A stretch of 64,000 nucleotides of DNA from Flavobacterium sp. Root901. GTDB lineage: Bacteria > Bacteroidota > Bacteroidia > Flavobacteriales > Flavobacteriaceae. Where the stretch lies: contig NZ_LMJB01000009.1 in assembly GCF_001429765.1 (NCBI RefSeq), positions 248,001-312,000 on the forward strand, in the 5' to 3' direction. Positions within the stretch are counted from its first letter, which is position 1; every line of letters starts with the position of its first letter. Under the pieces are notes generated by a model. It was given only the letters and a program-made list of their open reading frames with translations, did not search any database and had not been told where the DNA came from. Shown here piece after piece: positions 1 to 64,000 of the stretch. A program made the translations under genes and the position numbers.

Positions 1-2046
1 AATAGAAGCCACACTAGCTCGTAATTTGATAAAATGAGCTGTGTTATCCAGAACAATTCCACTTACACTTAAAGAAGGATAAAAGTATGAGTTTTTCCCT
101 CGAGGTAAGGTTGACGTCCAGTCGTTTCTGCCAGTTAAGGTTACATAAAGTTTCTCCTTATAAGAAGCTTCAACTGATGCGAAAACTCCATAACTTCTTC
201 TTAAATAATCATCTTGCACAACAATAGGTGACAATATTGAGTTAGATAATTCATAAAAGTTAGGGACGTCTAAGTTTGTAACGGAAGCTTTTAATGAAGA
301 TCCGCTTCTTTCGTTTGTATTAAATCCAACCATGGCATTTAGGTTAAAATCTTTTCCAATTGGAGAAGTATAAGCTAAATTGAAGTTCGTATCTGTTTCA
401 ATATTTTCTGCTGTTTTTTCTGTTACGCCTCCAACAGCTGGTGCTTTCCCATTATCAGCATTTGCTGATCCTGGCAGATAATTCATTATGGCTCCGTATG
501 ATTTTATTTTCTCATTTCTGTAATCACCCCCTACTTGATAAGTTGCAGTAAGTTTATCAGTAATTTTGTAACTTAAATTAACATTACCAAAAAAACGGTT
601 TCCTTTTATCTTTGTAGAATTCTCCTCTAAATCAAAATATGGATTGTTTACGTAAGGAGAGTAAAGGTCACTTGGTGTATTATATGGATTATTAATATAA
701 TCTTTTAATCCGACAATATTAATATCTCTGGGAGTCTGCGCTAATGCCTGTGCAACTGTACCACCTTCTGTACCGCCCTGACCAGTATTTACTACATTTT
801 GATTTTTATTGATGTAATTTATACTGGTTCTCACTGTAAATTTATTTGCCGAAATACCCGCATTTAATCCTATAGTATTTCTTTTATAAGCATCTGCAGT
901 GGTAGGGAAAATACCATCTGAATCAACAGTTGAAAAATTTAATGAGAAATTTGAATTTTCACCTCCACCGCTTACACGAATACTATTTGTAAACGTAGTT
1001 CCTGTAGTATAAAAATCTTTTATATTGTTTGGTAGTGCAGCATATGGTTTAGTTTGCTGTACTCCATTAATAATAGCGCCCCATGGTCTTACTTCTCCAT
1101 TAAATCTGGCTCCCCATGAACCATTTTCATTACTTGCGTTATTATCAGCATTTGCTGCTCCAGACCATGAAGAATAAGAAAGACCATTCCATCCTTGTCC
1201 AAAATCATTTTGCAAATGAGGAACTCTTGCTACTTGGTTAAAATCTGTTGAAGTTAAAAAATCGATACTTATTTTTGATTTGTTTTTAGCTGATTTTGTT
1301 GTAATTAAAACAACACCATTTGCAGCTCTGGAACCATACAATGCAGATGCAGCAGCTCCTTTTAGGATAGTCATGCTTTCTATATTATTAGGATCTAAGT
1401 CACTTATTCCATTTCCTGCATCAAAACTTCTAGTGCTGTTTATTTTTCCATCAGCAGTTGTTCCTCCTCCATTACTGCTGTTATTGATTGGTGTCCCATC
1501 AACTACATATAACGGACTGCTGTTTGACAGTGAATTGAATCCTCGAATAATAACTTTTGATGAGGCACCAGCTTGGGCGGGAGTAGTTATATCCGCTCCT
1601 GCAACTTTTCCTGATAATGATTCAAATACATTAACATTTGCAACATCTGTAAGGTCTTTAGCACTTACACTTGTCGTTGCATAACCTAAGGATTTTTTCT
1701 GTTTTTTTATGCCCATTGCTGTGGTTACAACAACGCCTTCCAACTCTTGAGCGCCTGCATCAGCCATTCTTACATTAATAACAGAAGAACTTACATTTAT
1801 CTCCTGAGTTTTCATCCCAATGTAGGAAAATACCAAAACCTGAGACGAGGAAGCTTTAATGGAATATTTACCATCCATGTCAGTTTGAGTTCCTAATTTA
1901 GTTCCTTTTAATAAAACGCTAACACCCGGAAGTGGTATTCCTGCGTTATCTGATACAATTCCTGATATTGTTCTCTCCTGTGCAAAAAATAAATGCGTGG
2001 TAAGAATAAATATCAGAACTAACATCCCTTTAATTTTTCTTTTCAT
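1..2046 (-). CDS. SusC/RagA-family TonB-dependent receptor, 3' end cut by window edge
   Basis: The reading frame stays open from the ATG at 2046 to base 1, so about 682 N-terminal residues of a protein usually near 1000 are present. A signal peptide (MKRKIKGMLVLIFILTTHLF, then FAQ) is followed by a carboxypeptidase-D-regulatory-like domain (about residues 25-100, with GIPLPGVSVLLKGTKLGTQT and DMDGKYSIKA) and a plug domain with GKVAGADITT, RGFNSLSNSSPLYVVDGTPI and LKGAAASALYGSRAANGVVL, all typical of SusC/RagA. The last visible part (NDWTSTLPRGKNSYFYPSLS, then FIKLRASVASI) is mid-barrel. The family imports glycans or peptides across the outer membrane with a SusD-type lipoprotein; a susD gene would be expected next, beyond base 1. 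The substrate cannot be read from this part. Confidence 0.93.
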   Translation of the reverse strand, partial: MKRKIKGMLVLIFILTTHLFFAQERTISGIVSDNAGIPLPGVSVLLKGTKLGTQTDMDGKYSIKASSSQVLVFSYIGMKTQEINVSSSVINVRMADAGAQELEGVVVTTAMGIKKQKKSLGYATTSVSAKDLTDVANVNVFESLSGKVAGADITTPAQAGASSKVIIRGFNSLSNSSPLYVVDGTPINNSSNGGGTTADGKINSTRSFDAGNGISDLDPNNIESMTILKGAAASALYGSRAANGVVLITTKSAKNKSKISIDFLTSTDFNQVARVPHLQNDFGQGWNGLSYSSWSGAANADNNASNENGSWGARFNGEVRPWGAIINGVQQTKPYAALPNNIKDFYTTGTTFTNSIRVSGGGENSNFSLNFSTVDSDGIFPTTADAYKRNTIGLNAGISANKFTVRTSINYINKNQNVVNTGQGGTEGGTVAQALAQTPRDINIVGLKDYINNPYNTPSDLYSPYVNNPYFDLEENSTKIKGNRFFGNVNLSYKITDKLTATYQVGGDYRNEKIKSYGAIMNYLPGSANADNGKAPAVGGVTEKTAENIETDTNFNLAYTSPIGKDFNLNAMVGFNTNERSGSSLKASVTNLDVPNFYELSNSILSPIVVQDDYLRRSYGVFASVEASYKEKLYVTLTGRNDWTSTLPRGKNSYFYPSLSVSGIVLDNTAHFIKLRASVASI

Positions 2047-2163
2047 TATAGTTTATTTGAATTAAGGGGCGCAACTTATAAAATTAAATTAATTTTAACA
2101 AGAATTTATTTCTTTTTAACAATAATAAATATAATATATTTCTTATAAATTAATTATTTGAAA

Positions 2164-2195
2164 TAAAAAAACCGTCTAAAGTACTTAGACGGTTT
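2164..2195 (-). terminator. Terminator-like hairpin upstream of the SusC gene
   Basis: An 11-bp perfect stem (AAACCGTCTAA with TTAGACGGTTT) and a 5-nt loop. On the minus strand the stem is followed by a run of T. It lies in the 5' region of the SusC gene and not after a known gene. Confidence 0.7.
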
Positions 2196-2472
2196 ACAAT
2201 CCTTATTATTTCTTACTAATCGGGTACTAATTCAAAATAGTTAAAAAATGAATATAGGAAAATATCTTTACGATGATATGAGAATCAACAAACAAATTCA
2301 ATGTAAAACACAATATGTCAATGCTTTAAAAATAAATTACTATGCAATTATAATTATTATGACAAATTGATTTTGCAAAATTAACATGAATAATCCTTAA
2401 TATAAAAACATTAACAGTATTTAACGTAAATATGTCTTATTTTAATACTTTGTACTTTTTAGGGGATTTTAT

Positions 2473-2512
2473 AAAAAAAGAAGCCGATAGTAAACTATCG
2501 GCTTCTTTTTTT
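2473..2512 (-). terminator. argS intrinsic terminator
   Basis: A long stem (AGAAGCCGATAG, loop TAAA, CTATCGGCTTCT) flanked by A and T runs on both sides, 16 bases after the argS stop codon. Confidence 0.9.
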
Positions 2513-2527
2513 TAAATTTTAATATTC

Positions 2528-4306
2528 TTACATTCTTTCCGGAACTTCAATTCCAAGTAAACTAAAAGCCGACTTAATAACTTCTGCAACTTTTTGCGAA
2601 AGCTGTACTCTAAAAATCTTTTTTGTTAAATCGACTTCACCCAGTATATGTACAGATTGATAAAATGAATTGTATTCTTTTACTAAATCATATGTGTAAT
2701 TTGCAATTAATGCAGGACTATGGTTTTGCGCCGCATTTTGAATTACTTCCGGGAAAAGTTCTATTTGTTTTACGAGTTCTTTTTCTTTTTCATGCAACTC
2801 TTCAATATTTGTTTTTGCAGAAAAATCAAAATCGGCTTTACGAATAATGGATTGAATTCTGGCATACGTATATTGAATAAACGGACCTGTATTTCCGGCA
2901 AAGTCAACTGACTCTTCAGGATTAAACAAAATACGTTTTTTAGGATCTACTTTTAAAATGTAATATTTCAAAGCACCAAGACCGATTGTTTTATACAATT
3001 TTGCTTTCTCTTCTGCAGAATAGCTGTCTAATTTTCCTAAATCTTCAGAAATTTGTTGGGCTGTATCTGTCATATCCTGCATCAAATCATCAGCATCTAC
3101 CACAGTTCCCTCACGGCTTTTCATTTTTCCGGAAGGTAAATCAACCATTCCATACGACAAATGATATAAACTCGAAGCCCAGTCAAAACCTAATTTTTTA
3201 AGAATTAAAAACAAGACTTTAAAGTGATAATCCTGTTCATTACCAACTGTATAAACCATTCCTCCAACATCTGGCATATCTTTTACACGCTGAATTGCAG
3301 TTCCAATATCCTGTGTCATATAAACGGCAGTTCCGTCAGAACGCAAAACAATTTTGCGATCCAGGCCTTCATCTGTCAAATCAATCCAGACTGAACCGTC
3401 CGGATCTTTTTCAAAAACCCCTCGGTCCAGACCTACCTGAACCACATCTTTTCCTAATAAATAGGTATTGCTTTCGTAATAGTATTTATCAAAATTAACT
3501 CCCAGATTATTGTAAGTAGTTGCAAAACCCTCATAAACCCATTCGTTCATCATTTTCCAAAGTTCAATCACTTTTTCATCTCCGGCTTCCCATTTTTTAA
3601 GCATGTCCTGGGCTTCAATAATAATCGGAGCTTGTTTTTTTGCTTCTTCTTCGGTTTTACCAGTTTCTATTAATTGATTAATCTCAGCTTTATAGGCTTT
3701 ATCAAACTCAACATAATATTTCCCGACTAGTTTATCTCCTTTTAAATTGGAACTTTGGGGAGTTTCTCCTTTTCCAAATTTTTCCCAGGCCAGCATCGAT
3801 TTACAAATGTGGATTCCACGATCATTTATGATCTGTGTTTTATAAACTTTTTTACCCGATGCTTTTAAAATTTCTGCAACAGAATAACCGAGTAAATTGT
3901 TACGAACGTGTCCTAAATGCAAAGGTTTATTTGTATTTGGTGAAGAATATTCGACCATAACAGCCTTATCTTCCGGACTTGGAGCTACATAACCAAATTT
4001 TGTATTGTCTTTAATATCATTAAAGAAATCTAGATAGTAACTATCAGAAATAACAATATTCAAAAAACCCGAAACTACATTGAAACGAGCAACTTCAGAA
4101 ACATTTTCTACCAGATAATTTCCAATTTTATTTCCTAATTCTGCAGGATTGCTTTTTATCACTTTCAATAAAGGAAAAATAACCATTGTGATATCGCCCT
4201 CAAACTCTTTTCTGGTAGTCTGAAACTCGATTTTATCAACTGAAACATCAAATAATGCTTGTATTGCTTTTTGTATAGAAGGTGTAAGAATTTGTGATAA
4301 TGACAT
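2528..4306 (-). CDS. argS: Arginyl-tRNA synthetase
   Basis: Class I aminoacyl-tRNA synthetase that charges tRNA-Arg in the cytoplasm; essential. The protein has 592 residues, normal for the family. An N-terminal additional domain (about residues 5-90) is followed by the catalytic core with the HIGH signature as HLGH at 130-133 inside SSPNTNKPLHLGHVRNN. The KMSKS-type loop near residue 395 reads GKMKSREGT. The C-terminal DALR anticodon-binding domain covers about residues 475-592 (NTGPFIQYTYARIQSI onwards). It stands alone, with its own terminator and a -7 box TATCTTTG about 22 bases upstream of the ATG. Confidence 0.98.
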   Translation of the reverse strand: MSLSQILTPSIQKAIQALFDVSVDKIEFQTTRKEFEGDITMVIFPLLKVIKSNPAELGNKIGNYLVENVSEVARFNVVSGFLNIVISDSYYLDFFNDIKDNTKFGYVAPSPEDKAVMVEYSSPNTNKPLHLGHVRNNLLGYSVAEILKASGKKVYKTQIINDRGIHICKSMLAWEKFGKGETPQSSNLKGDKLVGKYYVEFDKAYKAEINQLIETGKTEEEAKKQAPIIIEAQDMLKKWEAGDEKVIELWKMMNEWVYEGFATTYNNLGVNFDKYYYESNTYLLGKDVVQVGLDRGVFEKDPDGSVWIDLTDEGLDRKIVLRSDGTAVYMTQDIGTAIQRVKDMPDVGGMVYTVGNEQDYHFKVLFLILKKLGFDWASSLYHLSYGMVDLPSGKMKSREGTVVDADDLMQDMTDTAQQISEDLGKLDSYSAEEKAKLYKTIGLGALKYYILKVDPKKRILFNPEESVDFAGNTGPFIQYTYARIQSIIRKADFDFSAKTNIEELHEKEKELVKQIELFPEVIQNAAQNHSPALIANYTYDLVKEYNSFYQSVHILGEVDLTKKIFRVQLSQKVAEVIKSAFSLLGIEVPERM

Positions 4307-4628
4307 GTAAACTTATTTTAAAGTGAGCAAAGATACTGCTTATTCATCAATTAGAGAAAATGAAAAAGATATAAAATTATGCAATACTGCAAGAATTTCT
4401 TAAAAAACGATTTGTTTTGAATGTTAAAATTATCAAAATATCAAAACACTAATTACCTATAAAACAGAACTTCCGAAAAAAATAAAAAGTTTTTTTTAGT
4501 TTTCCTGTAACATAACGACAACAAAATAGTCTTAATAGAGACTTTAAATTTATTTGAAGCCAAAAAAAAATCAAAACAAACAAAAACAACCTCATCATCA
4601 ATCAAATCAAAATAATCATTATCGCACT
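4307..4628. other. Divergent intergenic region between argS and a TonB-dependent receptor
   Basis: This 322-base AT-rich stretch holds the argS -7 box and presumably the receptor's promoter, which I could not identify. A TTG at 4554 opens the downstream frame, but the 25 residues it would add are Lys/Gln/Asn/His-rich and precede a clean signal peptide, so they are treated as untranslated leader. No RNA gene or repeat was recognised. Confidence 0.5.
4328..4335 (-). promoter_or_regulatory. Candidate -7 box of argS
   Basis: TATCTTTG on the minus strand, an exact match to the Bacteroidota TAnnTTTG element, 22 bases upstream of the argS ATG. No convincing -33 TTTG is seen at the usual spacing. 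Confidence 0.5.
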
Positions 4629-7046
4629 ATGAAATTAAAATTCTTTCTGTTCGCATTACTGGGGGTATTTGCAACAGCTCAAGCTCAGAATTCCGGAACG
4701 GTCACGGGTAAAATTACCGAAAAATCAAACAATGCGCCTATTTCTTACGCGACAGTTTCTCTTAAAGAAAATGGAAAAGTAGTCTCTGGCGTTAACACAG
4801 ATGACAATGGAGATTTTGCCTTTAAAAATGTGGCGTTAAAGAGCTATACTATCGAAATTCAGTATATCGGATTTAGAAAATACATTGGTTCTGTGGTTTT
4901 AGGTGAAAACAAAAAAACTGCAGCTGTAAATGTTGCCCTTGAAGAAGAGGCTACACAATTAAAAGGTGTAAACATTGTTGCTGAACGCTCAACAATCGAA
5001 CAAAAGATCGATAGAAAAGTGGTAACAGTAGGAAAAGATTTAACTACTGCCGGAGCTTCAGCATCTGATATTATGAGCAACATTCCATCCGTAAATGTAG
5101 ATCAGGACGGAAAACTTTCACTTCGTGGAAATGATAATGTACGTGTGTTAATCGACGGACGTCCATCGAACATCGATCCTGCACAGTTATTAAAACAAAT
5201 TCCTTCAACTTCTATTAAAAAAATTGAGTTGATTACAAATCCAAGTGCAAAATACAATCCTGAGGGAATGTCTGGGATTATCAACATTATTTTGCATAAA
5301 AATGCGAATACTGGTTTTAACGGAAGCTATAGCGGTGGAATCACTTTTGGAGAAACAGCAAAATACAATCAATCTTTAGATTTGAATTATAAAACCGGAA
5401 AAGTGAATTTCTTTGGAAATGCAGGTAACAACTTTGGTACCTATTTTAACGATGGTCACATTAAAAGATTAGATCAGGATGTTAATCAAAAATTAGATAT
5501 TTCTAATGATAATGACAACTATTTGTACAAAGTAGGTATGGATTATTTAATTAATGATCACAATACTTTATCTATTTATACCAATCAAAATAAATCGACC
5601 GGAACTGGATTAGTAAATACTGATATTGATTACAATAACGGTGATCCTAACATTAAAAATATCTACCAAAAAGCCAGATACCAGGGTCCAAACGAAACAG
5701 GAACTTATAATTTAGCGTACAAACATATCTTTAAAAAAGAAGGTCATACTTTAGATTTTGAAGGAAACTACAGTAATACGAGAGAAACTCAAAATGCGAA
5801 TTTTGATACTCAGACAACAAGTCCTGCAAACGCGGTTAACAGCATCATTTACAACGATTACATCAATGACAAAAGAAAATTAGGTACATTAAATATTGAT
5901 TATGTTAATCCTTTAAACGACAAAACAACTCTTGAAGCCGGAGCTGAAGCCAGAATTACAAGAACAGATAACGATTATATCACAAGTAACCCTGCAGTTG
6001 CTGCTGCTGATCAAATTTCTAATTATAAATACGATACTGATATCTACTCTGCTTATGTTACTTTCGGTCAGAAATATAAAAAATTCAGTTATCAGTTAGG
6101 TGCTCGTTTTGAAAGTTATAAAGTTGCAGCTGATTTAAATCACGGCTTTAAAAAATTTGATGACGATTATATTACGTTATATCCATCTGCTTATTTAACT
6201 TATAATCTAAATGAGAAAAATGTTTTACAATTAAGCTACAGCCGTCGCGTTGACAGGCCAAGTTTAGAGCAGACAAAACCTATTCGTGAGTTTTCTACTC
6301 CGCTGGTTACATCATATGGAAATCAGGAACTAAGACCTCAGTTTACCAATTCTGTTGAAGTAAATTATACTAAAACACTTGAAAAAGGAAGTATTACTGC
6401 GGGAGTTTTTGTTAGAAGCATTAATGATCAGATAAGCAGAACTTTAAGCCCAGACCCTAATGATGCTTCCGGATATAAACAAATTTTAAGTTTTGCCAAT
6501 TACGATCGCAATAGTGCTTATGGTTTTGACATTTCTGCCAACTATAAGCTTACAAAATGGTGGGACATCCAGCCTTCAATTGATTTCTCAAGTATAAAGC
6601 AGCAAGGTGTTGTTTTTCAATTTGATCCTGTAACAAATACAAGTTCGCCATTAGAGCGCAGTGTAACAACTTCTGCTTTTAATGCCCGTATGAACTCAAA
6701 CTTTAAACCTACAAAACGTTTAAGCTTTTTATTATTCGGTTTTTACAGAGGAGGAGTTGAAGAAATCCAGCAGCACAGAAACGAAATGTACAAAATGGAT
6801 ATTGGTTCACGCTATACATTGTTAGACAACAAAATGAACATCAGCTTGCGTTTTAACGACGTTTTCAATACAATGAAATTTTCTTTTGATGGTGTTTATC
6901 CTTATCCTCAAACTGGTCAGTTTACATGGGAAAGCCAAACGGTTTACTTAGGTTTAACATACAATTTTGGCGGGGCGAAAATCAAAAAATTAGAGCGTAA
7001 ACAAAGAGAAGATAATACTAATCAAGGTGGTGGCGGAATGTTTTAA
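4629..7046 (+). CDS. TonB-dependent receptor with carboxypeptidase-regulatory domain and outer-membrane beta-barrel
   Basis: An outer-membrane protein of 805 residues. The ATG at 4629 is chosen because it begins the signal peptide MKLKFFLFALLGVFATAQAQ. A carboxypeptidase-D-regulatory-like domain follows (about residues 24-105, GTVTGKITEKSNNAPISYAT), then a plug domain (about 115-220, ASDIMSNIPSVNVDQDGKLS, LRGNDNVRVLIDGRPSNIDP, NPEGMSGIINIIL), and a large barrel of the OMP_b-brl_3 type ending in a Gly-rich tail and Phe. Unlike SusC proteins it lacks the RagA plug signature and has no SusD partner. Ligand unknown. It is monocistronic, with a shared terminator toward cutC. Confidence 0.93.
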   Translation: MKLKFFLFALLGVFATAQAQNSGTVTGKITEKSNNAPISYATVSLKENGKVVSGVNTDDNGDFAFKNVALKSYTIEIQYIGFRKYIGSVVLGENKKTAAVNVALEEEATQLKGVNIVAERSTIEQKIDRKVVTVGKDLTTAGASASDIMSNIPSVNVDQDGKLSLRGNDNVRVLIDGRPSNIDPAQLLKQIPSTSIKKIELITNPSAKYNPEGMSGIINIILHKNANTGFNGSYSGGITFGETAKYNQSLDLNYKTGKVNFFGNAGNNFGTYFNDGHIKRLDQDVNQKLDISNDNDNYLYKVGMDYLINDHNTLSIYTNQNKSTGTGLVNTDIDYNNGDPNIKNIYQKARYQGPNETGTYNLAYKHIFKKEGHTLDFEGNYSNTRETQNANFDTQTTSPANAVNSIIYNDYINDKRKLGTLNIDYVNPLNDKTTLEAGAEARITRTDNDYITSNPAVAAADQISNYKYDTDIYSAYVTFGQKYKKFSYQLGARFESYKVAADLNHGFKKFDDDYITLYPSAYLTYNLNEKNVLQLSYSRRVDRPSLEQTKPIREFSTPLVTSYGNQELRPQFTNSVEVNYTKTLEKGSITAGVFVRSINDQISRTLSPDPNDASGYKQILSFANYDRNSAYGFDISANYKLTKWWDIQPSIDFSSIKQQGVVFQFDPVTNTSSPLERSVTTSAFNARMNSNFKPTKRLSFLLFGFYRGGVEEIQQHRNEMYKMDIGSRYTLLDNKMNISLRFNDVFNTMKFSFDGVYPYPQTGQFTWESQTVYLGLTYNFGGAKIKKLERKQREDNTNQGGGGMF

Positions 7047-7098
7047 TCACCGTTTTAAGAAAAGATATTTTTAAATAATTTTGAATAATTTCTTGTAG

Positions 7099-7136
7099 AA
7101 AAAAGCCTGGAGTATGCCAACTCCAGGCTTTTTTAT
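7099..7136. terminator. Bidirectional terminator between the TonB receptor and cutC
   Basis: AAAAGCCTGGAG and CTCCAGGCTTTT form a 12-bp stem with an 8-nt loop, with A before and T after, between two convergent genes. Confidence 0.9.
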
Positions 7137-7146
7137 TTAATGAGTA

Positions 7147-7818
7147 TTATAGAAAGTTTCGCAATTCTTTTATTTCTTCCGGATTTGCAATTTCTGAGTC
7201 ATTTGTAATTGCCGATGAATGATAAAAAGTTAAATCCAATCGTTCCTGCAGCAATTTGATATTTGAAGAACGCAGGCCTCCGCCAGGCATTATTTCGATT
7301 CTGTCTCCGGCAAGTTTTTGCATTTTTTCTAAAATTAAAATGCCTTCTTCAACATTGATTCCCTGCCCAGAAGTTAAAATAGTTTTAAATCCGCAGTCAA
7401 TAATATCTTCCAAAGATTTTTCTGCATTTTTTACAACATCAAAAGCACGATGAAAAGTGCAGGAAAGCGGATGCGCTAAATGCACTAATTCTCTGTTTTG
7501 CTTTTTATTAATACTTCCATTTTCTTTTAAAATCCCGAAAACAAAACCATCAACTCCAAGTTTTTTATATTGCTTGATATCTTGTTTCATTTCTGTAAGT
7601 TCTTCATCAGAATAAACAAAATTACCTCCGCGTGGCCTGATAATAACGTGCATCTTTATATTCAAACTTTCACGGACTTTTAGCACCAAAATAGAGTTTG
7701 GTGTTGTTCCGCCAAGTTTCATATTTTCGCATAATTCTATTCGGTCTGCTCCATTTTCCTGAGCAATTAATGCCGATTCGTAATTAAAGCAGGCTATTTC
7801 CAGTTGATTTTTTTTCAT
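7147..7818 (-). CDS. cutC: CutC-family protein
   Basis: A 223-residue TIM-barrel protein of the CutC family. Characteristic segments are LEIACFNYESALIAQENGAD, RIELCENMKLGGTTPN, HVIIRPRGGNFVYSDEE, CTFHRAFDV, ILTSGQG and EIMPGGGLRSSNI. CutC was linked to copper homeostasis in E. coli, but the true reaction is not settled, so the name should not be read as a proven copper function. The length is close to the usual 220-250. The ATG at 7818 is the natural start. It appears monocistronic, followed by the shared terminator at 7099-7136. Confidence 0.93.
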   Translation of the reverse strand: MKKNQLEIACFNYESALIAQENGADRIELCENMKLGGTTPNSILVLKVRESLNIKMHVIIRPRGGNFVYSDEELTEMKQDIKQYKKLGVDGFVFGILKENGSINKKQNRELVHLAHPLSCTFHRAFDVVKNAEKSLEDIIDCGFKTILTSGQGINVEEGILILEKMQKLAGDRIEIMPGGGLRSSNIKLLQERLDLTFYHSSAITNDSEIANPEEIKELRNFL

Positions 7819-7842
7819 TACTTATTGCATTTATTCATAGTT

Positions 7843-7935
7843 TGTCATTGCGAGGAACAAAGCAATCTCATCTCTTTTCTTCGATTAAAAAATTTGCCAA
7901 TTGTTATTGTGATTGCTTCGTTCCTCGCAATGACA
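7843..7935. repeat. Inverted repeat of the TCATTGCGAGGAAC-GAAGCAATC type
   Basis: Two 25-base arms (7843-7867 and 7911-7935) are reverse complements with one mismatch and flank a 43-base centre. The arm (TGTCATTGCGAGGAAC, then RAAGCAATC) is like a short repeat I know from intergenic DNA of many unrelated bacteria. The whole unit could fold into one long hairpin. Confidence 0.85.
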
Positions 7936-7950
7936 GAAACAAAATTATAA

Positions 7951-7983
7951 AAAAACCTGCCCTTAAAAAAAAGCAGGTTTTAA
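7951..7983 (-). terminator. fabH intrinsic terminator
   Basis: AAAACCTGC and GCAGGTTTT form a 9-bp stem with a loop of about 12 nt; on the minus strand the hairpin runs into T, 24 bases after the fabH stop. Confidence 0.8.
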
Positions 7984-8006
7984 AATATAATGTAAAATGA
8001 ATTAAT

Positions 8007-9014
8007 TTACCATTTAATAATTGCACTCGCCCAGGTAAATCCGCTTCCGAAAGCTGCCAGAACTACTGTGTCTCCAGATTTGATTTTTCCTTCTTCCCAT
8101 GCTTCTGTCAGAGCAATTGGAATTGAAGCTGCAGTGGTATTTCCGTATTTCTGAATGTTATTATGAACCTGATCATCTGTAAGTCTGAATTTATTCTGAA
8201 TAAATTGAGAAATTCTCAGGTTTGCCTGATGCGGAATCAGCATATCAATATCAGAAACCTGAAGACCATTTGCTTCTAAACCTTCGTTTATCACTTCTGC
8301 AAAACGAACTACAGCATTTTTAAATACAAATTGTCCGTTCATGTAAGGATAGTAACTTTCATCATTTGGATCATTATCTGCAATAATGTCTGTTACCCAG
8401 CGCGCTCCCATCCCCGGTGCCTGCAAAGCCAATTCTTCTGCATGCTGTCCTTCAGAATGTAAGTGTGTAGATAAAATTCCTTTTGCCAAATCTTCTTCGC
8501 GACTTAAAACTGCTGCTCCTGCTCCATCTCCAAAAATAACAGAAACGCCGCGTCCGCGTGTTGTCATGTCCAATCCAGTTGAGTGAACCTCAGAACCAAT
8601 AACTAAAATGTTTTTATACATTCCGGTTTTAATATATTGATCTGCAACAGATATTGCATAAACAAACCCCGAACATTGATTTCTAACATCTAAAGCTCCC
8701 ACAGTTCTTAATCCTAAATCACGCTGTACTAAAACGCCGGGTCCAGGAAAATAATAATCAGGACTTAATGTAGCAAAAACTACAAAATCAATATCTTCTT
8801 TGGCTACGCCAGAACGTTCGATTGCAATTTTAGCCGCTTTTACTCCCATTGAAGTTGTAGTATCTTCTCCGCGAATAATATGTCTTCTTTCCTGAATTCC
8901 TGTTCTTTCCTGAATCCATTCGTCATTGGTATCCATTATCTTAGACAAATCATCGTTTGTCACAACATTTGAAGGAACATAATATCCTAAGCCTGCTATT
9001 TTTGAATGATACAT
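8007..9014 (-). CDS. fabH: Beta-ketoacyl-ACP synthase III
   Basis: Condenses an acyl-CoA starter with malonyl-ACP to begin fatty-acid synthesis in the cytoplasm. It has 335 residues, normal length. The catalytic triad is visible: Cys114 in RNQCSGFVYA, His near 261 in LIPHQANLRI, Asn near 291 in QKYGNTTAASIP. The C-terminal GSGFTWASAIIKW motif is typical. It stands alone rather than beside plsX/rpmF, as is common elsewhere. The upstream -7 box TAAATTTG (9054 down to 9047) supports the ATG at 9014. Confidence 0.97.
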   Translation of the reverse strand: MYHSKIAGLGYYVPSNVVTNDDLSKIMDTNDEWIQERTGIQERRHIIRGEDTTTSMGVKAAKIAIERSGVAKEDIDFVVFATLSPDYYFPGPGVLVQRDLGLRTVGALDVRNQCSGFVYAISVADQYIKTGMYKNILVIGSEVHSTGLDMTTRGRGVSVIFGDGAGAAVLSREEDLAKGILSTHLHSEGQHAEELALQAPGMGARWVTDIIADNDPNDESYYPYMNGQFVFKNAVVRFAEVINEGLEANGLQVSDIDMLIPHQANLRISQFIQNKFRLTDDQVHNNIQKYGNTTAASIPIALTEAWEEGKIKSGDTVVLAAFGSGFTWASAIIKW

Positions 9015-9046
9015 ATAGTATTGTTATTTGTTAAAAATTTAGAATG

Positions 9047-9054
9047 CAAATTTA
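9047..9054 (-). promoter_or_regulatory. Candidate -7 box of fabH
   Basis: TAAATTTG on the minus strand, 33 bases upstream of the ATG. A TTTG lies 24 bases further upstream (9079-9082), slightly farther than the usual spacing. Confidence 0.45.
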
Positions 9055-9278
9055 CGCATACTTTAAAACATAAGAGTACAAATTACTATTTTTTTCGTTA
9101 TTAGCAATTTAATATACTTTAATTATAAGAGTGTTTAAAAACAATTACTTTTTGAAAAAGCAGTTTTCAAAGCAATTCATTGAAAAGAATGAAAAATAAG
9201 AATTAAAATGTAACAAGACTAAAGTATCTTAGACAAACATTTGAATACCATTTTTTTTAAACCCTAAAAATTCAACTC

Positions 9279-11690
9279 ATAAAATTAAAGGTTACGATCT
9301 TCTTATTCTTTAATATTGTTTCTTTTTCTTTTGCTCAGGAAAATGTAACCTACCAAAAGCCTTCTAAATCTATTTTAGATCTGGCCGATTACCAAAGAGC
9401 CCCAACGGTTTCCATGGATACTAAAAAAGAAAATATGCTTTTAATGTATCGAAACACCTATAAAACACTCGACGATTTAAATCAGGAAGAAGTTCGTTTA
9501 GCAGGAATTAGAATTAATCCCGTTACGAACATATCGAGTACAGTAACTTATATAACGAACCTTAAACTTCGTAAAATAAATGGAAAAGACGAAATTCAGG
9601 TTTCCGGCTTACCTGAAAACCCAAAAATCACCAATATTCTTTGGTCTCCAAACGATAAAAAGATTTTGTTTTCGCATACTACAAACTCAGGTGTCGAACT
9701 TTGGGTTTTAGATGTAGCATTGGCGCAGGCAGTTAAGCTCACCGAAGCGACCGTAAATGCAAATCTCGGAAATCCGTTTAACTGGTTTTTAGACAATGAA
9801 ACTATTTTGGTAAAAATGCTTCCCAAAAACAGACAGCCGATTCTAGATTCTAAAAAAGATTTACCAAAAGGCCCAATTGTCTCTAATACTTCCGGAGAAA
9901 AATCTCAAAACAGAACGTATCCTGACATGCTGAAAAACAAAAACGATGAAGCTAATTTTGAAACCAGTATTACATCTGAATTATATAAAGTCAAACTAAA
10001 TGGAGATGCGGTTTTATTTAAAGAAGCTGCCATGTTTGCCGGAGAGAAAATTTCGCCAGACGGAAATTATATTATGCTGACTACAATCCAGAAACCTTTT
10101 TCGTATGTTGTGCCATTAAACAGATTTCCATCTAAAACAATCGTTTATGACATTCGAGGAAAAGAAATTAAAACGGTTAATGAAGTTCCTTTAAACGAAA
10201 TTATGCCAAAAGGATTTATGGCTGTCAGAAAAGGAAAAAGAGAAATGACATGGAGAAGCGACAAACCGGCTACTTTATCTTATGTAACAGCATTAGACGA
10301 AGGCGACCCTGCAAATAAAGTAGATTTTAGGGATGAAGTTTTTCTTTGGGATGCGCCTTTTGACAAAGATGCTGTATCGCTGATAAAAACACCACAGCGT
10401 TTTAATACCATAATTTGGGGAAATGATAATCTCGCAGTTGTTTCTGACGAATGGTACGATACGCGAAATGAAAAAACGTATTTAATAAACCCCTCAAATC
10501 CTGCTCAGCAGCCAAAATTAATAACAGACAGAAATTCTCAGGATGTTTACTCTGATCCGGGAGTTTTTGAAACCAGAAAAAATGAATTCAATAAATACGT
10601 TCTGGCTTTTGAAAAAGATAATCTTTACAGAATTGGAGACGGTTATACAAAAGAAGGCCAGTTTCCTTTTGTAGATGAATTTAATGTAAAAACACTAAAG
10701 TCAAAGCGTCTTTATACTTCACGTTACAAGGATAAAAAGGAAGAAATTTTAGAAATTGAAGATTTTAAATCTGGTAAAGTTTTGGTTCAGATTCAGTCAA
10801 AAAGTGAGTATCCAAATTACTTTTTCAGAAACATAAAAAAACAAAATAACCTAACCCCTATTACCGATTTTAAAAACCCATTTGAAAGTATTAAAAATGT
10901 CAGCAAAGAAGTAATTAAGTATAAACGTAAAGACGGACTGGAGCTTTCCGGAACTTTATATCTTCCTGCAGGTTATGATAAAACTAAAAAAGAAAAACTG
11001 CCTTTATTAATCTGGGCATATCCGGCAGAATATAAAGACAGAAACAGCGCGTCGCAGTCGACTCAAAATTCAAACGAATTTACATTTCCAAATTATGGAT
11101 CGTTTGTATACTGGGTAACTAAAGGATATGTTGTTTTAGACGATGCTGCTTTTCCAATTATTGGAGAAGGAACCACGGAACCCAATGACAATTTCATTTC
11201 GCAATTAGTCGATAATGCCGAAGCAGCAATTAATGCTGTTGATGCTTTAGGATATATTAATCGTAAAAAAGTCGCAATTGGCGGACATTCTTATGGTGCT
11301 TTTATGACAGCAAATTTATTAACGCATTCTAATCTTTTTGCTTGCGGAATTGCACGAAGCGGCGCTTACAACAGAACACTGACACCGTTTGGTTTTCAGT
11401 CTGAACAGCGTAATTATTGGGAAGTTCCTGAAGTTTACAATACAATGTCGCCTTTTATGAATGCTGATAAAATGAAAACTCCACTATTATTGGTTCATGG
11501 CGAAGCAGATAATAATCCCGGAACTTTTACTTTGCAGACCGAACGTTATTTTCAGGCTTTAAAAGGCTTGGGAGCACCGGCAAGAATGGTAATTTTACCA
11601 AAAGAAGCACATGGTTATGTTGCTAAGGAAAATATTCTGCATTTGCTTTGGGAAGAAGATCAGTTTTTGGAAAAGTATTTGAAAAACTAA
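9279..11690 (+). CDS. Secreted S9-family (glutamyl-endopeptidase-like) serine peptidase; non-ATG start
   Basis: Alpha/beta-hydrolase peptidase of the prolyl-oligopeptidase clan. The N-terminal half is the propeller-like region. The C-terminal catalytic domain has the nucleophile in GGHSYGAFMT (Ser about residue 671 of the long form), the acid in LLVHGEADNNPGT and His in LPKEAHGYVA. The stretch CGIARSGAYNRTLTPFGFQ is very like the chloroplast glutamyl endopeptidase CGEP. The first ATG in frame is at 9414, but the frame is open back to 9261 and encodes a clear signal peptide (KLKVTIFLFFNIVSFSFAQ, then ENVTYQ). No ATG, GTG or TTG lies there; the start would be ATA at 9279 or ATT at 9270, or a base change has removed an ATG. 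About 803 residues with this extension. Confidence 0.85.
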   Translation: MKLKVTIFLFFNIVSFSFAQENVTYQKPSKSILDLADYQRAPTVSMDTKKENMLLMYRNTYKTLDDLNQEEVRLAGIRINPVTNISSTVTYITNLKLRKINGKDEIQVSGLPENPKITNILWSPNDKKILFSHTTNSGVELWVLDVALAQAVKLTEATVNANLGNPFNWFLDNETILVKMLPKNRQPILDSKKDLPKGPIVSNTSGEKSQNRTYPDMLKNKNDEANFETSITSELYKVKLNGDAVLFKEAAMFAGEKISPDGNYIMLTTIQKPFSYVVPLNRFPSKTIVYDIRGKEIKTVNEVPLNEIMPKGFMAVRKGKREMTWRSDKPATLSYVTALDEGDPANKVDFRDEVFLWDAPFDKDAVSLIKTPQRFNTIIWGNDNLAVVSDEWYDTRNEKTYLINPSNPAQQPKLITDRNSQDVYSDPGVFETRKNEFNKYVLAFEKDNLYRIGDGYTKEGQFPFVDEFNVKTLKSKRLYTSRYKDKKEEILEIEDFKSGKVLVQIQSKSEYPNYFFRNIKKQNNLTPITDFKNPFESIKNVSKEVIKYKRKDGLELSGTLYLPAGYDKTKKEKLPLLIWAYPAEYKDRNSASQSTQNSNEFTFPNYGSFVYWVTKGYVVLDDAAFPIIGEGTTEPNDNFISQLVDNAEAAINAVDALGYINRKKVAIGGHSYGAFMTANLLTHSNLFACGIARSGAYNRTLTPFGFQSEQRNYWEVPEVYNTMSPFMNADKMKTPLLLVHGEADNNPGTFTLQTERYFQALKGLGAPARMVILPKEAHGYVAKENILHLLWEEDQFLEKYLKN

Positions 11691-11713
11691 TTTAAATATA
11701 CTATAAAATAAAT

Positions 11714-11750
11714 AACCCGACAAGTTTAAAAAACTGTCGGGTTTGTTTTT
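11714..11750. terminator. Terminator between the S9 peptidase and the ABC ATPase gene
   Basis: AACCCGACA and TGTCGGGTT form a 9-bp stem followed by a T-rich stretch, between two convergent genes. Confidence 0.85.
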
Positions 11751-11762
11751 TATATAAATGTT

Positions 11763-12713
11763 TTATAAATAATTTAATCCGAGAAATATTTCCTGTTCCA
11801 GCGGAAGGTCGATTTCGCTTTCAAAAAATATTAATTGTCTTTTATAAACGGTTTCCACTAAATAATGTCCTCCCCTAAAATAAGTCCTTCTGATTTTTAC
11901 CGGAAGTTTAGATTCTGAAACCATTTTAAACTGATGCGGATAAACCAGCGTTTTATGTGTTTCATCTTCATAAGGAAGTAATAAATGGGTTGCAATTTCA
12001 TTTACCTCTCCAAATAATGAAGCCACATATTTAGTCTGCGGATCTTCATATATTTTTGTCGGATCTCCTTTTACGATAACTTCTCCATGTCGCATCACGA
12101 TTGCTTCATCTGCAAAAGAAAGGGCATCTGTGCTATCGTGAGTAGCTATAATACAGGTAATTCCTTTTTGTTTTAGATATTTGAATAGGTTTCGGCGTAA
12201 GGCATTTTTACGAAAAGCATCAATCTGGCTGAAAGGCTCATCCAATAAAATTACTTCCGGCTCTAAAGCCAAAACCCTGACCAAAGCTACTCTCTGCTGT
12301 TGTCCTCCACTTAAAAATTTAGCTTTTACATTTGAAAACTGTTCCATCTCAACCATTTCAAGTAATTCCTGAACACGAAGTTTTTTCATGTTAGCAAAAC
12401 CATTAGAAAGGAATTTACCAACATTCTCGGCCACAGTTTCATAAGGAGACAAATCAAAATCCTGTGCCAGATATTTCATAAATGGCATTCCCGGAATCAA
12501 ATTGTATTTTGGTCCCAAAACAGGTTTTTCATTATAAAATATTTTTCCTTCATCTAAATCAAACAAACCGTAAATAAGCTTAAGGAGCGTACTTTTACCG
12601 CACCCGCTTTCGCCGATAATGGCAATATTTTCACCTTTATTGATTGTAAAAGAAACATTATTGATAACTGGTTTATCAGTATACGAAAAAGATATATTTT
12701 GAATATCAAGCAT
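11763..12713 (-). CDS. ABC transporter ATP-binding protein with C-terminal TOBE-like domain
   Basis: A 316-residue ATPase. Walker A is GESGCGKST (34-42), the signature is LSGGQQQRVAL, Walker B plus the D-loop are VILLDEPFSQID, and the switch His is in IIATHDSTDA. After the ATPase core a tail of about 85 residues (from about 230) resembles the TOBE regulatory domain of PotA/FbpC-type importers of polyamine, iron or sulfate. No permease or binding protein is adjacent, so partner and substrate are unknown. A good promoter (TTTG, 20 nt, TAAATTTG) lies just upstream and supports the ATG at 12713. Confidence 0.9.
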   Translation of the reverse strand: MLDIQNISFSYTDKPVINNVSFTINKGENIAIIGESGCGKSTLLKLIYGLFDLDEGKIFYNEKPVLGPKYNLIPGMPFMKYLAQDFDLSPYETVAENVGKFLSNGFANMKKLRVQELLEMVEMEQFSNVKAKFLSGGQQQRVALVRVLALEPEVILLDEPFSQIDAFRKNALRRNLFKYLKQKGITCIIATHDSTDALSFADEAIVMRHGEVIVKGDPTKIYEDPQTKYVASLFGEVNEIATHLLLPYEDETHKTLVYPHQFKMVSESKLPVKIRRTYFRGGHYLVETVYKRQLIFFESEIDLPLEQEIFLGLNYL

Positions 12714-12732
12714 GAGTTGTAATTAGAGAGGT

Positions 12733-12764
12733 CAAATTTACAATGTTTAATTTCTAAAGTCAAA
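12733..12764 (-). promoter_or_regulatory. Promoter of the ABC ATPase gene
   Basis: On the minus strand a -33 TTTG (12764-12761) and a -7 TAAATTTG (12740-12733) are separated by 20 nt, ending 20 bases before the ATG. It abuts the terminator of the upstream gene. Confidence 0.6.
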
Positions 12765-12801
12765 AAAAAGCCGCTTCAATTAAGAAACAGCTTTTTTTAT
12801 A
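12763..12801 (-). terminator. Terminator of the OmpA-like lipoprotein gene
   Basis: AAAGCCGCTTC and GAAACAGCTTT pair with two mismatches across AATTAA, flanked by A and T runs, 18 bases after the stop codon. Confidence 0.7.
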
Positions 12802-12818
12802 TTTTATTTTGTCTGAAA

Positions 12819-13514
12819 TTATTTTCCAGCTTCAGTTTTTGCATCATTAACCATTTTGTCATTTGCAGTAATTGCAAATTCCACACGACGGTTTTGAGCT
12901 CTTCCTTCCGGAGTATCATTTGTTGCAATAGGATCAGCAATTCCTAAACCTGAAGTTTTAAAACGGCTTGATTTTAAACCTTTTGAAACTAAATAAGCCT
13001 GTACAGAAGCCGCTCTTTGCCCTGAAAGTGTCAGGTTATATTCTGGTTTCCCTGTATTGTCAGTATAACCAAAGATTTGAATATCAGTATCTCCATATTC
13101 ATTAAATACAGGAACTAATTTATCTAAGTTAGTTTTTGCCTGAGAAGTCAAAGTTGATTTATTGGTATCAAAACGTACAGCATTTTCATTTAAAGTTAAG
13201 TGAATTCCCTCACCAACTCTTTCTACTGTAGCACCTGGTAAAGCCTGATCGATTTCACGAGCTTGTTTATCCATTTTATTTCCAATTAAGGCTCCGGTTC
13301 CACCACCAACAGCAGCTCCAATTGCAGCTCCTAAAGCAGCGTTTCCTCCTTTACCTAAATTATTTCCCAACACAGCACCAATTACACCTCCGGCAACGGC
13401 ACCAATCCCAGCTCCTTTTTGAGTATTATTAGCATTTTTTACTGAATCGCAGCTTGCAAATAAACTAACTAATACAAGTAAACTACTTAAACCTAAAACT
13501 GTTATCTTTTTCAT
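12819..13514 (-). CDS. OmpA-family lipoprotein with glycine-zipper segment
   Basis: A 231-residue lipoprotein. The signal peptide ends in the lipobox FASC with Cys22. A glycine-rich zipper (about residues 33-83; GAGIGAVAGGVIGAVLGNNL, GAAIGAAVGGGTGALIG) is followed by a C-terminal OmpA/MotB peptidoglycan-binding domain (about 105-220), with NLTLSGQRAASVQAYLVSKG and the TPEGRAQNRRVEF motif. It likely tethers the outer membrane to peptidoglycan, similar to YiaD-type proteins. It lies 17 bases downstream of another lipoprotein gene and is probably co-transcribed with it. Confidence 0.93.
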   Translation of the reverse strand: MKKITVLGLSSLLVLVSLFASCDSVKNANNTQKGAGIGAVAGGVIGAVLGNNLGKGGNAALGAAIGAAVGGGTGALIGNKMDKQAREIDQALPGATVERVGEGIHLTLNENAVRFDTNKSTLTSQAKTNLDKLVPVFNEYGDTDIQIFGYTDNTGKPEYNLTLSGQRAASVQAYLVSKGLKSSRFKTSGLGIADPIATNDTPEGRAQNRRVEFAITANDKMVNDAKTEAGK

Positions 13515-13531
13515 ATTTCTTATTTTAAATA

Positions 13532-14029
13532 TTAATTAGCTCTTTGAAATTGGTAAGTCACGTCTTTAACCTGCCCGCCAACATTAATGTTATCAATTAA
13601 CTGGAATGAACTTTCAGTTACACCGGCAACTTTAAGCAAATAACCGTCTCTTACTTTTTTGGCTTTTTCACCGGCATCAAGAATTTTCAGGATAAACATT
13701 CCCTGATTGTTGATACTCCATACAATTGGTGAAGAAAATCCGGTACAATTTGGAGATGTTAAAGCCATTGTTCCTTTATTATTATTAGAAATAAAGCTCC
13801 ATGTACTTCCGATAAAACATTTAGAATCAGCTAAATCAAAAGAATTTACTTTGATGTAATCAGAACCCGGATACGACACGTTAGTTAAAACCCAATTCCC
13901 TTTTAAGGCTACCTGAGTTGGTCTGTCGAGTTTTTTAGAAAGTGTTTGGTCTGTCGAAGCTGTTGACGAAGCCGATTTACACGCAAAAAACATAGCGGCA
14001 ATCAGGCATATAAAAATACTCTTCTTCAT
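13532..14029 (-). CDS. Lipocalin-like lipoprotein
   Basis: A lipoprotein of 165 residues from the ATG at 14029; a TTG three codons earlier gives no signal advantage. The signal peptide is MKKSIFICLIAAMFFAC with the lipid-accepting Cys17. The mature part (GNWVLTNVSYPGSDYIKVNS onwards) looks like the lipocalin-like beta-sheet family common in Flavobacteriia, with two Cys (KCFIGSTWSF and SPNCTGFSS) that could form a disulfide. Function unknown. It is the first gene of a two-gene unit with the OmpA-like lipoprotein, suggesting an envelope role. Confidence 0.8.
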   Translation of the reverse strand: MKKSIFICLIAAMFFACKSASSTASTDQTLSKKLDRPTQVALKGNWVLTNVSYPGSDYIKVNSFDLADSKCFIGSTWSFISNNNKGTMALTSPNCTGFSSPIVWSINNQGMFILKILDAGEKAKKVRDGYLLKVAGVTESSFQLIDNINVGGQVKDVTYQFQRAN

Positions 14030-14082
14030 TTTATACAATTTTTTTAGATTATTATTTTGCTATTTTAACAATTATTGTACCA

Positions 14083-14090
14083 CAAATATA
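14083..14090 (-). promoter_or_regulatory. Candidate -7 box of the lipoprotein-OmpA unit
   Basis: TATATTTG on the minus strand, 54 bases upstream of the ATG at 14029. No clear -33 element. Confidence 0.4.
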
Positions 14091-14233
14091 CGATTGATTC
14101 AGGTATTTTGTGTTTTAGAATCTATTTATTTTCTTTCAAAATTAACATTTCCGCCAATTTGTCATCTCAAAAAAATTGGTATTTAATTTGAATAAGTGAA
14201 AACCATCAAGTTAAATTCAAAAAATAAAAAAAT

Positions 14234-16117
14234 ATGACAACAGGTAAAATTAATGTTTCAGTAGAAAACATCTTTCCCTTAATCAAAAAGTTCTTATACA
14301 GCGATCACGAAATCTTTTTACGTGAGCTGGTTTCAAATGGAACCGATGCTACTTTAAAGTTAAAACACTTAATCAGCATTGGTGAAGCTAAAGTTGAATA
14401 CGGAAATCCGGTTATCGAAGTTAAGGTTGATAAAGAAGGAAAAAAAATCCACATTATTGACCAGGGTTTAGGTATGACAGCTGATGAAGTTGAAAAATAC
14501 ATCAATCAGGTTGCCTTTTCCGGAGCTGAAGAGTTTTTGGACAAATACAAAGATTCTGCAAAAGATTCCGGAATTATCGGACATTTTGGTCTTGGTTTCT
14601 ATTCTGCTTTTATGGTTGCAGAAAAAGTAGAAATCATCACAAAATCTTACAAAGATGAACCTGCTGCACACTGGACTTGCGATGGAAGTCCGGAATTTAC
14701 TTTGGAGCCGGCTGACAAAACTTCACGTGGTACAGAAATTATCCTGCATGTTGCCGAAGATTCTTTAGAATTCTTAGAAGATTCTAAAATCAGTGGTTTA
14801 CTGAATAAGTATAATAAGTTTATGCCTATTCCAATTAAATTTGGGACAAGAACAGAAACGCTTCCAAAACCAGAAGATGCTCCGGAAGATTATGTTAACG
14901 AAACAATAGAAACGGACAACATCATTAATAATCCAAATCCGGCATGGACAAAACAGCCTTCTGAATTATCTGATGAAGACTATAAAAACTTCTACAGAGA
15001 ATTGTACCCAATGCAGTTTGAAGAGCCGTTATTCAACATTCATTTAAATGTAGATTATCCTTTTAACTTAACTGGTATTTTGTATTTCCCAAAATTGGGT
15101 ACTGATATGCAGATCCAGAAAGATAAAATTCAGCTTTACCAAAATCAGGTTTATGTTACTGATAACGTAGAAGGAATTGTACCAGAATTTTTGACGATGC
15201 TAAAAGGGGTAATTGATTCTCCGGACATTCCGTTAAACGTTTCTCGTTCTGGCTTACAGGCTGATGGAGCGGTTAAGAAAATCTCAAATTACATTACACG
15301 TAAAGTTGCTGATAAATTAAAAGCTTTATTTAACGAAAACCGTGCTGACTTTGAAGCAAAATGGAACGACATTAAAATCGTTTTAGAATACGGAATGCTT
15401 TCTGAAGATAAATTCTACGAAAAAGCGGGCGCATTTGTTTTATACCCAACTGTAGACAACACTTACTTTACTTTAGAAGAATTAAAAGAGAAGTTAAAAG
15501 AAAATCAAACTGATAAAGATGGTAAACTGGTAGTTCTTTATGCGGGAAATAAAGAAGAACAACACTCTTATATTCAGACTGCAAAAGAAAAAGGTTACGA
15601 AGTACTGCTTTTAGACTCTCCAATTATTTCGCATTTAATTCAGAAAATTGAAAACGACAATAAAGACTTAACTTTTGTTCGTGTCGATTCTGACCATATT
15701 GATAATTTAATTAAAAAAGAAGAAAACACGATTTCTAAATTATCTGATGAAGAAAAAGCAACTTTAAAAACTTCTTTAGAAGCGTATATTCCAAAAGCTT
15801 ACAGTGTTCAGTTAGAAGCTATGGATTCTCAGGCAGCACCATTCATTATTACACAGCCAGAATTTATGCGCAGAATGAAAGAAATGAGCCAGACAGGCGG
15901 CGGCGGAATGTTCGGAATGGGAAATATGCCGGAAATGTACAATTTGGTTGTAAATACTAATTCTGATTTAGCTTCAAGTATTTTAAATACAGAAGATAAA
16001 ACGCATCAGGAGCATTTAGTAAAACAAGCATTAGATTTGGCTAAATTATCTCAAAACCTTTTAAAAGGTGAAGCCTTGACTGCTTTTGTAAAAAGAAGCT
16101 TTGAAATGATTAAATAA
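14234..16117 (+). CDS. htpG: Chaperone protein HtpG (Hsp90)
   Basis: ATP-dependent cytoplasmic chaperone of 627 residues. The N-terminal GHKL ATPase has the catalytic Glu in FLRELVSNGTDATLKL, the DxGxG-type motif as IIDQGLGMT, and the lid glycine motif GHFGLGFYSAFMVA. The middle domain contains NVSRSGLQADGAVKKI with the conserved Arg. The C-terminal dimerisation domain is reduced but present, with a methionine/glycine-rich segment (MSQTGGGGMFGMGNMPEMYN). ATP-site residues differ from E. coli (SNGTDA for SNASDA, DQGLGMT for DNGIGMT), which I believe is common in Bacteroidota. It is monocistronic, and no CIRCE element was seen upstream. Confidence 0.97.
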   Translation: MTTGKINVSVENIFPLIKKFLYSDHEIFLRELVSNGTDATLKLKHLISIGEAKVEYGNPVIEVKVDKEGKKIHIIDQGLGMTADEVEKYINQVAFSGAEEFLDKYKDSAKDSGIIGHFGLGFYSAFMVAEKVEIITKSYKDEPAAHWTCDGSPEFTLEPADKTSRGTEIILHVAEDSLEFLEDSKISGLLNKYNKFMPIPIKFGTRTETLPKPEDAPEDYVNETIETDNIINNPNPAWTKQPSELSDEDYKNFYRELYPMQFEEPLFNIHLNVDYPFNLTGILYFPKLGTDMQIQKDKIQLYQNQVYVTDNVEGIVPEFLTMLKGVIDSPDIPLNVSRSGLQADGAVKKISNYITRKVADKLKALFNENRADFEAKWNDIKIVLEYGMLSEDKFYEKAGAFVLYPTVDNTYFTLEELKEKLKENQTDKDGKLVVLYAGNKEEQHSYIQTAKEKGYEVLLLDSPIISHLIQKIENDNKDLTFVRVDSDHIDNLIKKEENTISKLSDEEKATLKTSLEAYIPKAYSVQLEAMDSQAAPFIITQPEFMRRMKEMSQTGGGGMFGMGNMPEMYNLVVNTNSDLASSILNTEDKTHQEHLVKQALDLAKLSQNLLKGEALTAFVKRSFEMIK

Positions 16118-16136
16118 TCTTTCATAAGAATATTTC

Positions 16137-16170
16137 AAAATCCTGCAGATTATTTCTGCAGGATTTTTTG
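16137..16170 (+). terminator. htpG intrinsic terminator
   Basis: AAAATCCTGCAGA and TCTGCAGGATTTT form a 13-bp stem with a 5-nt loop and a T tail, 20 bases after the htpG stop. Confidence 0.9.
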
Positions 16171-16230
16171 TTTTATACTGATTTATAAACATTTAAAACA
16201 ATAAAATTCTAAAAGCAGATTTTTCATGAT

Positions 16231-16263
16231 TTTGTTCGTTAATTATTTTTTTTCTTACATTTG
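16231..16263 (+). promoter_or_regulatory. Promoter of the 16299 lipoprotein gene
   Basis: TTTG at 16231-16234, 21 nt, then TACATTTG at 16256-16263. Its expected start site leaves a leader of about 30 nt before the ATG. Confidence 0.6.
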
Positions 16264-16298
16264 AATGCCTTTTAATCTAATCTTAAACAAAAACCAAT

Positions 16299-17117
16299 AT
16301 GAAAAAAACTGCTATTTTAATTTCAGCAATTTGCGCCTCTGCACTAATTTATGTTTCCTGTTCGAGCGACGAAGTAGTTAATCAGGCAGATACAACTGCC
16401 GTAGGAGCTTCTGTAGTAATAGATGCTGTGAACGAAATGGACGTCAAAACCGGATTAGCTGTAACGAACACAAATGCTGCAGCAAAACCATCTGAAACCT
16501 CCCCGGGAGTCTGCGCCAACATTACTGTTGAAACTCCAAACGGAACATCTTATCCAAAAGTCTTTACAGTAGATTACGGAACAGGATGTGCAGTAAGCAA
16601 CATTACAAGAAAAGGAAAATTAAAAATTACACTTTCCGGTCCGGTCATTACAACCGGAAGCAAAATGACAATTGAGAGAATCGATTATTACATTAATGGT
16701 CTTAAACTAGAAGGAACAATTGAATATACGAATACCACTACTGTTGCAACCGTACCGCAATGGACGAGAAAAGTAATCAACGGAAAATTTACTGATTTAC
16801 TTGGAAGGGTTTTTACAAATTCAGGAACAATTACTGTAAAACAAACTGCAGGAGTTGATACACCGTATGTTTTAGAGGATAATATTTACGAAATGCCGGA
16901 AGGAAATCATACCGTAACTTCTGAAAAAGGAGGAACTCTTACCCTTACTGTACAGGAAACATTAGTTAAAAAATATTCATGCGAGTATGTTTCTAAAGGA
17001 AAATTAAAAATTCAGGGCGGATATTTAAACGGCGTTGTAGATTATGGAAATAATGACTGCGACACGAAATACACCTATACGCATGAAAACGGAGCAACTT
17101 ACAATTTGGCAATGTAA
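16299..17117 (+). CDS. Hypothetical lipoprotein
   Basis: A 272-residue lipoprotein with signal peptide MKKTAILISAICASALIYVS and Cys21 in the lipobox (VSCSSDE). The rest is Thr-, Val- and Gly-rich and probably beta-sheet, with four Cys in the mature part (VCANIT, GCAVSN, YSCEYVS, NDCDTKYTY) that could form two disulfides. I do not recognise a named domain; similar lipoproteins are common in Flavobacteriia. It has its own promoter and a terminator after it, so it is transcribed alone. Confidence 0.8.
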   Translation: MKKTAILISAICASALIYVSCSSDEVVNQADTTAVGASVVIDAVNEMDVKTGLAVTNTNAAAKPSETSPGVCANITVETPNGTSYPKVFTVDYGTGCAVSNITRKGKLKITLSGPVITTGSKMTIERIDYYINGLKLEGTIEYTNTTTVATVPQWTRKVINGKFTDLLGRVFTNSGTITVKQTAGVDTPYVLEDNIYEMPEGNHTVTSEKGGTLTLTVQETLVKKYSCEYVSKGKLKIQGGYLNGVVDYGNNDCDTKYTYTHENGATYNLAM

Positions 17118-17142
17118 TTAATTCATTTTTAAAAAAATATCC

Positions 17143-17178
17143 AAATCCCAATTTAGAAATAGATTGGGATTTTTATTT
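17143..17178 (+). terminator. Terminator of the 16299 lipoprotein gene
   Basis: AAATCCCAAT and ATTGGGATTT form a 10-bp stem with a 10-nt loop and a T-rich tail. Confidence 0.8.
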
Positions 17179-17253
17179 TTTTGAAAAATTAAACAGCGGC
17201 ATATTTACATTCAAACTATTTTCTTTATTTTGCACCCAAAATCCAATAAACTA

Positions 17254-17991
17254 ATGAAAAAATCTATTATTGCCTTTGTTACGCTTGCACTGCTTGCATC
17301 ATGTAGCAAAAAAGAATCTGCCCCTGATAATCTACACCTTACAGGAAATATAAAAGGTTTAAAAACCGGAACTTTATATATTCAAAGAATCGTTGATACC
17401 TCTCTTGTAGCTATCGACAGTATTAAAATTGACGGAAATGCAGCTTTTGAAAGAGATATTAAACTTGAATCTCCGGAAATGCTTTATTTATTCCTCGATC
17501 GTGGCGTAACCAATTCTTTAGACAATAATATTTTATTTTTTGCTGAACCTGGAAACATTAATATTGATACCAACTTAGATAACTTTATTGCCAGCGCAAA
17601 AATTACCGGATCTAAAAATCAGGAATTATTTGAAGAATATAAAAAAGTAAATTCCCGTTTCATAGACGAAAACCTTTCAATGGTCGAAGCCCGATTTAAA
17701 GCTATAAAAAGACAAGATCAAAAAGCAGTTGACAGCATCGACGCCAAACAGCAGTCAAATATTAAAAGAAAATATTTATATGCTACAAACTTTGCGATCA
17801 ACAATAAAGATCATGAAGTATCGCCTTATATTGCTTTAGCAGAGATTTATGACATTAATATCAAATTTCTGGACACGATTCAAAAATCAATGACTCCAAA
17901 AGTAGCTCAGTCCCTTTACGGAAAAAAGCTTACTAAATATGTAGCGGATATTAAGAAAGAAGAGCAGCAAGCTCCTGCCGCAGCAGAATAA
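17254..17991 (+). CDS. DUF4369-domain lipoprotein
   Basis: A lipoprotein of 245 residues from the ATG at 17254, which begins the signal peptide MKKSIIAFVTLALLAS with Cys17. The first half of the mature protein (LHLTGNIKGLKTGTLYIQRI through FFAEPGNINI) matches the DUF4369 beta-sandwich found at the N-terminus of many Bacteroidota thiol-disulfide proteins. Here the C-terminal thioredoxin domain is absent and replaced by a charged helical region (about 135-245). No CxxC is present, so a redox role is unlikely. Function unknown. It is followed by a strong bidirectional terminator. Confidence 0.8.
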   Translation: MKKSIIAFVTLALLASCSKKESAPDNLHLTGNIKGLKTGTLYIQRIVDTSLVAIDSIKIDGNAAFERDIKLESPEMLYLFLDRGVTNSLDNNILFFAEPGNINIDTNLDNFIASAKITGSKNQELFEEYKKVNSRFIDENLSMVEARFKAIKRQDQKAVDSIDAKQQSNIKRKYLYATNFAINNKDHEVSPYIALAEIYDINIKFLDTIQKSMTPKVAQSLYGKKLTKYVADIKKEEQQAPAAAE

Positions 17992-18025
17992 AAAAAACGT
18001 CCTGAAATTCAGGACGTTTTTTTTT
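17991..18025. terminator. Bidirectional terminator
   Basis: AAACGTCCTGAA and TTCAGGACGTTT are nearly a perfect palindrome flanked by A and T runs, serving the convergent genes at 17254 and 18039. Confidence 0.9.
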
Positions 18026-18038
18026 GATTTATTTGAAA

Positions 18039-18497
18039 TTATCTTCCAAACAGGACCCCTAATAAAGAAAACAAAATTACAAGTCCATACAGTACCAGCA
18101 TCACAATCATTAGAATGCCAATAAATTTGTAGTGTGATTTTAAATAGCCAAATGATTCGGTCAATGCTTCAGAATCATTTTCTCTAAAAGCTCTTTTTCC
18201 GTTTGAAGAGAACTTAAATAAATAATACACAGGAAAGAAATAAAGGGCCGCCAATAACAAATAAACAAAACTTATTATGGCGCCAAACGATCCGCCATAC
18301 ATTCCCATTCCGGGCATTGTACTGGCCATTGTAGAAAAAAGTGCTCCTGCAAAAACTGCAATCAGTACTAAAAAGGCAATGCCGACAAAACCAATAATAG
18401 ACAGGAAATAGGCCCATTTATTAATTTCTTTTAAAAACTCTTTTGATGATTCATTAAGGTGAAGTTCAAATTTTTCAAATACTGAAGATTCTTCCAT
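18039..18497 (-). CDS. DUF5362-family membrane protein
   Basis: A 152-residue inner-membrane protein with about four transmembrane segments (near residues 30-55, 72-95 and 122-150) and a Gly/Met-rich loop (MASTMPGMGMYGGSFG). It resembles the DUF5362 family of Bacteroidota. The N-terminal 25 residues are soluble and acidic. Function unknown. A -7-like box TATGTTTG (18528 down to 18521) lies 24 bases upstream of the ATG. It is probably monocistronic. Confidence 0.75.
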   Translation of the reverse strand: MEESSVFEKFELHLNESSKEFLKEINKWAYFLSIIGFVGIAFLVLIAVFAGALFSTMASTMPGMGMYGGSFGAIISFVYLLLAALYFFPVYYLFKFSSNGKRAFRENDSEALTESFGYLKSHYKFIGILMIVMLVLYGLVILFSLLGVLFGR

Positions 18498-18621
18498 TTT
18501 TTTATGTTTTGGTTAAGAAACAAACATAAGAAAATTTTTAATTATTTTATCTTAAATTTCAAATTGAGATATCAAATGGAAAATAAGTTTTGAGCAGATT
18601 GAAATTAAAATTGAAGCAAAA

Positions 18622-18649
18622 AAAAACCACCACAATTGTGATGGTTTTT
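18622..18649 (-). terminator. Terminator of the second tRNA-Thr gene
   Basis: AAAACCACCACAAT and TTGTGATGGTTTT pair with one mismatch, directly after the tRNA 3' end and flanked by an A run (T run on the minus strand). Confidence 0.8.
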
Positions 18650-18650
18650 G

Positions 18651-18724
18651 AGCCGATAGAGGGACTCGAACCCACGACCTGCTGATTACAAATCAGCTGC
18701 TCTAGCCAGCTGAGCTACATCGGC
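18651..18724 (-). tRNA. tRNA-Thr (anticodon UGU), copy 2
   Basis: The minus strand folds as a tRNA: acceptor GCCGATG, D arm GCTC...GAGC, anticodon stem GCTGA and TCAGC with loop TTTGTAA (anticodon TGT, reads ACA), and T arm with GTTCGAGTC. No 3' CCA is encoded. Its 74 bases are identical to those at 18832-18905. It has its own promoter and terminator. Confidence 0.97.
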
Positions 18725-18737
18725 CTATTTTCGGGTG

Positions 18738-18768
18738 CAAAGATAAAATTGTTTTTTAATATTCCAAA
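18738..18768 (-). promoter_or_regulatory. Promoter of tRNA-Thr copy 2
   Basis: Minus strand TTTG (18768-18765), 19 nt, TATCTTTG (18745-18738): consensus Bacteroidota promoter about 14 bases from the tRNA 5' end. Confidence 0.8.
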
Positions 18769-18799
18769 AATAATTTGACACCTCTCTCTATAATTAAAA

Positions 18800-18825
18800 A
18801 AACCATCACATTTCTGTGATGGTTT
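18800..18825 (-). terminator. Terminator of the first tRNA-Thr gene
   Basis: AAACCATCACA and TGTGATGGTTT form a perfect 11-bp stem with a 4-nt loop; T-rich on the minus strand. Confidence 0.85.
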
Positions 18826-18831
18826 CCGTTG

Positions 18832-18905
18832 AGCCGATAGAGGGACTCGAACCCACGACCTGCTGATTACAAATCAGCTGCTCTAGCCAGCTGAGCTACA
18901 TCGGC
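18832..18905 (-). tRNA. tRNA-Thr (anticodon UGU), copy 1
   Basis: Identical in all 74 bases to the copy at 18651-18724, with the same cloverleaf and TGT anticodon. It lies first in the direction of transcription. Confidence 0.97.
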
Positions 18906-18918
18906 GTCATTACGGGTG

Positions 18919-18949
18919 CAAATATAAAGCGGTTTTTCGTTTTCCCAAA
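18919..18949 (-). promoter_or_regulatory. Promoter of tRNA-Thr copy 1
   Basis: Minus strand TTTG (18949-18946), 19 nt, TATATTTG (18926-18919), with the same spacing and the same GCACCCG downstream of the box as in copy 2. Confidence 0.8.
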
Positions 18950-18981
18950 ATAAATTTGCACTTTTTTACACTTTTTTTTGT

Positions 18982-19248
18982 TTACAATGCGTTGATTTTT
19001 TCAATCAATTGATTAGCAGTTTGTTCTAATTCAACATTGATTTGTTTGAAATGTGCTTTTTTATTTTCAACGTTCTTAGCGTTCACTTTTGTAATCAAAG
19101 TATCAAATGCAGCAATAGCTTCATCGATTAAAGCATTCGTTTCCGGAGTAGGATTTCCTGTTGTAGACATCTCAAACAAGTAAACTGCCTCAATAATATC
19201 TCCTAATACAAAATTGATGTCTTTCTTTAAATTCTTAACGTTTGCCAT
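18982..19248 (-). CDS. Small conserved hypothetical protein
   Basis: An 88-residue protein from the ATG at 19248 (MANVKNLKKDINFVLGDII); ten further in-frame codons upstream begin inside the promoter and are not counted. It is highly charged and predicted helical (DEAIAAFDTLITKVNAKNVE, INVELEQTANQLIEKINAL). No signal peptide. I recognise it only as a type of small helical protein common in Flavobacteriia; function unknown. It has its own -7 box (TACTTTTG) and lies 58 bases after manA. Confidence 0.75.
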   Translation of the reverse strand: MANVKNLKKDINFVLGDIIEAVYLFEMSTTGNPTPETNALIDEAIAAFDTLITKVNAKNVENKKAHFKQINVELEQTANQLIEKINAL

Positions 19249-19275
19249 TTTTATTATAATTTTAATTTGCGTCTG

Positions 19276-19283
19276 CAAAAGTA
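19276..19283 (-). promoter_or_regulatory. Candidate -7 box of the 88-residue protein
   Basis: TACTTTTG on the minus strand, 28 bases upstream of the ATG at 19248. It supports starting translation at 19248. Confidence 0.5.
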
Positions 19284-19305
19284 CACATAATCTTTAGATT
19301 AAGTG

Positions 19306-20274
19306 CTATGAAATGTAAATTTCTAAAATTGAAGCTTTTCCAGTTAAATTAAATGCATTTATCGCAGCAGGAACTAAAACAGTATCACCTTTTATATAAG
19401 TGTGTTTAAATCCTTCATATTCGATTTCAAAACTTCCCTCAATGCACATGTAAACGGTAAATGTTTCTCCGGATTTAGAAATTGCAACTTTATCTTCTAA
19501 CGGAATAAAGTTGGTTGTAAAATAAGGACAATCTACAACTACATTAGAAGTATTTGGTTTTGAGTCATATTTTTTCTGTGTATCGACTTTATTGTAGTTT
19601 ATTGCATCAAGTGCTAAATCTACGTGCAGTTCTCTTTTGTTTCCCTGTGCATCTACACGATCAAAATCATATAAACGATACGTAATATCAGAAGTCTGCT
19701 GGATTTCTGCAACAACCAAGCCTGCTCCAATTGCATGAACAGTTCCGGTTTCTAAAAAGAAAACATCTCCTGCTTTTGCTTTTACATCATCTAAAATTGA
19801 AACTAATGTATTGTCATGCAAATGTTTTAAATATTCTTCCTTACCGGAGTTTTCTTTAAAACCAACAATAATTCTCGAATCTGTATCGGCCTGCATCACA
19901 TACCACATTTCGGTTTTCCCGAATGAATTATGACGTTCTTTTGCTAATTTATCGTTTGGATGAACCTGGATAGAAAGATCTTCTCTTGCATCAAGGTATT
20001 TAAAAAGCAAAGGAAATTGCTTTCCAAAACGCTCGTGAACTCTTGTTCCTAAAATTTCGTTTGGCATTTCATTAATAAGTTCCATTAATGATTTACCTTT
20101 TAAATCGCCGTTGGCAACAGTGCTTACATCACCTTCTACTGTCGACAGTTCCCAGCTTTCACCGGTAATTTTAGACGTAATTGGTTTGTTTAATAATGTT
20201 TTTAATTTTTCACCTCCCCAGATTCTTTCTTTTAGGATTGGCTCAAATTGCAAAGGGTATAAATTTGGTTTCAT
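19306..20274 (-). CDS. manA: Type I mannose-6-phosphate isomerase
   Basis: Interconverts mannose-6-phosphate and fructose-6-phosphate; a Zn enzyme of the cupin fold. It has 322 residues, matching the short bacterial class. Zn-site motifs are IQVHPNDKLA and KTEMWYVM near residues 98-130, with FLETGTVHAIGAG downstream and a small C-terminal cupin. It feeds GDP-mannose and fucose synthesis, so it may supply the polysaccharide locus in the right half of the window. It is the last gene of the idi-queD-bcp-manA run, 61 bases after bcp, and may have an additional promoter that I could not identify. Confidence 0.95.
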   Translation of the reverse strand: MKPNLYPLQFEPILKERIWGGEKLKTLLNKPITSKITGESWELSTVEGDVSTVANGDLKGKSLMELINEMPNEILGTRVHERFGKQFPLLFKYLDAREDLSIQVHPNDKLAKERHNSFGKTEMWYVMQADTDSRIIVGFKENSGKEEYLKHLHDNTLVSILDDVKAKAGDVFFLETGTVHAIGAGLVVAEIQQTSDITYRLYDFDRVDAQGNKRELHVDLALDAINYNKVDTQKKYDSKPNTSNVVVDCPYFTTNFIPLEDKVAISKSGETFTVYMCIEGSFEIEYEGFKHTYIKGDTVLVPAAINAFNLTGKASILEIYIS

Positions 20275-20335
20275 ATTCTAGTTTTATGGGCTAATATCTT
20301 TATTAATTTATAAAAGGTAATACTATTTTCTTAAT

Positions 20336-20794
20336 TTAGAGCACTAATTCTTTTATTATTTCAAGTGCTTTCGAAATGTGTTTTGCAGCGTTCATACTAT
20401 CAAAAATATAAATTACAACTCCATTTCTGTCAATAATATAAGTTACTCTGCCTGGTAAAAGTCCAAACAAATTATTTTTCACGCCAAAAAGATGTCTCAG
20501 TCTTTTGTCCTGATCTGAAAGTAAAATGAATGGCAGTTTGTGTTTATTGGCAAATTTATGGTGTGATTTTACACTATCGGCACTAATACCAATTACTTCT
20601 GCGCCCAAGTCTTTAAAATCTTCGTATTGATCCCTAAAGCTACAGGCCTCGGTTGTACAGCCGGGTGTATTATCTTTTGGATAAAAATAAATCACTAATG
20701 GTTTTCGACCCAGGTAATTCTGGCTTTCAAAAATTTCTCCGTGACTATCTTTTGCAGTAAAATTCGGAACTATATCTCCTATTTTTAATGACAT
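20336..20794 (-). CDS. bcp: Thioredoxin-dependent peroxiredoxin (BCP/PrxQ)
   Basis: Reduces hydroperoxides with electrons from thioredoxin. It has 152 residues with the PrxQ signature KDNTPGCTTEACSFRD: peroxidatic Cys46 and resolving Cys51 four residues later, the typical atypical-2-Cys arrangement. Arg118-type support is in the GRVTYIID segment. No signal peptide, so cytoplasmic. It lies 3 bases after the pterin-synthase gene, so the two are translated from one mRNA. Confidence 0.95.
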   Translation of the reverse strand: MSLKIGDIVPNFTAKDSHGEIFESQNYLGRKPLVIYFYPKDNTPGCTTEACSFRDQYEDFKDLGAEVIGISADSVKSHHKFANKHKLPFILLSDQDKRLRHLFGVKNNLFGLLPGRVTYIIDRNGVVIYIFDSMNAAKHISKALEIIKELVL

Positions 20795-20797
20795 TTA

Positions 20798-21208
20798 TTA
20801 TTCTCCTTTATAGGTTACAAAATTGCGGTCTGTTTCATACAGTACGATTTCCAAATCAAAATCGGGCTGAATTCTTTTTTTAATTTTATTCCATATCACA
20901 ACCGCAATATTTTCTGCAGTTGGATTCAAATCCTGAAATTCCGGAACATCCAGATTCAGGTTTTTGTGATCAAACGGAATTTCTACTTCTTCGAGTATAA
21001 TATCCGCTAATACTTTCACATCTAAAACAAAACCAGTTTCCGGGTCAATTTTTCCTGTAACACTTACTGTTAAACCATAATTATGACCATGAAAATTAGG
21101 ATTATTACATTTTCCAAAAACAGCATTGTTTTTTTCTAATGACCAATCCTTCCTATGCAGTCGATGTGCAGCATTAAAATGTGCTTTTCTTGATATGGTT
21201 ACTCTCAT
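20798..21208 (-). CDS. queD: 6-pyruvoyl/6-carboxy-tetrahydropterin synthase family protein
   Basis: A 136-residue T-fold enzyme acting on dihydroneopterin triphosphate. Zn ligands are His15 (FNAAHRLH), His40 and His42 (NFHGHNYGL), and the catalytic Cys34 sits in GKCNNPNFHGHNY. This spacing matches eukaryotic-type PTPS rather than E. coli QueD (CxxxHGH). It may make 6-carboxytetrahydropterin for queuosine or a pterin; the sequence does not decide, so the symbol is provisional. It sits 21 bases after idi and 3 before bcp, an operon of unrelated housekeeping functions. Confidence 0.88.
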   Translation of the reverse strand: MRVTISRKAHFNAAHRLHRKDWSLEKNNAVFGKCNNPNFHGHNYGLTVSVTGKIDPETGFVLDVKVLADIILEEVEIPFDHKNLNLDVPEFQDLNPTAENIAVVIWNKIKKRIQPDFDLEIVLYETDRNFVTYKGE

Positions 21209-21229
21209 TTAGGTCTTTGGTTAATTTGG

Positions 21230-21757
21230 TTATAATTTATGGTCTTCGAGATAATGATCAAATTCATCAAAAATTATCTTAAACCATACGGTATAAATTT
21301 CGGGCTGTTTTTCTATATCTGCTTTTACATCTTCAATGCTCATCCATTTCCAGTCTTCTACTTCGTCCGGGTTAATATTGGGTTCCTCATTATAGTAGCC
21401 AATCATAACATGGTCTAATTCATGCTCTGTCAATCCGTTATCAAATGGAGCTTTGTATATAAAGTGAAAGAGCTCTTTCAACTCTGCTTTAAAACCCATT
21501 TCCTCAAACAGCCTGCGGCTTCCGGCTTCAATATTGGTTTCGCCTTCACGCTGATGACTGCAGCACGTATTGGTCCACAGCAAAGGAGAATGGTATTTAT
21601 GATGAGCTCGCTGCTGCAGCATGATTTCATTTTTATTATTTAATATAAAAACCGAAAAGGCGCGATGCAAAAGCGCTTTTTCATGTGCTTCTAATTTTGG
21701 CATTAAGCCAATTGGTTCATCGTTTTGATTAACTAATATTACGTTTTCTTCTGTCAT
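21230..21757 (-). CDS. idi: Isopentenyl-diphosphate delta-isomerase, type I
   Basis: Converts isopentenyl diphosphate to dimethylallyl diphosphate for isoprenoids, including the undecaprenyl carrier used in polysaccharide assembly. A Nudix-fold protein of 175 residues with the catalytic Cys in TNTCCSHQREGE and the Nudix-like stretch EAGSRRLFEEMGF; the ELDHVMIGY and PDEVEDWKWMS segments are typical. Two ATGs compete, 21766 and 21757. A -7 box at 21775-21782 would start the mRNA only about 3 nt before 21766, so 21757 is preferred. It is the first gene of a four-gene unit. Confidence 0.95.
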   Translation of the reverse strand: MTEENVILVNQNDEPIGLMPKLEAHEKALLHRAFSVFILNNKNEIMLQQRAHHKYHSPLLWTNTCCSHQREGETNIEAGSRRLFEEMGFKAELKELFHFIYKAPFDNGLTEHELDHVMIGYYNEEPNINPDEVEDWKWMSIEDVKADIEKQPEIYTVWFKIIFDEFDHYLEDHKL

Positions 21758-21774
21758 AAGGTGCATTGATTTAA

Positions 21775-21782
21775 CAAAAATA
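21775..21782 (-). promoter_or_regulatory. Candidate -7 box of the idi operon
   Basis: TATTTTTG on the minus strand, 18 bases upstream of the ATG at 21757. No clear -33 box. Confidence 0.5.
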
Positions 21783-22017
21783 CGAAAAAAGAAATGGCTA
21801 TAAAATCCTGGAAAACATTGTGAAAAGTTTAACTACTTCATCGTTTTTGTAAAATTTTGATTTACAGCGCACTGCAAGTCATCTTATCTCAAAAAACCTT
21901 TAAAAATAAGATTTAAAAACTATAGGAATTTGTTTTACGTAAATAATGAAAAGTTAAAACATACTTAAATATATCTGAATTGTAAAATAGGCGACATTTC
22001 GAAGATAAAACTCGCCG

Positions 22018-22025
22018 TATCTTTG
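22018..22025 (+). promoter_or_regulatory. Candidate -7 box of msrB
   Basis: TATCTTTG, 28 bases upstream of the msrB ATG. Confidence 0.5.
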
Positions 22026-22053
22026 AAATTCAGATTTAATCACCCAAGAATAT

Positions 22054-22608
22054 ATGAAATCTAAAAACTTAATTTTCAGCATTTGTTTTTTAATCCCGCT
22101 TTTTATTTTGCAGGCATGCGGACAGAACACAAAAAAACAACCTGCAAAAACCATTACTATGGAAAATAAAATCAGTAAACCCGGAAATCCTTATTATTCG
22201 AACACTGACACCACTAAGTTAAATGTGAGTAATGCCGAATGGAAAAAGGTTTTACCCGAAGATGTTTACGCCGTAATGCGCGAAGCTGATACTGAAAGAC
22301 CTTTTACAGGAAAATACTGGAACACAGACGAAAAAGGAACTTATTACTGTGCTTCGTGCGGCAACATGCTTTTCAGATCGACTGCCAAATTTTCAAGCAG
22401 CTGCGGATGGCCGAGTTTCTTTGAACAGGAAAACAAAAAAAGTGTGATTTTTAAAAACGACAACTCACTCGGAATGGAAAGAATTGAAGCCCTTTGCGGA
22501 CGCTGCGGCGGGCATTTAGGCCATCTGTTTGACGACGGACCTCAGCCAACCGGAAAACGTTACTGCATGAATTCGATTGCACTTGATTTTATTCCTGATT
22601 CTAAATAA
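22054..22608 (+). CDS. msrB: Peptide-methionine (R)-S-oxide reductase, lipoprotein form
   Basis: Repairs the R epimer of methionine sulfoxide. It has 184 residues; the signal peptide ends in LQAC with lipid-accepting Cys22, so the enzyme is anchored in the envelope, not cytoplasmic. Zn ligands are the CASC and CGRC pairs (YYCASCGNMLF, LCGRCGGHLGHLFDDGP). The catalytic Cys is in GKRYCMNSIALDF. It is followed 211 bases later by msrA, also exported, so the two form an extracytoplasmic methionine-repair set. A repeat-rich spacer separates them. Confidence 0.95.
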   Translation: MKSKNLIFSICFLIPLFILQACGQNTKKQPAKTITMENKISKPGNPYYSNTDTTKLNVSNAEWKKVLPEDVYAVMREADTERPFTGKYWNTDEKGTYYCASCGNMLFRSTAKFSSSCGWPSFFEQENKKSVIFKNDNSLGMERIEALCGRCGGHLGHLFDDGPQPTGKRYCMNSIALDFIPDSK

Positions 22609-22623
22609 TCATTCAAACTTTTC

Positions 22624-22801
22624 AACACATAGAAACATAGATTTTTAAGCTCGTAAAAAGAGTTTTGAAAGAAACATGTTTCTGACACATAGTAAAAGAT
22701 TAAAAAATTCATTTCAGTACTTTTCAATTTAGTAAAAGCTATGTGAATTTAGTCAAGTAAACGCCTTTATTTAAGATTACAGATCTATGTTTCTATGTGT
22801 T
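22624..22801. repeat. 178-base element with 19-bp perfect terminal inverted repeats
   Basis: AACACATAGAAACATAGAT (22624-22642) is the exact reverse complement of 22783-22801. The interior has further copies of the motif (ACACATAG near 22685, CTATGTG near 22739). No ORF. It fills the msrB-msrA spacer and looks like a miniature mobile or palindromic dispersed element. No transposase or target duplication was recognised. Confidence 0.8.
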
Positions 22802-22819
22802 TAACAAAAAAATCTCATT

Positions 22820-23425
22820 ATGAAAAACCTACTTTTAATCTGCCTGTTTACTTTATCAATAAGCGGATTTTCTCAAAATAAAAAACCTAATCTGGAAACC
22901 ATTACGCTTGGCGGAGGATGCTATTGGTGTGTTGAAGCTGTTTATGAAAATCTTAACGGAGTAAAATCTGTTGTATCCGGATTCTCCGGAGGAAAAACTG
23001 TAGACCCGTCTTACGAAGATGTTTGCACCGGAACAACCGGCCATGCTGAAGTCGTACAGATTACTTACGACAAAAACGTAACTGATATTAATGAAATATT
23101 CAAAGTGTTTTTTACCGTTCACGATCCAACAACTTTAAACCGTCAGGGTGCAGATGTTGGCACACAATACCGCTCTGTAATTTTCTATAAAAATGCCGAA
23201 CAGAAAAAAGCTGCCGAAAGTATTATCGCCGAATTAAACAAAGCTAAAGTTTACAACAATCCAATTGTTACTAAAGTAGAGCCTTTCAGGGTTTTCTATA
23301 AAGCCGAAGATTACCATCAGAATTATTATGCAAACAATAAAAATCAGCCGTACTGCAAAATGGTGATTCAGCCTAAAATAGAAAAATTTGAAAAAGTGTT
23401 TAAAGACAAACTCAAAAAGAAATAA
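22820..23425 (+). CDS. msrA: Peptide-methionine (S)-S-oxide reductase, exported
   Basis: Repairs the S epimer of methionine sulfoxide. A protein of 201 residues with an N-terminal signal peptide (MKNLLLICLFTLSISGFSQ) and the catalytic motif GGGCYWCVEAVYENL (Cys near 34), followed by GVKSVVSGFSGG, GHAEVVQITYD, FFTVHDPTTLNRQGADVGTQ and the DYHQNYY motif. It probably acts in the periplasm with the msrB lipoprotein encoded just upstream. Electron supply (a DsbD-like protein) is not in the window. A strong bidirectional terminator follows. Confidence 0.96.
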   Translation: MKNLLLICLFTLSISGFSQNKKPNLETITLGGGCYWCVEAVYENLNGVKSVVSGFSGGKTVDPSYEDVCTGTTGHAEVVQITYDKNVTDINEIFKVFFTVHDPTTLNRQGADVGTQYRSVIFYKNAEQKKAAESIIAELNKAKVYNNPIVTKVEPFRVFYKAEDYHQNYYANNKNQPYCKMVIQPKIEKFEKVFKDKLKKK

Positions 23426-23440
23426 AAAATACAACGCATA

Positions 23441-23476
23441 AAAAAGGGAAATGAGTTATTCATTTCCCTTTTTTTA
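23441..23476. terminator. Bidirectional terminator between msrA and a META lipoprotein gene
   Basis: AAAAGGGAAATGA and TCATTTCCCTTTT form a 13-bp stem with a 5-nt loop, flanked by A and T runs. Confidence 0.9.
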
Positions 23477-23509
23477 TAAGGCAGGACTTTATCAAAGTTG
23501 AACCTAAAA

Positions 23510-23947
23510 TTATTGTTTCGCTACTTTTTTAAATCGCATCATTGGCACATCGCCCTGAATTAAATTTAATTTTCCGTCTTTGTCTACAGAATAGCTTGTT
23601 ATTTTTTTCATTTGCTGTAAAAACTGCTGTTCTCCCCCGCCTTCACAAAACATCATTGTTGCTGGTCCAGGCTCACCAAAAGTTAAAGAATTTCCTTTTA
23701 AAGTATATGGCGCGCTGTATCCGTTACATCCGCTGTTACCATACACTTTTGTTTCTTTCTGATCAAAAGTAATTTGCGGTTTTTTATTTGGATACAAACC
23801 TTCAAACGCAATTCTTGGTCCTGAGATATATTCTAATTCCCATGTTGTATCATAAATATTGGCCGTGCTTTTATTTTCTTTTGATGCCATACATGAAGCT
23901 AGTAATAAGGTTAAAACTGAAACGACTGCAATTGTATATTTTTTCAT
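23510..23947 (-). CDS. META-domain lipoprotein
   Basis: A 145-residue lipoprotein with lipobox LASC (Cys19). The mature region is a META domain (about residues 30-140): YDTTWELEYISGPRIAFEGL, QITFDQKETKVYGNSGCNGY, LTFGEPGPATMMFCEGG. This HslJ-like fold occurs in envelope proteins and is linked to stress or antibiotic tolerance, but no activity is established. The SGCNG and MMFCEG Cys are typical of the family. Monocistronic. Confidence 0.88.
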   Translation of the reverse strand: MKKYTIAVVSVLTLLLASCMASKENKSTANIYDTTWELEYISGPRIAFEGLYPNKKPQITFDQKETKVYGNSGCNGYSAPYTLKGNSLTFGEPGPATMMFCEGGGEQQFLQQMKKITSYSVDKDGKLNLIQGDVPMMRFKKVAKQ

Positions 23948-24224
23948 AAAATTTGTTTTTAATTAATATTTATTTTTCAGGATAAGTTGTTTTCTATAAA
24001 TATCCTCTTCTCAATATTCGTGCCTTGCTTTAGGTTCTTATTAAAATTTACTATTAAAAAAACCTGCCCGTTTTATTATTAAAACCGCAATTTCTTATCT
24101 CTAAGTTACATTATTTTGATTAAAAAACTACAAATCAAATATTTAAATTAAAACTTAAGCTTGCATTTTTTTTGTAATTTGCAAGGATCAAAAAACAAAA
24201 AATCATCAATAAAAAACCAAAAAA

Positions 24225-25628
24225 ATGAAGCAGTTTCTTTTATTTTTTGCCATCTTCATGAGTGCTCTTCAAATTCAGGCACAAGAAAACCTTCCAACAG
24301 ATTATCTTTCTAAAGAATTTCACAAAGGACGCCGCGAAGCTTTTAGGAATTTAATGCCGGCTAATTCTGTAGCCGTAATTTTTTCTTATCCGGAAAAAGT
24401 ATTTTCAAAAGACATCAATTACAACTATCACGCAAATCCTGATATGTATTATCTGGCAGGTTATAAAGAACCTGATGCCATTTTATTGCTTTTTAAAGAA
24501 GAACAAGGAACAGAAAAATACAATGAAGTTCTTTTTGTGAGAGAAAAAAACGCTGCAAGAGAAATGTGGACCGGAAGACGTTTGGGAATTGAAGGCGCAA
24601 AATCTAAATTGGGTTTTACTACGGTTTACAACGGAAAAGATTTTGCAAATTTTCCAATTGATTTTAAAAAATTCGATAAAATAATTTATGACAAAATACC
24701 AACTGATGTTACCGTAAATAATAACACAGATAATCTTTACGCATTAATTCAAAGTTTTAAAACAAAAGCAGAAATCACTAAGGAAAATGAAGCTTCTAAT
24801 AACTTGTTTACCAATATAACCAATTCTCTTCGCGAAATAAAAACTCCTGAAGAAATGGAATTAATGCGCAAAACTGTAAAACTTTCCTGTGTTGCCCATA
24901 ATGAAGTAATGAAGGCTGTTGGGCCTGATATGAGCGAAAATGAAGCTGACGGAATTCACATGTATATTCACCGAAAATACGGTGCCGAAGACGAAGGTTA
25001 TCCGCCAATTGTTGGTGCGGGCGCAAACGGATGTATTTTACATTATGGAGAAAACAACGCGGCCAAAATCGACAATCAATTATTATTAATGGATGTTGGT
25101 TCTGAATATCATGGCTATTCTGCAGACGTTACCAGAACAATTCCGGCAAATGGAAAATTTACCGAAGAACAAAAAGCAATTTATCAAATCGTTTACGAAG
25201 CTCAGGAAGAAGTTTTTAAACTTTGTAAAGAAGGAACACCAATTCAGGACTTAACCAAAAGATCGAAAGAAGTCGTTGCTGCAGGATTAATCAAATTAGG
25301 AATTATTACAGATCCTAAAGATGCCAGAATTTATTATCCGCACGGTTGTTCTCATTTTCTTGGTTTAGACGTTCACGACAAAGGAAATTACATGGGAACT
25401 TTAAAGGAAAACATGATCCTGACTGTTGAACCGGGAATCTATATTCCGGCAAACAGTAAATGCGATAAAAAATGGTGGAATATTGGCGTCCGTATCGAAG
25501 ACGACATTTTAATAAAAAAAGATTCATATGAAAATCTTTCAGCAGAATCACCAAGAAAATGGCAGGAAATTGAAGCTTTGGCCAAACAAAAAAGCACTTT
25601 TAATGAAATGAAATTTCCTAAAATATAA
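24225..25628 (+). CDS. Secreted Xaa-Pro aminopeptidase (M24B)
   Basis: A metallopeptidase of 467 residues that removes N-terminal residues before proline. A signal peptide (MKQFLLFFAIFMSALQIQAQ) sends it to the periplasm or beyond. The N-terminal AMP_N domain (about 25-180; HANPDMYYLAGYKEPDAILL) is followed by the pita-bread domain with metal ligands: Asp in LLMDVGSEYHGYSADVTRT (both Asp), His in YPHGCSHFLGLDVHD, Glu in LTVEPGIYIP and Glu in GVRIEDDILI. Function inside the cell is probably peptide nutrition. A 277-base gap upstream holds no recognised feature beyond AT-rich sequence. Confidence 0.95.
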   Translation: MKQFLLFFAIFMSALQIQAQENLPTDYLSKEFHKGRREAFRNLMPANSVAVIFSYPEKVFSKDINYNYHANPDMYYLAGYKEPDAILLLFKEEQGTEKYNEVLFVREKNAAREMWTGRRLGIEGAKSKLGFTTVYNGKDFANFPIDFKKFDKIIYDKIPTDVTVNNNTDNLYALIQSFKTKAEITKENEASNNLFTNITNSLREIKTPEEMELMRKTVKLSCVAHNEVMKAVGPDMSENEADGIHMYIHRKYGAEDEGYPPIVGAGANGCILHYGENNAAKIDNQLLLMDVGSEYHGYSADVTRTIPANGKFTEEQKAIYQIVYEAQEEVFKLCKEGTPIQDLTKRSKEVVAAGLIKLGIITDPKDARIYYPHGCSHFLGLDVHDKGNYMGTLKENMILTVEPGIYIPANSKCDKKWWNIGVRIEDDILIKKDSYENLSAESPRKWQEIEALAKQKSTFNEMKFPKI

Positions 25629-25640
25629 TTTTTATTTTTC

Positions 25641-25721
25641 AGCCACAGATTTAAAGGATTTATACAGATTATATTTAGTTTTCAACATAAAAAATCTTTT
25701 TAATCCTTTAAATCTTTGGCT
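25641..25721. repeat. Imperfect inverted repeat with AGCCACAGATTTAAAGGATT arms
   Basis: The left arm (25641-25670) and right arm (25692-25721) match as reverse complements over about 30 bases with several mismatches, around a 21-base centre. It lies in the spacer after the aminopeptidase gene. It resembles short dispersed repeats I associate with Flavobacterium intergenic DNA. Confidence 0.75.
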
Positions 25722-25736
25722 AAATAAAAACCAATT

Positions 25737-25772
25737 AAAAGCCTCATTTAACTTTTTAAGTGAGGCTTTTTT
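25737..25772 (+). terminator. Terminator after the aminopeptidase gene
   Basis: GCCTCATTTAA and TTAAGTGAGGC form an 11-bp stem (one G-U pair) with A before and T after. Confidence 0.8.
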
Positions 25773-25815
25773 CTGGGAATTTTCCCGAACTTTGTTTCCT
25801 AAATTAATTTAAAAA

Positions 25816-26775
25816 ATGAAAGCACTTACTTTCTCTACTTTTGGAGATTCTGATGTTCTGGAATATATAGAAATCCCAAATCCGCAATTAAAAAGCGATG
25901 AAATCTTAATCGAAATGAAAGCTATCGGATTAAACTTTGCCGATGTTTACAGACGAAAGGGAAATTATCATTTAAAAGGAAATCCGCCTTTTATAGCAGG
26001 TTACGAAGGCGCAGGAATTGTAGTTGATGCCAATAATCATCCGGAATATAAAGTGGGAGATCGTGTGGCTTTCGCCGATGCCCCTTTTGCCAATGCAGAG
26101 TTAGTTGCCGTAAATGTAAATCATGTTTTGCCGCTGCCGGAAGCTATTTCTTTTGAAACTGCAGCTGCCATATTATTACAAGGTTTAACAGCACATTATT
26201 TAGCCACAGACAGCCATAAAACGCAAAAAGGCGAAACAGTTTTAATTCATGCCGTTGCGGGCGGAGTTGGCCAGACGTTAACACAAATCAGTAAGTTATT
26301 AGGCGCAAAAGTTATCGGACTGACTTCTTCTGCAGATAAAGCAAAAGTGGCTTTTGAACAAGGCGCTGATCACGTTTTATTATACAATGAAGATTGGAAA
26401 ACAGCACTTTTAAAAATTGCTCCCAAAGGCGTTGATGTCGTTTATGACAGTATCGGCAGCACTTTAAAAGACAGTTTCGAAGTCACAAAAGAATGCGGAC
26501 AGGTTGTTTTCTTCGGAATGGCAGGCGGAGATCCCGAACCTGTAGATCCAAGAATGTTAATGGACGGTTCTAAAACCCTAACCGGCGGAGATTTGTGGAG
26601 TTATTTAAATTCTAAAGAAGAAAGAATTAAAAGAGCCAACCAATTATTTGACTGGATTATCGAAGGAAAAATTAAACTTTCAACTCCAACTTCTTTCAAA
26701 TTATCAGAAGGAAAACAAGCGCACGATTATCTGGAAAGTCGAAAAAGCACCGGAAAAATTATTCTAATTCCGTAA
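25816..26775 (+). CDS. NADPH:quinone oxidoreductase family zinc-independent dehydrogenase
   Basis: Medium-chain dehydrogenase/reductase of 319 residues, of the quinone-reductase (Qor) group. The N-terminal GroES-like domain has GLNFADVYRRKGNY and FIAGYEGAGIV; the Rossmann fold has the nucleotide motif HAVAGGVGQTLTQISKLLGA. Zn-ligand Cys residues are absent, as expected. It probably reduces quinones or unsaturated carbonyls with NADPH; the physiological substrate is unknown. No operon partner. The terminator function after it is served by the structured element at 26783-26899. Confidence 0.93.
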   Translation: MKALTFSTFGDSDVLEYIEIPNPQLKSDEILIEMKAIGLNFADVYRRKGNYHLKGNPPFIAGYEGAGIVVDANNHPEYKVGDRVAFADAPFANAELVAVNVNHVLPLPEAISFETAAAILLQGLTAHYLATDSHKTQKGETVLIHAVAGGVGQTLTQISKLLGAKVIGLTSSADKAKVAFEQGADHVLLYNEDWKTALLKIAPKGVDVVYDSIGSTLKDSFEVTKECGQVVFFGMAGGDPEPVDPRMLMDGSKTLTGGDLWSYLNSKEERIKRANQLFDWIIEGKIKLSTPTSFKLSEGKQAHDYLESRKSTGKIILIP

Positions 26776-26782
26776 AAACATC

Positions 26783-26899
26783 AGGGCGTGCCACCAATAA
26801 AAAAAGGGGCTGACTATGCAAACCGCTTAGCCGCCCCTTTTTTTACTGCTGTCGGGCTATCCGCACTACTTCGGTAGTTTGCTCCTATCCCTCACGCAG
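26783..26899. repeat. Structured intergenic element with terminator stem and UUCG hairpin
   Basis: This stretch is strikingly GC-richer than its surroundings. It has a 12-bp stem AAAAAAAGGGGC with GCCCCTTTTTTT (26799-26810 and 26833-26844), and a small hairpin ACTAC-TTCG-GTAGT (26865-26878) between GGGCTATCCGC and GCTCCTATCCCTCACGC. The ends read AGGGCGTGCC and, reverse-complemented, GCGTGAGGGA. It resembles a dispersed Bacteroidota repeat that I remember with a GGGCTATCCGCT...TATCCCTCACGC end; I cannot verify this here. It also works as a bidirectional terminator for the convergent neighbours. Confidence 0.7.
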
Positions 26900-26911
26900 C
26901 ATCTGTACTTT

Positions 26912-27946
26912 TTATAACTGATAGATTTTAATTTTAATCAATTCAGACAATTTTAAAATTCTGCCAACATCTTCTTTATGAGCAGCAAAAAAAAGATAAT
27001 CGTCTCCTCCCGTTTCATAAGTCATTAATTCTAAACCCAGCTTTCCTAATGCTGATTGAATATAAGGGAATAAATCATGACTGTAGGTTTCTTCCGGATA
27101 TTCGAAATTAAGTTCCTGACCTATTATTTCAGAAATAAAATACTCTGCATCTTCCGGATCAAATTTCCAGTCGCTGTGCCAATAATTAGTACTGTCAAGT
27201 AAAAAATCAAAATCTCCATCATACAGAACATCATAAAATGGTGCTTCAATTTTATAATCGAAAAGTATTCTGGATTGTCTTTTAAGTTCTTTATTGCTGA
27301 TATTTCCTCTGGTAGTCAATTTTAAAAATTCTTCGAAATTCTGCAGTAATTCAACTTCTCTTTTTTGTTTCAAAATAGTAGTTGGAAGCTCAATGTTTTC
27401 TGGAATTGTAATTTGTAAAAAGCTGCATATTTTTTCCAAGACAAATGCAAGCACTTCCAATTTAGAATTATCAACTTCATTTAAATCTAAATATGCTGAA
27501 TCTAAGAGATCTTGTATATAAAGAAAATCATACCTAAAATCCTGTAATATTCTAAAATCATTTATTTCAACACTCTTATTCGTTTTGCAAAAGAATATAA
27601 AAAAATTATAGACACTGGCCTTATTGCTATTTATTTTCGAATAGTATTCTTTTAGATATTCATCTGGTTTTTTATAATATTGAACGCGAATAAAATGATA
27701 CTCAAGCCGATCTGTCTTTTCATTAAGATTCAGTTTTTTATAAATTTCATTTCGAATATTATGCATTTCTGAAGATCCGCTTTGATCAGTATCATTTTGA
27801 GAATCTAAAAACAAATCCGGAAATTTATATGCATTTAAAGAAATTCCATCAGGCGCATTTTCTTCGGTAATTTCAATTGTAGATATTTTTGCCAGTTTAT
27901 CATAAACTAACTGTAGAATGGAAAGAGAAATTATAGAATTTTTCAT
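26912..27946 (-). CDS. Hypothetical protein, tandem paralogue B
   Basis: A protein of 344 residues from the ATG at 27946; earlier codons start only with TTG. It is acidic and without signal peptide or membrane segments. Its last 90 residues (WKFDPEDAEYFISEIIGQEL, PEETYSHDLFPYIQSALGKL, GGDDYLFFAAHKEDVGRILK) are nearly the same as those of the next gene upstream. The C-terminal region may belong to the DUF6630 group, but I am not certain. A -7 box TACTTTTG (28006 down to 27999) precedes it, so it can be transcribed separately. Function unknown. Confidence 0.8.
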   Translation of the reverse strand: MKNSIISLSILQLVYDKLAKISTIEITEENAPDGISLNAYKFPDLFLDSQNDTDQSGSSEMHNIRNEIYKKLNLNEKTDRLEYHFIRVQYYKKPDEYLKEYYSKINSNKASVYNFFIFFCKTNKSVEINDFRILQDFRYDFLYIQDLLDSAYLDLNEVDNSKLEVLAFVLEKICSFLQITIPENIELPTTILKQKREVELLQNFEEFLKLTTRGNISNKELKRQSRILFDYKIEAPFYDVLYDGDFDFLLDSTNYWHSDWKFDPEDAEYFISEIIGQELNFEYPEETYSHDLFPYIQSALGKLGLELMTYETGGDDYLFFAAHKEDVGRILKLSELIKIKIYQL

Positions 27947-27998
27947 TTGAATAATAATTGTACCTAACAATTTAATTTACTTGATATAATAAATTATT

Positions 27999-28006
27999 CA
28001 AAAGTA
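27999..28006 (-). promoter_or_regulatory. Candidate -7 box of paralogue B
   Basis: TACTTTTG on the minus strand, 53 bases before the ATG at 27946. Confidence 0.4.
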
Positions 28007-28043
28007 ATATTTTATTTACAAAAAGTCTATTTTCTTGATAGTA

Positions 28044-29153
28044 TTAGAGCTGATTGATCTCAATTTTTGTCAATTCAGATAATTCTAAAATCCGGTCAAC
28101 ATCACCTTTATGGGCAACAAAAAAAAGATAATTATCTCCGTAAGTATCGTAAGTCATCAACTCCAAATCTCGTTTTTCTAATGCCGATTGTATATAAGGA
28201 AACAAATCATGACTGTAAGTTTCTTCCGGATAATCGAAAGCAAAATCTTCCCCAATTAAATTAGAAATAAAATATTCTGCATCTTCCGGATCAAATTTCC
28301 AGTCGTTGTTCCATGCGTCTATACTCTCAAAAAAAGCAAAATGGCCTTCGATCTTTTCGTGATATTCTTTGGTTTCTTTTTGAAAATTCTTAAATAACTT
28401 TTTTGATTGTTTTTTAAGTTCTTTTTCTTCAATATTGCCTCTTGAAACCAATTGTATAAATTCTTCAAAAACGGCTTCTGTTACTTCTTCGCTTTCCAGT
28501 AAATTTTCTGCAGACGGGAGTTCAACTGTTTCCGGGATTTCAATATCTAAATACTGGCAGATTCCCTGCAAAACGATTTTAAAATCTTTAATTCCTATTT
28601 CCTGAGTTTCATTCTTTGGATTGCTTAAATCAAGAGGTTCTGTATCTAATAAACCTTTGGTATAATCTAAAAAATGTCCGCTGGAATACAAAATCCTGAA
28701 ATCATTTGTTTCAAGACTGTTTGTGGCGCAAAAGAAAATCACAAAATTATTTAGTACACGTTTGAAATATTGTTTTACTTCTGAACCTGGTGCAGAATAA
28801 AATTGAATATGAATAAAATCATATTCTAATCTATCCTGCATATTTTCTTCTGAAATTGGTCCGATATTGATCTTTTTGTAAAGTGCATTCAAAACTTCAT
28901 ACGAATTATTAAAACCGGCTTTTTTGATTTCTGCCTGCGCTTCATCATGATCAAACGAACCCGGAAAATAAAATAAATTAACCGTGACGCTGTCCTGAAT
29001 TCCTTTTACTTTAAATTCAAAACTGCCTTGTACATTGTATAAATGAGAATAAATAGGATCAATAACATCAAAAGAAATTATTGATTTTGGATCGTTGTTT
29101 TTGTTAAATAAATTCGAGAAGAAATTTTTCATGGCGTTTAAATAGTGTTGCAT
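28044..29153 (-). CDS. Hypothetical protein, tandem paralogue A
   Basis: A protein of 369 residues (or 362 from the second ATG at 29132, MKNFFSNLFNK, which matches the start of paralogue B better). It is soluble and acidic. It shares with paralogue B both the C-terminal block (WKFDPEDAEYFISNLIGEDF, ETYSHDLFPYIQSALEKRDL, YLFFVAHKGDVDRILELSEL) and the middle (RGNIEEKELKKQSKKLF; FRILYSSGHFLDYTKGLLD), so the two come from a tandem duplication. Function unknown; possible DUF6630-type C-terminus. The duplication with divergence in the N-terminal half is seen in immunity and stress-related families, but no toxin is next to it. Confidence 0.82.
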   Translation of the reverse strand: MQHYLNAMKNFFSNLFNKNNDPKSIISFDVIDPIYSHLYNVQGSFEFKVKGIQDSVTVNLFYFPGSFDHDEAQAEIKKAGFNNSYEVLNALYKKINIGPISEENMQDRLEYDFIHIQFYSAPGSEVKQYFKRVLNNFVIFFCATNSLETNDFRILYSSGHFLDYTKGLLDTEPLDLSNPKNETQEIGIKDFKIVLQGICQYLDIEIPETVELPSAENLLESEEVTEAVFEEFIQLVSRGNIEEKELKKQSKKLFKNFQKETKEYHEKIEGHFAFFESIDAWNNDWKFDPEDAEYFISNLIGEDFAFDYPEETYSHDLFPYIQSALEKRDLELMTYDTYGDNYLFFVAHKGDVDRILELSELTKIEINQL

Positions 29154-29210
29154 GTGGTATCTCTAAATTAATAAGAAATACAGACATACAATATACTTTT
29201 CGCCGTAAAA

Positions 29211-30770
29211 TTATTTCAAAGATTCAGCAATCATCAAAGCGCATTTTTCGCCGTCAATGGCAGCAGAAATAATTCCGCCTGCATAACCTGCTCCTTCTCC
29301 ACACGGATATAAACCTTTTATCTGCAAATGTTCCAGAGTTAAAGGATCTCTTGGAATACGAACCGGAGACGAAGTTCTGCTCTCGGGCGCGTGCAATATG
29401 GCTTCATTGGTTAAATAACCGCGCATCGATTTTCCAAATTCTTTAAAACCTTCACGCAAAATCTGCGATAAAAATCCCGGAAAAACCTGTCCCATTTCTA
29501 CAGAAGTCGTTCCCGGAACATAAGATGTTTTCGGAATATCTGCAGAAACTTTATTTTGAGTAAAATCGACCATTCGCTGTGCCGGAACTTTTTGAGTTTG
29601 TCCCGCCAGATGCCAGGCTTTTTGTTCGATGCTTTTTTGAAATTCCATTCCGGCCAAAGCACCAAATTTTGCAAAAGGTTTAAAATCTTCTAATTTCAAT
29701 TCAATTACAATTCCGGAATTGGCTGTTGCCTGATCACGTTTCGATGGCGACCAGCCGTTTGTAACTACTTCTCCCGGACTTGTTGCACAAGGCGCAATTA
29801 CACCGCCCGGACACATGCAGAAAGAATACATTCCGCGGCCATTTACTTGTTTTACAATAGAATACGGCGCTGGAGGTAAATATTCTCCGCGATAATCGCA
29901 GCTGTACTGAATGCTGTCAATTAGTTCCTGCGAATGTTCTGCACGAACTCCCAAAGCAAAAGGTTTTGCTTCGATTAAAATTTTCTTTTTATCCAGCAAC
30001 TCAAAAATATCACGTGCGGAATGTCCCGTTGCCAAAATCAATTTGTTCGATAAAATCTTATCCCCATTTTGCGTTACGATTCCTTCAACTTCATTGTTTT
30101 TCACCAAAATATCGGTAACTCTGGTATCAAATAAAACCTGACCGCCAAACTCAATTATTTTGTTCCGAATGTCTTCAATAATTTTCGGAAGTTTATTAGT
30201 TCCAATGTGCGGATGCGCTTCTACCAAAATATCATCAGAAGCTCCAAAAGCAACTAATAATTCTAAAATTCTGGTTACATCGCCTCGTTTTTTAGAACGT
30301 GTATATAATTTTCCGTCAGAATAAGTTCCGGCTCCGCCTTCTCCAAAACAGTAATTAGAATCTTCGTTTACGATATGTTCCCTGTTAATTGCTTTTAAAT
30401 CGCGTCGGCGTCCGCGAACGTCTTTTCCTCGTTCGAGTACAATTGGCTTTAAGCCTGATTCAATTAATTGTAAAGCAGCAAAAAGTCCGGCTGGCCCTGC
30501 TCCAACCACAATAACTTCTTGTGCAGCAGAAACATCTTTATAATTTGGAAGTTGAATTTTACTTTCCTGAAAAGGTTCTCCTTGTAAAAAGATCAGAACT
30601 TTCAAGTTGATTTTAATCGCTTTTTGACGTGCATCAATAGAGCGTTTTAAAATCGAAACATGCTGAATTTCTTTTGGAGAAACTTTAATCTGCTTAGACA
30701 AATAGTCTTTTAGCAATGATTCGTTTGCAGCAATTTCTGGGGTTACTTGAAGTAAAAGTTCTTTAGGCAT
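29211..30770 (-). CDS. FAD-dependent oxidoreductase
   Basis: A flavoprotein of 519 residues. An N-terminal domain of about 85 residues is followed by the FAD-binding Rossmann motif VIVVGAGPAGLFAALQLIES with ERGKDVRGRRRD. The segments CFGEGGAGTYSDGKLYTRSK, LILATGHSARDIFELL, CMCPGGVIAPCATSPGEVVT and GLYPCGEGAGYAGGI are typical of a widespread but uncharacterised family annotated as NAD(P)/FAD-dependent oxidoreductase. The reaction is unknown; no signal peptide. A -7 box TACTTTTG (30825 down to 30818) lies about 48 bases upstream. Monocistronic. Confidence 0.9.
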   Translation of the reverse strand: MPKELLLQVTPEIAANESLLKDYLSKQIKVSPKEIQHVSILKRSIDARQKAIKINLKVLIFLQGEPFQESKIQLPNYKDVSAAQEVIVVGAGPAGLFAALQLIESGLKPIVLERGKDVRGRRRDLKAINREHIVNEDSNYCFGEGGAGTYSDGKLYTRSKKRGDVTRILELLVAFGASDDILVEAHPHIGTNKLPKIIEDIRNKIIEFGGQVLFDTRVTDILVKNNEVEGIVTQNGDKILSNKLILATGHSARDIFELLDKKKILIEAKPFALGVRAEHSQELIDSIQYSCDYRGEYLPPAPYSIVKQVNGRGMYSFCMCPGGVIAPCATSPGEVVTNGWSPSKRDQATANSGIVIELKLEDFKPFAKFGALAGMEFQKSIEQKAWHLAGQTQKVPAQRMVDFTQNKVSADIPKTSYVPGTTSVEMGQVFPGFLSQILREGFKEFGKSMRGYLTNEAILHAPESRTSSPVRIPRDPLTLEHLQIKGLYPCGEGAGYAGGIISAAIDGEKCALMIAESLK

Positions 30771-30920
30771 TTTTTTGTATTTATTCTATTAGCTTTTCTT
30801 TCTATGAAAAGAAGATGCAAAAGTACTATTTTGAAATGAGATTTTATCTTTGCAGCAAAATTTGCACGCAGATCACACAAATTACAGCAGATTTTAGAGA
30901 TTTTCAGCATAAAGGATATA

Positions 30921-30993
30921 GTAGAGGCGCACTGCACTGCATCTCCGTAACGAATAGCTGTAATGGGTTAGACGCACTGCAGTGCGCCTCTAC
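30921..30993. repeat. Inverted repeat with GTAGAGGCGCACTGCASTGC arms
   Basis: Arms 30921-30940 and 30974-30993 are reverse complements over 20 bases with one mismatch. The right arm contains its own palindrome GCACTGCAGTGC. The unit is GC-rich in an AT-rich gap. Confidence 0.85.
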
Positions 30994-31001
30994 AGAAAAA
31001 A

Positions 31002-31073
31002 CTTAGAACCTTAGTATCTTAGAATCTCAGAACCTAAAAAAACCTTGTACCTTTGTACTAAGAACCTTTGTAC
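31002..31073 (+). repeat. Degenerate 8-bp tandem repeat (CTTAGAAC / CTTTGTAC)
   Basis: Units CTTAGAAC, CTTAGTAT, CTTAGAAT, CTCAGAAC, then spaced CTTGTAC, CTTTGTAC, TAAGAAC, CTTTGTAC. The repeat contains an exact TAnnTTTG box (TACCTTTG, 31048-31055) 27 bases before the ATG at 31083, so it may form the promoter of the next gene. Confidence 0.7.
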
Positions 31074-31082
31074 CTATAAATA

Positions 31083-31322
31083 ATGTCCAGAAAAATAAAA
31101 TTAATTTGGGATTTTCGAGGCCCGGCTGCTGCAAAAACTGCAGAACATCATGAAATTCACTTAAAAGAATTTATCGCAATCGAAAAATTACCTTTAAACA
31201 TTACCGGATTTAAAATCGTAAACGATATGCACGCCACAGCTTTTATGGTTGTAACCGATGAAAATATGATTCAGGTAAGAGATGCTTTGAAACCGCATCG
31301 AGGGGAATTATATGAAGGATAA
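31083..31322 (+). CDS. Small conserved hypothetical protein
   Basis: A 79-residue soluble protein (MSRKIKLIWDFRGPAAAKTA, HHEIHLKEFIAIEKLPLNIT, AFMVVTDENMIQVRDALKPH). I believe it is a conserved small protein of Flavobacteriia; no domain or function is known to me. Two His clusters (EHHEIH, KPHRGE) are visible. It may have its promoter within a tandem repeat. An inverted repeat follows its stop codon. Confidence 0.8.
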   Translation: MSRKIKLIWDFRGPAAAKTAEHHEIHLKEFIAIEKLPLNITGFKIVNDMHATAFMVVTDENMIQVRDALKPHRGELYEG

Positions 31323-31366
31323 ATTCCAAATTTTAAATTCCAAGGTTGGGAAATATTTTAAAAACA

Positions 31367-31411
31367 AATTCCAAATTCCAATTTACTTTTCAGTTTGGAA
31401 TTTGGAATTTA
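31367..31411. repeat. Inverted repeat AAATTCCAAATTCCAA / TTGGAATTTGGAATTT
   Basis: Two perfect 16-base arms (31367-31382, 31396-31411) around 13 bases; a further partial copy (AAATTCCAAATTTTAAATTC) starts at 31323. It lies between the 79-residue gene and recQ, convergent, and may help termination. Confidence 0.85.
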
Positions 31412-31430
31412 ATATTATTGGGATTTAACG

Positions 31431-33626
31431 TTAATTCGCTACTTCACTGATAAACTTAATTCGCATTAAACGTAATTCATCAATATCGTAATCGCCGTCG
31501 AACTCTTTTAAAGCATCTTCGATTTTATCCGATTCTGATTCCATGAAATAATCGTGAATCTCTTCCTGCTGATCATCATCTAAAATATCATCAAGCCAAT
31601 ATTTGATATTTAATTTAGTACCGGAATAAACAATTTGTTCCATCTCCTTAATTAAAGTATCCATAGTTAAGCCTTTCGCAGAAGCAATATCACTTAACGG
31701 AAGCTTTCTGTCAATATTTTGAATGATATATAATTTGTTGGCAGAATTTACTCCTGTGGATTTTACAACTAAATCGTCCGGACGAATAATATCGTTATCT
31801 TCAACATATCGACTGATGAGCGTAACAAATTCGCCGCCGTATTTTTTAGCTTTTCCTTCACCAACTCCATGAATATTGTATAATTCAGTCAGCGAAATTG
31901 GATATTTTAAAGCCATATCTTCAAGTGAAGGATCCTGAAAAACAACAAATGGAGGAACTCCCAGTTTTTTGGCCACTTTTTTACGAAGTTCGCGCAGCAT
32001 TCCCATTAAAACTTCATCTGCAGTTCCTGATGATTTTGATGATGCAACGATTGCCTCATCATCAGCTTCACTATATTCATGATCTTCAGACATCATAAAT
32101 GAAACCGGGTTTTTGATAAAATCCAAACCTTCTTCGGTAATTTTTATTACACCGTATGTTTCAATATCTTTTGATAAATATCCTGTAACCAAAACCTGTC
32201 TTAACAATGCCATCCAGTATTTTTCGTCGTGACTAGATCCTGAACCAAAGTAAGACTGTGTATCTGTTTTATGCGCCTTAATAACCGCATTTATACGGCC
32301 GATTAATGTAAAAACAATTTCTTTTGATTTATAAATATGTTTGGTATCCCTGACAATTTCGAGCAATTTAACCACCTGATCTTTGGCCTCAACTTTATGT
32401 TTAGGATTACGAACGTTGTCATCCATATCTGCACCTTCGCCGGTTTCGCTGTCAAATTCTTCTCCAAAATAATGCAGCAGAAATTTTCTGCGTGACATTG
32501 AGGTTTCGGCATAAGCTACAACTTCCTGCAAGAGCGCAAAACCAATTTCCTGTTCAGCAACTGGTTTTCCTGACATAAATTTTTCAAGCTTTTCAACATC
32601 TTTATAAGAGTAATAAGCAAGACAATGACCTTCGCCTCCATCTCGGCCGGCGCGACCTGTTTCCTGATAGTAGCTTTCGAGTGATTTTGGAATATCATGG
32701 TGAATTACAAAGCGAACATCTGGTTTATCGATTCCCATTCCGAAAGCAATAGTGGCTACAACCACTTCCACATCTTCCATCAAAAACATATCCTGATGCT
32801 TTGCGCGTGTCTTAGCATCTAAACCTGCATGATACGGCACAGCGCTGATTCCGTTTACCTGCAAAACTTCTGCAATCGACTCTACTTTTTTACGGCTTAA
32901 GCAATAAATAATTCCGGATTTGCCTTTATGCTGTTTGATAAAGCGAATAATATCCGATTCGATATTTTTCGTTTTAGTACGTACTTCGTAATATAAATTT
33001 GGTCTGTTAAACGATGCCTTAAAAGTACTGGCATCAGACATGTCCAAATTCTTTAAAATATCCTCCTGAACTTTTGGTGTTGCAGTAGCGGTAAGACCAA
33101 TAATGGGTACTTTACCTAATTGTTTAATAATATTTCTAAGATTTCTGTATTCCGGCCTAAAATCATGACCCCATTCTGAAATACAGTGCGCCTCATCGAT
33201 CGCAACAAATGAAATGGGTACACTTTGTAAAAAGGCTACATATTCTTCTTTTGTTAAAGATTCGGGAGCAACATATAAGAGTTTAGTTAATCCTGAACTG
33301 ATGTCTTTTTTTACTTGTGCAATTTCTGTTTTGGTAAGAGAGGAATTCAACACATGTGCAATTCCGTTTTCTGATGAAAGGCTTCGAATCGCATCTACCT
33401 GATTTTTCATCAAAGCTATTAAAGGAGAAACAACAATAGCCGTTCCTTCCTGAATTAAAGCGGGCAATTGATAACAAAGAGACTTACCGCCGCCCGTAGG
33501 CATAATTACGAAAGTATTCTTTTTATCTAAAATACTCGTAATGACTTGCTCCTGCAAGCCTTTAAATTGGCTAAAGCCGAAATACTTCTTTAATTCCTTG
33601 TGTATTTCAATTTCGTTTGAATTCAT
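31431..33626 (-). CDS. recQ: ATP-dependent DNA helicase RecQ
   Basis: A 3'-5' DNA helicase of 731 residues acting in recombination and repair. Walker A is in MPTGGGKSLCYQLPAL (about 41-50), the DEAH box in AIDEAHCISEWGHDFRPEYR, motif III in GLTATATPKVQ, and motif VI in QETGRAGRDGGEGHCLAYYS. A helical Zn-binding-like region, winged-helix RQC domain and HRDC domain follow (LRKKVAKKLGVPPFVVFQDP, with HGVGEGKAKKYG). The Zn-binding Cys set of typical RecQ is largely missing in this region (SRRKFLLHYFGEEFD), which I believe is common in Bacteroidota RecQ. Divergent from kdsD with 88 bases between. Confidence 0.95.
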   Translation of the reverse strand: MNSNEIEIHKELKKYFGFSQFKGLQEQVITSILDKKNTFVIMPTGGGKSLCYQLPALIQEGTAIVVSPLIALMKNQVDAIRSLSSENGIAHVLNSSLTKTEIAQVKKDISSGLTKLLYVAPESLTKEEYVAFLQSVPISFVAIDEAHCISEWGHDFRPEYRNLRNIIKQLGKVPIIGLTATATPKVQEDILKNLDMSDASTFKASFNRPNLYYEVRTKTKNIESDIIRFIKQHKGKSGIIYCLSRKKVESIAEVLQVNGISAVPYHAGLDAKTRAKHQDMFLMEDVEVVVATIAFGMGIDKPDVRFVIHHDIPKSLESYYQETGRAGRDGGEGHCLAYYSYKDVEKLEKFMSGKPVAEQEIGFALLQEVVAYAETSMSRRKFLLHYFGEEFDSETGEGADMDDNVRNPKHKVEAKDQVVKLLEIVRDTKHIYKSKEIVFTLIGRINAVIKAHKTDTQSYFGSGSSHDEKYWMALLRQVLVTGYLSKDIETYGVIKITEEGLDFIKNPVSFMMSEDHEYSEADDEAIVASSKSSGTADEVLMGMLRELRKKVAKKLGVPPFVVFQDPSLEDMALKYPISLTELYNIHGVGEGKAKKYGGEFVTLISRYVEDNDIIRPDDLVVKSTGVNSANKLYIIQNIDRKLPLSDIASAKGLTMDTLIKEMEQIVYSGTKLNIKYWLDDILDDDQQEEIHDYFMESESDKIEDALKEFDGDYDIDELRLMRIKFISEVAN

Positions 33627-33642
33627 TCTTTATTTAAATGGA

Positions 33643-33660
33643 TATTTTTGTATAAATTTG
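33643..33660 (+). promoter_or_regulatory. Candidate -7 boxes of kdsD-tatC
   Basis: Two consensus boxes in succession, TATTTTTG (33643-33650) and TAAATTTG (33653-33660). A TTTG (33616-33619) lies 23 nt before the first. The start codon at 33715 is about 55 bases downstream. Confidence 0.5.
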
Positions 33661-33714
33661 CAACACATAAAGATACAACTTTCTTTTATACATACAAATT
33701 TTAAATATTCTGTT

Positions 33715-34680
33715 TTGATCTCAAAAGAAAATATACTGGCAATCGCCAAAAAAACCATACTCTCTGAAAGTGAAGCAATTACAAAGTTAATTGATTTTCT
33801 GGACGAAAATTTCTTCGAAGCAACTCAACGTATTTACGAAACTAAAGGCCGATTAATCGTTACCGGAATAGGAAAAAGTGCAATAATCGCTCAAAAAATG
33901 GTCGCTACTTTTAACTCTACCGGAACACCATCAATGTTTCTGCACGCTGCAGAAGCTATTCATGGTGATTTGGGAATGATACAAAGTGACGATATTATTA
34001 TTTGCATTTCAAAAAGCGGCAACAGTCCGGAAATTAAGGTTCTGGTTCCATTATTGAAACGTTTTGGAAATACCTTAATTGCTATTACCGGAAATATTAC
34101 TTCGTTTTTAGCAAAAGGTTCTGATTACGTTTTAAATACAACTGTAGATACAGAAGCCTGCCCTATAAATTTAGCCCCGACCAACAGCACTACAGCGCAG
34201 TTGGTTATGGGAGATGCCCTTGCCGTTTGTTTAATGGAAATGCGTGATTTTAAACCCGAAGATTTTGCAGTTTACCATCCGGGAGGAGCTTTAGGAAAAA
34301 AGCTTTTACTTCGTGTAAAAGACATGATCGAGCATTCGTTAAAACCTGCTGTTACTCCGGAAACCTCTATTAAAAAGGCAATTTTCGAGATTTCCGAAAA
34401 GAGATTAGGGGTGACTGCAGTGATTGAAGACAATAAAATTATCGGAATTATTACGGATGGAGACATCCGAAGAATGCTAAACGACGTAGATACTATTGCG
34501 GACTTAACTGCAAGAGATATTATGTCTAAAAATCCTAAAGTAGTTTCTTCAGAAACTATGGCAGTTGACGCATTAAATATTTTAGAAGATTTTTCTATTA
34601 CACAGCTTATCGTAGCTGACAACGGCGAGTACAAAGGAGTATTACATTTACATGACATTTTAAAAGAAGGAATCGTATAA
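33715..34680 (+). CDS. kdsD: D-arabinose-5-phosphate isomerase (KpsF/GutQ family), TTG start
   Basis: Makes arabinose-5-phosphate, the first step of Kdo synthesis for LPS. The SIS domain holds GRLIVTGIGKSAIIAQKMVA, FLHAAEAIHGDLGMIQSDD and ISKSGNSPEIK; two CBS domains follow (about residues 200-321). TTG at 33715 is chosen as start: it yields MISKENILAIAKKT and a protein of 321 residues, matching the family; no ATG or GTG precedes the SIS domain near this point. Upstream codons in the same frame overlap recQ's 5' end and do not look like coding sequence. Its stop overlaps the tatC ATG by one base. Confidence 0.93.
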   Translation: MISKENILAIAKKTILSESEAITKLIDFLDENFFEATQRIYETKGRLIVTGIGKSAIIAQKMVATFNSTGTPSMFLHAAEAIHGDLGMIQSDDIIICISKSGNSPEIKVLVPLLKRFGNTLIAITGNITSFLAKGSDYVLNTTVDTEACPINLAPTNSTTAQLVMGDALAVCLMEMRDFKPEDFAVYHPGGALGKKLLLRVKDMIEHSLKPAVTPETSIKKAIFEISEKRLGVTAVIEDNKIIGIITDGDIRRMLNDVDTIADLTARDIMSKNPKVVSSETMAVDALNILEDFSITQLIVADNGEYKGVLHLHDILKEGIV

Positions 34681-35495
34681 TGGCAAAGAAAAACCTTGGC
34701 GAGATGTCATTTTTGGATCATCTTGAAGAATTAAGATGGTTATTAGTTAGAAGTACAGCGGCAACATGCATTATGGCATTTGTAACTTATTTTATTAGTG
34801 ATTATTTGTTTGACAAAATCATTTTAGGCCCAACAAGACCTACATTTTTTACTTATGTCTGGTTTTGTGATTTATCCCATCAATTGGGTTTTGCAGATAG
34901 TATTTGTATTACAGAACTGAATTTTATTATTCAGAATACTGAAATGGAAGGTCAGGTAAATATTTTTGTCTGGATGTGTCTTTTAGCAGGATTCATCTTG
35001 AGTTTTCCTTATATTTTATGGGAAATATGGAAATTTATCAGTCCGGCACTTTATGAAAAAGAAAGAAAAAATGCCAAAGTATTCATATTTGTGTCTTCAC
35101 TGCTTTTCTTTTTAGGAGTATTGTTTGGATACTTTGTTGTAATCCCAATGTCGGTAAACTTCGTTGCCACTTTCTCTGTAAGTGATGTTGTAAAAAACCA
35201 GTTTACACTTGATTCATATATGGGAATGGTAAAAACAAGTATTCTTGGAAGTGCCATATTTTTTGAGTTACCCATCGCTATTTATTTCTTAACCAAATTA
35301 GGGCTCGTGACTCCTGTATTTTTAAGGAAATATTGGAAATATGCCGTCATAATTATTCTAATCATTGCTGCAATCGTAACTCCGCCAGATGTGGTGAGCC
35401 AGACCATTGTAGCTATCCCAATGTTAATTATCTACGAAGTAAGTATTCTGATTTCGAAGGTTGTTTATAAAAATAAATTAAAAGAAAATGTCTGA
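34680..35495 (+). CDS. tatC: Sec-independent protein translocase TatC
   Basis: The membrane core of the twin-arginine translocase, which exports folded proteins. It has 271 residues and six predicted transmembrane segments. The conserved N-terminus reads MSFLDHLEELRWLLVRS (with the conserved Glu), and FKWEIWKFISPALYEKERKN-like residues follow (LWEIWKFISPALYEKERKN). The long first periplasmic loop (FTYVWFCDLSHQLGFADSI) is a feature I know from Bacteroidota. TatA is not in the window. Start codon overlaps the kdsD stop; its end overlaps the next gene by 8 bases. Confidence 0.96.
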   Translation: MAKKNLGEMSFLDHLEELRWLLVRSTAATCIMAFVTYFISDYLFDKIILGPTRPTFFTYVWFCDLSHQLGFADSICITELNFIIQNTEMEGQVNIFVWMCLLAGFILSFPYILWEIWKFISPALYEKERKNAKVFIFVSSLLFFLGVLFGYFVVIPMSVNFVATFSVSDVVKNQFTLDSYMGMVKTSILGSAIFFELPIAIYFLTKLGLVTPVFLRKYWKYAVIIILIIAAIVTPPDVVSQTIVAIPMLIIYEVSILISKVVYKNKLKENV

Positions 35496-35838
35496 ATTAA
35501 TTCAAGAATTTAACGACTATCGTTCTAAAATGAACGAAAAATTACTCGCTGACAACAACAAAATTGTAAAGCGAATTTTTAACCTGGACACGAATGCATA
35601 CGCTGAAGGAGCTCTTGATGTAAAAACAAAAGAACTTTTAGGTTTAGTTGCTTCTACAGTTTTACGCTGCGATGACTGTGTAAAATACCATTTAGAAACA
35701 AGTTACAAGGAAGGTGTTTCTAAAGAAGAAATGATGGAAGCAATGGGAATTGCAACTCTTGTTGGAGGAACAATCGTAATTCCGCATTTAAGGAGAGCAT
35801 ACGAATTCTGGGAAGCTTTAGAAGAAGCCGGGAAGTAA
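35488..35838 (+). CDS. Carboxymuconolactone decarboxylase family protein (AhpD-like)
   Basis: A 116-residue helical protein of the CMD/AhpD fold. The CxxC motif CDDCVKYHLETSYKEGVSKE has both Cys and the following His, typical of AhpD-like peroxidase-linked disulfide proteins. It is therefore more likely to have a redox role than to act as a decarboxylase. It overlaps tatC by 8 bases and belongs to the kdsD-tatC unit. Its precise partner is unknown. Confidence 0.9.
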   Translation: MSELIQEFNDYRSKMNEKLLADNNKIVKRIFNLDTNAYAEGALDVKTKELLGLVASTVLRCDDCVKYHLETSYKEGVSKEEMMEAMGIATLVGGTIVIPHLRRAYEFWEALEEAGK

Positions 35839-35851
35839 TTAGAAAATATGT

Positions 35852-36042
35852 CAATTAGATAATTGGGGAATTTCTTGAAATGCTCTAATTATTTAATTTT
35901 TAACCATAAATTCCAAATTTTAAAACGCAATAATTTGTTAATTGATTCATTGGATTGATTATTTTACATTTATTTTGCTTTCAAATTGAATTTGAGCTAG
36001 TTTTTCATTTATCTCATTTTCAAATTATCTAATTATCTAATT
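35852..36042. repeat. AT-rich spacer with AATTAGATAATT / AATTATCTAATT repeats
   Basis: AATTAGATAATT appears at about 35853 and its reverse complement twice, overlapping, at 36023-36042, just before the lptB ATG. This could be another dispersed repeat type; the AT-richness makes it less certain. No gene is seen in the 210-base gap. Confidence 0.5.
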
Positions 36043-36048
36043 AAAAAA

Positions 36049-36789
36049 ATGAAGCTAAGAGCCGATAATTTAATAAAAACATACAAAGGACGAAGTGTTG
36101 TAAAAGGAATTTCTGTTGAAGTAAACCAGGGAGAAATCGTTGGACTTTTAGGTCCAAACGGTGCCGGAAAAACAACTTCTTTCTATATGATCGTAGGATT
36201 GGTAAAACCAAACTCAGGAAACATATATCTTGATGATTTAAATATTACTGATTATCCTATGTACAAACGTGCACAGCAAGGAATTGGTTATCTGGCACAG
36301 GAAGCATCTGTTTTTAGAAAATTGAGTATTGAAGATAATATTTTAAGCGTTTTACAATTGACTAAACTTTCTAAAGAAGAGCAGATTGCAAAAATGGAAA
36401 GTTTAATTGAAGAATTCAGTTTAGAACATATTAGAACTAACCGCGGGGATTTACTTTCGGGTGGAGAACGCCGTCGTACTGAAATTGCACGTGCTCTGGC
36501 TACAGATCCAAAATTTATTTTGTTAGATGAGCCTTTTGCCGGAGTTGACCCGGTTGCGGTTGAAGATATTCAGAGAATTGTAGCACAGTTAAAAAATAAA
36601 AACATCGGAATTCTAATTACCGATCACAACGTTCAGGAAACCTTAGCGATTACAGACAAAACATACTTAATGTTTGAAGGAGGAATCCTGAAAGCGGGAG
36701 TTCCGGAAGAATTAGTTGAAGATGAAATGGTTCGCCGCGTTTATCTTGGACAAAATTTCGAGCTCCGTAAAAAGAAACTGGAATTTTAA
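36049..36789 (+). CDS. lptB: LPS export ABC transporter ATP-binding protein LptB
   Basis: The cytoplasmic ATPase that powers LPS extraction with LptFG. It has 246 residues. Walker A is LGPNGAGKTTSFYMI, the signature is LSGGERRRTEIARAL, Walker B is KFILLDEPFAGVDP, and the switch His is in ITDHNVQETL. The Q-loop GYLAQEASVFRKLS and C-terminal VRRVYLGQNFEL are LptB hallmarks. It lies after a spacer from the kdsD-tatC unit; the shared LPS theme with kdsD is notable. Confidence 0.96.
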   Translation: MKLRADNLIKTYKGRSVVKGISVEVNQGEIVGLLGPNGAGKTTSFYMIVGLVKPNSGNIYLDDLNITDYPMYKRAQQGIGYLAQEASVFRKLSIEDNILSVLQLTKLSKEEQIAKMESLIEEFSLEHIRTNRGDLLSGGERRRTEIARALATDPKFILLDEPFAGVDPVAVEDIQRIVAQLKNKNIGILITDHNVQETLAITDKTYLMFEGGILKAGVPEELVEDEMVRRVYLGQNFELRKKKLEF

Positions 36790-36799
36790 TTTAAGTATT

Positions 36800-36849
36800 C
36801 AGTCTCAGTTTTCAATCTCAGCAAAACTGAAAACCGAAAACTGAGACTG
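36800..36849. repeat. Inverted repeat CAGTCTCAGTTTTC / GAAAACTGAGACTG
   Basis: Two perfect 14-base arms (36800-36813, 36836-36849) around 22 bases that contain a further partial copy (AAAACTGAAAAC). It lies between convergent lptB and the GH25 gene. It may act as terminator, though no T run follows. Confidence 0.8.
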
Positions 36850-36854
36850 TAAAC

Positions 36855-37706
36855 TTATTCAACAGTAATAAACTGCAGCTGTTCTATATCTCCATTGTAA
36901 ATATTTACATCTACACGATGCTCTATTCCGGGCAGAGAAGCTTTTTCTGTAAACTGCCAAAACAGCCAGTCATCTTCAATTTTTTCTCTGTAGAAGTTAT
37001 AATTGGCTATCCAAAATAAATATTCTCCAAATTCTTCTTTTAAGAAATCAGAATAATATCTTTCACCTGAATAAATTATCGGGCGTACCTGATAATGTTT
37101 TTCAACTTTGGTCAGCCAGCGCTTTAAACCTTTTTTCAAACTATCCAAAGGCTGATTTTTAGGTAATTTTTCAATATCCAAAACCGGAGGAAGATCTCCT
37201 TTTTGCAGTTTTACAGTTTTTATAAAAAGATCTGCCTGCTCTATCGAATTTTCGTTTGGACGATAATAATGATAAGCGCCGCGCATGATTTTATTTTCTT
37301 TTGCTCCTGCCCAATTTCGCTTAAACTGACTGTCAACACGATCGTTTCCGGCCGTTGCGCGAATAAATACAAATTGTACCGGATATTTTTCTTCGAGAAT
37401 TTCAACTTCTTCCCAATCGACTTTTCCCTGAAACTCAGAAACGTCAATTCCAATCACTTTTCCTTTATGATTTTCGAGAACCTGAATGTTTCGAACATCA
37501 GAAAGATGTTTATCTACGGCATCTTCTTCTAAAACCTTTTCTGTTTTAAAGCCGAGATAGTAAGCTAATCCTCTGCGATAATGATAAATTACTGCAAAGA
37601 AAAGCAAAGCCAGAAAAGAAAAAATTATAAAACGGATTACTTTACTTAATAAAGATCGCTCAGGTTTTCGGGAATAAGAAGTTCGTCGTGTCGTTTTTCT
37701 TGCCAT
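36855..37706 (-). CDS. Glycoside hydrolase family 25 (lysozyme-like) protein, membrane-anchored
   Basis: A 283-residue protein with a basic N-terminus and one transmembrane segment (VIRFIIFSFLALLFFAVIYH, about 23-42). The GH25 domain (about 80-278) has VIGIDVSEFQGKVDWEEV with the conserved Asp, AGAKENKIMRGAYHYYRPNE, and the catalytic pair region LPPVLDIEKLP with Asp-x-Glu. It likely cleaves peptidoglycan in the periplasm while anchored to the inner membrane. It is 10 bases downstream of pssA and probably co-transcribed. Confidence 0.92.
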   Translation of the reverse strand: MARKTTRRTSYSRKPERSLLSKVIRFIIFSFLALLFFAVIYHYRRGLAYYLGFKTEKVLEEDAVDKHLSDVRNIQVLENHKGKVIGIDVSEFQGKVDWEEVEILEEKYPVQFVFIRATAGNDRVDSQFKRNWAGAKENKIMRGAYHYYRPNENSIEQADLFIKTVKLQKGDLPPVLDIEKLPKNQPLDSLKKGLKRWLTKVEKHYQVRPIIYSGERYYSDFLKEEFGEYLFWIANYNFYREKIEDDWLFWQFTEKASLPGIEHRVDVNIYNGDIEQLQFITVE

Positions 37707-37716
37707 TCGGATAAAA

Positions 37717-38427
37717 CTACTTTTTCAAAAACAAATTATTTACGATTGATAACAACACATAAAAAATGATAATTAGAGGAACGGCTCCAAAATGAAATAA
37801 CAAAAGCAAAACGAAAGAAATAAGCAAAAACACAATTTGTAATGCATTGTCTTTCACATTAAACTTTTTAACTTTTAAAGCAAAAAGCGGAATTTCAGCA
37901 TTTAAAATATAAGCACTGCATAAAGTAATTGCCAATAAAACATACTGATTGGTTAAGATTTCAAGAAGCAGTAAAGAATCTGAAAATTGTAAAACTAACG
38001 GAAGACTCAAAATAAAAAGGGAATTTGCCGGAGTTGGCAGTCCAATAAATGAATCTGTCTGACGTGTATCAATATTAAAATTGGCCAAACGATAACAAGA
38101 ACCCAGAGTTACGATAAATCCTAAAAATGGGATAAAAGCGTTTGTGCCTAATTCATGTGCGCTGTTTGTAAATAAGCTGTACATTACATAACCGGGCGCA
38201 ACTCCGCTGGTTACCATATCTGCCAGCGAATCCAGCTGTAAACCAAGCGGACTTGAAACTTTGAACAATCTGGCGAAAAAACCATCAAAAAAATCAAAAA
38301 AGATTCCCAAACTAACCATATAAAAAGCCATTTCGTAATTAGCCTGAGAAATAAAAACTATTGCAACGCAGCCGCAAAAAAGATTAATCAATGTAATTAA
38401 ATTCGGAATGTGCTTTTTGATATTCAT
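37717..38427 (-). CDS. pssA: CDP-diacylglycerol-serine O-phosphatidyltransferase
   Basis: Makes phosphatidylserine, precursor of phosphatidylethanolamine. It has 236 residues from the ATG at 38427 (MNIKKHIPNLITLINLFCG); an upstream TTG adds ten poorly fitting residues. The CDP-alcohol phosphatidyltransferase motif is complete: DFFDGFFARLFKVSSPLGLQ then LDSLADMV. Several transmembrane helices fill the rest. It is the short PssA (Bacillus-type) form. Followed by the GH25 gene after 10 bases. Confidence 0.95.
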   Translation of the reverse strand: MNIKKHIPNLITLINLFCGCVAIVFISQANYEMAFYMVSLGIFFDFFDGFFARLFKVSSPLGLQLDSLADMVTSGVAPGYVMYSLFTNSAHELGTNAFIPFLGFIVTLGSCYRLANFNIDTRQTDSFIGLPTPANSLFILSLPLVLQFSDSLLLLEILTNQYVLLAITLCSAYILNAEIPLFALKVKKFNVKDNALQIVFLLISFVLLLLFHFGAVPLIIIFYVLLSIVNNLFLKK

Positions 38428-38578
38428 GTTTTGGTTTTGATAAAATTTGAATGACAAATTTCGTTTAAAAATTCAATTAAACCACACTAAAATAAAACTA
38501 ATATTAAACTAAGCAAAACATGGTTTTAAACTTTCGCAATATTTATCAAAAGGAAGAAATTAGATAGGTAAAATATTC

Positions 38579-38586
38579 TATTTTTG
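38579..38586 (+). promoter_or_regulatory. Candidate -7 box of the PorV/PorQ-family gene
   Basis: TATTTTTG, 45 bases upstream of the TTG start at 38631. Confidence 0.4.
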
Positions 38587-38630
38587 ATAAAAATTTAAAA
38601 ACAGGTTATATCCTGCAAAAAACTAACTTC

Positions 38631-39698
38631 TTGAAAAAACTTTTTGCGTTTTTATTATTTTGGAGTTTTACTTCGCAATATGCCCAAACCGTTCGTAAAT
38701 ATTCGAATGAGTTTATGAATATTGGCGTTGATGCCGCTGCGTTAGGAATGTCGAGTGCCGTTACTGCATCAACAAATGATGTAAATGCAGTTTACTGGAA
38801 TCCGGCAGGTTTAACCCATCTGGAAGATCATCAGCTTTCGCTGATGCATGCCAGTTATTTTGCCAATATTGCGCAATATGATTTTATAGGTTATGCAAGT
38901 CCAATTGATGACCGAAGTGCATGGGGAATCTCGATGATTCGCTTTGGAGTCGATGACATTATGGACACAACGCAGTTAATCGACAGCCAGGGAAATATTG
39001 ATTACAATAGAATTCGGTTATTTTCTACGGCTGATTACGGTTTTACTTTTTCATACGCAAGAAAACTTCCTGTCGAAGGATTTCAATATGGTATAAACGC
39101 CAAAATCATTAGACGCGTTATTGGAAAATTTGCCAATTCCTGGGGGTTTGGTTTTGATGTCGGACTTCAGTTTGAGCACAATGACTGGAAATTCGGATTG
39201 ATGCTTCGTGATATTACGACAACTTATAATGTCTGGAATATTGATGAAGAAGAATATGCAAAAATTGCAAATGCAATTCCGGGAGAAAATAATGAACTAC
39301 CAGAAAGTACTGAAATTACCCTGCCAAAAGCACAATTCGGTGTTTCTAAAAAGTTTGAATTTCATGATGATTACAGCCTTTTGGCAGCCGGAAATTTAAA
39401 TATGCGTTTTGAGCAGACAAATGATATTATTTCGTCTAAAGTTGTGAGTATAGATCCGGCGATTGGTTTTGAGTTTGGCTACACCGACCTTGTTTTTTTA
39501 AGAGCCGGGGCCGGAAATTTTCAGAATGTCATGCAGCTGGACAATACCGAGAAATTAAGTTTTCAACCCAACATTGGTCTTGGTTTTAAATACAAAGGCA
39601 TTCAGGTTGATTATGCTTTAACTGATTTGGGAAACCAAAGTGCTGCTTTGTATTCGAATATTTTTTCGATAAAAGTAGATTTGGGTATTTTTAGATAA
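38631..39698 (+). CDS. PorV/PorQ-family outer-membrane protein, TTG start
   Basis: A 355-residue beta-barrel protein with signal peptide (MKKLFAFLLFWSFTSQYAQ), starting at TTG 38631; no ATG gives a signal peptide. The N-terminal block NIGVDAAALGMSSAVTASTN and NAVYWNPAGL is the signature of the PorV/PorQ family, which includes outer-membrane partners of the type IX secretion system. Which member it is cannot be told; PorV itself is longer and binds secreted C-terminal signals. Together with the DUF4105 gene downstream (37 bases) it forms a likely two-gene unit. Confidence 0.88.
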   Translation: MKKLFAFLLFWSFTSQYAQTVRKYSNEFMNIGVDAAALGMSSAVTASTNDVNAVYWNPAGLTHLEDHQLSLMHASYFANIAQYDFIGYASPIDDRSAWGISMIRFGVDDIMDTTQLIDSQGNIDYNRIRLFSTADYGFTFSYARKLPVEGFQYGINAKIIRRVIGKFANSWGFGFDVGLQFEHNDWKFGLMLRDITTTYNVWNIDEEEYAKIANAIPGENNELPESTEITLPKAQFGVSKKFEFHDDYSLLAAGNLNMRFEQTNDIISSKVVSIDPAIGFEFGYTDLVFLRAGAGNFQNVMQLDNTEKLSFQPNIGLGFKYKGIQVDYALTDLGNQSAALYSNIFSIKVDLGIFR

Positions 39699-39735
39699 CA
39701 ATTACAAAACTGTTAGACTTCTTAAAGTTTAAATT

Positions 39736-40875
39736 ATGAAAAAAGTCCTTTTACAAAAAACACTTTTTAGTTTATTATTATTACTAAGTTTTACAATTGG
39801 TTTCAGCCAAAATGTTCCTTTATCAAAATATGCTAAAATAAGCGTGATTACCTGCGGATTAGGAAATGAAACGTATTCTTATTTTGGGCACACTGCTATT
39901 CGTGTTAAAGATCCTTTAAATAACCTTGATGTGGTTTACAATTATGGTGCTTTTGATTTTAGTACACCCAATTTTGTTGCCAAATTTGCAAAAGGCGACC
40001 TGCAGTATTTTGTGGTTGTACATGAGTTTGCAGATTTCATAAATGATTACACTTATGAAAAAAGAAGTGTTTTTGAGCAGGAATTGATTCTTTCGCAAGA
40101 CTTAAAACAAAAGCTTTTTGATAAATTAAATACTGTTTTATTATCAGAAGAGCGTTATTATACTTATAAGTTTATTGACAAAAACTGCACATCGATGGTT
40201 GTTGATGTTGTCAATTCGACTTTAGGAGGAAATGTAATTGTAAAGAAAGAAGATGCTGATAAAACTTATCGTTCTGTTTTGTTTCCTTATTTTAAAGGAC
40301 ATTTTTACGATCAACTCGGAACGAGTATTATTTTTGGAACAAAAGTAGATCAACCGGCAACCCGGATTTTTCTGCCTTTTGAGTTAAAAAACAGTTTAGA
40401 TGAAACTACTTTTGAGGGGCATCTTCTGGCAGGAAAAAGTAAAACCCTTTTAAGTTTTCAAAAAGAAACTCCAATATCCTGGTGGAATAATATCTACACT
40501 TATTTATTTATTCTGGGATTTGTAGTTTTAGCACACAACAAAATTGTAGACAAAATCTATCTTGTAATTTTATCTTTTATGGGAATCTTTTTTGTTTCTG
40601 TTGGATTTTATTCTTTTCATCAGGAACTGGCAATGAATTATAATGTCTTATTATTTAGTCCGCTTTTATTAATCCTGATTGTATTTTCGGTTTTAAAAAA
40701 TAAAAAATGGACTTACAGGTTTGCCGTTTTACACTTACTATTTTTACTTGTGTATACTATTTTTATTATCAACAAAGCACATTTTTTCATTATGCTTCCA
40801 ATGATTATTACGAGTGGCTTTGTTTTAGTAAGAGCTGCCATACGAAACGCAAAACCAATTCCTATAATAATTTAA
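39736..40875 (+). CDS. DUF4105 (Lnb N-terminal-like) membrane protein
   Basis: A 379-residue protein with a signal peptide or first membrane helix (MKKVLLQKTLFSLLLLLSFT), a periplasmic domain (about 28-235) and about five C-terminal transmembrane segments (from about 255). The domain has VITCGLGNETYSYFGHTAIR (Cys and His) and YKFIDKNCTSMVVDVV, typical of DUF4105. I recall this family being connected to Lnb, a lipoprotein N-acyltransferase of Bacteroidota; the Cys/His pairs would fit a thioester mechanism, but this is a memory-based suggestion. It converges with the polysaccharide locus with 2 bases between the stop codons. Confidence 0.88.
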   Translation: MKKVLLQKTLFSLLLLLSFTIGFSQNVPLSKYAKISVITCGLGNETYSYFGHTAIRVKDPLNNLDVVYNYGAFDFSTPNFVAKFAKGDLQYFVVVHEFADFINDYTYEKRSVFEQELILSQDLKQKLFDKLNTVLLSEERYYTYKFIDKNCTSMVVDVVNSTLGGNVIVKKEDADKTYRSVLFPYFKGHFYDQLGTSIIFGTKVDQPATRIFLPFELKNSLDETTFEGHLLAGKSKTLLSFQKETPISWWNNIYTYLFILGFVVLAHNKIVDKIYLVILSFMGIFFVSVGFYSFHQELAMNYNVLLFSPLLLILIVFSVLKNKKWTYRFAVLHLLFLLVYTIFIINKAHFFIMLPMIITSGFVLVRAAIRNAKPIPIII

Positions 40876-40877
40876 AA

Positions 40878-42269
40878 TTATTGTCCGCGGTAAAACAGCA
40901 CAGTCGTAATGGTTTTAAACGTAATACTTAAATCCAAAAAAACACTTCTGTGTTTGATGTAATAAAGATCGTATTGCAATTTTACTAAACTTTCGTCTAT
41001 TGATTCTCCATACGAATAGTTCACCTGAGCCCAGCCGGTAAGTCCGGGTTTTATAACATGACGCGTTTCATAAAAAGGCATTATTCTGGCAATTTCTTCA
41101 ACAAAAAATGGCCTTTCGGGTCTTGGCCCTATTACAGCCATATCTCCTTTTAAAACATTATAGAATTGAGGCAGTTCGTCTATTCTTGATTTACGCATAA
41201 ATTTCCCAAACGGAGTTATTCTTTTATCATTTTGAACTGCAAATACGGCACCGTTTGTTTCAGAAGCTTTAATCATGGTTCTGAATTTGTATATTTTAAA
41301 AATATTCCCGTTTTTCCCTACTCTGTCTTGTGTATAAAACAAACTCCCTTTGTTTCCAAGAAGATTACCAATGGAAATAAACGGAATAAAAATTACACAA
41401 ATCAATAAACCGGTAAATGAGAACAGCAATTCTAAAAAGCGAATTAAAAACAGATACAATTTATTATTATTACTTCGGCTGAAAGGAAAAAAACGATAAA
41501 AATCGCGGGCTATATAATGTACCGGAATACGTTGTGTTTTACTTTCGTAAACCTGAGTATATTCTCTAATAATATTACCCGATTCTAATAAGTGAAGTAA
41601 TTGCTGATATAAGTCTGCTGTAATTCCATCTGTTTTTTGAGAAGCAATTACAATTTCTGAAACACTGTTTTGGATTACAAAATCTTCCAGTTCGCTTTTA
41701 GCAATTTCTTTAACATAATAAACCGCTTTTGATGCAGAAACGGAATCAGAGTTAACGAATCCGATGATTTTATAATGCGGATCTACACTTTCGAGACCCA
41801 GCACTAAGTCTTCCACCTGATCCTGATCGCATATCAAAACCACATTTTGTGAAAATCGTTGAGATGCTAAAAAAACGGCATAAAAGAAACGCCATAAAAG
41901 AACTGTAAAAAGTAAAGTGAGATAAAAAATCAATATTACCAATCGCTGCTTTGGAAGTCCTGGTGATAAAACCGGTGTAAGAAGGTATGCTAAAACCGTT
42001 GTAGACACTGTTAGTACAACACTTCTGAGCGTTTGAAACTGGTTACTTGCAATCTGGAGATTATACATTTCGAAAATTGTTCCAAAAATGTATAAATACC
42101 CAACAAGAATTATTGGTCTATAAATAGTCGCTATTTCAAAAGCGAAATAGTGGTCATTAAAAAGGACATTTAAGAAATATAATGCAGACAAAACAAAAAC
42201 TGCATCAAAAGCAAAAAGTAAAACTTTCCGTTCTGAAATTTCAAAATGCATTTTATTACTTGAACGCAT
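40878..42269 (-). CDS. Undecaprenyl-phosphate glycosyl-1-phosphate transferase (WcaJ-type priming enzyme)
   Basis: Adds the first sugar-1-phosphate to undecaprenyl phosphate, starting repeat-unit assembly at the inner membrane. It has 463 residues: four N-terminal transmembrane segments (about 12-130), a Rossmann-like soluble region (about 145-245), a fifth hydrophobic helix (about 280-300), and the catalytic domain with KIYKFRTM, KSRIDELPQFYNVLKGDMAV, IGPRPERPFF and KPGLTGWAQVNY. Sugar (glucose or galactose more than other hexoses) not readable. It is the last gene of the locus. A -7 box TACATTTG (42308-42301) lies upstream, so it may also be transcribed on its own. Confidence 0.95.
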   Translation of the reverse strand: MRSSNKMHFEISERKVLLFAFDAVFVLSALYFLNVLFNDHYFAFEIATIYRPIILVGYLYIFGTIFEMYNLQIASNQFQTLRSVVLTVSTTVLAYLLTPVLSPGLPKQRLVILIFYLTLLFTVLLWRFFYAVFLASQRFSQNVVLICDQDQVEDLVLGLESVDPHYKIIGFVNSDSVSASKAVYYVKEIAKSELEDFVIQNSVSEIVIASQKTDGITADLYQQLLHLLESGNIIREYTQVYESKTQRIPVHYIARDFYRFFPFSRSNNNKLYLFLIRFLELLFSFTGLLICVIFIPFISIGNLLGNKGSLFYTQDRVGKNGNIFKIYKFRTMIKASETNGAVFAVQNDKRITPFGKFMRKSRIDELPQFYNVLKGDMAVIGPRPERPFFVEEIARIMPFYETRHVIKPGLTGWAQVNYSYGESIDESLVKLQYDLYYIKHRSVFLDLSITFKTITTVLFYRGQ

Positions 42270-42300
42270 GTTTATGTAGGTTTAGGGCTTAAACTTAAAG

Positions 42301-42308
42301 CAAATGTA
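42301..42308 (-). promoter_or_regulatory. Candidate internal -7 box before the priming transferase gene
   Basis: TACATTTG on the minus strand, 32 bases upstream of the ATG at 42269; no -33 at normal spacing. Confidence 0.35.
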
Positions 42309-42323
42309 TTATAAAAAACCAAA

Positions 42324-43670
42324 CTAATCCACTGGATTATTTGTTTTTCCAGGAAATTTAACCTGCACTGAAAGAAGTGTCAGTGCATATACAAAAGCAG
42401 GGGCAGCAATTCGCATCGCAGCATGGTTTATAGTAAGCAGCCAAAAAATAAAAAAGGAAAAGAAATATAAGTGCTGTCTATTGTTAATGTAAGTCACCAA
42501 TGGAACGACAATTAAAATTAAAAATCCAAAAATACCAAACAAACCATGTTCACTTAACATACGGGATATTTCATTATGAGCAGCAACTGACTGCCCTAAT
42601 GCTTCTCTTCGAATATCTTTTCCCATTCCTGCACCAATTCCTAAAATTGGGTTATCAAGAAATAATTTTAAATCTGCATCAATAATAGCTTCCCTTCCTC
42701 CTAAGCGATCACTTTTATCTCTTCCTTTTGCGTCTTTATTTGCATATCTTTTTTCAATAAGTCCTCTGGTCTGAAGTGAGGTATAGCTCCAAATTCCAAC
42801 CCCAAGAAAACCCACGAGCAATAAAATTAAACCAACCTTGCTTTTTCCTTTTCTATTAGATACATAATACAATAAAAACAATAAAAAAATAATCATTGCT
42901 ACTCCTGATATAACACCTCCTCTTGAAAAAGTTGCTATTCCTCTGTAGCTCACAAATATTAATAAAGCTCCATTTAAAAACATTTCACTTTTTAATTTTG
43001 AAGATAAGACCAATTGTGAAAAGAAAATAAACATTCCGAGCCCTAAAATTGTTGAAACCTGATTGGGTCCAAATCCCCCGGAGGTTTCGAAATTAGACTG
43101 TGTTCCTGTTACAACGTCTTTTACACTCGGATTGTATAAAAATAAATAGACTACAGTTGTAATTATCGGCAAGCCCATTATCGTTATAACTTTTTGTAAA
43201 TCAGGAAACAATATTCGTCTTTTTAAGGTATAAATAGATGCAATTGCTAAACAGACAGGTCCTGACAAGTTAAACACTAAAGCTTTTCTAATATCTGTAT
43301 TTAAATTTTCACTTGCATTTGTAACTAAAACACCTGGAATTAACAACAACAAAAAGAATAAATAGATTGATGCATTTACTGAAAAGTTGCTGTAAATCAT
43401 TCCTGTCAGCATAAAAAATATGACCAGTACCTTGACATATTCGTTATTAAAATTTCCTCCAGTCATTCTTAAGAAAACCTCAACACCCACTAAATATGCA
43501 GTGACGAAAAGAACCTCATTGTTTTTATTTTTATTCTTTACAATTAATAAAAATCCTAAAACCGGTATAATAAGTCCGTAAATTTTTGATAAAAAAGGCA
43601 CCGCAAAAATCGCTAAAGCAATTACAGCATGAATGAAGACAAGGTAATTATATGATAATGTTTTTTTCAT
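42324..43670 (-). CDS. O-antigen ligase / polymerase family protein
   Basis: A 448-residue inner-membrane protein with about eleven transmembrane segments. The large periplasmic loop near residues 300-380 contains RLGGREAIIDADLKLFLDNP, ILGIGAGMGKDIR and AAHNEISRMLSEHGLFG, the pattern of the O-antigen ligase family (Wzy_C). It either polymerises repeat units (Wzy) or ligates the polymer to lipid A core (WaaL); the sequence does not distinguish. Located between the priming enzyme and a GT4 gene. Confidence 0.93.
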   Translation of the reverse strand: MKKTLSYNYLVFIHAVIALAIFAVPFLSKIYGLIIPVLGFLLIVKNKNKNNEVLFVTAYLVGVEVFLRMTGGNFNNEYVKVLVIFFMLTGMIYSNFSVNASIYLFFLLLLIPGVLVTNASENLNTDIRKALVFNLSGPVCLAIASIYTLKRRILFPDLQKVITIMGLPIITTVVYLFLYNPSVKDVVTGTQSNFETSGGFGPNQVSTILGLGMFIFFSQLVLSSKLKSEMFLNGALLIFVSYRGIATFSRGGVISGVAMIIFLLFLLYYVSNRKGKSKVGLILLLVGFLGVGIWSYTSLQTRGLIEKRYANKDAKGRDKSDRLGGREAIIDADLKLFLDNPILGIGAGMGKDIRREALGQSVAAHNEISRMLSEHGLFGIFGFLILIVVPLVTYINNRQHLYFFSFFIFWLLTINHAAMRIAAPAFVYALTLLSVQVKFPGKTNNPVD

Positions 43671-43678
43671 GACTAAAT

Positions 43679-44749
43679 TTACTTTTTATACAAAAGCATC
43701 AATTTATTAATTACTTCTTCTTCTGAATAATTTTTAAGAATTGACTGTTTTAAATTCTCAACAACTTCCTTCCTTAACAATTCATTTTCTATTATTTTTG
43801 ATAACTGAGATTTTACTTCTAATTCATTTCTGGGATCAAACAATAATCCTGAGATATCATTTTTTATAATTTCTGAACAATATCCAGCATTGGTTGAAAC
43901 AATAGCTAAACCTGCTAATCCATATTCCAGCAATGTTACAGGAAAACCTTCTTCAGTTGAAGATAAAACTCCAATCGTTCCTTGAGATAAGATATAAGAA
44001 ATATCATTTCTTTCTCCGTACAAATGTATATGATTTTCTAAAGAATTTGATTTGATAAATGTCTTTAAAGTTTCTGAATAAGTATCCAAATAATCTTTTC
44101 CTATTAAATGCAGACTCCAATCTGAATTCTTTAATCCTAATTCAAAATATGATTTTAAGATAAGCATATGATTTTTAGGATTTTTTAAATTTGCTAAAAA
44201 AACAATTCTTTTTCCATCTCTTCCCTTTAATTGAGTAATTTGTTTCTGATTATTCTTTTGTGTTGTAAAATTAGGCACAAAACTAACCCTTTTACAAAGC
44301 ATATTTTTTTCATTCCATTCCTTCAATTGATGACTGACTACAAAAATTGAATGAAAAAATAGAGATAAAAAAATTAAGGTTTTATTTTTAAATCGGGATT
44401 CCCGTATCCTGCTTCCATAATGATCATGCCAAAATATCTTAATTGCTGGCAAAGTCAATTTTACCAAAACTGCAATAAAAAAAGACGAGCTGTGCGCATG
44501 AATAATATCAATCTTATTACTTACTAAATATTTTCGAAGCTTGAATATGCTTTTAAAATCAACAGTCTTTTTTTTATCTAAAAACAAATAGGAAACATTA
44601 CTATTTATCTGCGTAAGTAATTGACCTTCTTTTCTCGTAGCTATTAAACCTGAAAATTTTATTTTTTCAGACAAAGCATTTGAATAATTCACCGCCATTC
44701 TTTCAGCTCCTCCGGCTTCTAAAGAATCTATGATCTGTACAATTCTCAT
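43679..44749 (-). CDS. Glycosyltransferase family 4 protein
   Basis: A 356-residue GT-B enzyme. The N-terminus has RIVQIIDSLEAGGAERMAVN (glycine-rich loop), the centre IVFLANLKNPKNHMLILKSY, and the C-terminal EX7E region STEEGFPVTLLEYGLAGLAI. It adds a sugar to the lipid-linked repeat unit on the cytoplasmic side of the inner membrane. Sugar donor not readable. It overlaps the preceding gene by 4 bases (44746-44749), indicating translational coupling. Confidence 0.92.
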   Translation of the reverse strand: MRIVQIIDSLEAGGAERMAVNYSNALSEKIKFSGLIATRKEGQLLTQINSNVSYLFLDKKKTVDFKSIFKLRKYLVSNKIDIIHAHSSSFFIAVLVKLTLPAIKIFWHDHYGSRIRESRFKNKTLIFLSLFFHSIFVVSHQLKEWNEKNMLCKRVSFVPNFTTQKNNQKQITQLKGRDGKRIVFLANLKNPKNHMLILKSYFELGLKNSDWSLHLIGKDYLDTYSETLKTFIKSNSLENHIHLYGERNDISYILSQGTIGVLSSTEEGFPVTLLEYGLAGLAIVSTNAGYCSEIIKNDISGLLFDPRNELEVKSQLSKIIENELLRKEVVENLKQSILKNYSEEEVINKLMLLYKK

Positions 44750-45864
44750 TTCGAAACCAATTTTTCAATTTCATTTTCAAAAACTTCTATAGTATAGTTT
44801 TGAGACCATTGAGCTGCTAATTCGGATAGATTTTTATAAGTAATTTGATCTAAAAGCAAATTTTCAATTTGAATAACATCTTTTTTTAAATTCATTTCCA
44901 ATATGATTCCTCTTTTTTGATCATTAAGCATATATGGTACACATGAAACATTTGTTGCCAAAGGAACACAGCCCCAAAACATTCCCTCTGCGATAGCTTT
45001 TGGCCATCCTTCACTTCGTGATGGTAAAATAACGAAATGACTTTTTTTATAAGCTTTTTTTAATACATCCTTATTTTGATTCCCTTGCAAAAAAACACAG
45101 TCCTGAAGTTCATTTTTCTGAATATATTTTTCCAGATTAACTCTTTCAGGCCCTTCTCCAAATAAGTTAAGCATAACTTTATACCCTTTTTTAGCTAAGA
45201 TATCAACTAATTTTAAAGCATACATAGGATTTTTACCTGCAGTTAAACTTCCAACAAAAACAAACTCAATTCCCAGATTTAAGTTGTTTTTTTCAATTGC
45301 TTCTTTTTCATAAACTGAATATGTAGCTGTAAAAAAAGGTTTCACATTTTTAGACTGATTTTCCCATTCTCCATAAACCAAAACCTGCATATTCTGGGTT
45401 AAGAATGTATTATTTAAAATACGTTTTTGCAGTTTATATGTCCACGGCTGTTTGCTTTTTGGATCCCAATTTCCGGCATATTTTGCAGTTTTTATTTTAT
45501 TTGGAAAGCAAATCTGAACAAAACAGCCAATTAAACCCATGTTTCCGGGACAGCGTAAGTGAATATGATCTGCATTTTTCATGGCTTTAAAAGTCTTCCA
45601 AATTATCAAAGGCAAGTTGAATGCGCTTTTTAAAATACGCATTGGTGTATTAAATGCTAAAGCGGGTATTTTGTGAAAACTTATTTTAGAATGCTCGTAA
45701 GCCAAATCAATATTACTTGACTGTCCTTTACTAAAAGGAGCCACAATAGTAACCTCATCAACATATTTAAACCAGATATTCATTTCTCTAACATATGGAC
45801 CATAGGCCAATAAGTTAGATTGCCCTTGATAGTGTTCAACGTGAGTGATAATGGTAAAGTTCAT
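44746..45864 (-). CDS. Glycosyltransferase family 4 protein
   Basis: A 372-residue GT-B enzyme. Visible are HLRCPGNMGLIGCFVQICFP, EFVFVGSLTAGKNPMYALKL and the EX7E region PSRSEGWPKAIAEGMFWGCV. It builds part of the same repeat unit. Its 3' end overlaps the next gene by 4 bases. 58 bases separate it from the gene upstream, without a recognisable promoter. Confidence 0.92.
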   Translation of the reverse strand: MNFTIITHVEHYQGQSNLLAYGPYVREMNIWFKYVDEVTIVAPFSKGQSSNIDLAYEHSKISFHKIPALAFNTPMRILKSAFNLPLIIWKTFKAMKNADHIHLRCPGNMGLIGCFVQICFPNKIKTAKYAGNWDPKSKQPWTYKLQKRILNNTFLTQNMQVLVYGEWENQSKNVKPFFTATYSVYEKEAIEKNNLNLGIEFVFVGSLTAGKNPMYALKLVDILAKKGYKVMLNLFGEGPERVNLEKYIQKNELQDCVFLQGNQNKDVLKKAYKKSHFVILPSRSEGWPKAIAEGMFWGCVPLATNVSCVPYMLNDQKRGIILEMNLKKDVIQIENLLLDQITYKNLSELAAQWSQNYTIEVFENEIEKLVSK

Positions 45865-45922
45865 TAATTTGGGAGTAAGTTCTTTTTAAATTAGTCTTTC
45901 GGCTTTAAATTACGTTTGGATT

Positions 45923-47023
45923 TTAATTTTCGATTATTTTTTTGATTTTAGCACAATAACTATCTGTTCCAAATTTTTGCAAATATGTTTTTCTGGCCTC
46001 TGTTCCCATAAAATCACAATTTTTGTGATTATTTTCTACTTTTTCAAACAACGAAATCATTTCTTCTAAAGTTGGATTAAACTTAAAACATTCAACCTCA
46101 TCTGTTAGTTCTCTGGTCAATCCTGTTCCGTTTGAAATTAATAATGGGGTTTGATTCATCATTGATTCTAAACCAACTGTTGGCAGGTTATCAAATTTTG
46201 ATGGTATAATGGTATAATGGCTTTTATTTAAATATTGATCAATTTCATTGTAAGGTAATGCTCCATGAAAATTAATATGATTATGAGAATTACTTAATTC
46301 TAATATCTGATCATGTTGACTTCCGTTTCCAGCAATATTTAAAAGAATTTTCGATGTTGGAAACTTGTTTTTATAGGCTAAAAAAGCATCGATTAATTCA
46401 ACAACTCCTTTTGAAGGTTCTAAACGGCCTAAATAAGAAATTACAATGAAATCTAAATCTACAGTAATTTTCTCAGTAAATCTATCTTTCATTGGGTTAA
46501 GAACTTTTATGCTATTCTGACAATGGAAATATTTTTCTAAATCTTCTTTAGCTAAATCTGAAGGGCAGATAACTAAATCTGTAAACCAGCGATAAAGCAA
46601 TTGTTTTCTATACTTTTTAAAATTTCTTTTAAATGAAGAACTCGAAACATCTTCCTTAATCTGGCTTGATAATGTATGATAGTACGGAAATGTCTTAACC
46701 TTTCCAAGAGAAAGGATTTTTGAAACTACGATTGTGATATTAACATTTACAAAATGGCTTATTACAATACTTGGTTTGTATTTTAGATAAATTTTGGCAA
46801 ACCAAAATGCATCAGAAATCTTTACAGGTCTTTTATCTGTTGGCCATGAATAAACTAACAGTTCTCCGTTTTCAGTATTTTCTTTGAAAGGGTTATTAAA
46901 AAAAGGCCGATGAGAAATAAATACAACTCTATTTCCATGATTGGCCAAATTCTGAGCCAGATAATAGCTCATATAAGCAAATGAGCCGGCTGTATAATTA
47001 TGTGCAATTAAAATTGTCTTCAT
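45923..47023 (-). CDS. Glycosyltransferase family 4 protein
   Basis: A 366-residue GT-B enzyme with MKTILIAHNYTAGSFAYMSY at the N-terminus, FIVISYLGRLEPSKGVVELI at the start of the second Rossmann domain, and the acceptor/donor region PSKFDNLPTVGLESMMNQTP. The first Glu of EX7E is replaced by Asp-Asn here (KFDNLPTVGLE), a common variation. Ten bases separate it from the next upstream GT. Confidence 0.92.
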   Translation of the reverse strand: MKTILIAHNYTAGSFAYMSYYLAQNLANHGNRVVFISHRPFFNNPFKENTENGELLVYSWPTDKRPVKISDAFWFAKIYLKYKPSIVISHFVNVNITIVVSKILSLGKVKTFPYYHTLSSQIKEDVSSSSFKRNFKKYRKQLLYRWFTDLVICPSDLAKEDLEKYFHCQNSIKVLNPMKDRFTEKITVDLDFIVISYLGRLEPSKGVVELIDAFLAYKNKFPTSKILLNIAGNGSQHDQILELSNSHNHINFHGALPYNEIDQYLNKSHYTIIPSKFDNLPTVGLESMMNQTPLLISNGTGLTRELTDEVECFKFNPTLEEMISLFEKVENNHKNCDFMGTEARKTYLQKFGTDSYCAKIKKIIEN

Positions 47024-47032
47024 CCTTTTACA

Positions 47033-48178
47033 TCAAAAAATTACATTTTTATAAAAATCAATATTTTGACGAAGAATATTTTCAAGTCCGTATTTTGTAA
47101 TTACGTACTTTCTGGCTTTTTTTCCCATTTCTTTTGCTTGTTCTTTGTTGGATAAAAACCAAATAATTTTTTCAGCAATATCTACTGGATTATATGGATC
47201 ACATAATAAACCTGTTTTATAGTTTTCAATTGTTTCAGGCCCCGGCCCCAGTTTTGTAAAAACAACTGCTTTTTCCATCGCCATTGCTTCAGGTGCTACC
47301 AACCCTTGAGTTTCCATATGAGAGGGAAATACACATAATGAAGCTTCAGAATAAACCTGGGGAATATCAGAATAAGGCACAGCTCCGTGAAAATTAATAT
47401 CCTGAGATGCATTTCCCAGTTTTATCAATTCTTTATCTTTTAACATCTTCATATAAGAAGTACCATTGGGAAAAAACCAATCCCTTCCATAGACTTCTAA
47501 AGTAACGTTTGGAAATTCTTTTTTAACTAACGGAAAAGCCTGAATTAATTGACGAATCCCTTTTTTTTCACAAACCGTTCCGGCAAAAACAATTTTATTA
47601 TCAGAATCGTTTGTAATTATTGGTTTAAAAAAATCTGTATCAATAGGATTACTTATATAAGCTATTGGTTTATTGTGATAACTTAGATATTTTTCAGTAT
47701 GCTGTTTTACATATTCAGAAACTGCAATAAAAGCATCAGCTTTTTTAAAAGATCTTTTTTCCTGAAATCCTTTCCATTTATTGATTTTCCTGTTTTCGCT
47801 TTCAGCAAAAAAATGGTGACCTCCATGTAAACGGATAATGTACTTGATGTTTTTTATTTTAGATAAGAAGGCGAGACCAAGCTCAGAAGATTCAATAATC
47901 TGTATTGGACTATTTTTATGAATCTCTCTGATTTTTTTATCAACTGTCTTCGAATTAAAATACCAAGAAAGTCCTTTTACTTTGCTTTTTTTTAATCTGT
48001 AAACCTTTATTCCTTCGACAATTTCAGATTCATTAGTTGGAGAATAATTAATTCCGATGACTGATATTTGAAAACCTTTTTTAACCAGTGAAACTGCCAA
48101 TGTCTTAACAAAGCTGCCAATTCCTCCATGTGGAAAACCTTCTTTTGGAAATTCATTGGTTATGAAACAAATGTGCAT
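47033..48178 (-). CDS. Glycosyltransferase family 4 protein
   Basis: A 381-residue GT-B enzyme. MHICFITNEFPKEGFPHGGI, then GSFVKTLAVSLVKKGFQI, is the typical donor of the glycine-rich loop; KIVFAGTVCEKKGIRQLIQA and the EX7E region PSHMETQGLVAPEAMAMEKA follow. It abuts the acetyltransferase gene directly (stop at 48179 neighbours the start at 48178). Confidence 0.93.
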   Translation of the reverse strand: MHICFITNEFPKEGFPHGGIGSFVKTLAVSLVKKGFQISVIGINYSPTNESEIVEGIKVYRLKKSKVKGLSWYFNSKTVDKKIREIHKNSPIQIIESSELGLAFLSKIKNIKYIIRLHGGHHFFAESENRKINKWKGFQEKRSFKKADAFIAVSEYVKQHTEKYLSYHNKPIAYISNPIDTDFFKPIITNDSDNKIVFAGTVCEKKGIRQLIQAFPLVKKEFPNVTLEVYGRDWFFPNGTSYMKMLKDKELIKLGNASQDINFHGAVPYSDIPQVYSEASLCVFPSHMETQGLVAPEAMAMEKAVVFTKLGPGPETIENYKTGLLCDPYNPVDIAEKIIWFLSNKEQAKEMGKKARKYVITKYGLENILRQNIDFYKNVIF

Positions 48179-48829
48179 TTATATATGTTTTTTAATAAAA
48201 CTATCTATTGACAAATAGAAATCATTTATGTTTTCTTTGATTTTTTCATCAGACCAATCCCACCAGCTAATTTTATTCAAAGCATCTATAGTTTCCTGAT
48301 TATGTTTGAATTTGATAACTTTTGCCGGAATCCCTCCTGCAATTGCATAATCTGGAATATCATCAGATACAACTGCACCAGCCAAAATAGAAACTCCGTT
48401 TCCAATTTTAACATTGGGCAAAATTGTAGCATTCATTCCAATCCAAACATCATTTCCTACTATTATATCAGATTTATTTGGTTTCAATTTTTTATTTAAA
48501 TCGGCAGCTTTATAAGTCATACTATTAATTATTATTTCATCATTTTTTTCTAAAATTTCATGAAATAAAGGAAATGATGTAATTTCACTCTCAGTATGAA
48601 AGCCTGAATCACAAATGAAGTTTACATCATTTGCAATGGAACAATATTTACCTATTTTGAGACTTGAATCATTATACCATTTCCATACAAAAGCACCGTT
48701 ATCATATGTTTTATCTCCAATAACTGCCCATTTTGCATCTTTTAAATAAACACTATTTCTGCCCTTTAAATAATTGTAGAAATTAATTCCTAAAATACTC
48801 CAAAGCAATTTTCTTATATAAAGAATCAT
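48179..48829 (-). CDS. CatB-related O-acetyltransferase
   Basis: A left-handed beta-helix acetyltransferase of 216 residues. Hexapeptide repeats cover about residues 50-175 (LKIGKYCSIANDV, IIVGNDVWIGMNATILPNVK, IGNGVSILAGAVVSDDIPDY), and the xenobiotic-acetyltransferase-type ending AIAGGIPAKVIKFKHNQETI with WWDWSDEKI is clear. It likely O-acetylates a sugar of the repeat unit with acetyl-CoA in the cytoplasm. The start overlaps the upstream gene by 4 bases. Confidence 0.93.
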   Translation of the reverse strand: MILYIRKLLWSILGINFYNYLKGRNSVYLKDAKWAVIGDKTYDNGAFVWKWYNDSSLKIGKYCSIANDVNFICDSGFHTESEITSFPLFHEILEKNDEIIINSMTYKAADLNKKLKPNKSDIIVGNDVWIGMNATILPNVKIGNGVSILAGAVVSDDIPDYAIAGGIPAKVIKFKHNQETIDALNKISWWDWSDEKIKENINDFYLSIDSFIKKHI

Positions 48830-50220
48830 ACGTTTCTATTTTTTATAAGATTAGAAATATTAATTGAAGCGCTATTATTCTTTTCTTCAACTACAATATT
48901 ATACCACTCCTTTAAATTGCTTATAGAATTCCACTCTTTTTTGTAAATAATTTTATCTATAATTTCCTCTTTATTATTGAGCCAAATTACGGCATCATCA
49001 TTTGGCATACTTTTAAAATGCTGAAATTGATAGATCGTTTTTACTGACCAGCGTTTATCATTTTGATTTTGCTGATCATAGTTAATGAAAACACATGGCT
49101 TATTAAACTTTCCAAAATCAAAAGCCATTGTTGAACCAACATTTACAACTATATCAGAATAGAATGCAGTACTCACTAATAACTTTACATCTTTAAAAGT
49201 TGGATAAACGGTGTTCCATTCTTTTGATTTACTAAAATACCATACGGGCGGAGCTTCTTTAATTAAATCTTTATATTGTTTTACAACTTTATCAAATCTT
49301 CCCGAAAAATCGACCGGACATCTTCGCAGTAAAATTTGATATTCGTTCTGTAGATTCGCTTTGATAATTTCTTCGGCTATATCTTTCAAATAATCCGGAT
49401 CATCCGGAGAAGTTTTGATATCGTCACCAGAAAAACATATAATTTTTTTATTCAAATCCAGATCATATTCCCTATAAAAAGATTTCTTATCAATTAAATT
49501 TTTCGGATCATCATAAAATTCAAATTGTGGAGTTCCAGTAACATGAATATCATCTGATAAAATTTCGGGATAATATTGCTTCAATTCATTTTTCATATAA
49601 CCGGACCATACCAAATAGTTATCTGCACGGAGTGCCAATCGGGCTTTTGGTAAATTATCCCAGGAGTAAATCACAGTGCTTGTTTTAATTCCCAAATCAC
49701 TTGCTGCGGCAAAAACCGGAGCTGCATTCAAAGCTCTTTGGTGTGAACAAAAAACATGATCAATTTGCTGCTGTTTCAGAATAGTTTTTACTTCATCGTA
49801 AAACGAATTTTGACGAATTGCTTTCTGATACATTCTTTCAAGTTTTAAAATACTTGAATAGTCTTTAAAAAAGGCCGATAACAATTCTATCGTTTTATAG
49901 AATATCTTTTTTGAAAATCCTTTCTGTTTCCAGTTCCAGTTAGTTAATAAAGTTGGATTATTAACTTTAGAATTATTGTAATGCAATCTTGAAAGACAAA
50001 TTAATTCTCTCAAAAACTTTTCCTTAACAGACTCTTTATAAGATGGAATTGAGATTTCTTCATTAATTGCAGTATTTTCTTTGATTGCTTCTATAGTTTC
50101 GCGGTCGAAATTATGAAACAGAATTATGTCTTTATTTAAATTATTAAAAACATTAGAATAAAGATAATTTCTTATTCCAACACCATCAGGAAAAAGCAGT
50201 ACTATTTTATTTTTATCCAT
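48826..50220 (-). CDS. Unrecognised polysaccharide-locus protein, possible GT-B transferase
   Basis: A 464-residue soluble protein without signal peptide or membrane segments. I do not recognise a named family. It begins like a GT-B N-domain (KIVLLFPDGVGIRNYLYSNV), has a helical insertion (about 90-150), and then SHQRALNAAPVFAAASDLGI, TSTVIYSWDNLPKARLALRA, DNYLVWSGYMKNELKQYYPE and DDIHVTGTPQFEFYDDP. The last blocks resemble the hinge of CDP-glycerol-phosphotransferase-like and surface-carbohydrate proteins. A STAFYSDIVVNVGSTMAFDF block would be the donor region. It probably adds a sugar or polyol phosphate, an inference from fold and place. Confidence 0.7.
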   Translation of the reverse strand: MDKNKIVLLFPDGVGIRNYLYSNVFNNLNKDIILFHNFDRETIEAIKENTAINEEISIPSYKESVKEKFLRELICLSRLHYNNSKVNNPTLLTNWNWKQKGFSKKIFYKTIELLSAFFKDYSSILKLERMYQKAIRQNSFYDEVKTILKQQQIDHVFCSHQRALNAAPVFAAASDLGIKTSTVIYSWDNLPKARLALRADNYLVWSGYMKNELKQYYPEILSDDIHVTGTPQFEFYDDPKNLIDKKSFYREYDLDLNKKIICFSGDDIKTSPDDPDYLKDIAEEIIKANLQNEYQILLRRCPVDFSGRFDKVVKQYKDLIKEAPPVWYFSKSKEWNTVYPTFKDVKLLVSTAFYSDIVVNVGSTMAFDFGKFNKPCVFINYDQQNQNDKRWSVKTIYQFQHFKSMPNDDAVIWLNNKEEIIDKIIYKKEWNSISNLKEWYNIVVEEKNNSASINISNLIKNRNV

Positions 50221-50227
50221 TGAAAAA

Positions 50228-51109
50228 CTATTCTAAAAAAAAATCTTTTAAAATTTTTGCCGTAAATATTTTTGCTCCTTTATCATTCATGTGTCCGCAA
50301 GAAGAAAAATATTTATTTTCAATTACAACATTTTCATAATTATGAATTTCCGGATATGCTTTTTTTACTTTATCAAAATAATTCAATCCTTTTGTGTTTT
50401 CACACATTGGTGTCATTAATGCGATAAAATTAATGTTATTGGCTTTACAAAGATTTTTAATTTCTTCGTAATATTTATTGTGCTTTAATGGATTTAAATT
50501 CACAATATTATTTTTCATATTAGCATTTTTGTGCTTTCCTAATGGATAATATCCTAAGTTATCTAATGTATTCGTTTTTTCCTTTTTTAGAACCTTAACT
50601 ACTTCTCTAAATCCTATTTTTCCATCATATTTAATATATCTGTAAAATGGGATATAATAAAGCTCATTAAAATCTGTTTCATTTAAAAAATGATTTTTAA
50701 TAACCTCTGAGTTATGGATATATGGCAGAAATTTAGCAGAAATTCCCTCCGCCTGATGTTCATTTGAAAGATTTAAATCGGCTTCTAGAATAATATTTTT
50801 GATTTGGTATTTTCGTTCGATCATTAATTTCAACATCAAAGAAGCTTCAAATAAATGTCCGCCGCTCATTCCGTAATTGAATGCTTTTAATCCTTTGTCT
50901 TCAAACATTTTTGCCACAAAATGATTATTTGCTCTTGAAGATCCTAAAAAAACAACATCGTATTTCTGGGCTTGTGAATTAAAAACTTTTTCGATTTTCC
51001 CTCTGTCATTGGAATGCATGAAAATATAGGTATACAACCCATCTAATAGAAATGCTATTAAGATTGTTATGACACTAATTTTAGCGATATAAATTAAAAA
51101 CTTCTTCAT
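50228..51109 (-). CDS. SGNH-hydrolase-like membrane protein, partner of the MBOAT acyltransferase
   Basis: A 293-residue protein with one N-terminal transmembrane helix (about 7-30) and a periplasmic SGNH-like domain: block I VVFLGSSRANNHF, block II-like FNYGMSGGHLFEA, and a C-terminal SSCGHMNDKGAKIFTAKI that would carry the catalytic His. This topology is that of DltD, AlgJ/AlgX and PatB partners of MBOAT proteins. It overlaps the MBOAT gene by one base, so they are translated together. It likely transfers the acyl group to the glycan in the periplasm. Confidence 0.8.
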   Translation of the reverse strand: MKKFLIYIAKISVITILIAFLLDGLYTYIFMHSNDRGKIEKVFNSQAQKYDVVFLGSSRANNHFVAKMFEDKGLKAFNYGMSGGHLFEASLMLKLMIERKYQIKNIILEADLNLSNEHQAEGISAKFLPYIHNSEVIKNHFLNETDFNELYYIPFYRYIKYDGKIGFREVVKVLKKEKTNTLDNLGYYPLGKHKNANMKNNIVNLNPLKHNKYYEEIKNLCKANNINFIALMTPMCENTKGLNYFDKVKKAYPEIHNYENVVIENKYFSSCGHMNDKGAKIFTAKILKDFFLE

Positions 51110-52542
51110 TAAAACTGAAAATATATAAATTCTTTATAATCTGAAAAAGTTCCAAATGCCATAATCGCTAAAATTGCCAAGGCTACTTTTAATGTACTCC
51201 ATTTTCCAGAAAGTGGTTCTACTTTACTGCGGTTATTCCACTCGATTAACACAAATAACGCAATCATTAGTAAAAGTTCATAGCTGTAACGTTCATTATC
51301 TAAATACTGAAAACTAAAATCTCTGCTGGTAATAATTCTTTTTAAATACAAAACTGCGTCTGTAATTGTTTTGGCTCTAAAAAATACCCACGCAATGCAC
51401 GTTAACGCAAATGTGTAAAGTATACTGAAGAATACTTTTACAGAATCAAAATCAAATTTCAACTGAATGGTGTCCATGTTATTTCGATTACTGTTAGAAA
51501 GAAGTAATGGCAGGAAATAAACTGCATTTATGAATCCCCAGGCTAAGTATGTCCAATTTGCACCGTGCCAAAAGCCACTAACAACAAAAATGATGAATGT
51601 ATTTCTAATTTTCATCCATAATCCGCCCTTACTTCCTCCTAACGGAATATATAGATAATCACGAAACCAGGAAGAAAGCGAAATATGCCAGCGTCGCCAA
51701 AACTCGGCTATATCTCTTGAAAAATATGGATAATTGAAGTTTCGTAATAAATCTAAACCAAATAATTTTGATACACCCAGTGCAATATCTGAATATCCGG
51801 AAAAATCACCATAAATCTGAAAAGCAAAGTATATAGCTCCCAAAATTAATGAGAAGGAATTCATGGAAGTGTAATTATCAAAAACAGCGTTGGCGTAAGG
51901 GGCACAAGTATCGGCAATAATTACCTTTTTTACTAAACCCCAAATAATTTGATAAACTCCTTGTTTTGCATTTTCTAAATCAAATTCACGTTTAACTTTT
52001 ATCTCTGGAAGTAAATGTGTCGCTCTTTCGATTGGTCCTGCTACTAAGAGCGGAAAATAACTCACAAACAGAGAATAATCTACAAAGTTATATTCGGCTT
52101 TTATTCTTTTAAAATAAATATCTATTACATAAGAAAGACCGTGGAAGGTGTAAAATGAAATTCCAACCGGTAAAATTACATTTAGTAAAAGTGGACTTGC
52201 TTTTATACCGGCTGAATTTAATAATTCTGAAAATGAAGAGGCAAAGAAATTATAATATTTAAAGACTCCTAAAAATCCCAGATTGACCAAAATACTCAAC
52301 CAAAACCAAAATTTTCGGCTTTTCTCAGATTTACCTTTTTCAATTTGAATTCCCGTGTAATAATCCAGAAAAGTTGAGAAAACCAATAAAAACAGAAATC
52401 TCCAATCCCAACAAGAATAAAAATAATAACTGGCAATAATCAGTAAAGCATTTTGGGTGCTTTTGTTTTTATTAAAAACAAACCAATACAGCAAAAAAAC
52501 GATTGGTAAAAAGATAGCAAATGCTATGGAGTTAAAAAACAT
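51109..52542 (-). CDS. MBOAT-family O-acyltransferase
   Basis: A 477-residue inner-membrane protein with about eleven transmembrane helices. Diagnostic segments are VILPVGISFYTFHGLSYVID, FWRRWHISLSSWFRDYLYIP and the catalytic His in VSGFWHGANWTYLAWGFINA. It resembles AlgI, DltB and PatA, which pass an acyl group across the inner membrane to an SGNH partner. The next gene encodes such a partner. The acyl group is probably acetyl. Confidence 0.95.
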   Translation of the reverse strand: MFFNSIAFAIFLPIVFLLYWFVFNKNKSTQNALLIIASYYFYSCWDWRFLFLLVFSTFLDYYTGIQIEKGKSEKSRKFWFWLSILVNLGFLGVFKYYNFFASSFSELLNSAGIKASPLLLNVILPVGISFYTFHGLSYVIDIYFKRIKAEYNFVDYSLFVSYFPLLVAGPIERATHLLPEIKVKREFDLENAKQGVYQIIWGLVKKVIIADTCAPYANAVFDNYTSMNSFSLILGAIYFAFQIYGDFSGYSDIALGVSKLFGLDLLRNFNYPYFSRDIAEFWRRWHISLSSWFRDYLYIPLGGSKGGLWMKIRNTFIIFVVSGFWHGANWTYLAWGFINAVYFLPLLLSNSNRNNMDTIQLKFDFDSVKVFFSILYTFALTCIAWVFFRAKTITDAVLYLKRIITSRDFSFQYLDNERYSYELLLMIALFVLIEWNNRSKVEPLSGKWSTLKVALAILAIMAFGTFSDYKEFIYFQF

Positions 52543-52571
52543 ATGAGTTTACAATGGTATTAAAAAGGATA

Positions 52572-53705
52572 TTATATATCTCTAAATTGTTTTTGGTGAT
52601 TCAGCTGCCAAATATCGTTTTTCTTTAATGATTGTAAAAACAATTCGTTACTATTTCCTTCTCCAAAATCATTATCTGAAACCTGAACTTTATGAGAATC
52701 TATTTTGGAAAGAGCTTCAAGAATATCTTTTTCAGAATAATCGACATTTAGAATATCGGCATGAATGGCTCTATTTTGCTGGCGCGTTCCAATATTTATA
52801 ATTGGTATCCCATAATAAGGCGCCTCTCGAATTCCGGCACTGCTGTTGCCAATTATAAATTGACTCTTTTTTAATAAAGTCAGAAAATATTCAAATCGCA
52901 ATGATGGAAAAATTCTGAATCTTGTAATTCCTTCTAATCTTTTAAATTCGTCTATTATGAATTGGCTTCCCAAATCATTGTTTGGAAAAATAACAATATA
53001 GTTTCGATTATCTTTTAGTAAACAGTCAACAAAAGTAACAACGTATTCTTTCATTGAATTAAATTCTGTCGTAACCGGATGGAACATTACTAATGCATAA
53101 TCTTCAAACGGAATTTCATAATATTTTTTTGCTGTTTCCAGAGAAGGCAGATTATTAGAAAACATAATGTCAATATCTGGGGAACCAATGGTAAAGATAG
53201 ACTCTTTTACTTCTCCCATTTGCAATAATCTTTTTTCGGCCTGCTTATTAGACACAAAATGCACGTGACTTAGTTTACTAACACTATGACGAATTAATTC
53301 GTCTACAGTTCCAGAAACTTCACCACCTTCGATATGAGCAACCAAAATATTATTTAAAGATCCTACAATAGCGCCTGCAAGTGTTTCTACTCTGTCTCCG
53401 TGCACGACGATCATATCAGGTTTTATGTTTTTGCAATAATTGGACAACCCTTCAATAGTCTTTGCCAACGTTAAATCCATAGTAGTTTCGTGGGTATGAT
53501 TTTCGAAAGTAAAAACGTTTTTAAAATTACAGCGTTCTATTTCGATTAATGTATAACCATAAATCTCCTGCAGATGCATTCCGGTAACAAAAACAAAAGC
53601 TTCAAAATCCTCTTGTTCTTCTAGAGTCTCAATGAGTGATTTAATTTTCCCGAAGTCTGCACGGGTACCGGTAAGAAATAATATTTTTTTTGAAGAATTA
53701 TTCAA
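52572..53705 (-). CDS. neuC: UDP-GlcNAc 2-epimerase, hydrolysing (NeuC/LegG family)
   Basis: A GT-B-fold epimerase of 377 residues, giving ManNAc (or a diacetamido analogue) from a UDP-sugar. Family segments are [70 protein letters not shown] and [20 protein letters not shown]. It overlaps neuB by 8 bases. NeuC and LegG share these motifs, so the product may be sialic or legionaminic acid. Other legionaminic-acid genes are not seen in the window. Confidence 0.93.
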
Positions 53706-54738
53706 AATCAGAAAAATCTAATTGTTCGTCATTTTCAATATCTCTCGATGCGGTTTTTCCAATTAAATCATTAAAATGTTCCGCTAAAATTTTACCTGTT
53801 CCGGGACGTTTAACCCAGATATTTTCTTTAGATAAAACTTCTCCTTTTTTAATTGGCTTTATAGCGCAAACCGTAGCAAAAGCAAAATCGATTGTAACTT
53901 GTTCCTCTAGAGCAGGTTTTTTAGTTCCACCTCGCATTAAGGCAATTTCAGCACTTGAAACAATTAATTCTGCACATGCTTTTTCATCCATACTGCAAAC
54001 AATATCCGGACCTGTTCGCTGCATATGATCTGTAAAATGTCTTTCCAGAATACTTGCACCAAGCGCTACTGCACCTAAGCAGGCATTATTGTTTAAAGTA
54101 TGGTCACTTAGTCCAAACACTTTATCCGGAAAAGCCTCATGAAGTTCGACCATTGCTCCAAAACGAACTAAATGAATTGGTGTTGGATATAAATTTGTAG
54201 TATGAAGTAAAGCAACCGGAATATTGTGTTTGTCAAAAATTGCAACCGCTTTTTGAATACTTTCTATTGTATTCATACCTGTGCTTAAAATCACTGGTTT
54301 TCCAAATGACGCAATATGTTCTAACAAAGGATAATTATTGCATTCTCCTGAACCAATTTTATAAGCCGGAATATCAAATTTCTTTAATCGCTCTGAAGCT
54401 GCTCTTGAAAAAGGTGTCGAAATAAAAATCATGCCTTTGCTTTCTACATAATTTTTCAATTCCAACTCTTGCTCTTCATTTAGTGAGCATCTTTCCATAA
54501 TTTCATAAATAGAAACATCTGCATTTCCCGGAATTACTTTTTTGGCTGCACCAGACATTTCATCTTCTACAATGTGAGTTTGGTGTTTTACTACTTCAAC
54601 TCCTGCTCTGTGTGCTGAATCAACCATTTCTTTTGCGACTTCTAAAGAGCCTTCGTGATTGATTCCTATTTCGGCAATAACTAATGGTGGAAAATCTGGT
54701 CCAATTTTACGGCCTGCAATTTCTATATATGGATTCAT
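53698..54738 (-). CDS. neuB: N-acetylneuraminate synthase family protein
   Basis: Condenses phosphoenolpyruvate with the ManNAc-type sugar to form a nine-carbon acid. It has 346 residues: TIM barrel (about 1-275) with [81 protein letters not shown] and [20 protein letters not shown]; and a C-terminal SAF/antifreeze-like domain (about 280-346; [20 protein letters not shown]). Whether the product is Neu5Ac, legionaminic or another acid cannot be read. Confidence 0.95.
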
Positions 54739-54758
54739 TGTTTATTGGTTTTGGTATT

Positions 54759-55418
54759 TTATTGTTTTTTATAAAGATATCTCGCATACTCTAAATCTTC
54801 AGGAGTATCGATATCAACTTGTGCAAAAATATGATTTACCTCGAATGGAAAAGCATTTTCTGAAATAATAATATCGTTTAGTATTAAAGAACTCTTTGTA
54901 ATATAAAGTAATCCGTTTTCAAAAAAAAGCGGTTCTAAATCCTGACTTCTCTGCCCAAAAGTATAATTAAAAGGCTGAAATTTATTATCCATTATTTTTC
55001 CAAATTTTTGATGATTTCTGGAAACCGTAAATAGGCTGTCTTTATTTTCTTTTTCGAATTTATTAAAAGCTTCTTGTAATAAGTTTTCAGGACGTAAAGG
55101 ATTTGTTGCCTGTAATAAAACAACATTTTCCACATCTGTATCAATTGATTCCAAAACATGTTTTAATGCCGAAACTGTTGGCTCTAAATCTCCTGAAAGG
55201 GATTTTGGTCTGTCAATAACTTTTGCTCCAAATTGCAGTGCTGTTTTTTTTATTTCAGCATCATCTGTTGAAACGTAGATATCATCTATAATTCCACTAT
55301 TTTCTTTTGCATATAATATAGAATGGGCAATTAAAGGTAATTCTCCTAAAAGCTGAATATTTTTTTCTGATATTCGTTTTGATCCTCCTCTTGCAGGAAT
55401 TATAGCTATTGTTTTCAT
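54759..55418 (-). CDS. neuA: CMP-nonulosonic acid synthetase (acylneuraminate cytidylyltransferase)
   Basis: Activates the nonulosonic acid with CTP. It has 219 residues from the ATG at 55418, where the nucleotide motif MKTIAIIPARGGSKRISEKN begins; an upstream in-frame start would add eleven residues and overlap the acyltransferase gene. Other segments: VYVSTDDAEIKKTALQFGAK, VVLLQATNPLRPENLLQEAF and QVDIDTPEDLEYARYLY. It is 20 bases upstream of neuB in transcription order, so neuA-neuB-neuC form a tight cassette. Confidence 0.95.
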   Translation of the reverse strand: MKTIAIIPARGGSKRISEKNIQLLGELPLIAHSILYAKENSGIIDDIYVSTDDAEIKKTALQFGAKVIDRPKSLSGDLEPTVSALKHVLESIDTDVENVVLLQATNPLRPENLLQEAFNKFEKENKDSLFTVSRNHQKFGKIMDNKFQPFNYTFGQRSQDLEPLFFENGLLYITKSSLILNDIIISENAFPFEVNHIFAQVDIDTPEDLEYARYLYKKQ

Positions 55419-55434
55419 CTCCTTAATTGTTTTA

Positions 55435-56496
55435 TTAAGCTGGATTTTCAATTATCTCAGCTATTTTCTTTTTTATTCTTATTTTATCTCTAATTGGTTT
55501 TTCAATGTAGACATAAGATAATGAAGAAATAATAATCAGGATAATAAGTCTTAGAAAAAAGACAAGTGTAGGCTCACTTAAATGCAGATATTTATTTACA
55601 CTATATGCACTTACTAAGGAATAAACTGGAAATTGTAGAATATAAATTCCAAAGCTAATTTCTCCCAAAAATATAAATATTCTTTTTTTAAATAATGTAG
55701 TTATTATTCCATTATTTAAGGAAATAAGGATTATTAATGGAATGAAAAGCACTGCCAGCATTCCATTATGAAATTTTAAATTTAGCGGAAATTTTAAAGC
55801 CAAAAAGATTAATCCGAGAATTAATAGAATTAAAAAATCATAGCTGCCATTCTTATGCTGCCATTTTTTGATTAAAAAATATCCAGATAAATTTCCAATC
55901 AAAAATTCATTGAGATGCAATATAGGATTGTACATCAATAAATCTCTTACTAACTCATTTCCGGCAAATAATAAAAAAAGAGTTTCAAATAAAATTTGAC
56001 TAAAAATCCAAAATACAACAATATATACTGCAGCTTTTTTATAACTATTATTTTTAAGAATATTAAAAACAATAGGGAAAGCTGCATAAAACAACATTTC
56101 TACAGATAAAGACCATCCTGGTGGATTAAAAGATAAAGCTTGTCCCGGAATCCAGCTTTGAATCATAAATATGTTTAAAAACATACCTAATAAATCAAGG
56201 CTTTTAGTTCGTATTTGTAAAAATAACACAAGAAGTATGGCAAAAAAATAGATGGGATAAATTCGTGCAAACCTATTTCTAAAATATTCTTTTGGTGAAA
56301 AATTTGATTTTTTCCCATAAGCAATTATCATAACAAATCCTGATAGTAAAAAGAAATAACTAACACAAACATCTGCGTTAAAAAATATTGGTTTTACAAA
56401 ATCATTATTAAAGAGAAAGCTTTTTTTTCCAAAATGAAAAATTACAATTGATACTGCGGCTAAAAACCGTGTAAATGTTAATTGATCTATTCTCAT
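55435..56496 (-). CDS. Acyltransferase family 3 membrane protein
   Basis: A 353-residue OafA/YrhL-type inner-membrane acyltransferase with about ten transmembrane helices. The catalytic His is in RFLAAVSIVIFHFGKKSF (near residue 21); RNRFARIYPIYFFAILLVLF, NPPGWSLSVEMLFYAAFPIV and GEISFGIYILQFPVY are family signatures. It likely adds an acetyl group to a sugar of the repeat unit. It directly precedes neuA. Confidence 0.94.
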   Translation of the reverse strand: MRIDQLTFTRFLAAVSIVIFHFGKKSFLFNNDFVKPIFFNADVCVSYFFLLSGFVMIIAYGKKSNFSPKEYFRNRFARIYPIYFFAILLVLFLQIRTKSLDLLGMFLNIFMIQSWIPGQALSFNPPGWSLSVEMLFYAAFPIVFNILKNNSYKKAAVYIVVFWIFSQILFETLFLLFAGNELVRDLLMYNPILHLNEFLIGNLSGYFLIKKWQHKNGSYDFLILLILGLIFLALKFPLNLKFHNGMLAVLFIPLIILISLNNGIITTLFKKRIFIFLGEISFGIYILQFPVYSLVSAYSVNKYLHLSEPTLVFFLRLIILIIISSLSYVYIEKPIRDKIRIKKKIAEIIENPA

Positions 56497-56501
56497 ACTT
56501 G

Positions 56502-57599
56502 TTATTTACTTTCTATTCTGAATTTTGCTTCTTGAATGATAGAAGTCATATTTGCATCCCAATTTTCCATAGAATACATTTTATTAGATAACGGTGTAAC
56601 CTCTATAGTTTGATCTATAAAATCATTTATTGCACCAACCCACTCAGAAACAAAATGAGGGTTTTCTATTAATTTACCGTATTTACCATATTGTAAAACT
56701 TCAGGAACACCTCCCATTGCCGATGCAATGCAATAATTACCACAATGTAATGCTTCAATTAAACTTAAACCGAAACCTTCCTGACAAAGAGTGGAAAAAA
56801 GATAGCAATCAGATGCTTGATAATATTCCGGAAGATTATCGTTTGAAATTCTGCCTAAAAATTTAACTCCCAAAATATTTTCTTCTCTTTCTGATCCTAT
56901 AACAAGAAGAATAATATTTTTTTTCGATTCATATACTTTTCTCCATGCTTCTAAAACAATATGCAATCCTTTTTTGGGTCTATCTTGTGAACACCAGATA
57001 AAGACTTTTTTATCTTCAAATCCAAGTTTTTTCTTTAAATTATGTTTATTAGAAACCGATATGGTTTTAAATTTTTGAGTATCAATTCCATTATAAAGAA
57101 TTGAAAAATGACAAGGCAGAACATTAACTTTTTCTCGAAATTGATTATAGCTATCATGGGTCAAAACAATTAGCTCATCAATCAATTCATAAAAATTTGA
57201 ACCGGAATTTAACTGCATATACGGTGAGAATCCATGATAAAAAAACTGAATGTAGCAATTCTTCAAAATCCCTACTGAATTAAGATAATCATAAAGAGGT
57301 TTAATCATTCCATAATTATCAACAACTTGAATTATATATTTTTGATTTGGAACAATTATTTTATTTAGAGCCTTAAAATATTGAAGGTTTTTTTTCTTAA
57401 AAACCTTATGTTGAACTTTCTGTAAGAAACTCGTATTAGCAAAACTATAGTTAATCCCTGAAAACTTAATTTGAGTTTTTGGGCAAATAACATAATCTAT
57501 TCTATGATCACCTTGAAGATAATTTTTATAGAGTGTTGTCCAGCTTCCAATTTTAGAATAAGGTAATGGCACTTGGGAAATTAAAATTGTTTTTGTCAT
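56502..57599 (-). CDS. Glycosyltransferase family 4 protein
   Basis: A 365-residue GT-B enzyme: KTILISQVPLPYSKIGSWTT, then KKLGFEDKKVFIWCSQDRPK opening the donor domain, VKFLGRISNDNLPEYYQASD, and the EX7E region FSTLCQEGFGLSLIEALHCG. It acts on the lipid-linked intermediate in the cytoplasm. Five bases separate its stop from the next gene. Confidence 0.93.
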   Translation of the reverse strand: MTKTILISQVPLPYSKIGSWTTLYKNYLQGDHRIDYVICPKTQIKFSGINYSFANTSFLQKVQHKVFKKKNLQYFKALNKIIVPNQKYIIQVVDNYGMIKPLYDYLNSVGILKNCYIQFFYHGFSPYMQLNSGSNFYELIDELIVLTHDSYNQFREKVNVLPCHFSILYNGIDTQKFKTISVSNKHNLKKKLGFEDKKVFIWCSQDRPKKGLHIVLEAWRKVYESKKNIILLVIGSEREENILGVKFLGRISNDNLPEYYQASDCYLFSTLCQEGFGLSLIEALHCGNYCIASAMGGVPEVLQYGKYGKLIENPHFVSEWVGAINDFIDQTIEVTPLSNKMYSMENWDANMTSIIQEAKFRIESK

Positions 57600-57611
57600 A
57601 CTTTAACTTAA

Positions 57612-58628
57612 TTAATAAATTCCTGCTTCTGCTTTACTAAGTCCTTTGTATTTTAAAAACCATCTTTTTACAGGTTTTCTCGACATTACTTTCCTAAATA
57701 AAACATTTTTAATCCATAAAAGGATTTCATTTCTTTTGTTAGATTTAAAGTTTAATGAAAATTCCGGAGTTGTATTTGAAATTAACAAAGACTGTAAAAC
57801 TTCTTCCATCCATGATTCTTTAACATTCCCCATATGATATGTATAATTATCTTCTGTAGCTAAACGCCAAAATCCCTGATCTACAACAGGCTTGTCAAGA
57901 ATATCATCACTGTTTCCTCCCATTACATATTGGGTGTGTTTTTCCTTAATTTCTCGCAAAATATCTCCTCTATATGTTACAACAAAATGTCCTGCACCAA
58001 CAACTGCCTTTGTAGAATTACTGGAAATTGTTAGATATTTTTTTAGATGTACATCTCTATAAAAATTTGAATTATTAATACTAACAGCAAATGCTTCTAA
58101 AGCTTCGGGGTTTTTGACTTTTGAAAATTGCATTTTTTTTGAAAAAAAATTCTCAAAGAGTATATTAAAGGTTTTATCATTAAATGATTTTGACGAAGGG
58201 GTTGGACATACAGCTCCTGCTTTTGGAAATGCTTTGAAAACTTTATATGTTTCCTCTTGCCAATTATTCAAAAACAGAACGTCTGCATCAGCAGCTGTTA
58301 CTAAATCAAACTTATGCCCTACGATTCCTTTTAAAATTGCATTGATATATCCAATATTTGTTAAATGAATAATCTCTTGAATTTTATGTTCATCAAACAT
58401 ATTTTGCAAATAATCAATAACGATTTTACAACTACCATTATTTACTATAGATATGTATGTTTTATTATGACTTGTTTTTATAAGAGACTCAAGGCTGTAT
58501 TTTAAGATTTGAAAACTATCCGTAAAATACCCTTCAAGATTTGGAATATAAACTGGTATAATAACCTGATGGAAAAAATCCTCGGTTTTTTTTATTTTAT
58601 CTTTTTCAGGATTAAAACCTATTCGCAT
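57612..58628 (-). CDS. Glycosyltransferase, GT2-like
   Basis: A 338-residue soluble protein. After a short leader comes a GT-A type fold: HQVIIPVYIPNLEGYF, LEYSLESLIKTSHNKTY-like segment (LKYSLESLIKTSHNKTYISI), NNGSCKIVIDYLQNMF, HLTNIGYINAILKGIVGHKF and the DxD-type metal site AADADVLFLNNW. It differs from canonical GT2 in the absence of the VDDGS block, so the family is uncertain. Its C-terminal 40 residues are basic. It starts one base after the upstream GT gene. Confidence 0.8.
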   Translation of the reverse strand: MRIGFNPEKDKIKKTEDFFHQVIIPVYIPNLEGYFTDSFQILKYSLESLIKTSHNKTYISIVNNGSCKIVIDYLQNMFDEHKIQEIIHLTNIGYINAILKGIVGHKFDLVTAADADVLFLNNWQEETYKVFKAFPKAGAVCPTPSSKSFNDKTFNILFENFFSKKMQFSKVKNPEALEAFAVSINNSNFYRDVHLKKYLTISSNSTKAVVGAGHFVVTYRGDILREIKEKHTQYVMGGNSDDILDKPVVDQGFWRLATEDNYTYHMGNVKESWMEEVLQSLLISNTTPEFSLNFKSNKRNEILLWIKNVLFRKVMSRKPVKRWFLKYKGLSKAEAGIY

Positions 58629-59771
58629 TTAATAATTTATTTCTAGGTTTTTATATAATGCTATAACCTTTTGTTGATTAGTATTATAATCTAATTTTTC
58701 AAGGGCAATTTTGTTATTTATATTTTTTGCCTCTATCAACATTTCTTTATCTTCAATAGATTGAATGATTAATTTAGCAATCGAATCAATATTTTCAGGA
58801 TCTTCGATTAAAAATCCATTTATTCCATGATCTATAATCTCGGCCGAGACATTTCCCGGATTGGATTGAATGGGAAATGCTCCCATAACAATTGACTCCA
58901 ACAATGTATTTGCCATTCCATCTGAAGTATTATTTCCAATATATATTATCGATTTACCCATTAATTCCATTATTTGCTGGTGCGATAAATCATGTCGGCC
59001 ATATACTTTATATTCTAAATTATTTTCAGCTGTATACTTTTCAACAATATTGTGTGCTCCAAAAACAATTATCTCATATTGGTCAAGTTTTGTCTTTAAT
59101 TTGTCAAGTGCTTTAATTATATTTATTGCCCTACCAAATAAGTTTTGATATCCTTTAACTAAAATTACTTTTCTCTTCTCAATCGGCAGTTTATAAATTT
59201 CAAATTCTTCTATTTTATAACCTGTTCCGCCAGGAATTACTCCTACATGTGTACCACTAAAACCTAATTCTTTGGCTATTTCATAATCTCTAAAACAATC
59301 AGTATGTAAATAATTTACGCGTTTTAGAACATTTTTGATTTTGTTTTTATGATATATAAAATTCTGAAAATAAAACAAATCACTACCCCAGCAAGAGTAA
59401 ATCCATTTAATGTTCGGGAATTTATTCATCGTTTTAATTATTGGATAAGAGCAGGATTGCATTTCAAAACTATGAATAATGTCTGGATTAATTTCCTGAA
59501 TTATTTTTTCGAGAACTTTGTTTTCAGTAATTTCAAAAAAAGGACGAATTGAATTATATAATTCAGGCATTTTTTTAGAGAGCCAATATTCGCCTTTTAA
59601 GTAAGGTAATTTTCTTTTTTTCCAGTTTGTAAATTGATGATCTGATTTAAATGTATCCAACTCTCCTCTATTTAAAACATCAAACCAATAGAGTTCATGA
59701 TCGGTTTTGCTTAAATTTTCAATCCATCTAAAAAAATGAATGGAAGGCATTGAGATGAAGAGAATTTTCAT
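58629..59771 (-). CDS. Glycosyltransferase family 4 protein
   Basis: A 380-residue GT-B enzyme: MKILFISMPSIHFFRWIENL, INPDIIHSFEMQSCSYPIIK, KRKVILVKGYQNLFGRAINI opening the second domain, and NTSDGMANTLLESIVMGAFP as the donor-site region. The first Glu of EX7E appears replaced by Asp. It overlaps the upstream gene by 4 bases. Confidence 0.9.
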   Translation of the reverse strand: MKILFISMPSIHFFRWIENLSKTDHELYWFDVLNRGELDTFKSDHQFTNWKKRKLPYLKGEYWLSKKMPELYNSIRPFFEITENKVLEKIIQEINPDIIHSFEMQSCSYPIIKTMNKFPNIKWIYSCWGSDLFYFQNFIYHKNKIKNVLKRVNYLHTDCFRDYEIAKELGFSGTHVGVIPGGTGYKIEEFEIYKLPIEKRKVILVKGYQNLFGRAINIIKALDKLKTKLDQYEIIVFGAHNIVEKYTAENNLEYKVYGRHDLSHQQIMELMGKSIIYIGNNTSDGMANTLLESIVMGAFPIQSNPGNVSAEIIDHGINGFLIEDPENIDSIAKLIIQSIEDKEMLIEAKNINNKIALEKLDYNTNQQKVIALYKNLEINY

Positions 59772-60730
59772 ATATTTTTAAGTAATAAATAACCTTTATT
59801 AAATATGGAATAAAATATAAAAGCATTTATGGATTTTATTGCACCTAAATAATCCATTAATTCTAATTGTTTCTTTATTAATATCCTTAAATATTTGTAT
59901 CTATTTATATCTTTTTTCTGGAGAGCAGTTATTAAAAACCATTTACATCTCTTTTTGATATAATTATTTAATATTAAAGGATTTGCTTTTTTATTAATTT
60001 TCAATAATTTTAAGTGCTTTTCAAGAGAAACTATCTCTGAGTAAATTTCTTTATAGTTTAATTTACTTATTTCATGAGCTAACGATTCTGAATGAATTCT
60101 ATATTGGATTAAAGGTTTATGAATATATTCTATTTTTGGGTTTTGATATAACATTCTTAAATTAAAATCCCAATCGTCTAAATTAGTGATCTGTTCATCA
60201 AAAAGCTGCGTTTGCATATTTATAAATTTTCTACTCCAGGTTTGAAAAACATAATATGCAATTTTTCCAACTAGATAATCTTCAATCAAATTTTGAGAAA
60301 AATAATTATACTTTTTATCTAATTTAATTTCATCAATATTTATAAACTCAATATTTGAAACAACAAGATCGCAGTCTTTTTCTAAGAATATCTCCAGAGT
60401 ACTAGCAAGGCAGTCAGTTAGCATAATATCATCACTGTCAAACCATTTTATATAAGTTCCTTTCGATTTTTCAAAACCATAATTCCTGCAGGAGTTTGGT
60501 CCCTTTAAAAGATTATCAGGACGATTATAATATTGAAATCGAGAATCTTTCAACACATATGTATTTACAATTTCTTCAGTATGGTCTATACTTCCGTCAT
60601 CCACAATGATACATTCCCAATTAGTATGTGTTTGATCAATTATGCTATCCAAAGTTTTACCAATCAAATGTGCTCGCTGATAAGTTGGAATAATAATTGA
60701 AAAAAATGTGCTTTTATTTTCTATAAGCAT
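59768..60730 (-). CDS. Glycosyltransferase family 2 protein
   Basis: A 320-residue GT-A enzyme: TFFSIIIPTYQRAHLIGKTL, ECIIVDDGSIDHTEEIV, NSCRNYGFEKSKGTYIKWFD with the DxD as DSDD, and TNLDDWDFNLRMLYQNP. The C-terminal 90 residues are Lys/Leu/Ile-rich and unassigned. It overlaps the methyltransferase gene by 17 bases. Confidence 0.93.
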   Translation of the reverse strand: MLIENKSTFFSIIIPTYQRAHLIGKTLDSIIDQTHTNWECIIVDDGSIDHTEEIVNTYVLKDSRFQYYNRPDNLLKGPNSCRNYGFEKSKGTYIKWFDSDDIMLTDCLASTLEIFLEKDCDLVVSNIEFINIDEIKLDKKYNYFSQNLIEDYLVGKIAYYVFQTWSRKFINMQTQLFDEQITNLDDWDFNLRMLYQNPKIEYIHKPLIQYRIHSESLAHEISKLNYKEIYSEIVSLEKHLKLLKINKKANPLILNNYIKKRCKWFLITALQKKDINRYKYLRILIKKQLELMDYLGAIKSINAFIFYSIFNKGYLLLKNI

Positions 60731-61586
60731 ATATCATACCTGTATTGATTGCCAATTGCTGGCTAAAACAATTAAAATTGTATTTCAATAATATTTTTTC
60801 TAGTTCCTGGCTTCCTTTATCATGCCATTCTATCATTGCAAAATCAATTTTATTCAAAATTCCACTGTTATCTAAGTCTTCGAATATCTCATATTCAGCT
60901 CCTTCACAATCAACTTTCAAAACTATTTTAAAATTTTGGTTTTGATTTATAATTTCTTTTAGAACCGAAGAAGCATTCTTTATTATTACATTTACTTTCT
61001 CAACATCCGAAATTATAAAACTCGAGCTTAAAGCACCTCGAGATCCCGTATTTCCTTTAACATTTTTATTAAATAAGAATGTTTCTTCTTTGTCCGTGTT
61101 ACCTAATCCATAATTATTTAATTCAACCACTTTATTCTTATTTAAAGTCAGGTTAAATTTTGCCTGATCATAAGTAAGTGGTACTGGTTCATATGAATAT
61201 ATTTTTTTTACATTATCTTTTGAGGAAAAAAACAGTGCTCCTAAACCTATGTTTGCACCAATATCAATAACTACAACTTCATCATTTGTACAAAAATTAT
61301 AATCATTTGAATAGAAAATTTCGTTTAAAATAAAAAATTCTTCACAAGTTTCTAAATAAACAGTCGTATCATCAAATGTAAATAAAACTCCTTGTCCATT
61401 ATCTTTTATACGTATGGAATATTTATTTTCCAGATTACGAATAAAATCAAATGTCTTTATTAATAATTCTAAGTTATCTATAACCTTATATTTTTTTAAA
61501 TAAGATATTTTTCTTTCTCTTTCTTTGTTCTTATTTTCAATTTTATATCCTAGTTTAGCCAAAAATCTATATAAGTATTCCTTCAT
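60714..61586 (-). CDS. FkbM-family methyltransferase
   Basis: A 290-residue SAM-dependent methyltransferase. The SAM site is EVVVIDIGANIGLGALFFSS; further FkbM segments are YSYEPVPLTYDQAKFNLTLN, ELNNYGLGNTDKEETFLFN, FKIVLKVDCEGAEYEIFEDL and FAMIEWHDKGSQELEKILL. In such loci the family O-methylates a sugar. It overlaps both neighbours (4 and 17 bases). Confidence 0.92.
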   Translation of the reverse strand: MKEYLYRFLAKLGYKIENKNKERERKISYLKKYKVIDNLELLIKTFDFIRNLENKYSIRIKDNGQGVLFTFDDTTVYLETCEEFFILNEIFYSNDYNFCTNDEVVVIDIGANIGLGALFFSSKDNVKKIYSYEPVPLTYDQAKFNLTLNKNKVVELNNYGLGNTDKEETFLFNKNVKGNTGSRGALSSSFIISDVEKVNVIIKNASSVLKEIINQNQNFKIVLKVDCEGAEYEIFEDLDNSGILNKIDFAMIEWHDKGSQELEKILLKYNFNCFSQQLAINTGMIYAYRK

Positions 61587-62557
61587 TTTTTGAATCTGTA
61601 TTTTATCAATTTTATAAAATCTTCAATTTTTATCATTTTACAATAAGACAAAAATAACTTAATCTGTATTCTTTCTGTCCTAAAGTAGTTTTTTAAAAAA
61701 TTTAGTCTTATTTTTTTTAATTGATTGTTAAACAATTTATTATCATAAATTTTCTTTTTAACATTGCCTTTTTGCAATAAATTAAATAAGATCAAAGATT
61801 TTTTGAAATCGTCAATTGTATAATGATCTTGTTTTTTAAATGCAATATGCATTTTTTTATAGATATCATTTTCAAAATTAATAATTGATTCAAACATTCT
61901 AAACTGAGAAGAATATCCTACTGTAGTTTGATGTACATTATTCGCTTGAGAAACTTGCTCCTCATGACTCCTATAGAGTAATAAAACTTCTTCTAAATTT
62001 GCTAACTCTCCTTTGAATGCCAAGCGTGTCCACAAATCATAATCTTCAGCATGTTTATATTTTATATCATACAAATTTTCTTTGAAAACAGCTGTTTTCC
62101 CCATCACAGAGGGATGACAAAATGAAGTTGTAAAACATAATTTTATAATTATTTCTTCGTGAAATAAAGGGTGTCGCAAAATAGTATTTTCATTTATTAT
62201 TTGAATTGCAGAGCCACACAAAATAATATTTGGATTTTGTTCTAAAAACTTCAATTGTTTTTCAAAGCGTTGTGGCAAACAAATATCATCGCCATCCATT
62301 CTGGCAATATATTCTCCTTTTGCAATTGAAACAGCATAATTTAAGCTATAAATTAATCCTGTATTTTTCTCTTTTCTAATTAAATTTATTCTCGAATCAT
62401 CAAAATTCTCTATAATTGCAACTGTTGAATCAGTTGAGCAATCGTCAATAATTAATAACTCAAAATCTTCAAATGTCTGATTTAATACACTTTCAATTGA
62501 TTCTCTAATATATTTTTCACAGTTGTAAACTGGTAATATTACACTTACTTTGGGCAT
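61583..62557 (-). CDS. Glycosyltransferase family 2 protein
   Basis: A 324-residue GT-A enzyme: MPKVSVILPVYNCEKYIRES, LLIIDDCSTDSTVAII, LNYAVSIAKGEYIARMDGDD with the DxD as DGDD, and KHAEDYDLWTRLAFKGEL. Resembles the group with KyeD-type C-terminal region. It overlaps the methyltransferase gene by 4 bases; 31 bases separate it from the GT upstream. Confidence 0.93.
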   Translation of the reverse strand: MPKVSVILPVYNCEKYIRESIESVLNQTFEDFELLIIDDCSTDSTVAIIENFDDSRINLIRKEKNTGLIYSLNYAVSIAKGEYIARMDGDDICLPQRFEKQLKFLEQNPNIILCGSAIQIINENTILRHPLFHEEIIIKLCFTTSFCHPSVMGKTAVFKENLYDIKYKHAEDYDLWTRLAFKGELANLEEVLLLYRSHEEQVSQANNVHQTTVGYSSQFRMFESIINFENDIYKKMHIAFKKQDHYTIDDFKKSLILFNLLQKGNVKKKIYDNKLFNNQLKKIRLNFLKNYFRTERIQIKLFLSYCKMIKIEDFIKLIKYRFKK

Positions 62558-62588
62558 TTAAGGTTATTAAATTTAATTTCTTATTTAT

Positions 62589-63446
62589 CTATTTTTTATA
62601 AAACAATAAAACTCTTTTAATAAATCTATAAGGCGTTAGAATTCCTTTTCCTAATTTATAATCAATTGTTTTTCTAAGATTATGCGAACCTAATTCTAAA
62701 GCTTGCATTTGTGAAAAAAGATTCTCAATCATTAATTCATGATAAGTATTCCATAAATCTTTATGTTTTATATATATATATTTGTATAATTCATATTTAT
62801 GAAATTTATTAGCCTGCGAATTTCTCGATTGATTTTTTTTTCTGTAGTTAAATAGATATTCTTCTATTATGACAGTTTTCCATCCGGCTTTTGCTACTGA
62901 AATATTAAATTCCCAATCCTCATAACCCTTTTTCATTTTTTCATCATAACCACCTGCATCGAACCAACATTTTTTTCTAAATAAATAATTTCCAGAAGCA
63001 CTATTAAAAAGAATCAAAGTCTCTAAATCACCTCCCGGAATTTTAGACATCTCTACAATTCCCTTATCATTAAAAATCTTAATCCAGCAGCTTATTATTC
63101 CTATCTTTTTATCGATAGAGATATAATTTAATGCTTTTGAAATAAAAACAGGATCAAAATAATCATCGGCATCCAGAGTCAGAATATAATCTCCTTTTGC
63201 ATGATTTATTCCATTGTTTCTTGCAGCACTTGTTCCTAAATTTTCCTGATACAGGATTGTCAAATTTTCTTGAGTTATAGCTTTAAGAATATTTTTTGTC
63301 TTAATATCTGATCCATCATCTACAATAATAATCTCAACATTTTTATGCGTTTGATTATTAATTGAGTTTATTGCTTCATGAATATATTCATGATCATTAT
63401 AACAAGGTATAATTACAGATACTAGATCATTCAAATTTGACATCAT
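62589..63446 (-). CDS. Glycosyltransferase family 2 protein
   Basis: A 285-residue GT-A enzyme: LVSVIIPCYNDHEYIHEAIN, EIIIVDDGSDIKTKNIL, AARNNGINHAKGDYILTLDA with the DxD as DADD, and GYDEKMKKGYEDWEFNISVA. Two adjacent ATGs (63446 and 63443) are possible starts. It begins 4 bases after the partial GT upstream. Confidence 0.93.
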   Translation of the reverse strand: MMSNLNDLVSVIIPCYNDHEYIHEAINSINNQTHKNVEIIIVDDGSDIKTKNILKAITQENLTILYQENLGTSAARNNGINHAKGDYILTLDADDYFDPVFISKALNYISIDKKIGIISCWIKIFNDKGIVEMSKIPGGDLETLILFNSASGNYLFRKKCWFDAGGYDEKMKKGYEDWEFNISVAKAGWKTVIIEEYLFNYRKKNQSRNSQANKFHKYELYKYIYIKHKDLWNTYHELMIENLFSQMQALELGSHNLRKTIDYKLGKGILTPYRFIKRVLLFYKK

Positions 63447-63450
63447 ATTT

Positions 63451-64000
63451 CTAATTTAAATATTTCTTTCCTGGCTTTCTGTTTTGCAAAACGCTTAATT
63501 CTATACTTTCTTTGTTTATGAGTTGATATTTAGTCTTATTAATTAGGTACTCTTTAAAATTAAATTTCAACAAACTAAAAATTGATTGTTTAAAAAAATA
63601 ATTTCTTATTCTGGTAATTTCTTCATAGTCTTTTGAATTTACATTAGCATATTTTACACGTATTCTATTCAAAAATTTATTATAATATTTTGCAGAACCT
63701 TTTATAAAATCAATTGTATTATTATTATCACTATTGTGCTTTATAATTGTTTTTGGCGTAATACCAATTTTTAAATTATGATATAATACTCTTTGACAAA
63801 AATTATCATCTTCTCCATAGAGAAAAAACATAGGATCAAATCCTCCTACAATTTCAAAAGTTTTTTTAGGTATAAACCAAGCTGCAGCATTTATCATTTC
63901 GATTTCATAAAGCTCTTTCATATCTTTATTTAATATTGAATCGGAAATTAGATTATTTCCTTGTCGATTTATATAATATAAAAAACTCATGTCTAATAAA
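63451..64000 (-). CDS. Glycosyltransferase family 2 protein, 5' end cut by window edge
   Basis: About 183 C-terminal residues. The frame is open through base 64000, and the ATG at 63990 is probably internal, because the visible part begins in the middle of a GT-A fold: NAAAWFIPKKTFEIVGGFDP, FLYGEDDNFCQRVLYHNLKI and GITPKTIIKHNSDNN are typical of the second half of rhamnosyltransferase-like GT2 proteins. The N-terminal nucleotide-binding part lies outside. It shows that the locus continues beyond the window. Confidence 0.85.
   Translation of the reverse strand, partial: LLDMSFLYYINRQGNNLISDSILNKDMKELYEIEMINAAAWFIPKKTFEIVGGFDPMFFLYGEDDNFCQRVLYHNLKIGITPKTIIKHNSDNNNTIDFIKGSAKYYNKFLNRIRVKYANVNSKDYEEITRIRNYFFKQSIFSLLKFNFKEYLINKTKYQLINKESIELSVLQNRKPGKKYLN

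Follow-up and report, generated by a model that had tools for sequence, protein, structure and literature searches.

A gene pair encoding an MBOAT protein and an SGNH-fold protein appears to serve as an optional decoration module in a nonulosonic acid polysaccharide locus conserved among Flavobacteriaceae. The pair lies in a stretch of 64,000 nucleotides from Flavobacterium sp. Root901 (contig NZ_LMJB01000009.1, positions 248,001 to 312,000; hereafter the window). It very probably moves an acyl group, likely acetyl, over the inner membrane onto a surface polysaccharide. Our preferred reading, which we hold to be probable, is that the two proteins together O-acylate the surface polysaccharide built by this locus, with an acceptor more likely common to all versions of the glycan.

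The gene pair and its locus

Both genes are on the minus strand, the MBOAT gene at 51109..52542 (477 aa) and the SGNH gene at 50228..51109 (293 aa). Their junction reads TAATG, with one base common to both. The two one-base-overlapping ORFs that an earlier note on this DNA had placed directly after neuC are thus present. They belong to a series of 22 consecutive genes on this strand (40878 to 63990), in which no intergenic gap exceeds 58 bases.

Directly upstream of the pair was neuC, a hydrolysing 2-epimerase (52572..53705, minus strand; TIGR03568 at 413.1 versus a cut-off of 235.9), preceded by the nonulosonic acid synthase neuB (53698..54738, minus; TIGR03569 at 403.1 versus 399.65). Next came a neuA-type CMP-sugar synthetase (54759..55451, minus; PF02348), closest to PseF at 154, below the cut-off of 205.7, and an acyltransferase-3 (AT3) membrane protein with no SGNH domain match (55435..56496, minus; PF01757 at 2.2e-25, the sole family listed). 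Downstream we found a 464-aa GT-B fold protein, a candidate nonulosonic acid transferase for which we coined the label GT8n (48826..50220, minus), and a CatB/Vat-like hexapeptide acetyltransferase (48179..48829, minus; PF00132, with Vat/CatB models matched below cut-off). Four GT4-type glycosyltransferases followed, among them one that we labelled GT380 (47033..48178, minus; PF00534, assigned by similarity to L112:12320-13465). An O-antigen ligase/polymerase family protein (Wzy_C; 42324..43670, minus; PF04932 at 7.4e-18) and the initiating sugar-phosphate transferase (40878..42269, minus; PF02397 at 1.9e-60) completed the locus at this end. The AT3 and hexapeptide genes are real, and the locus holds three acyltransferase types, two of them membrane proteins, as had been proposed.

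Past the right end of the window were an ABC transporter pair, through which the polymer may leave the cell, and genes for a 4,6-dehydratase, an RmlD-type protein, an aminotransferase, a PglD-like protein and a second sugar transferase. The products of the window neuB and neuC cleared both equivalog cut-offs of the N-acetylneuraminate cassette (TIGR03569 and TIGR03568). The NeuC of the Leg-like locus L075 also cleared TIGR03568 (382 bits), so legionaminic acid is a possible product of the window. We did not adopt Neu5Ac as a firm name for the sugar, given this possibility and the presence, ~5 to 12 kb beyond the window, of genes for a 4,6-dehydratase, an aminotransferase and a PglD-like protein.

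Fold and residues of the two proteins

The MBOAT protein matched PF03062 with 97.1 bits (E 1.7e-27; gathering cut-off 27). It also matched the DltB equivalog profile, with 152.5 bits, below the cut-off of 375, and its own profile found DltB structures among PDB sequences at E 3.6e-33. His286 and His326, which we take to be the catalytic residues, were invariant in 14 aligned rows and align to the DltB motifs FWNRWH and GFWHG. The MBOATs of the closest named loci, from Flavobacterium, were 86–92% identical to that of the window.

The SGNH protein had no accepted Pfam or NCBIfam match. No match to the DltD, PatB, AlgX or DHHW Pfam families appeared at E up to 10, in a search whose HMMER filters lose weak matches. 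An AlphaFold model (mean pLDDT 95.8; 43 input sequences) predicted one N-terminal helix (residues 2–31) and an SGNH domain. Foldseek ranked DltD first (E 3.2e-6, TM 0.47), whereas the top rank in VIA-align went to a Phocaeicola sialate esterase (7pzh; Z 13.4, rmsd 3.1, 167 aligned); PatB reached Z 11.7 there and DltD Z 11.5 (rmsd 5.7 over 242). By sequence, the SGNH profile gave only a weak PAF-acetylhydrolase match among PDB sequences (E 0.012), and kinship with DltD therefore rests on the fold. On its modelled structure the protein is a member of the SGNH hydrolase-like superfamily.

The conserved blocks were recognized in canonical S-G-N-H order: GSSR with Ser58 (block I), NYG at 78–80 (block II region) and His273 (block V). 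All 144 aligned SGNH-type sequences keep Ser58, and 142 keep His273; L053|10 has Tyr in its place and one further row reads X. The block V Asp, whose usual place is three residues before the His, is absent in the window, where the position is Ser270. At this position the 44 subfamily rows (membership is defined below) had Ser in 21, Asn in 17, Thr in two, Asp in three and X in one, so that Ser, Asn or Thr replaces the Asp in 40 close relatives. Overall, 80 of the 144 aligned rows had the Asp, and it was missing in other subfamilies too.

Among 52 tree rows, the Asp was absent in 32/36 from nonulosonic acid loci and present in 8/16 from other loci; this tree leaves out L080, whose row is partly X, and both the tree and the locus counts leave out L036, which has the same proteins as L137. 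This difference traces to one deep split in the tree and does not speak for repeated change. We dropped the idea of Asp loss and nonulosonic acid loci as independently linked events for too little power, since the cassette-free homologues of the tree, most of which keep the Asp (8/10), are one supported clade and starred branches offer only five independent pairs.

The absent Asp, together with the Tyr in place of His in L053|10, means that catalysis by the SGNH family is not to be assumed. In a rival explanation, the SGNH protein has lost its catalytic role and serves to bind the acceptor, or else works as a deacylase, while the MBOAT acylates alone. The replacement of the Asp in most subfamily and nonulosonic-locus rows is in line with this, as are the lost His and the tandem SGNH copies of L082, L083 and L084. 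We consider it improbable nonetheless: Ser58 and His273 are kept almost throughout, the Asp is missing from other subfamilies as well, and Ser-His dyads are known in CE2 SGNH enzymes (PMC9487903).

A second rival is D-alanyl or other amino-acyl transfer, as by DltB and DltD, the best neighbours of the pair in NCBIfam, among PDB sequences and in Foldseek. The DltB equivalog score, well short of its cut-off, argues against it, as does the genome search, which gave no DltC match and no DltA match over cut-off. We give this rival almost no weight. With neither DltC nor a DltA over cut-off, the donor is probably acyl-CoA and the transferred group probably acetyl.

In the preferred mechanism, the MBOAT would draw on cytoplasmic acyl-CoA for an acyl group, in all likelihood acetyl, and carry it through the inner membrane, as its family membership suggests. 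The SGNH protein would be anchored by its single modelled N-terminal helix, with the modelled domain presumably on the periplasmic side. Ser58, activated by His273, would accept the acyl group and hand it on to a hydroxyl on one of the glycan's sugars, either while the glycan is being exported or afterwards. More likely than a feature of one nonulosonic acid type, the acceptor would be a part that all glycan versions have, be it a sugar next to the nonulosonic acid or a position found on every nonulosonic acid. This division of labour, with delivery by the MBOAT and transfer by the SGNH protein, is suggested by likeness to DltB/DltD, PatA/PatB and AlgI/AlgJ/AlgX (PMC9487903, PMC9558356). We infer the acyl identity, the direction of transfer, the acceptor and the product as a surface polysaccharide; a protein O-glycan instead of LPS is a possible product.

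Conservation of the pair and its place in related loci

With the SGNH protein alone as query, a family-wide search gave matches in 41/299 genomes. The homologue set was the window plus 40 stretches fetched for these 41 genomes, with the G105 and G257 stretches left out. In this set, an MBOAT gene adjoined the SGNH homologue on the same strand in 45/45 cases, lay upstream of it in 41 and had the identical one-base overlap in 17. The pairing is not due to chance. Together with the PF03062 match and the modelled SGNH fold, this consistent pairing bears out the proposal of an MBOAT-SGNH acyl-transfer pair.

The 16 best-matching of the 41 genomes, chosen solely by their score against the window protein (110 bits or more) and spanning 14 genera by handle, all had NeuB and GT8n. 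In the 299 sampled genomes NeuB was found in 158 and GT8n in 110 (Fisher p 2.5e-5 for NeuB and 5.4e-8 for GT8n, with kinship not corrected for). We further defined a subfamily by the HMM of alignment A1, at a threshold of at least 290 bits. The HMM-defined version of the same count gave 18/18 genomes; alignment A1 was built after the gene neighbourhoods were seen, and subfamily counts are therefore partly circular. Within 20-kb loci, NeuB was present in 14/17 subfamily loci versus 3/23 loci of other homologues. A sample of 395 genomes from the phylum showed the subfamily in 19/24 genomes of the window's genus, 18 of which had GT8n within 3.9 kb of the subfamily SGNH gene (G616 is without GT8n). 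Outside the genus there were two much weaker matches (85 and 79 bits).

The three subfamily loci without NeuB in the 20-kb stretch (L037, L038 and L048) belong to genomes with NeuB elsewhere, and the L048 stretch holds NeuC and NeuA. The same was seen for four named subfamily loci (L085, L086, L088 and L123), with no NeuB in the stretch and NeuB elsewhere in the genome. L090 also is a subfamily locus without NeuB in its stretch; contig ends truncate both L085 and L090. The genomes of L080 and L081 had no NeuB match. Some subfamily loci (L038, L080, L086, L088 and L123) were away from the cassette. A scattering of the pair over genomes without the cassette, which would have spoken for a general cell-wall system, was found only in part, in the 3/17 subfamily loci without NeuB in the stretch, in L086, L088 and L123, and in the genomes of L080 and L081.

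These data bear on the rival explanation of a general, PatA/PatB-like peptidoglycan O-acetylation pair that lies here by accident. The two-part layout is alike, and PatB structures are in the fold list. Against it stand the linkage to the locus and a separate MBOAT operon elsewhere in the genome with two GDSL-type proteins, one carrying a LysM domain and the second slightly below the cut-off (32.2 versus 32.9). The presence of this operon makes a wall role unlikely, and we regard the peptidoglycan reading as very improbable. The earlier view of a locus-bound rather than general cell-wall role was upheld, with the subfamily accompanying the nonulosonic acid genes.

We compared 80 named loci and 80 further stretches, with gene labels coined here by similarity to L112 and to window genes; of the GT8n genomes without the subfamily, 40 of 92 were sampled. 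Loci with GT8n had a recurring order: nonulosonic acid genes, GT8n, optional genes, GT380, GT510, GT331, GT371, GT358, Wzy and the initiating transferase. The cassettes were of three kinds, typed from NeuB scores, which do not prove the product: Neu-like (as in the window), Leg-like (L075 and L112) and Kdn-like. The last kind combined a NeuB-type synthase of 291 aa with a synthetase that carries a fused KdsC/Kdn-9-phosphatase-like domain.

The pair was present in 30/77 GT8n loci. GT380 directly followed the SGNH gene in 21 of these, another module lay between them in three, and the pair preceded GT8n in six, including the window. The order neuABC-MBOAT-SGNH, put forward for comparison across Bacteroidota, thus holds in the window, where the pair comes after neuC, but most relatives have the pair directly before GT380. 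Among the 47 GT8n loci without the pair, 28 had GT380 next to GT8n or across one glycosyltransferase. Elsewhere the place was filled by AT3 (L168), FkbM methyltransferases (L161 and L173), a sulfotransferase (L181), a GT11 (L174), several genes, or another MBOAT-SGNH pair (L129 and L131). In the Pfam search, which excludes L171, the slot genes of L175 and L195 had no family match. With alternative fillers or none at the place of the pair, this place resembles a slot for decoration genes.

MBOAT-SGNH pairs that do not belong to the subfamily were found upstream of NeuA in 12/33 Kdn-like loci, directly adjoining it in eight. Three Kdn-like loci (L078, L079 and L137) had such a NeuA-side pair and a subfamily pair together. 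All six NeuA-side pairs with aligned residues (L061, L068, L073, L078, L079 and L137) have the Asp. Non-subfamily pairs also occurred at other places in four Neu-like loci and one Leg-like locus. One of the non-subfamily systems may be the type-specific one.

Type tracking was assessed with quick trees of 27 typed loci holding the pair and GT8n, by counting cassette-type changes against 300 shuffles. GT8n gave five changes (0/300 shuffles as low), and NeuA, the positive control, two in 26 rows (0/300). MBOAT and SGNH gave 11 each (54/300 each), with shuffled means of 12.7 to 12.8. Thus the GT8n tree follows the cassette type, whereas the MBOAT and SGNH trees do not detectably. In the same small set, GT380 gave eight changes in 26 rows (1/300), GT371 nine in 23 (40/300), GT358 11 in 19 (300/300) and Wzy six in 14 (170/300). 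Larger sets, in which the pair could not be included, gave 10 changes in 71 rows for GT8n (0/300), 15 in 68 for GT380 (0/300) and 18 in 52 for GT358 (2/300).

GT380, in most loci on the far side of the pair from GT8n, nevertheless follows the type, so that the failure of the pair to do so is not accounted for by DNA linkage alone. We likewise set aside DNA linkage as the full reason for GT8n tracking, given that GT380 tracks and the pair between them does not, a comparison of quick trees for 27 loci that turns on one gene. In the small set no tracking was seen for GT371, GT358 or Wzy, whereas the distant GT358 tracks in the larger one, which indicates that the small set has little power. The lack of tracking by the pair is therefore a weak negative from 27 related loci and quick trees. 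As far as it goes, it suggests an acceptor that is probably not specific to one nonulosonic acid.

From the placement after neuC, the earlier note had suggested that the nonulosonic acid or its neighbour is O-acylated. As worded, the inference from placement to the nonulosonic acid itself was not borne out, since most relatives have the pair before GT380 and away from neuC. The second half fared better, since the pair accompanies Neu-, Leg- and Kdn-like cassettes and does not detectably track them. An acceptor hydroxyl on the nonulosonic acid itself, common to Neu, Leg and Kdn (e.g., C4 or C8), would agree with the tie of the subfamily to NeuB/GT8n genomes, with sialate esterases among the closest solved folds, and with the AT3 protein Lag-1, which 8-O-acetylates legionaminic acid in LPS (PMC9558356). 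We nevertheless think it rather unlikely, because the MBOAT and SGNH trees, unlike those of GT8n and GT380, show no detectable type tracking, and the pairs upstream of NeuA in Kdn-like loci are better type-bound candidates. In addition, the O-polysaccharide of Flexibacter maritimus carries a 3-O-acetyl group on the sugar adjoining its nonulosonic acid (PMC3210612).

GT8n is a candidate nonulosonic acid transferase and an undescribed GT-B protein. NeuB was present in 109/110 GT8n genomes. The closest structures to the GT8n model (pLDDT 89.9) were NeuC/WecB-type epimerases (Z 23), followed by TarL and TagF (Z 18–20), and the Glyphos_transf score was below cut-off (18.1 versus 22.1). We did not accept the fold alone as proof of transferase identity, the nearest structures being epimerases. 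Tannerella GtfS, a possible point of comparison for GT8n, has 445 aa (PMC6388019).

Taken further, Flavobacteriaceae may build a surface glycan from exchangeable blocks, with the Neu-, Leg- or Kdn-like synthesis genes and a matched GT8n swapped as a unit, and with a separate slot that does or does not hold an acylation pair, whose SGNH protein would use a Ser-His dyad on a common site; we put this forward tentatively, as somewhat less than an even chance. The locus comparison points to a candidate nonulosonic acid transferase family and hints at how Flavobacteriaceae surface antigens may diversify.

Relation to known systems

Partnerships between MBOAT and SGNH proteins are known from alginate, peptidoglycan, teichoic acids and secondary wall polysaccharide; for cellulose, an MBOAT has been described (PMC9487903, PMC9558356). 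Acetyl groups are common on Bacteroidota protein O-glycans, where the timing of their addition is unknown according to a review (PMC12871550), and 4-O-acetylated nonulosonic acids are reported for Acinetobacter (PMC6586298). A Campylobacter coli paper names an MBOAT and a legionaminic acid gene and, in the excerpts, treats them separately (PMC12102941). Among the matches listed in open-access PMC text (subscription papers are outside this scope), we found no description of an MBOAT-SGNH pair for a nonulosonic acid polysaccharide.

DltB/DltD share with the window pair an MBOAT and a membrane-anchored SGNH protein, and are its closest solved relatives (by sequence for the MBOAT, by Foldseek for the SGNH protein). 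Here, however, there is no DltC and no DltA over cut-off, the DltB cut-off is not reached, the triad Asp is absent, and the pair lies in a Gram-negative polysaccharide locus. PatA/PatB (peptidoglycan) and PatA1/PatB1 (secondary cell-wall polysaccharide) likewise combine an MBOAT with a separate SGNH protein (PMC9487903), but the window protein has no PatB or DHHW Pfam match, and the substrate of B. cereus PatA1/PatB1 is the wall polysaccharide of a Gram-positive. AlgI/AlgJ/AlgX of alginate are similar in having an MBOAT and at least one SGNH protein in a polysaccharide operon, to which the tandem SGNH copies of L082–L084 may be compared; AlgJ and AlgX are circularly permuted (PMC9487903), whereas the SGNH order here is canonical. 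Lag-1 of Legionella acts, by 8-O-acetylation of legionaminic acid, on a nonulosonic acid O-antigen, but is an AT3-only protein (PMC9558356), and here an MBOAT has an SGNH partner.

The kind of system is therefore already known. New, as far as we have seen, are an unclassified SGNH family without the triad Asp, the tie to a nonulosonic acid locus and the use as an optional module. Such a family offers a natural test of whether acyl transfer, unlike hydrolysis, depends on the Asp.

A GT-B protein beside the pair

Next to the MBOAT-SGNH pair, window positions 48826-50220 encode a GT-B protein of 464 aa, here called GT8n, which had no accepted Pfam family. GT8n was found in 110 of the 299 sampled family genomes, and the nonulosonic acid synthase NeuB was also present in 109 of these 110. 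The GT8n tree followed the cassette type (Neu-, Leg- or Kdn-like). GT8n is proposed as a candidate family of nonulosonic acid transferases. Locus L081 had a neuA-type gene (4409-5083) close to GT8n and the pair, and a search of its genome gave no NeuB match.

Other pairs and SGNH partners

MBOAT-SGNH pairs outside the window's SGNH subfamily were located upstream of NeuA in 12 of the 33 Kdn-like loci (L061, L068, L073, L078, L079, L137, L156, L158, L161, L164, L166 and L167). A single MBOAT was followed by two tandem SGNH genes in L082 and L083, and by three in L084 (11434-14101). The SGNH partner in L053 (10965-11837) had Tyr at the catalytic His position.

Genes flanking the window

To the right, L155 (4206-13298) encoded an ABC transporter pair, a 4,6-dehydratase, an RmlD-type protein, an aminotransferase, a PglD-like protein and a second sugar transferase. 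On the left side, at a distance of roughly 8 to 13 kb, L034 (5217-9793) carried the genome's second MBOAT and two GDSL-type proteins, one of them with LysM; this operon probably serves wall-directed acylation.
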